A stretch of DNA of 13,430 nt from an uncultured Lachnospira sp. (GTDB lineage: Bacteria; Bacillota; Clostridia; Lachnospirales; Lachnospiraceae). Of the stretch, positions 1 to 13,430 are shown one piece after another. Location: NCBI GenBank assembly GCA_947169835.1, contig CAMVRH010000012.1, positions 1-13,430 of the forward strand, written 5' to 3'. Both the position numbers and the translations under genes were made by a program. Below the pieces are notes generated by a model. It made no database searches. It saw nothing but the letters and a program-made list of their open reading frames with translations, and was not told the DNA's origin. Position 1 is the stretch's first letter. The number at the start of each line of letters is the position of its first letter.

Positions 1-435
1 ATCTAGTCCAATCTTTTTTAATGGAGTTCCGTGCCATGTTTGGATGTATACCTGCTCATCAGTAGGTTTTAAAAATTTTCTTGTGTTTGAATTTAACACC
101 CAGTACTTTGCTTTAGCTAGTGCTTTGTAGTATGAAAATGTTTCATATTTAACTATGGAAATTTTTGGTCCTTTTTTGCTGCCCACTAGTTTTTGCAAAA
201 TCTTTCCCGGTCTATGGACATTTCTAAAAGACCATATAAACTCATAATCATTATAGTCACCCGAGTCTCTCATTTCTTCGAAGATGGCTTTAGGGCTACA
301 AGAATAATTGCGCCCCTGGAAGCTCTCAAAAAATACCACGCGCGCATCTACCTTGGTAGTTGCGCGAGCTAATTTATAAAGTATTTTCTTTCCGGCGAGC
401 TTTATTGCTCTTAGTATATTTTTAATCGTCTTCAT
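1..435 (-). CDS. CDP-glycerol glycerophosphotransferase family protein (partial, C-terminus beyond left edge)
   Basis: The first 145 codons of a minus-strand gene are present and the frame stays open to base 1. The translation begins MKTIKNILRAIKL, is basic at the N-terminus, and reaches IQTWHGTPLKKIGLD at the window edge. The WHGTPLK motif is a signature of the TagB/TagF/TarB family (Glyphos_transf), which moves glycerol-phosphate or another polyol-phosphate from its CDP form onto a wall polymer at the inner face of the membrane. The ATG at 435 lies inside the 3' end of the preceding gene and overlaps it by 14 bp in another frame. The ribosome binding site is weak (TTTGGATA), so translational coupling is likely. 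The catalytic C-terminal half is not visible, so donor, acceptor and primase versus polymerase role cannot be decided. Confidence 0.9.
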   Translation of the reverse strand, partial: MKTIKNILRAIKLAGKKILYKLARATTKVDARVVFFESFQGRNYSCSPKAIFEEMRDSGDYNDYEFIWSFRNVHRPGKILQKLVGSKKGPKISIVKYETFSYYKALAKAKYWVLNSNTRKFLKPTDEQVYIQTWHGTPLKKIGLD

Positions 436-1564
436 TATCCAAATAATTTGCTGCGATTCTCATCGCGCTTCTTCCATCATTATATGTGTTGACCATTGCG
501 TTTACTTCGTGGCGGTCGTCTCTGTATGTGTCGATTCCGTAATCCACTGAACTTAGGAAATTCTTCATATGTTCTAGGTCTTTGATGATAGGGCCTGGCA
601 TAAAATCTTCCGGTTTGTCGAAGATAAATCCGCGTTTCTCTTTATACTCCTCAAAGTCTTCCGTCACAAAGGCGATTGGTCTATCGAGCATCAAATAGTC
701 AAAGAACACTGATGAATAGTCAGTTATAAGTGCGTCAGCATTTCTCAAAATTGTGTAAACGCTCATGTCATTATCTTTGAGTTGCTTCTCGTTGTAGACA
801 TCTATATGTGAATACTTCATATCAGAAAGCGTAGCCTCCTGCAAAGGATGAAGTTTTATTATCATTCTCCAATTTTTCGTTCTCAAAAATCGGTTCAAAT
901 CTTCTAGTTCATCATTAGTTAAAAGAGGAACTAGCATATTGTCATTAAATTCCCTATATGTTGGAAGCCAAACTATAAGTCTTCTAGCCCCGCGAAGAAT
1001 TGCTGTGTCTAGAATCTGATTTACTTTAAACATCTCGTCGTTTCTAGGATTTCCCAACACATCTACATCTTCTTCTTTGCATCCAAAGATATCTGCCATT
1101 ATTGGCTGATACATTGGCGATGATGCAACCACTTTTGTGAAGAAATTGTAATCTACTTGTTCTTTGCCGTCCTCTAAATTTCCAATTCTCTTTAGAGGAG
1201 TTCCATGCCAAAGGTTTACAACCATCTGATTTTTGGCAGGTTTAATAGGGTATTTGCCGAAGCAGTAAAATGCATACTTTGCTTTTAGAAAATATTTAAT
1301 ACCCTCTTTGTTATTTACAAACTTAACATGTTTAGGTGAATTGAACTGATATTCTTCATAGTCGTTTATGCTGACAACAATGTAGAATTTTTCATTGTAG
1401 TTGTGCTCAATTAAAAAGTCGTAAAACGCTTTTACGTTGTCTCTAAAACCTAGATTTGAGTAAAAGAATATAAGCCTCTTGTCTTTCTTCTTAATCATAT
1501 TAAGAAGAGTAAGTGGCTTGAATGCAATTTTTAATAATGATTTTTTAAATTCAGCCTTGTCCAT
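422..1564 (-). CDS. CDP-glycerol:glycerophosphate glycerophosphotransferase (TagB/TagF-like)
   Basis: This 380-residue protein matches the TagB-type single-domain length of the CDP-glycerol glycerophosphotransferase family. Visible family motifs are WHGTPLK at residues 119-125, GNPRND at 171-176, LPTYRE at 200-205, KLHP at 237-240 and TDYSSVFFDY at 281-290. The histidines and the TDYSS loop correspond to catalytic and CDP-binding elements known in TagF. The N-terminal 25 residues are basic and amphipathic, fitting peripheral attachment to the cytoplasmic membrane face. The ATG at 1564 lies 2 bp after the glycosyltransferase gene, with an AGAGG ribosome binding site inside that gene's last codons. 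The next gene downstream is a second member of the same family. The two may act in sequence (primer and extension) or add different polyols; the sequence does not say which. Confidence 0.92.
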   Translation of the reverse strand: MDKAEFKKSLLKIAFKPLTLLNMIKKKDKRLIFFYSNLGFRDNVKAFYDFLIEHNYNEKFYIVVSINDYEEYQFNSPKHVKFVNNKEGIKYFLKAKYAFYCFGKYPIKPAKNQMVVNLWHGTPLKRIGNLEDGKEQVDYNFFTKVVASSPMYQPIMADIFGCKEEDVDVLGNPRNDEMFKVNQILDTAILRGARRLIVWLPTYREFNDNMLVPLLTNDELEDLNRFLRTKNWRMIIKLHPLQEATLSDMKYSHIDVYNEKQLKDNDMSVYTILRNADALITDYSSVFFDYLMLDRPIAFVTEDFEEYKEKRGFIFDKPEDFMPGPIIKDLEHMKNFLSSVDYGIDTYRDDRHEVNAMVNTYNDGRSAMRIAANYLDNEDD

Positions 1565-1566
1565 CG

Positions 1567-2382
1567 CTAACCTCTAAGTTTTTTCTTATAAACTTTTTCT
1601 CTGAACTTATTTGGTGCAATTGCGATTAAAGCTCTCGCACCTGTCTGCTTCAAATATGTAAATCTTGAAATATATCCTACGCTAAGTAAATGTTTTTCAA
1701 ATGCCATTACGCATTTCGCATATTCTTTCCCACCGCGTCTTAAGTAAAGGTCATCTCCTGCTCTCATCAAAACAAGTGGCTCTTGCACGTTATATCCCTT
1801 GCAACCGTTTTGAAGGAGTGTTATCCAAAGGTAGTAATCTTCAAAGTAATCGAATTTTCCATATCCTCCCAACAATTCTACTTTGCTTTTTTTATAAATA
1901 ACAGATGGGTGGTTGAAAGGACTTCTTGATTTTGCAAACTCTCTTATTTCTTCGTCGGTCTCTGGTAAGTTGCGCTCTCCTGTTAGTCTTGTGATGTCAC
2001 CATTAAATTCGGAAATATTTGAGCCCACTATATCTGCTCCCGCTTCATCCATTGCCTTTAATTGTTTTTCAATTCTGTCAGGTTTGCTGAAGTCGTCTGA
2101 ATCCATTCGAGCCACAATGTCATTTTTGCAGTGCCCTATTCCTTCATTTAGTGCTAGTGCAAGGCCTACATTTTCAGGGAGTCTTACAACATTAAATAAG
2201 CCCGGATTAGTTCTTTCGTAATTCGAAATCACTTCATCCAAGCTATCCGTTAATGGTCCATCGCATACTAAAACAAAGTCATTTGTCGCAACGCTTTGAT
2301 TAAGCATGCTATCAATGGCAGTCTTTAAATATTCTGGGTTTTCTTTTTTGTAAACCGACATCAATACTGAATAGTCTGCCAT
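1567..2382 (-). CDS. Glycosyltransferase family 2
   Basis: This is a GT-A fold glycosyltransferase of 271 residues when started at the ATG at 2382. The N-terminus YSVLMSVYKKENPEYLKTAI is the typical GT2 nucleotide-binding opening, VCDGP follows around residues 39-43, and the metal-binding DxD-type motif is DSDD at residues 94-97. An in-frame ATG at 2406 would add eight residues and overlap the previous gene. The start at 2382 is preferred because AAAGGTGAG sits just upstream and the previous stop codon ends 1 bp before it. No membrane span is obvious. It probably adds a sugar from a nucleotide-sugar donor to a lipid-linked intermediate made by the upstream priming enzyme. Sugar specificity cannot be read from the sequence. 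Confidence 0.92.
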   Translation of the reverse strand: MADYSVLMSVYKKENPEYLKTAIDSMLNQSVATNDFVLVCDGPLTDSLDEVISNYERTNPGLFNVVRLPENVGLALALNEGIGHCKNDIVARMDSDDFSKPDRIEKQLKAMDEAGADIVGSNISEFNGDITRLTGERNLPETDEEIREFAKSRSPFNHPSVIYKKSKVELLGGYGKFDYFEDYYLWITLLQNGCKGYNVQEPLVLMRAGDDLYLRRGGKEYAKCVMAFEKHLLSVGYISRFTYLKQTGARALIAIAPNKFREKVYKKKLRG

Positions 2383-2383
2383 T

Positions 2384-3817
2384 TTACTCACCTTTATATA
2401 ATTCATCCATAGGTGGTTCTACTTCACCTAGATCATATTCTTCTTTTTTCTTTGGGTTTTCAACTTTTGCTGTCTTTTGATCTTGCTCTACACCCTCTCT
2501 GTTTTCTTTGATGAAGAGAATCTTAAATGTCATCATAAGTAACTGAAGGTCTCTCCAGAATGAATAGTTTTGAATATAGTACAAGTCTAGTTTTAATTTG
2601 TCGTATGGAGTAGTGTTGTACTTTCCATATACTTGAGCATATCCAGTTAGTCCAGCTTTTACTTTAAGTCTAAACTTAAACTCTGGAATGTCAGCTAGAT
2701 ACTCTTCTGCTATCTCTGGTCTTTCAGGACGAGGTCCAACTACAGACATCTGTCCAATAAGTATATTAAATACCTGTGGTAGTTCGTCTAAGTGTGTAGC
2801 ACGAAGAACTCTACCTACCTTAGTAATTCTGTCATCATCTTTCTTTGCAAGCTGCGCTCCTTGTTTTTCGGAGTCCACTTTCATACTTCTAAATTTAATG
2901 ATCTTAAACTTCTTACCGTTCTGGGTAATTCTTGGTTGAAGATAGAATATTGGTCCTCTATCCCAAATCAAATCTCCAATAGCAACAAGAATGGTTATAA
3001 ATATAGTAGGCACACACAAAATGAGAGCAATGATAATATCTAACAATCTCTTGAATACGGCCTGCTCCCACTTAAGACCCTTAATTTTTGTAACAAGAAG
3101 TGGCGAGTCGAACAATGTGTTTTGTCCGGCTCCCAGAATAATTAAATCTGAAAGTTTTGGTGTAACATATGCTCTCTTATCATGCATGTAACAATATTTG
3201 ATAATCTTGTTTCTTCTTCCACTTGGAATGTCACAAAGTAAAACAGCTTTGTGTCTTCTAATTGCATTTCGAAGGTCCTCTGCAGGTGAATCACAGTGAA
3301 TTCTATCATCAATCAAATATTTATCTTCCCTAGTTTCAATTTTCTTAACTAGGTTATCTGGATCTCTGTCACTATATATCAACAATAGCTTTCTAGGTGG
3401 GTATAACCAACGATAGACTAACAATGCCAGTGCACACCAAATGAGCGCACAAAGCATATTGATAAATGTCATGCCTAAAAGTGGTGCTACATTAACCATC
3501 TTCAAAGAAAGCAAAGATGCTTGTAGATAGATAAATAGGTTAGTAAAGAGTATTGCTAGTACTTGTGAGAAAAATAGATTAGAATACTGCAATGTTCCAA
3601 GCTTAAATGCTCCGTAAACATTACAGAACACCAAGAACATTAATCCGTACATAAAATAAAGTACGATCTTTCCTTTTGAAAAGAAAGCCTCATACAATCC
3701 TGTACCTTCGGTATAGTACATATCCCAATAATAGATAAAGATAGCAGTCTGCGCAGCAACAATGATTGCTAGCAAAAGCAAGACAACTATCCTTCTGAAT
3801 GTTCTTGATTTTCTCAT
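2384..3817 (-). CDS. Undecaprenyl-phosphate sugar phosphotransferase (bacterial sugar transferase, WbaP/CpsE type)
   Basis: A 477-residue priming enzyme that transfers a sugar 1-phosphate from a nucleotide sugar onto undecaprenyl phosphate, the first membrane step of capsule or wall glycan synthesis. Four hydrophobic segments occupy about residues 10-30, 50-70, 82-104 and 112-136. A soluble linker domain (about 142-245) follows, then a fifth hydrophobic segment (259-283). The catalytic sugar transferase domain contains KFRSM (308-312), HLDELPQ (342-348), MSVVGPRPE (357-365) and LTGYAQV (390-396), all family hallmarks. A charged tail of about 40 residues follows the usual end of the domain. 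An AGAGG ribosome binding site lies 8 nt before the ATG. It is the first gene of the leftward polymer operon, driven by the promoter at 3847-3875. The sugar transferred is unknown. Confidence 0.95.
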   Translation of the reverse strand: MRKSRTFRRIVVLLLLAIIVAAQTAIFIYYWDMYYTEGTGLYEAFFSKGKIVLYFMYGLMFLVFCNVYGAFKLGTLQYSNLFFSQVLAILFTNLFIYLQASLLSLKMVNVAPLLGMTFINMLCALIWCALALLVYRWLYPPRKLLLIYSDRDPDNLVKKIETREDKYLIDDRIHCDSPAEDLRNAIRRHKAVLLCDIPSGRRNKIIKYCYMHDKRAYVTPKLSDLIILGAGQNTLFDSPLLVTKIKGLKWEQAVFKRLLDIIIALILCVPTIFITILVAIGDLIWDRGPIFYLQPRITQNGKKFKIIKFRSMKVDSEKQGAQLAKKDDDRITKVGRVLRATHLDELPQVFNILIGQMSVVGPRPERPEIAEEYLADIPEFKFRLKVKAGLTGYAQVYGKYNTTPYDKLKLDLYYIQNYSFWRDLQLLMMTFKILFIKENREGVEQDQKTAKVENPKKKEEYDLGEVEPPMDELYKGE

Positions 3818-3846
3818 AAATACAACCTCTTATTAAATCAATTAAA

Positions 3847-3875
3847 ATTTTATCAAAGGGCATATTGTTTGTCAA
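3847..3875 (-). promoter_or_regulatory. Promoter of the leftward polymer operon
   Basis: On the minus strand TTGACA (3875-3870) and TAAAAT (3852-3847) are separated by exactly 17 bp, a near-consensus sigma-A promoter. The predicted start is near 3840, giving a leader of about 20 nt to the sugar phosphotransferase ATG at 3817. Its -35 box lies on the same base pairs as the -35 box of the opposite promoter. Confidence 0.75.
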
Positions 3876-3897
3876 TCAAACGCAATAATGCTATAAT
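3869..3897 (+). promoter_or_regulatory. Promoter of the LCP-murG operon
   Basis: TTGTCA (3869-3874) and a perfect TATAAT (3892-3897) are separated by 17 bp. The predicted start is near 3904, about 42 nt before the LCP gene's ATG at 3946. The -35 box overlaps the -35 box of the leftward promoter almost completely: TTGTCAA reads TTGACAA on the other strand. Confidence 0.8.
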
Positions 3898-3945
3898 ACA
3901 AGCGACTTTTTAATAGAAAAAACAGTCCACATTTAGGAGGATTTT

Positions 3946-5406
3946 ATGAATAATTTAAATGGTCCTGACAGCATAAAAAAAGGAGATTACGGATATAGTT
4001 CTGAAACTTTGTCGAAGGGTTCTTCTAGAAAATCCAGACAGAGTGCTAAGGGTTCACCTAAGAATGCCTCTCAGTCTCCTAGAAATAATGCTAGACCTAC
4101 TCAGAAAGATGCAAAGAAACTTAAGAATAGTACTATTATAAGTATAATTCTTGTAATTATTCAGTTAGCTCTTTCTGGTTATTTTATATATTTGATGATG
4201 ACACACAAATGGTCATATATGCCAAATGTTCCTGACCCTGTATTTATAGGAGTTAGTGTAGCCTTGGCATTCTTCCTAGTGCTCGCACTTATTTTAACGG
4301 TTGGAAGAAAGCGTTCAACTAAGCGAGTTGGAAAAGTTATTTCAATAATAGTAAGTATTGCACTGTTAGTATGTATATTTGTTCTTCCATTCCTATCACT
4401 GGGCGGAAAGAGCAAGGTGGATGAGAATCCATTTGTTGTATTTGTATCAGCCACAGATACTTTCGGTGATTTAAATAAAGAAGGAAACGAGAGATCAGAT
4501 ACTAATATCCTAGCAGCTGTGAATCCAAAAACTCACACTGTTATGATGGTTTCTGTTCCTAGAGATTACTATATCCCAGTAATTGCAAAGAGTGTATCTA
4601 TTAACACTTCGCTAAATTCTGACAAGCTTACTCACATTGGCCTTTACGGAAATGGACAAGCCAGAAACAACAGCGGCCAGAAAGTGGGTGCTGCTGGATG
4701 GAACTATGCGTGCGAAGTTCATTGGGACCACGGCAAAAATGCCATTATGGATTCTCTACAGAAACAGTTCAAGTTTAACGTAAGTAAAGACCGTTATCAC
4801 TATGCACAGCTTAACTTTACAGGTTTCGGAAAACTTATTGATGAGCTAGGCGGCATTGACGTAGATGTTGAAAAGAGTTTCTCTTACACTACATATGCAA
4901 ACTACGGCGAAGACGATGGCAAGAGAAAGAGATATAAATTTAAAAAGGGCAGAATGGAAATGGACGGTAACGAGGCTCTAACATTTGCTAGAACTCGTAA
5001 GGCCTTTGCCGATGGTGACTTGCAGAGAAACAGAAACCAAACTGCAGTGCTAAAAGGCGTGGCCGACAAAGCGCTATCTCCTACTATTCTACTTAGATAC
5101 AACGGCGTGATGAATGCTGTTAACGACTGTTTGGAAACAGACATCGATGCATCATCTATGGCACTACTTCAATCTAGGGTAGCTGGTCACAGCAACTATG
5201 ATGGTTGGAAGATTGTTTCATTTGGCGTTATTGGCGAATCCTCAAGACAAAGTGTTCTTTGGAATGGACAAGCACTTTCAGTTGTATTAAAAGACCCAAC
5301 ATCTGTTGGTTACGGCCAGAAGCTTCTAAACAAGACCTTGGCTGGCACAGATTCAAAGACACTTAAGAGATTGGCAAAGAAATACACAAACGCACAAGGA
5401 CAATAA
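3946..5406 (+). CDS. LCP (LytR-CpsA-Psr) family polymer transferase
   Basis: LCP proteins transfer lipid-linked teichoic acid or capsule chains to peptidoglycan on the outer face of the membrane. This 486-residue protein has a Ser/Lys/Arg/Asn-rich, probably disordered cytoplasmic N-terminus (1-60) and three hydrophobic segments (about 62-85, 98-120, 129-151), followed by the extracellular LCP domain. Domain landmarks are RSDTNIL (183-189), SVPRDYY (203-209), LGGIDVDV (301-308) and the FARTR segment starting at 347, which leads into DGDLQRNRNQ. The arginines of these motifs hold the polyprenyl pyrophosphate in characterised LCP proteins. Three membrane segments rather than one resemble CpsA-type members. 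A strong AGGAGG lies upstream of the ATG. It is divergent from the polymer operon and 3 bp upstream of murG. Confidence 0.94.
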   Translation: MNNLNGPDSIKKGDYGYSSETLSKGSSRKSRQSAKGSPKNASQSPRNNARPTQKDAKKLKNSTIISIILVIIQLALSGYFIYLMMTHKWSYMPNVPDPVFIGVSVALAFFLVLALILTVGRKRSTKRVGKVISIIVSIALLVCIFVLPFLSLGGKSKVDENPFVVFVSATDTFGDLNKEGNERSDTNILAAVNPKTHTVMMVSVPRDYYIPVIAKSVSINTSLNSDKLTHIGLYGNGQARNNSGQKVGAAGWNYACEVHWDHGKNAIMDSLQKQFKFNVSKDRYHYAQLNFTGFGKLIDELGGIDVDVEKSFSYTTYANYGEDDGKRKRYKFKKGRMEMDGNEALTFARTRKAFADGDLQRNRNQTAVLKGVADKALSPTILLRYNGVMNAVNDCLETDIDASSMALLQSRVAGHSNYDGWKIVSFGVIGESSRQSVLWNGQALSVVLKDPTSVGYGQKLLNKTLAGTDSKTLKRLAKKYTNAQGQ

Positions 5407-5409
5407 TAT

Positions 5410-6471
5410 ATGAAGAAAATAATTTTAACAGGCGGCGGAACTGCCGGACATGTTACACCAAACATTGCGCTAGTTCCAAAACTTAAAGCCGCAGATTTTG
5501 AAATTAAATATATTGGCTCTAAAAAGGGCATGGAAAAACAATTAGTGGAGGATGCTGGCTTAGATTATGCTGGCATTTCTTCTGGTAAGTTGAGAAGATA
5601 TTTTAGCTTCCAGAATTTCATTGATCCTTTCAAGATTGTTAAAGGATATTTCCAAGCAAAAAGAATTATTAAGAAGTTTAAACCTGATGTGGTTTTCTCT
5701 AAGGGCGGATTTGTTACTGTTCCTGTAGTGTATGCTGCGGCAAAGTACGGAGTTCCTGTAATAAGCCACGAATCAGACATAACTCCAGGTTTAGCAAATA
5801 GATTGGCTCTTAAGAAAACATCTTTAGTGTGCTACTCCTTCCCAGAGACAGCAAAGCACTTAGGGTCTAAGGGCAAGTTCACTGGCTCTCCTATCAGAGC
5901 AGAGTTATTTGAAGGAAAAGCTGATGTAGCAAAGAAGATGTGTGATTTCACAGATGACAAGCCAGTCATTATGGTTACAGGTGGAAGTTTGGGTGCAGAA
6001 AATGTAAACAAACTAGTTAGGGCAGCTCTTCCAACTTTACTTGAGAAGTTCAATGTTGCGCACCTCTGCGGCGAAGGAAAGACTGATGAAACTTTACAAG
6101 ACACCGCGGGTTATGCACAGTTTGAATATATAAAAGATGAGATGAAAGACTTCTTTGCGATGGCTGATTTGATGATTTCAAGAGCGGGTGCAAACTCTAT
6201 CTTTGAAATCGTTGCTTTGGCGAAGCCTAACATTTTGATTCCTTTGTCGGCGAATGCCAGCAGAGGCGATCAAATTTTAAATGCTAAGTCTTTTGAAAAA
6301 CAGGGATTTAGTGTGGTTTTAGAAGAAGATGGCGCCACAGGCAAAGACTTGGTAGATAAAGTAAACACACTTTACTCAGAGAAGGATAAATATATAACTG
6401 CTATGAAGTCATCAAACTTTAGTGGCGGTGTAGATTCAATAATCGAAACTATTTTGGAAAAGGCAAAATAA
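5410..6471 (+). CDS. murG: UDP-GlcNAc--lipid I GlcNAc transferase (MurG family)
   Basis: MurG adds GlcNAc from UDP-GlcNAc to lipid I to make lipid II at the cytoplasmic membrane face. At 353 residues it has the normal family length. Visible motifs are GGGTAGHVTPNIAL (8-21), including the conserved His14, HESDITPGLANR (120-131), GGSLGAENVN (191-200), and the UDP-binding stretch SRAGANSIFE (257-266) followed by P273 and RGDQILNA (285-292). HESD in place of the proteobacterial HEQN is seen in the clostridial/bacilli MurG branch that often lies outside the division and cell wall cluster. The ATG follows the LCP stop by 3 bp, with AAGGA upstream. No mur, mra or fts genes are nearby. Whether it is the sole MurG or a second copy, or even acts on another lipid-linked sugar, needs the rest of the genome. 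Confidence 0.93.
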   Translation: MKKIILTGGGTAGHVTPNIALVPKLKAADFEIKYIGSKKGMEKQLVEDAGLDYAGISSGKLRRYFSFQNFIDPFKIVKGYFQAKRIIKKFKPDVVFSKGGFVTVPVVYAAAKYGVPVISHESDITPGLANRLALKKTSLVCYSFPETAKHLGSKGKFTGSPIRAELFEGKADVAKKMCDFTDDKPVIMVTGGSLGAENVNKLVRAALPTLLEKFNVAHLCGEGKTDETLQDTAGYAQFEYIKDEMKDFFAMADLMISRAGANSIFEIVALAKPNILIPLSANASRGDQILNAKSFEKQGFSVVLEEDGATGKDLVDKVNTLYSEKDKYITAMKSSNFSGGVDSIIETILEKAK

Positions 6472-6485
6472 TTTAGGAGGATGTT

Positions 6486-7565
6486 ATGGCTGAGATTAAC
6501 GAAGCTGAATTACAACTAAAATACGATGGTGCCAAAAGATTAATGAATTCTGTTGAATGTTTGAAAAAGAATTCTGACAAGGCAAAAACTATGGAGAGAG
6601 CTGCCAAAAGATTTGAAGATTTAGGTGATTATTCTGACTCGGCAGATATGGCTACTAAATGTAGGACCGAAGCAGAGAAATATTCTAAAACGGAAGATAA
6701 CCTTCCACCTGCGCCAAAGAATCCATTGGATATAAAGAAGCCTAGTAAACTTGCTACATGGCTTTTGAGAATTGCAGTGTTTCTTGTTATCGTTGGAATT
6801 ATTGGTTTCTTCTATACTAGAAAGACCGATCACGGAGCATATTTAAGATCTTCATTCTATGAAAATATTGGTAATCACGAAAAAGCATATAAGATGTTCT
6901 TGCATTTAAAAGATTACAAAGACAGCGAAAAGAGATATATAAATAATAGATATAAGCACGGTATTGAGCAATTTCAGAAAAAGAACTACGAACAGGCCCG
7001 CAATGCTTTTAGAGAAATCAGAGACTACAAAGACAGCGGCGATAAACTTGCGACATGCGAAATCAATCTTTTGAAGAAGACCAAAAAGCATGGTGATATT
7101 TTATTTGGCGAAGCACATTGGATAGTAGCCGAAAAGAAAAAGGATAAAGCCTTTCTAATTAAGACTAAGCCTGTAGCTGGCATCCCATACAACGAAACTG
7201 ATGATAAGGTCACTTGGGAAAGTTGCACTATGAGAGAATATCTAAATTCTGCTTATATGAATGATACTTTCACTGATGCTATGAAAGACAAAATTATAAA
7301 AACTAAAGTTGTAGTCAAAGACAATAAAGAGTTTGGTACAAAAGGTGCCACTACCAAAGATAAATTGTTTATGTTAAATGAAGATCAAGCCTATAAATAT
7401 GGCGAGGACTTAAATATATTTATGAGAGACTACTGGTTGATTGGACCTGGAGAAACTCAAAGAGAAGCTCAGTTTGTATCATATGGACAAGTAAAAGAGG
7501 CTGGATATCCAGTGAATGACAGTTATATAAACACTCGCCCATGTATGTGGGTAAATATAAAGTAA
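6486..7565 (+). CDS. Membrane-anchored protein with DYxDS (TPR-like) repeats and C-terminal DUF6273 domain
   Basis: This 359-residue protein has no assignable enzyme activity. An N-terminal helical region (1-66) carries one repeat of the LGDYSDSADMATKC type (46-59). A single transmembrane helix spans about 91-110. Two further repeats, LKDYKDSEKRY (141-151) and IRDYKDSGDKL (178-188), follow, then a C-terminal domain (about 203-359). That domain has HWIVAE, VTWESCTMREYLN (242-254), YWLIGPG (316-322) and a closing TRPCMWVNI (350-358), which I recognise as the DUF6273 pattern common in Clostridia. Repeats of this kind are short TPR-like helical hairpins that usually mediate protein contacts. AGGAGG precedes the ATG, 14 bp after murG, so it is probably co-transcribed with the wall genes. 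A scaffold or sensor role at the envelope is inference only. Confidence 0.85.
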   Translation: MAEINEAELQLKYDGAKRLMNSVECLKKNSDKAKTMERAAKRFEDLGDYSDSADMATKCRTEAEKYSKTEDNLPPAPKNPLDIKKPSKLATWLLRIAVFLVIVGIIGFFYTRKTDHGAYLRSSFYENIGNHEKAYKMFLHLKDYKDSEKRYINNRYKHGIEQFQKKNYEQARNAFREIRDYKDSGDKLATCEINLLKKTKKHGDILFGEAHWIVAEKKKDKAFLIKTKPVAGIPYNETDDKVTWESCTMREYLNSAYMNDTFTDAMKDKIIKTKVVVKDNKEFGTKGATTKDKLFMLNEDQAYKYGEDLNIFMRDYWLIGPGETQREAQFVSYGQVKEAGYPVNDSYINTRPCMWVNIK

Positions 7566-7620
7566 CAACTCTTTATATACAACGCACAGAAAAAGAGATA
7601 GGGGTCTCACTTAAAATCAT

Positions 7621-7767
7621 TTGCGCGTTCAAAAGGGCAGCAGTTTAGAAATAAGAAAAGAGATTTAGGAAAATATATTTTTCTAAATCTCTTTTCTTAT
7701 TTCTATATTTCGCGAATGCGCGACACGAATATTTTGCGTAGCAAAATATGAGCGCTGCTGTTCTTTT
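7621..7767. other. Structured intergenic element A (multi-hairpin, convergent junction)
   Basis: A 13-bp outer stem pairs AAAAGGGCAGCAG (7631-7643) with CTGCTGTTCTTTT (7755-7767); as plus-strand RNA the two non-Watson-Crick positions are G-U wobbles. It encloses three hairpins. The first is a 22-bp perfect stem (7647-7668 with 7683-7704), extendable to 27 bp. The second is a 5-bp stem with loop AATG (7710-7723). The third is a 9-bp stem with loop GTA (7729-7749). Linkers are TTT, ATATT, CACGA and GAGCG. The right outer arm overlaps the stop codon of the HIT gene. An extra segment, TTGCGCGTTC (7621-7630), can pair fully with 7714-7723 if G-U is allowed. The plan matches the element at 11668-11798. 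It could be a structured RNA, a mobile palindromic element or an elaborate two-way terminator. Confidence 0.6.
7647..7704. terminator. Bidirectional terminator-like long hairpin
   Basis: A perfect 22-bp inverted repeat with a 14-nt centre that can itself pair further, leaving a TATA loop. The left arm is purine-rich and the right arm is T-rich, as in two-way terminators between convergent genes. It lies between the DUF6273 gene (plus) and the HIT gene (minus). The stem is A/T-rich and lacks a clean terminal T run, so termination strength is uncertain. Confidence 0.6.
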
Positions 7768-8176
7768 ATAGCAATCCTTTTGATCTTTCGATGATCTCTT
7801 TAACTGCTGCTTCGTCCAGTTCGCCCGGAGTCCATTGAACCATCTCACCTTTTTCATATCTAGGGATGATGTGGATGTGTAGGTGGAATACTGTCTGTCC
7901 CGCTACTTCTCCATTGTTTTGTAATATATTTATTCCCTCGCACCCCGTTACTTCCTTTAATGCTGTAGCCACTTTCTTTGCTACTTTGTACGCATCTGCA
8001 ATCAAGTCTTCTGGAATTTCAAAAACATTTGCATAGTGTTCTTTAGGGATAACCAACACGTGTCCCTTTGTAGCAGGCGATGCATCAAAGATTACTCTAA
8101 ACTGATCATCCTCATATAATGTGTTTGTCTCAAAAACTCCGTTTGCTAATTTACAAAAAATACAATCATCTTTCAT
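7766..8176 (-). CDS. HIT family nucleotide hydrolase/transferase
   Basis: A 136-residue histidine triad protein, the usual length for the Hint/Fhit-like group, which hydrolyses nucleoside phosphoramidates, AMP-linked adducts or dinucleoside polyphosphates. The catalytic triad is in FHLHIHIIPR (97-106), with His98, His100 and His102. It is preceded by NNGEVAGQTV (87-96), which helps bind the nucleotide phosphate. C5 and C8 form the N-terminal CxxC that binds zinc in part of the family. The ATG at 8176 has AAGGAGA upstream and overlaps the preceding DUF5662 gene by 11 bp, so it is the last gene of the four-gene operon. Its stop codon lies inside the outer stem of structured element A. The substrate cannot be told from the sequence. 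Confidence 0.95.
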   Translation of the reverse strand: MKDDCIFCKLANGVFETNTLYEDDQFRVIFDASPATKGHVLVIPKEHYANVFEIPEDLIADAYKVAKKVATALKEVTGCEGINILQNNGEVAGQTVFHLHIHIIPRYEKGEMVQWTPGELDEAAVKEIIERSKGLL

Positions 8177-8720
8177 TTTTCTTTCTCCTTTTTATTTCTT
8201 GTTTCAAATATTTAAAAGTCTGCTTCTCTCCTTTTTCAGCAAGCATACTTAATAGTTCTTCTAAATCTCCGGCAGTCTCTGGATTCATTATGGATTTTGC
8301 GTGTCTTCCCACGAAATAATTTAGTGGGTCATTATCTTTGTATTCTTTGCCGCGGTAGATTTTGCTGGCCGCCACTCTGTCGCAAAACATCTCAGCAACA
8401 TATCTGTAAGGCATCGACATATATTCATATTTATGTGTCTGTGTGCTTATATCTTGCCAATACTCAAAGTGGTGTTTGTTTCTGCCCTTATGGTGAATCC
8501 ACGCCCTCGAATATCCCAAGTCTTTCCTTTCCCCTTCATTAGGACTTCTGTCTCCCGTGTAATACTTCACTCCAGGAACAAACTCGGTGGGCGAGTACTT
8601 CGAAAGGTCATGCTTTAAACCCTGCCAAAGTATGCCGGCTCTAGCACAGTTCTTAATCACTATATGCCTGTGGCGTGTAACCGTATGCAAATGTCCAAAA
8701 AATTTCCTAAATGTGTTCAT
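8166..8720 (-). CDS. DUF5662 family protein
   Basis: This 184-residue protein is rich in His, Arg and Tyr and has no membrane segment. The order HDLSKYSPTEF (37-47), VKYYTGDRSPNE (51-62) and HHKGRNKHHFEYW (76-88) matches the DUF5662 family, which is frequent in Clostridia and has no proven function. Clustered histidines with nearby aspartates (H37-D38, H76-H77, H83-H84, D114) resemble a metal-binding helical site of the HD-phosphohydrolase kind, but that is inference. The ATG at 8720 has AGGA 7 nt upstream and starts 9 bp after the ATP-grasp gene. Its end overlaps the HIT gene, so all are likely translated from one message. The C-terminus is strongly basic (KRRKKNER). Confidence 0.85.
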   Translation of the reverse strand: MNTFRKFFGHLHTVTRHRHIVIKNCARAGILWQGLKHDLSKYSPTEFVPGVKYYTGDRSPNEGERKDLGYSRAWIHHKGRNKHHFEYWQDISTQTHKYEYMSMPYRYVAEMFCDRVAASKIYRGKEYKDNDPLNYFVGRHAKSIMNPETAGDLEELLSMLAEKGEKQTFKYLKQEIKRRKKNER

Positions 8721-8729
8721 CTATTTTTC

Positions 8730-9488
8730 CTATAAATTATCTACAATATATTTTACAAAAATTTCTACTATATCTATATCCGTATTTTCATAAAGCATCC
8801 TTGCTCCAACCGGATCTTCTATCTCGTTAAATACAGGCTCTCCATTATTATAAATCAAATCGATTCCTGCATAATCTATGCTAATAGTTTTTAGAATCTT
8901 ATCTACTATTTCTTTTTCTTGCTCATCTAGCTCGCACGCTGTTGCTCTTCCGCCCAGCGAATAGTTACTTCTAAAATCATCCGCCTCTCTTAATATAGAA
9001 GAAACAACTTCATTCCCTACTATATAAACTCTTTTGTCTTTTCCTAAGTCTGAGCAAACTTCTTGCTTTATATAGTCCTTTGTCCCAAGCGCTAATATAG
9101 CCTTATCCTCTTCCTCTCTAGAGTTAACCATAAACACTTCGTTTCCTCCGTGCCCATCCACGCTCTTTAAGACAAATGGATAGTCTGTGACCAATTTCAT
9201 CTGAGGAACTTTGCCATCAAAGAATTTGTGCATTCTTCTTTTGTCGTTGCTTAGTTTTGTAATGGTGCTCTCGTTAAAGACTTTGACGCCCTTGTTCTCT
9301 AGGCGCTCCGCTATCTTATAGTCCCTGCTTCTATTGATTGCAAATGAAGGAGTCTCTTTCTTTGGCTCATTTTCCACAAAAACCAACCTGGCCTCGATAT
9401 CATACTTGGCCAGCTCTGCTGTCAGTCTGCTTATAAATGCGATGTTTTTCTCCGCATCTTTTTTGTCGTAAATAATCCAACCCTTCAT
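8730..9488 (-). CDS. ATP-grasp protein, RimK-like (diverged paralogue)
   Basis: A 252-residue ATP-grasp enzyme. This superfamily joins a carboxylate to an amine or thiol through an acyl-phosphate, using ATP and Mg2+. The N-terminal pre-ATP domain (GWIIYDK) resembles the upstream gene's. ATP-grasp landmarks are VLKSVDGHGGNEVF (106-119) with the phosphate-loop glycines, IKQEV (140-144), RVYIVGNEVVSSI (153-165), YAGIDLIY (206-213) and the metal site. At that site the sequence is FNEIEDPVGARMLY (220-233), so the usual E-x-N is E-x-E. This may alter metal binding or mark a subfamily. The ATG at 9488 is 1 bp after the stop of its paralogue. The substrate is unknown; peptide, polyglutamate or small-metabolite ligation are all possible. 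Confidence 0.85.
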   Translation of the reverse strand: MKGWIIYDKKDAEKNIAFISRLTAELAKYDIEARLVFVENEPKKETPSFAINRSRDYKIAERLENKGVKVFNESTITKLSNDKRRMHKFFDGKVPQMKLVTDYPFVLKSVDGHGGNEVFMVNSREEEDKAILALGTKDYIKQEVCSDLGKDKRVYIVGNEVVSSILREADDFRSNYSLGGRATACELDEQEKEIVDKILKTISIDYAGIDLIYNNGEPVFNEIEDPVGARMLYENTDIDIVEIFVKYIVDNL

Positions 9489-9489
9489 A

Positions 9490-10365
9490 TTAAATCTTCT
9501 TCAAAATGTATTTTATAATGGCATCTGCCGCGTCTACACCTGTGCAATCGAAAATATTTTTAAAATGTGCGTTTGAATTTATCTCGCAAAGTAGAGGTTT
9601 ACCATCTTCATTCCAGATAATATCCACTCCGGCAAAATCTAGTCCTAACTTTTCGCACGCCTTAATGGCAATCTTTATTTCTTCACTTGTTGGCTCATAC
9701 TTTTCCATCTGTCCGCCACCAGTCACGTTTGATTTGAAGTCTTCTTCGTTGGTGAGTTTCATAGATGTAATCACTTCACCTCCCACCACCTGCAGTCTAG
9801 CGCTTTTGCCTTTAGAACTTTCTATGTATTCTTGCATAATAAAAGAATTTGGTCCCAGTCTCTCTACTATGGTGGCTGCCTCGTTAAAGTCTTTGGCGAG
9901 GAATACTTCATTTCCAAATGAGCCCTCGTTTTTCTTTATAATCATTGGGTATCCAAGCTTGTTCTCAACTTGAAGTAAGAACGTGTAATCTGGATACTTT
10001 GATTCAAATGTAAGCGGCGCATTAAAAGTGACTGGCATTGGGATGTCAGTGTTTTTAAGTTTAATAAAGGTGAGTGATTTGTCATCACATGCTTCTATGG
10101 CATCAGCATTGTTGAAAACCTTGAATCCTTCTGCCTCTAGCATCCTAGCAAGTTTCACATCCTTATCCCAAAACAACACAAAATCAGGCTTTGACTTCCA
10201 GTCTGTCTCGCCAGTGCTTATAGGAAGAATTGATGTCACTTGATCGTTTGTGAGTTTTCGTAGTTTAACATCATTTTCCTTTGCCGCGGACAATATCCAG
10301 TTGTAAATCTCGTCAAATTTTGGGCTCTCCAAAAATCCGTTGACGATTAACCAGCCTTGTTTCAT
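9490..10365 (-). CDS. ATP-grasp protein, RimK-like ligase
   Basis: A 291-residue ATP-grasp ligase and the first gene of the leftward four-gene operon. The N-terminal domain (about 1-95) starts with KQGWLIVNGF. The ATP-grasp fold shows YPMIIKKNEGSFGNEVFL (139-156) with the ATP-binding lysines and glycine loop, FIMQEYIES (175-183), RLQVVGGEVITSM (190-202), FAGVDIIW (244-251) and the metal-binding CEINSNAHF (260-268), where E261 and N263 fit the canonical E-x-N. The closest familiar group is RimK/LysX-type alpha-amino-acid ligases. No LysW-like carrier, ribosomal protein or precursor peptide gene is nearby to suggest the acceptor. GTAGGAGA precedes the ATG at 10365. Its tandem paralogue follows after 1 bp, so the two may work in sequence or as a heteromer. 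Confidence 0.9.
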   Translation of the reverse strand: MKQGWLIVNGFLESPKFDEIYNWILSAAKENDVKLRKLTNDQVTSILPISTGETDWKSKPDFVLFWDKDVKLARMLEAEGFKVFNNADAIEACDDKSLTFIKLKNTDIPMPVTFNAPLTFESKYPDYTFLLQVENKLGYPMIIKKNEGSFGNEVFLAKDFNEAATIVERLGPNSFIMQEYIESSKGKSARLQVVGGEVITSMKLTNEEDFKSNVTGGGQMEKYEPTSEEIKIAIKACEKLGLDFAGVDIIWNEDGKPLLCEINSNAHFKNIFDCTGVDAADAIIKYILKKI

Positions 10366-10396
10366 GCATATTTCTCCTACATATATTCTGCTTTTA

Positions 10397-10425
10397 ATTC
10401 TATCAAATACATATTAGAATTCAAA
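10397..10425 (-). promoter_or_regulatory. Candidate promoter of the ATP-grasp/DUF5662/HIT operon
   Basis: On the minus strand TTTGAA (10425-10420) and TAGAAT (10402-10397) are separated by 17 bp; TTGAAT with a 16-bp spacer is the alternative reading. The match to sigma-A consensus is moderate. It is the only reasonable promoter seen upstream of the four closely packed genes. Confidence 0.5.
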
Positions 10426-10465
10426 CTTTTTTCACATTTTGTTCCTTTATATTTAGTGTATATGA

Positions 10466-10474
10466 TGATATAAT
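10466..10474 (+). promoter_or_regulatory. Extended -10 promoter of the anchored-protein/GtrA pair
   Basis: TGATATAAT (10466-10474) combines a perfect TATAAT with an upstream TG, an extended -10 element. No good -35 box lies at 17 bp (TTTATA at 10446-10451), which fits extended -10 promoters that do not need one. The expected start is near 10481, about 29 nt before the ATG at 10510. Confidence 0.6.
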
Positions 10475-10509
10475 TGTCGATAGTTAATTAAGAATTGCGG
10501 GAGGTAATT

Positions 10510-11199
10510 ATGGATAATATTAACAACACACAGGCTCCTGAGCCAAAGGAAAACAACAAGAAAATCATTATCATCGCATCAATAGCAATCGCAGTTTTGG
10601 TTGCTCTATTTGTGATTCTAGGAGTATCACTAGGTTGGTTCGGCGGTAAGGGCGCTTCAAAAGATGACAGCAAGAAGGGACAAATTCCTGCTACTATCAA
10701 TATTGAAGAAACTAAAGGCTCTGAAGCTAAAACTAAAAAGATAGACATTAGCGTAAGAGATGTAAAGTTCGGCGATAAGATTAAAAAAGTTAAAAAGTTT
10801 GAAAAAACACAGGAAGATACTTTAGCTAGTCCTTCTCAAGCTTCAACTAAAGATGGCTACACTTATCTAACTTATACATTTTCTCCAAAAGCTAAGTTCT
10901 TTGGCGTAAAACCTACAAAGGCTCCATCTGGTGCTTTACTACAGTATGTGTTTAAAGATAAGAAGCTATTTGACATTAGAATTCAATTTGGCGATCTCAA
11001 AAAATCAGAGATAGATAAGCTATCAAAGAACTTGAGAGATAAATACGGAAAACCAACATTTACTATCAAATATTCTAACGATTCTTGGAGAGATACTTGG
11101 AGAACAGCTGCTAAAAATCCTGATAAGCAGACTATATTGGCTCTAAACTATAGTCCTCAAGGTGGCACTGTTATATCTTATGAATCAGTAGGAAGATAG
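10510..11199 (+). CDS. Unknown single-pass membrane-anchored extracellular protein
   Basis: I do not recognise this 229-residue protein. A short polar N-terminus (1-18) precedes one strong hydrophobic helix (about 19-44, KKIIIIASIAIAVLVALFVI then LGVSLGWF). A low-complexity linker rich in Lys, Ser, Gly and Thr (45-80) follows, then a basic extracellular domain (80-229). That domain has alternating hydrophobic residues suggesting beta strands and ends in LALNYSPQGGTVISYESVGR. There is no cysteine, so it is not a lipoprotein. A TTG at 10495 could extend it by five residues, but GGGAGG directly before the ATG at 10510 fixes the start there. Its stop lies 3 bp before the gtrA-like ATG, so the two are co-expressed. 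A role in envelope glycosylation is suggested only by that neighbour. Confidence 0.8.
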   Translation: MDNINNTQAPEPKENNKKIIIIASIAIAVLVALFVILGVSLGWFGGKGASKDDSKKGQIPATINIEETKGSEAKTKKIDISVRDVKFGDKIKKVKKFEKTQEDTLASPSQASTKDGYTYLTYTFSPKAKFFGVKPTKAPSGALLQYVFKDKKLFDIRIQFGDLKKSEIDKLSKNLRDKYGKPTFTIKYSNDSWRDTWRTAAKNPDKQTILALNYSPQGGTVISYESVGR

Positions 11200-11202
11200 T
11201 TG

Positions 11203-11670
11203 ATGAAGAAAATTATCGATCTTTTAAAAAAATATATCTTCAATAAAGAGATGATGATGTATATCATCATGGGCATTTTGGCCACAGTTGTAAACTTAAT
11301 TGTTTATGCTATTAGCGTAAGAGCCCTTGCAGCATTTATGACTAACAAGCCTCTTTATATAGGTATTGCTAAGTTAATTGCTTGGGTTGTGGCTGTTCTA
11401 TTTGCTTTCTTTACAAACAAGATTTGGGTATTTGAAAGTAAATCCTGGGCCCCTAAAGTGTTTTGGCGAGAACTGATAAGCTTTATAGGTGCTAGGGCAC
11501 TGACTGGACTGTTAGAAGTATTTGGAACTCCGTTCCTTGTTAGTATCGGTCTAGACCAAAAGTTGTTCGGTGTTGAAGGTATGTGGGCAGTAATAATTAT
11601 TAGTTTTATTGTTATTGTTGCCAATTATGTATTTAGTAAATTACTTATATTTACAAAAAAAGAAACATAG
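11203..11670 (+). CDS. GtrA-like membrane protein (polyprenyl-linked sugar flippase family)
   Basis: A 155-residue protein with four transmembrane segments at about 20-42, 54-76, 88-114 and 127-150, the standard GtrA layout. Family landmarks are the MGILATVVNLIVY first helix, FAFFTNKIWVFESK at the end of helix two, and the closing NYVFSKLLIF. GtrA proteins are thought to move undecaprenyl-phosphate-linked sugars to the outer face, where they decorate glycans or teichoic acids. They usually work with a GtrB-type glycosyltransferase, which is absent here. The ATG at 11203 is chosen; a TTG at 11200 directly before it is an alternative start. AGGA lies in the end of the upstream gene. The stop codon TAG (11668-11670) forms the start of the outer stem of structured element B. 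Confidence 0.9.
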   Translation: MKKIIDLLKKYIFNKEMMMYIIMGILATVVNLIVYAISVRALAAFMTNKPLYIGIAKLIAWVVAVLFAFFTNKIWVFESKSWAPKVFWRELISFIGARALTGLLEVFGTPFLVSIGLDQKLFGVEGMWAVIIISFIVIVANYVFSKLLIFTKKET

Positions 11671-11798
11671 CAACGAGAATACTCAGAGACCTTCGGTCTC
11701 TTTCGTGGAGGCAGTCGCCTCATACTCAATAAAAAAGAAACAGAAACAAATAAAATTTGTTTCTGTTTCTTTTTTATTTCCTATAATTCTCGTTGCTA
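11668..11798. other. Structured intergenic element B (multi-hairpin, convergent junction)
   Basis: A perfect 13-bp inverted repeat, TAGCAACGAGAAT (11668-11680) with ATTCTCGTTGCTA (11786-11798), encloses three perfect hairpins. The first is a 7-bp stem (AGAGACC/GGTCTCT, 11685-11701), whose loop is TTC on plus and GAA on minus. The second is a 5-bp stem GAGGC/GCCTC with a 4-nt loop (11708-11721). The third is a 23-bp A/T-rich stem (11728-11778). Read on the minus strand, the linkers are TATAGGA, GAGTAT, CACGAA and GAGT. Stem order, lengths and the CACGAA and TGAG linker sequences match element A (7631-7767) read on the plus strand, while stem sequences differ. It lies between convergent gtrA-like and tRNA-Lys genes and overlaps the gtrA-like stop codon. 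Confidence 0.65.
11728..11778. terminator. Bidirectional terminator hairpin between gtrA-like gene and tRNA-Lys
   Basis: A perfect 23-bp stem around a TAAAA loop. The left arm begins AATAAAAAAG and the right arm ends CTTTTTTATT, so each strand gives a stem with a terminal U-rich run. It probably stops transcripts of the gtrA-like gene (plus) and of tRNA-Lys (minus). Confidence 0.8.
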
Positions 11799-11849
11799 AA
11801 CAAAGTAAAGCACCACCCCAAGCTAAAAGTGCTCGAAGCGGTACCCGCA

Positions 11850-11922
11850 TCCGCCTCCAGGGGCTCGAACCCTGGACACCCTGATTAAGAGTCAGGTGCT
11901 CTTCCAACTGAGCTAGAGGCGG
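11850..11922 (-). tRNA. tRNA-Lys (anticodon CUU)
   Basis: A complete 73-nt cloverleaf on the minus strand. The acceptor stem is CCGCCTC/GAGGCGG with discriminator A at 11850. The D arm is GCTCAGTTGGAAGAGC. The anticodon arm has loop CTCTTAA, giving anticodon CUU for AAG lysine codons. The T arm is CAGGG/CCCTG around TTCGAGC. The 3' CCA is not encoded (TGC follows), so it must be added after transcription. The C1-G72 first pair is less common than G1-C72. A separate promoter lies upstream and element B lies 51 nt downstream. Confidence 0.95.
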
Positions 11923-11931
11923 TTATATGAT

Positions 11932-11946
11932 GTTCACAACGTGAAC
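11932..11946. promoter_or_regulatory. Palindrome in the tRNA-Lys leader
   Basis: GTTCACAACGTGAAC is a perfect 6-bp inverted repeat with a 3-nt centre. It starts at about +2 of the predicted tRNA-Lys transcript and ends 9 nt before the mature tRNA. It could be an operator at the start site or a leader hairpin removed by RNase P. Confidence 0.45.
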
Positions 11947-11953
11947 GAGAAAT

Positions 11954-11982
11954 ATTATAATACAGTTTTTTCTCTTTTTCAA
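11954..11982 (-). promoter_or_regulatory. Promoter of tRNA-Lys
   Basis: On the minus strand TTGAAA (11982-11977) and a perfect TATAAT (11959-11954) are separated by 17 bp. The predicted start near 11947 gives a 25-nt leader before the mature tRNA 5' end at 11922. Confidence 0.75.
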
Positions 11983-12034
11983 GAATTATTTTTGCTTTTT
12001 TCTAGTAGTTTTGTCCTATTTTTCTAATTCATTC

Positions 12035-12063
12035 TTGATATTAAACCCAAATAAATTTATACT
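12035..12063 (+). promoter_or_regulatory. Promoter of the AI-2E family transporter gene
   Basis: TTGATA (12035-12040) and TATACT (12058-12063) are separated by 17 bp. The expected start is near 12070, leaving a 24-nt leader that contains the GGAGG ribosome binding site at about 12083-12087. Confidence 0.7.
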
Positions 12064-12093
12064 TATTTATAGAACGATTGAACGGAGGTTATT

Positions 12094-13344
12094 ATGAGTA
12101 AGCATAATAAATTTAAATCTAGCAGTAAATATTTTACTATTTCTGCTTATGCCTTAGGAACATTGCTGATTGTAGGCATTGCATTTAAACTTATTTTCTT
12201 CTGGAAGGACTCATCTAGTTTCTTTGGAAATTTAGTTTCTACTCTAGAACCATTTTTCCTAGGAATCTTAATTGCATTCTTGATTAACCCTCTAGTTAAC
12301 TGGATGCGTAGGGTCTTGTTTGGAAAGTTAATTTCTATTAAGAAGCCAGGCTTGAACAACGCTTTATCAATCACTCTTTCTTACATTTTAGTTTTAGCAG
12401 CTATTATCGCCGCTATATTCTTCATTGTTCCAAGCCTTGTCAATACAGCGTATGATCTTGTAAAACAAATAGACGGCGCAAGAGACTCTGTATTAAAACT
12501 AGCTACTTGGGTCGATAAGAAAATTGATGTTGGTTTGGTAGGTACTGTTAATAAGTATTTAGACGCTAGCTATCTAAAGGGATTGGTTGCAGATTATGCG
12601 AAAGATATTACTTCTACTGTTATTTCAACAGGTTCAGCTGTTATAGGAGCTGTTATTAATATTGTTATCGCATTTATCGTTTCAATTTACCTTATCATTG
12701 ATAAGAAAGTTCAAACTAGAAGTATCAAAAGAGTTATATATGCATTTTTTGAAGAGCACAACGCTAAAAGAATTTGCTACGTTGGTAAGAGAGCTGTTTC
12801 TATTTTCAGTAATTTCTTCGACGGCAAAATGTTAGACTCTTTGGTTATGGGCATTATAACCTATGTTTCAATGCTAATTATGGGAATCTTCCTCAAAGGT
12901 TTTTGGGCTAATGCGTTATTGATAGCCATTGTTATTGGTGTCACAAACATGATTCCTTACTTTGGACCGTTCATTGGTGCCGTTCCTAGTATATTAATAC
13001 TATTAGTTGCTTCAGGATGGCAAGGTGCAGTGGTATTTGCAATATTTATCATTGTAATTATGCAGGTAGACGGAAACGTTATTGGACCAAAGATTTTGGG
13101 TGGTTCAACTGGACTTAGACCATTGTGGATTATTTTCGCCATTACTATTGGTGGATGGGCATTTGGCGTAGTTGGAATGCTTATCGGTGTTCCTATTGTA
13201 GCTACTATCACTGGTCTTCTAAATGATGCAGTAGAAATCAAACTGGATAGAAAAGGAATTAAGATGCCATCACTTGATAGGCCTACGTCGGAAGAAAAAC
13301 TGGCAGAGCTAAAAGAGTTGGCTAAAAAACCTGACGAAGATTAA
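12094..13344 (+). CDS. AI-2E family transporter (PerM/YtvI-like membrane protein)
   Basis: A 416-residue polytopic membrane protein. Hydrophobic segments lie at about 13-35, 51-69, 90-113, 180-202, 247-266, 272-289, 297-322 and 343-376, the layout of the AI-2E transporter family. Between the third and fourth segments is the usual extracytoplasmic helical loop (about 114-179). Family landmarks are KMLDSLVMGIITY (245-257), IGVTNMIPYFGPFIGAVPS (281-299), QVDGNVIGPKILG (324-336) and VGMLIGVPIVATI (360-372). One member (TqsA) was linked to autoinducer-2 export, while others are sodium/proton antiporters or peptidoglycan-related, so the cargo is open. The C-terminal tail is charged and cytoplasmic. 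A strong GGAGG precedes the ATG. It stands alone with its own promoter and terminator. Confidence 0.92.
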   Translation: MSKHNKFKSSSKYFTISAYALGTLLIVGIAFKLIFFWKDSSSFFGNLVSTLEPFFLGILIAFLINPLVNWMRRVLFGKLISIKKPGLNNALSITLSYILVLAAIIAAIFFIVPSLVNTAYDLVKQIDGARDSVLKLATWVDKKIDVGLVGTVNKYLDASYLKGLVADYAKDITSTVISTGSAVIGAVINIVIAFIVSIYLIIDKKVQTRSIKRVIYAFFEEHNAKRICYVGKRAVSIFSNFFDGKMLDSLVMGIITYVSMLIMGIFLKGFWANALLIAIVIGVTNMIPYFGPFIGAVPSILILLVASGWQGAVVFAIFIIVIMQVDGNVIGPKILGGSTGLRPLWIIFAITIGGWAFGVVGMLIGVPIVATITGLLNDAVEIKLDRKGIKMPSLDRPTSEEKLAELKELAKKPDED

Positions 13345-13355
13345 TTAAAAACATT

Positions 13356-13402
13356 TTATAACAAAAAGACTAGAGATTAATTTCTCTAGTCTTTTTTTAT
13401 AA
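13356..13402 (+). terminator. Rho-independent terminator after the AI-2E family transporter gene
   Basis: A perfect 14-bp stem AAAAAGACTAGAGA/TCTCTAGTCTTTTT around the loop TTAATT. Six more pairs form past one bulged C (TTATAA on both sides). The 3' arm gives a run of seven T, so it should end the upstream gene. The A-rich left side means it may also work for a convergent gene from the right. Confidence 0.85.
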
Positions 13403-13430
13403 TTTCCTTATGCATATTTCTGCTCTCGTT

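Follow-up and report, generated by a model that had tools for sequence, protein, structure and literature searches.

REP and BIME sequences are intergenic palindromes that lie behind genes, are associated with Y1 transposases (RAYT), and have a strand-specific structure of one or two hairpins. Integron attC sites are characterized by paired core-site boxes and an integrase. Small interspersed repeats with a strong predicted fold are present in Streptococcus pneumoniae, where the sections of Croucher et al. (2011, PMC3049150) on these repeats distinguish SPRITE, BOX, and RUP; SPRITE is terminator-like and reportedly most strongly enriched between convergent genes, and BOX is modular, with its inner modules in tandem. 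The Clostridiales-1 motif (Rfam RF01699) is listed by Weinberg et al. (2010, PMC2864571) as a probable RNA, not cis-regulatory, from Clostridiales and the human gut. An unnamed entry may stand in supplementary candidate-RNA lists (e.g. PMC8040213), and no description of elements of the type reported here, or of Clostridiales-1 as mobile, was found in the parts of the literature covered.

The window, a stretch of 13,430 nucleotides from an uncultured Lachnospira sp., contains two elements, A and B, that by their sequence appear to belong to two related families of short repeats interspersed in Lachnospira genomes. The elements are probably MITE- or SPRITE-like repeats, selected for structure mainly on one strand and acting as portable terminators. 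The multi-hairpin plan proposed for both in a first-pass annotation was reproduced by direct reading and folding.

Element A is read on the plus strand. Its 5′ box, GCGCGTTCAAAAGGGCAG (7623..7640), shares its last ten bases with the 5′ strand of the outer arm (7631-7643), which pairs in sequence and fold with the 3′ strand (7755-7767); the two mismatches of this outer stem become G-U pairs on the plus strand, as the annotation had held. The element had been taken to begin at the outer arm; the plan within that interval stands, and the conserved box lies partly outside it. Hairpin 1 (7646-7705) is a long, A/T-rich, terminator-like inverted repeat with 30-nt arms that are 97% complementary. It is followed by hairpin 2, TCGCG-AATG-CGCGA (7710-7723), identified by folding and by covariation at alignment columns 3-18 and 8-13, and by hairpin 3 (7724-7752), identified by family covariation in the upper stem and in the pairs flanking the GA loop. 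Hairpin 3 consists of CACGAA (7724-7729), the stem TATTTTGC-GTA-GCAAAATA (7730-7748) with its GTA triloop, and TGAG (7749-7752), and contains a tandem GA/GA internal loop (7727-7728/7750-7751).

The 3′ outer arm of A overlaps the stop codon (7766-7768) of a convergent HIT-domain, HinT-like gene on the minus strand (7766..8176; Pfam HIT, 99.2 bits), whose score against the HinT model is below that model's cut-off. Upstream of A, on the same strand, is a 359-aa gene with a DUF6273 domain (6486..7565, plus). Immediately 5′ of A on the plus strand is the remnant of a native terminator, AAAAAGAGATAGGGGTCTCACTTAAAATCATT (7590..7622), comprising its 5′ arm and loop. In genome G010 this junction has a complete terminator, GGAGATAGGGTCTCACTTAAAATCGTTCGTACCCTATCTC, whose 5′ arm and loop the remnant resembles with small differences. 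Two adjacent genes for RimK-like ATP-grasp proteins lie on the minus strand of the window at 8730-10365.

Element B is read on the minus strand, and the 5′ box of the A family is not present in it. The 5′ strand of its outer arm (11786-11798) pairs in sequence and fold with the 3′ strand (11668-11680), which starts at the TAG stop (11668-11670) of a convergent gene to which a family search assigns a GtrA domain. Hairpin 1 (11728-11778) is a perfect, A/T-rich, terminator-like inverted repeat with arms 11728-11751/11755-11778. Hairpin 2, GAGGC-GACT-GCCTC (11708-11721), was identified by folding and is compensated in G018, where it reads GAGAC-GACT-GTCTC. Hairpin 3 (11682-11707), comprising CACGAA (11702-11707) and AGAGACC-GAA-GGTCTCT (11685-11701), has a GAA/GA internal loop and a GAA triloop. 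B is preceded on its own strand by a tRNA gene (11850..11922, minus; Rfam tRNA, 64.7 bits), which has its own terminator-like site (11846-11808) ahead of B.

Both elements fold strongly, A on the plus strand with -65.9 kcal/mol (z -11.15) and B on the minus strand with -63.6 kcal/mol (z -10.95), and for neither was any of 200 dinucleotide shuffles as good. Most of this energy comes from the long hairpin 1; the module of hairpins 2 and 3 on its own does not exceed shuffles for A (z -0.35) and exceeds them modestly for B (z -2.70). The opposite strands fold about equally well (z -10.59 for A and -12.65 for B), so that energy alone cannot pick the strand. The case above chance rests on recurrence and covariation, not on energy. 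In both A and B, the first hairpin contains a stem with G-C pairs and a U-rich tail after it, as in an intrinsic terminator, and scores as a terminator-like site in three registers, on the plus strand only; the region 7400-12100 has 13 such rows against a shuffle mean of 3.0. Hairpin 1 of A is terminator-like for transcripts of the upstream DUF6273 gene, and that of B for transcripts of the GtrA gene, the direction opposite to the strand on which B is read. Transcript ending at the first hairpins would be the likeliest effect in the cell, because A and B occupy the spots of plain terminators in relatives.

Recurrence was assessed in the source assembly (1.08 Mb in 190 contigs, 79% complete) and in related genomes. 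A blastn search with A located two loci besides A itself, and all three have in common, on the upstream side, the box CGCGTTyAAAAGrGCAG, a search for which revealed two more loci. The exact 17-base pattern has four matches in the source genome, every one inside an element. At up to three mismatches it has 10 matches, against 4 for the reversed pattern; the four exact matches and one with two mismatches are elements, one other that was inspected is not, and the remaining four, all on the minus strand, have no match to R1 on their contigs at E<=10. R1 is a covariance model of the A module trained on five copies, and R2 is a model built on B and four relatives; the models were based on the module, since MAFFT applied to whole elements misaligns B and the long hairpins. 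In the source genome, R1 recovered its five training copies and, on C86, a rearranged sixth one (E 6e-8), found no further place better than E 1, and missed B at E<=10. R2 recovered B and one copy on C89. Rearranged A-type copies (L020 1225-1345; L070, L071, L073) have the CGCG hairpin adjoining the terminator hairpin, with a palindrome like CATGAATAnTTTGCGAAGCAAAnTATGAATG set apart. Some 3′ halves of B-type elements, either hairpins 2 and 3 or hairpin 3 and the arm, are tandemly repeated at a spacing of roughly 60-80 bp (L185 1501-1614, L191 1501-1621, L194 1338-1547, L196 from 1501).

Among 79 genomes, the source genome included, R1 matches 25 at E<=0.1 and nine at 1e-6 or better, all nine belonging to one genus. 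Matches to R2 are present in 17 of the 79, all within the 23 genomes of that genus (G000-G022) and in none of the other 56. When named genomes were scanned with a pattern, four stretches were recovered from three records, Lachnospira sp. UBA3790 (two stretches), an uncultured Lachnospira, and a Lachnospiraceae MAG, and three of the four named matches indicate that the genus is probably Lachnospira. Further copies with covarying stems, a prediction of the first-pass annotation, are thereby at hand: six clear A-type and two B-type copies in the source genome and many in relatives. They are short and dispersed, about 130-145 bp in length, with inverted ends that pair and no long reading frame of their own, as is characteristic of MITEs.

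The alignment of A modules contains 20 of the 24 listed, 19 of them distinct, and includes the five R1 training copies and two wide-like copies from G019. In it, 95.0% of 323 cells are paired and 9 of 17 pairs are changed on both sides, and the pairing, double changes, and covariation score were reached by 0 of 500 shuffles; in slid controls, the proportion of paired cells drops to 20-57%. The B alignment (35 matches, 31 distinct) was fitted to the model and leans towards it; 92.8% of its 456 cells are paired and 11 of 15 pairs have double changes, again with 0 of 500 shuffles as high. The seven pairs of the B hairpin 3 upper stem are standard in all 31 distinct rows, so that this stem is 100% paired, and five of the seven are changed on both sides. 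The count of further pair types is not above shuffles in either family (399 of 500 as high for A, 240 of 500 for B). The annotation had read changing stems with fixed linkers as the mark of selected structure, and the covariation agrees with it. The pairs next to the GA letters also covary, as U-A/C-G and A-U/U-A in A and as C-G/U-A in B, and since these covarying pairs lie outside the GA letters, CACGAA and TGAG form the opposite sides of a G.A internal loop in hairpin 3. They are conserved as proposed, and are not the single-stranded linkers for which they had been taken. The loop has the form GA/GA, with GAA/GA in its place in B and in some of the A copies, and is missing or paired through in four copies (G020_59k, G015_C17, G018_C19, G018_C21). 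A GNA triloop, noted earlier for A and B, is usual in the families without being universal, with TCT in C36 and TTT or AAA in others.

These results bear on the simplest alternative, that A and B are ordinary terminators that evolved locally with decorative hairpins and resemble each other by chance. The first hairpins do score as terminators, and stem turnover is also seen among the plain terminators of relatives at the corresponding junctions. The many copies that share a conserved module, and the conserved 5′ box, speak against it, however, and the covariation, unmatched in 500 shuffles for both A and B, refutes it as far as sequence can, leaving this alternative very improbable. Among the plain terminators at the HIT-gene junction, stems change and loops stay similar.

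The strand on which the structure is selected was approached through mismatches. In folds made without G-U pairs, the lone mismatches inside helices were tallied as G.T and A.C, giving 17:8 in A (21 elements), 6:3 in B (14), 10:2 in Clostridiales-1 (12), and 0:0 in wide forms (6). The sum over A, B, and Clostridiales-1 is 33:13 (p 0.0045, for copies that are related and not independent), and the excess is not significant for A alone (p 0.11) or B alone (p 0.51). The G.T excess, together with GA and GNA loops that are present on one strand only, favours selection of the fold on the strand read here, plus for A and minus for B, either as RNA or as single-stranded DNA.

The first-pass annotation had treated A and B as one family. 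With filters off, R1 was run over 15 B loci (40 kb) and gave 35 matches at E<=10. In 14 of these loci, B modules are matched on the correct strand, by 18 matches in all (6.8-17.5 bits, E 0.015-8.2); the remaining 17 lie off the modules, at up to 13.1 bits. The sole locus with no match on its module, L207, lacks the GA loop. R2 returned nine matches when run over 22 A-type and wide loci, six on modules in six loci, the best of these with 17.3 bits (E 0.025), and three elsewhere. The matches are individually weak and together consistent with A and B families that are distant relatives; a common plan and a weak sequence likeness remain of the single family, which is better described as two related ones. 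Weaker R1 matches, some from outside the genus, have a longer, wide form in common, with the order GCGCGTTTCTACrAGCGGTGC, a long hairpin with a AGCTTGCT loop, GCGCGACAGCGCG, CATGAGCATG...ATGCGAATG, and GCACCGC. The wide forms of G029 (L040, L075, L076, L215, L216) have, by eye, a stretch like AAACTGGAATTT at each end, the two being direct repeats, and 14 bases are identical between the end stretches of L215.

Orthologous junctions in relatives differ in whether an element is present. At the HIT-gene junction (24 loci found, 10 opened), a whole A is present in G000 and G002, a plain terminator with only the 3′ third of A in G020, and ordinary terminators in G010, G015, G018, and G021; no such element is present in G008 and G014, and G009 is ambiguous. 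The typA junction, compared in 10 genomes, has a plain terminator in G000, G002, G015, G017, and G021, an A-type element beginning at the stop codon in G010 and G020, an inverted element with an extra module in G018, and no element in G008, with G014 ambiguous. The 5′ box of the element encodes the final codons and stop of typA in G010 and G020 and of ung in G020 (L059 near 1884, L057 near 1421, and L030 near 1417). At the GtrA junction (8 loci read of 19), B-type elements are present in G000, G015 (two in tandem), G018, and G017, and plain terminators in G002, G010, G020, and G021. In the latter four, the final GtrA codons form the first arm of the terminator, and B occupies the place of the second arm. 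Much of the native terminator is lost where elements were gained at these three junctions, so that simple insertion is not the full explanation.

A tree built on gene pieces of 10 genomes, not all pieces being present, pairs G010 with G020 and G000 with G002. By this grouping, the plus-oriented typA element was gained recently on the G010/G020 branch, and the patchy B site requires several gains, losses, or exchanges. Between orthologues of the two sister pairs, the hairpin-1 region has identities of 1.0, 1.0, 1.0, 0.98, and 0.98. In other orthologues (L032 and L034 at the groEL locus; L060 and L036), hairpin 1 is replaced wholesale, with identities of 0.74 and 0.70 against 0.98 and 0.94 for the module. 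The typA first hairpin is not common to any other compared copy, the best non-orthologous identity being 0.79.

Old elements could also have been spread by homologous recombination between terminators, or by allele import from related species, with no transposition. Such exchange would fit native terminators that are replaced and not cleanly split, a near-same B in G000 and G015 with none in G002, the sister of G000, and the lack of a sure target duplication for A or B. The loci, however, have a common module, box, and plan while their first hairpins and flanks differ, which leaves little homology for recombination; the element in G018 is inverted; and the related Clostridiales-1 duplicates its target. 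Spread by recombination is considered quite improbable.

The positions of the elements were surveyed in 32 A-type and 16 B-type rows, merged by hand, with some starts approximate where no box or arm was found. The A-type rows comprise 16 loci, 14 with an upstream ORF; in nine, a same-strand gene ends at -10 to +57 nt from the element start, and in 7 of the 14 its stop codon is no more than 10 nt away. In the other 5 of the 14, the closest ORF upstream has the opposite orientation. G015_C15, an orthologue of a counted A-type locus, has a script distance of +94. The B-type rows comprise 10 loci, nine with an upstream ORF, and in five of these nine the distance from a same-strand stop is between -11 and +8 nt. 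Convergent junctions, to which the first-pass annotation gave weight, are not what sets the sites apart; where an upstream gene is known, about half of the loci or more follow a same-strand stop. Family searches identified neighbours as S15 (rpsO), PNPase (pnp), GroEL, TypA, and Ung, and as genes with HIT and GtrA domains. The neighbours are unrelated to each other, comprising rpsO, pnp, groEL, typA, ung, secreted-looking proteins, and a tRNA.

Location after stop codons on the same strand is also expected of a host-encoded, immobile RNA, either a structured 3′-UTR or a trans-acting RNA placed at chosen mRNA 3′ ends for stability or protein binding. The strong covariation, the fixed GA loop and triloop, and the nearly unchanged elements of sister-pair orthologues (0.98-1.0 in the hairpin-1 region) are in keeping with such an RNA. 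It is harder to reconcile with unrelated neighbour genes, with the same gene being free of the element in close relatives, with the inverted typA copy in G018, and with the placement of hairpins 2 and 3 downstream of a terminator-like hairpin, so that they would be transcribed by read-through only. A host-encoded RNA is therefore considered unlikely.

At gathering level, Rfam detects only the tRNA in the window, and RF01699 has no match in the source genome at E<=10. The model does match three wide forms on the same strand, two in G029 and one in G019, with 33.3, 31.3, and 25.7 bits against a cut-off of 48; this gathering score is reached by neither the window copies nor the wide forms. Wide loci L038, L043, and L046 and four source-genome loci have no match at E 0.5. 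The motif had been called undescribed, which holds for the window copies, without an Rfam match, and less so for wide A forms, which reach Clostridiales-1 below threshold. Matches of the A model to Clostridiales-1 loci are weak and on both strands and do not demonstrate a direct link. Sub-threshold matches in source-genome loci to psRNA14 at L016 (E 0.31) and to BSnc120 on the opposite strand at L015 (E 0.023, 26.9 bits vs 114) were taken as chance.

Clostridiales-1 is present in 113 of 200 family genomes at E<=0.01 and above the cut-off in 86 of 200, with at most 13 matches scored per genome. Copies in G091 and in G164 are near-identical at different places, start with TGAT, and mostly end with ATCA. 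With at most one mismatch allowed, a TGAT-type end pattern has 190 occurrences in G091 and 109 in G247, against 0 in the control; halving the 190 suggests about 95 copies in G091. Target duplication was assessed at 40 loci (L112-L151), of which 10 have no end pair within the limits, leaving 30 distinct elements. An exact duplication of 5-6 bp flanks 23 of the 30, compared with 39 of 870 mixed-pair controls, and each duplication starts with T and ends with A. Clostridiales-1 behaves as a MITE in its inverted ends, copy number, and target duplications. The ends of A and B differ from TGAT...ATCA, and a duplication flush with them measures 0 bases for A and 4 bases (AACA, which may be chance) for B; no sure duplication was found for either, other junctions having been judged by eye.

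A Y1 transposase was considered as the mover of A and B and rejected for the genus, being absent from all nine genus genomes with strong A copies (G000 79% and G017 59% complete). G014, a member of the genus without strong A copies, has one. In C29 of G080 (L160), a Clostridiales-1 copy abuts a Y1 transposase match with an internal stop; a link between the two was set aside, as the copy has both ends and G164 and G127 carry Clostridiales-1 without a Y1 match. The ends listed for G247 include a single inverted pair, on C64, with 1.9 kb between its members. It encloses a long ORF, which we take to encode a pectinase-like enzyme, and with no recognised transposase inside, the pair was rejected as an autonomous Clostridiales-1 element. 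Two viral stretches were likewise dismissed as autonomous elements between TGAT ends, each having one end only, and a plasmid match as a source of the mover, with no transposase among nine annotated genes nearby.

The first-pass annotation had left the choice between a structured RNA and a mobile motif. The structure is conserved, elements were gained at junctions that have plain terminators in relatives, and their spread is the step that we infer. As portable terminators, the elements, whose inverted-repeat ends pair as an outer stem, would end transcripts at the first hairpin, which in both A and B resembles an intrinsic terminator. They would spread as non-autonomous elements of the MITE, SPRITE, or BOX kind, probably related to Clostridiales-1, and would survive where hairpin 1 takes over the job of the native terminator. 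Selection would act on the fold of the strand read here, as RNA or single-stranded DNA, and hairpins 2 and 3 and the outer stem may be kept as a copying mark, which is the simplest view, or as a protein site. A broader and rather unlikely proposal is a Lachnospiraceae-wide superfamily of miniature mobile elements that includes Clostridiales-1 and whose strand-specific fold, as RNA or single-stranded DNA, is recognised for copying. Its Lachnospira branch would have acquired a terminator as hairpin 1 and would now be a mobile, portable terminator, landing at stop codons and displacing the native one, with its stems rebuilt in the process into new inverted repeats.

Local evolution is the usual assumption for terminators; here, a repeat family seems to bring its own, which appears to substitute for the native terminator behind genes such as rpsO, pnp, groEL, and typA. 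Clostridiales-1 is listed as a probable RNA in Rfam and has features of a mobile element; why its structure is conserved has to be explained anew, and a remark is called for in annotation pipelines that treat it as an RNA gene. The hairpin with covarying stems and a G.A loop provides a ready bait for a putative binder.

Among the known systems, A and B are unlikely to be integron attC sites, as their location at ordinary chromosomal gene junctions speaks against it. They differ from REP and BIME in having a four-way plan and no Y1 transposase in nine genus genomes. Like SPRITE, BOX, and RUP, they are small, interspersed, and strongly folding; the terminator-like hairpin 1 recalls SPRITE, and the tandem 3′ half of some B-type elements recalls BOX; the comparison is by description, those repeats belong to other bacteria, and a G.A loop or GNA triloop is not mentioned in the sections on them. 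In Clostridiales-1, unlike A and B, hairpin 3 is not preceded by a CGCG hairpin and is followed by a further one, the ends are TGAT...ATCA and target duplications are present, and the first hairpin of the G091 and G164 copies read has no U tract. Clostridiales-1 has in common with A and B an outer stem around a long hairpin and more hairpins, a hairpin with a UGAG...CGAA internal loop, and a dispersed occurrence in many copies per genome in Lachnospiraceae, on the same strand. The GCUUGC loop of its hairpin 1 also occurs in wide A forms and some B forms, the window copies having other loops. The A and B families are probably related to Clostridiales-1.
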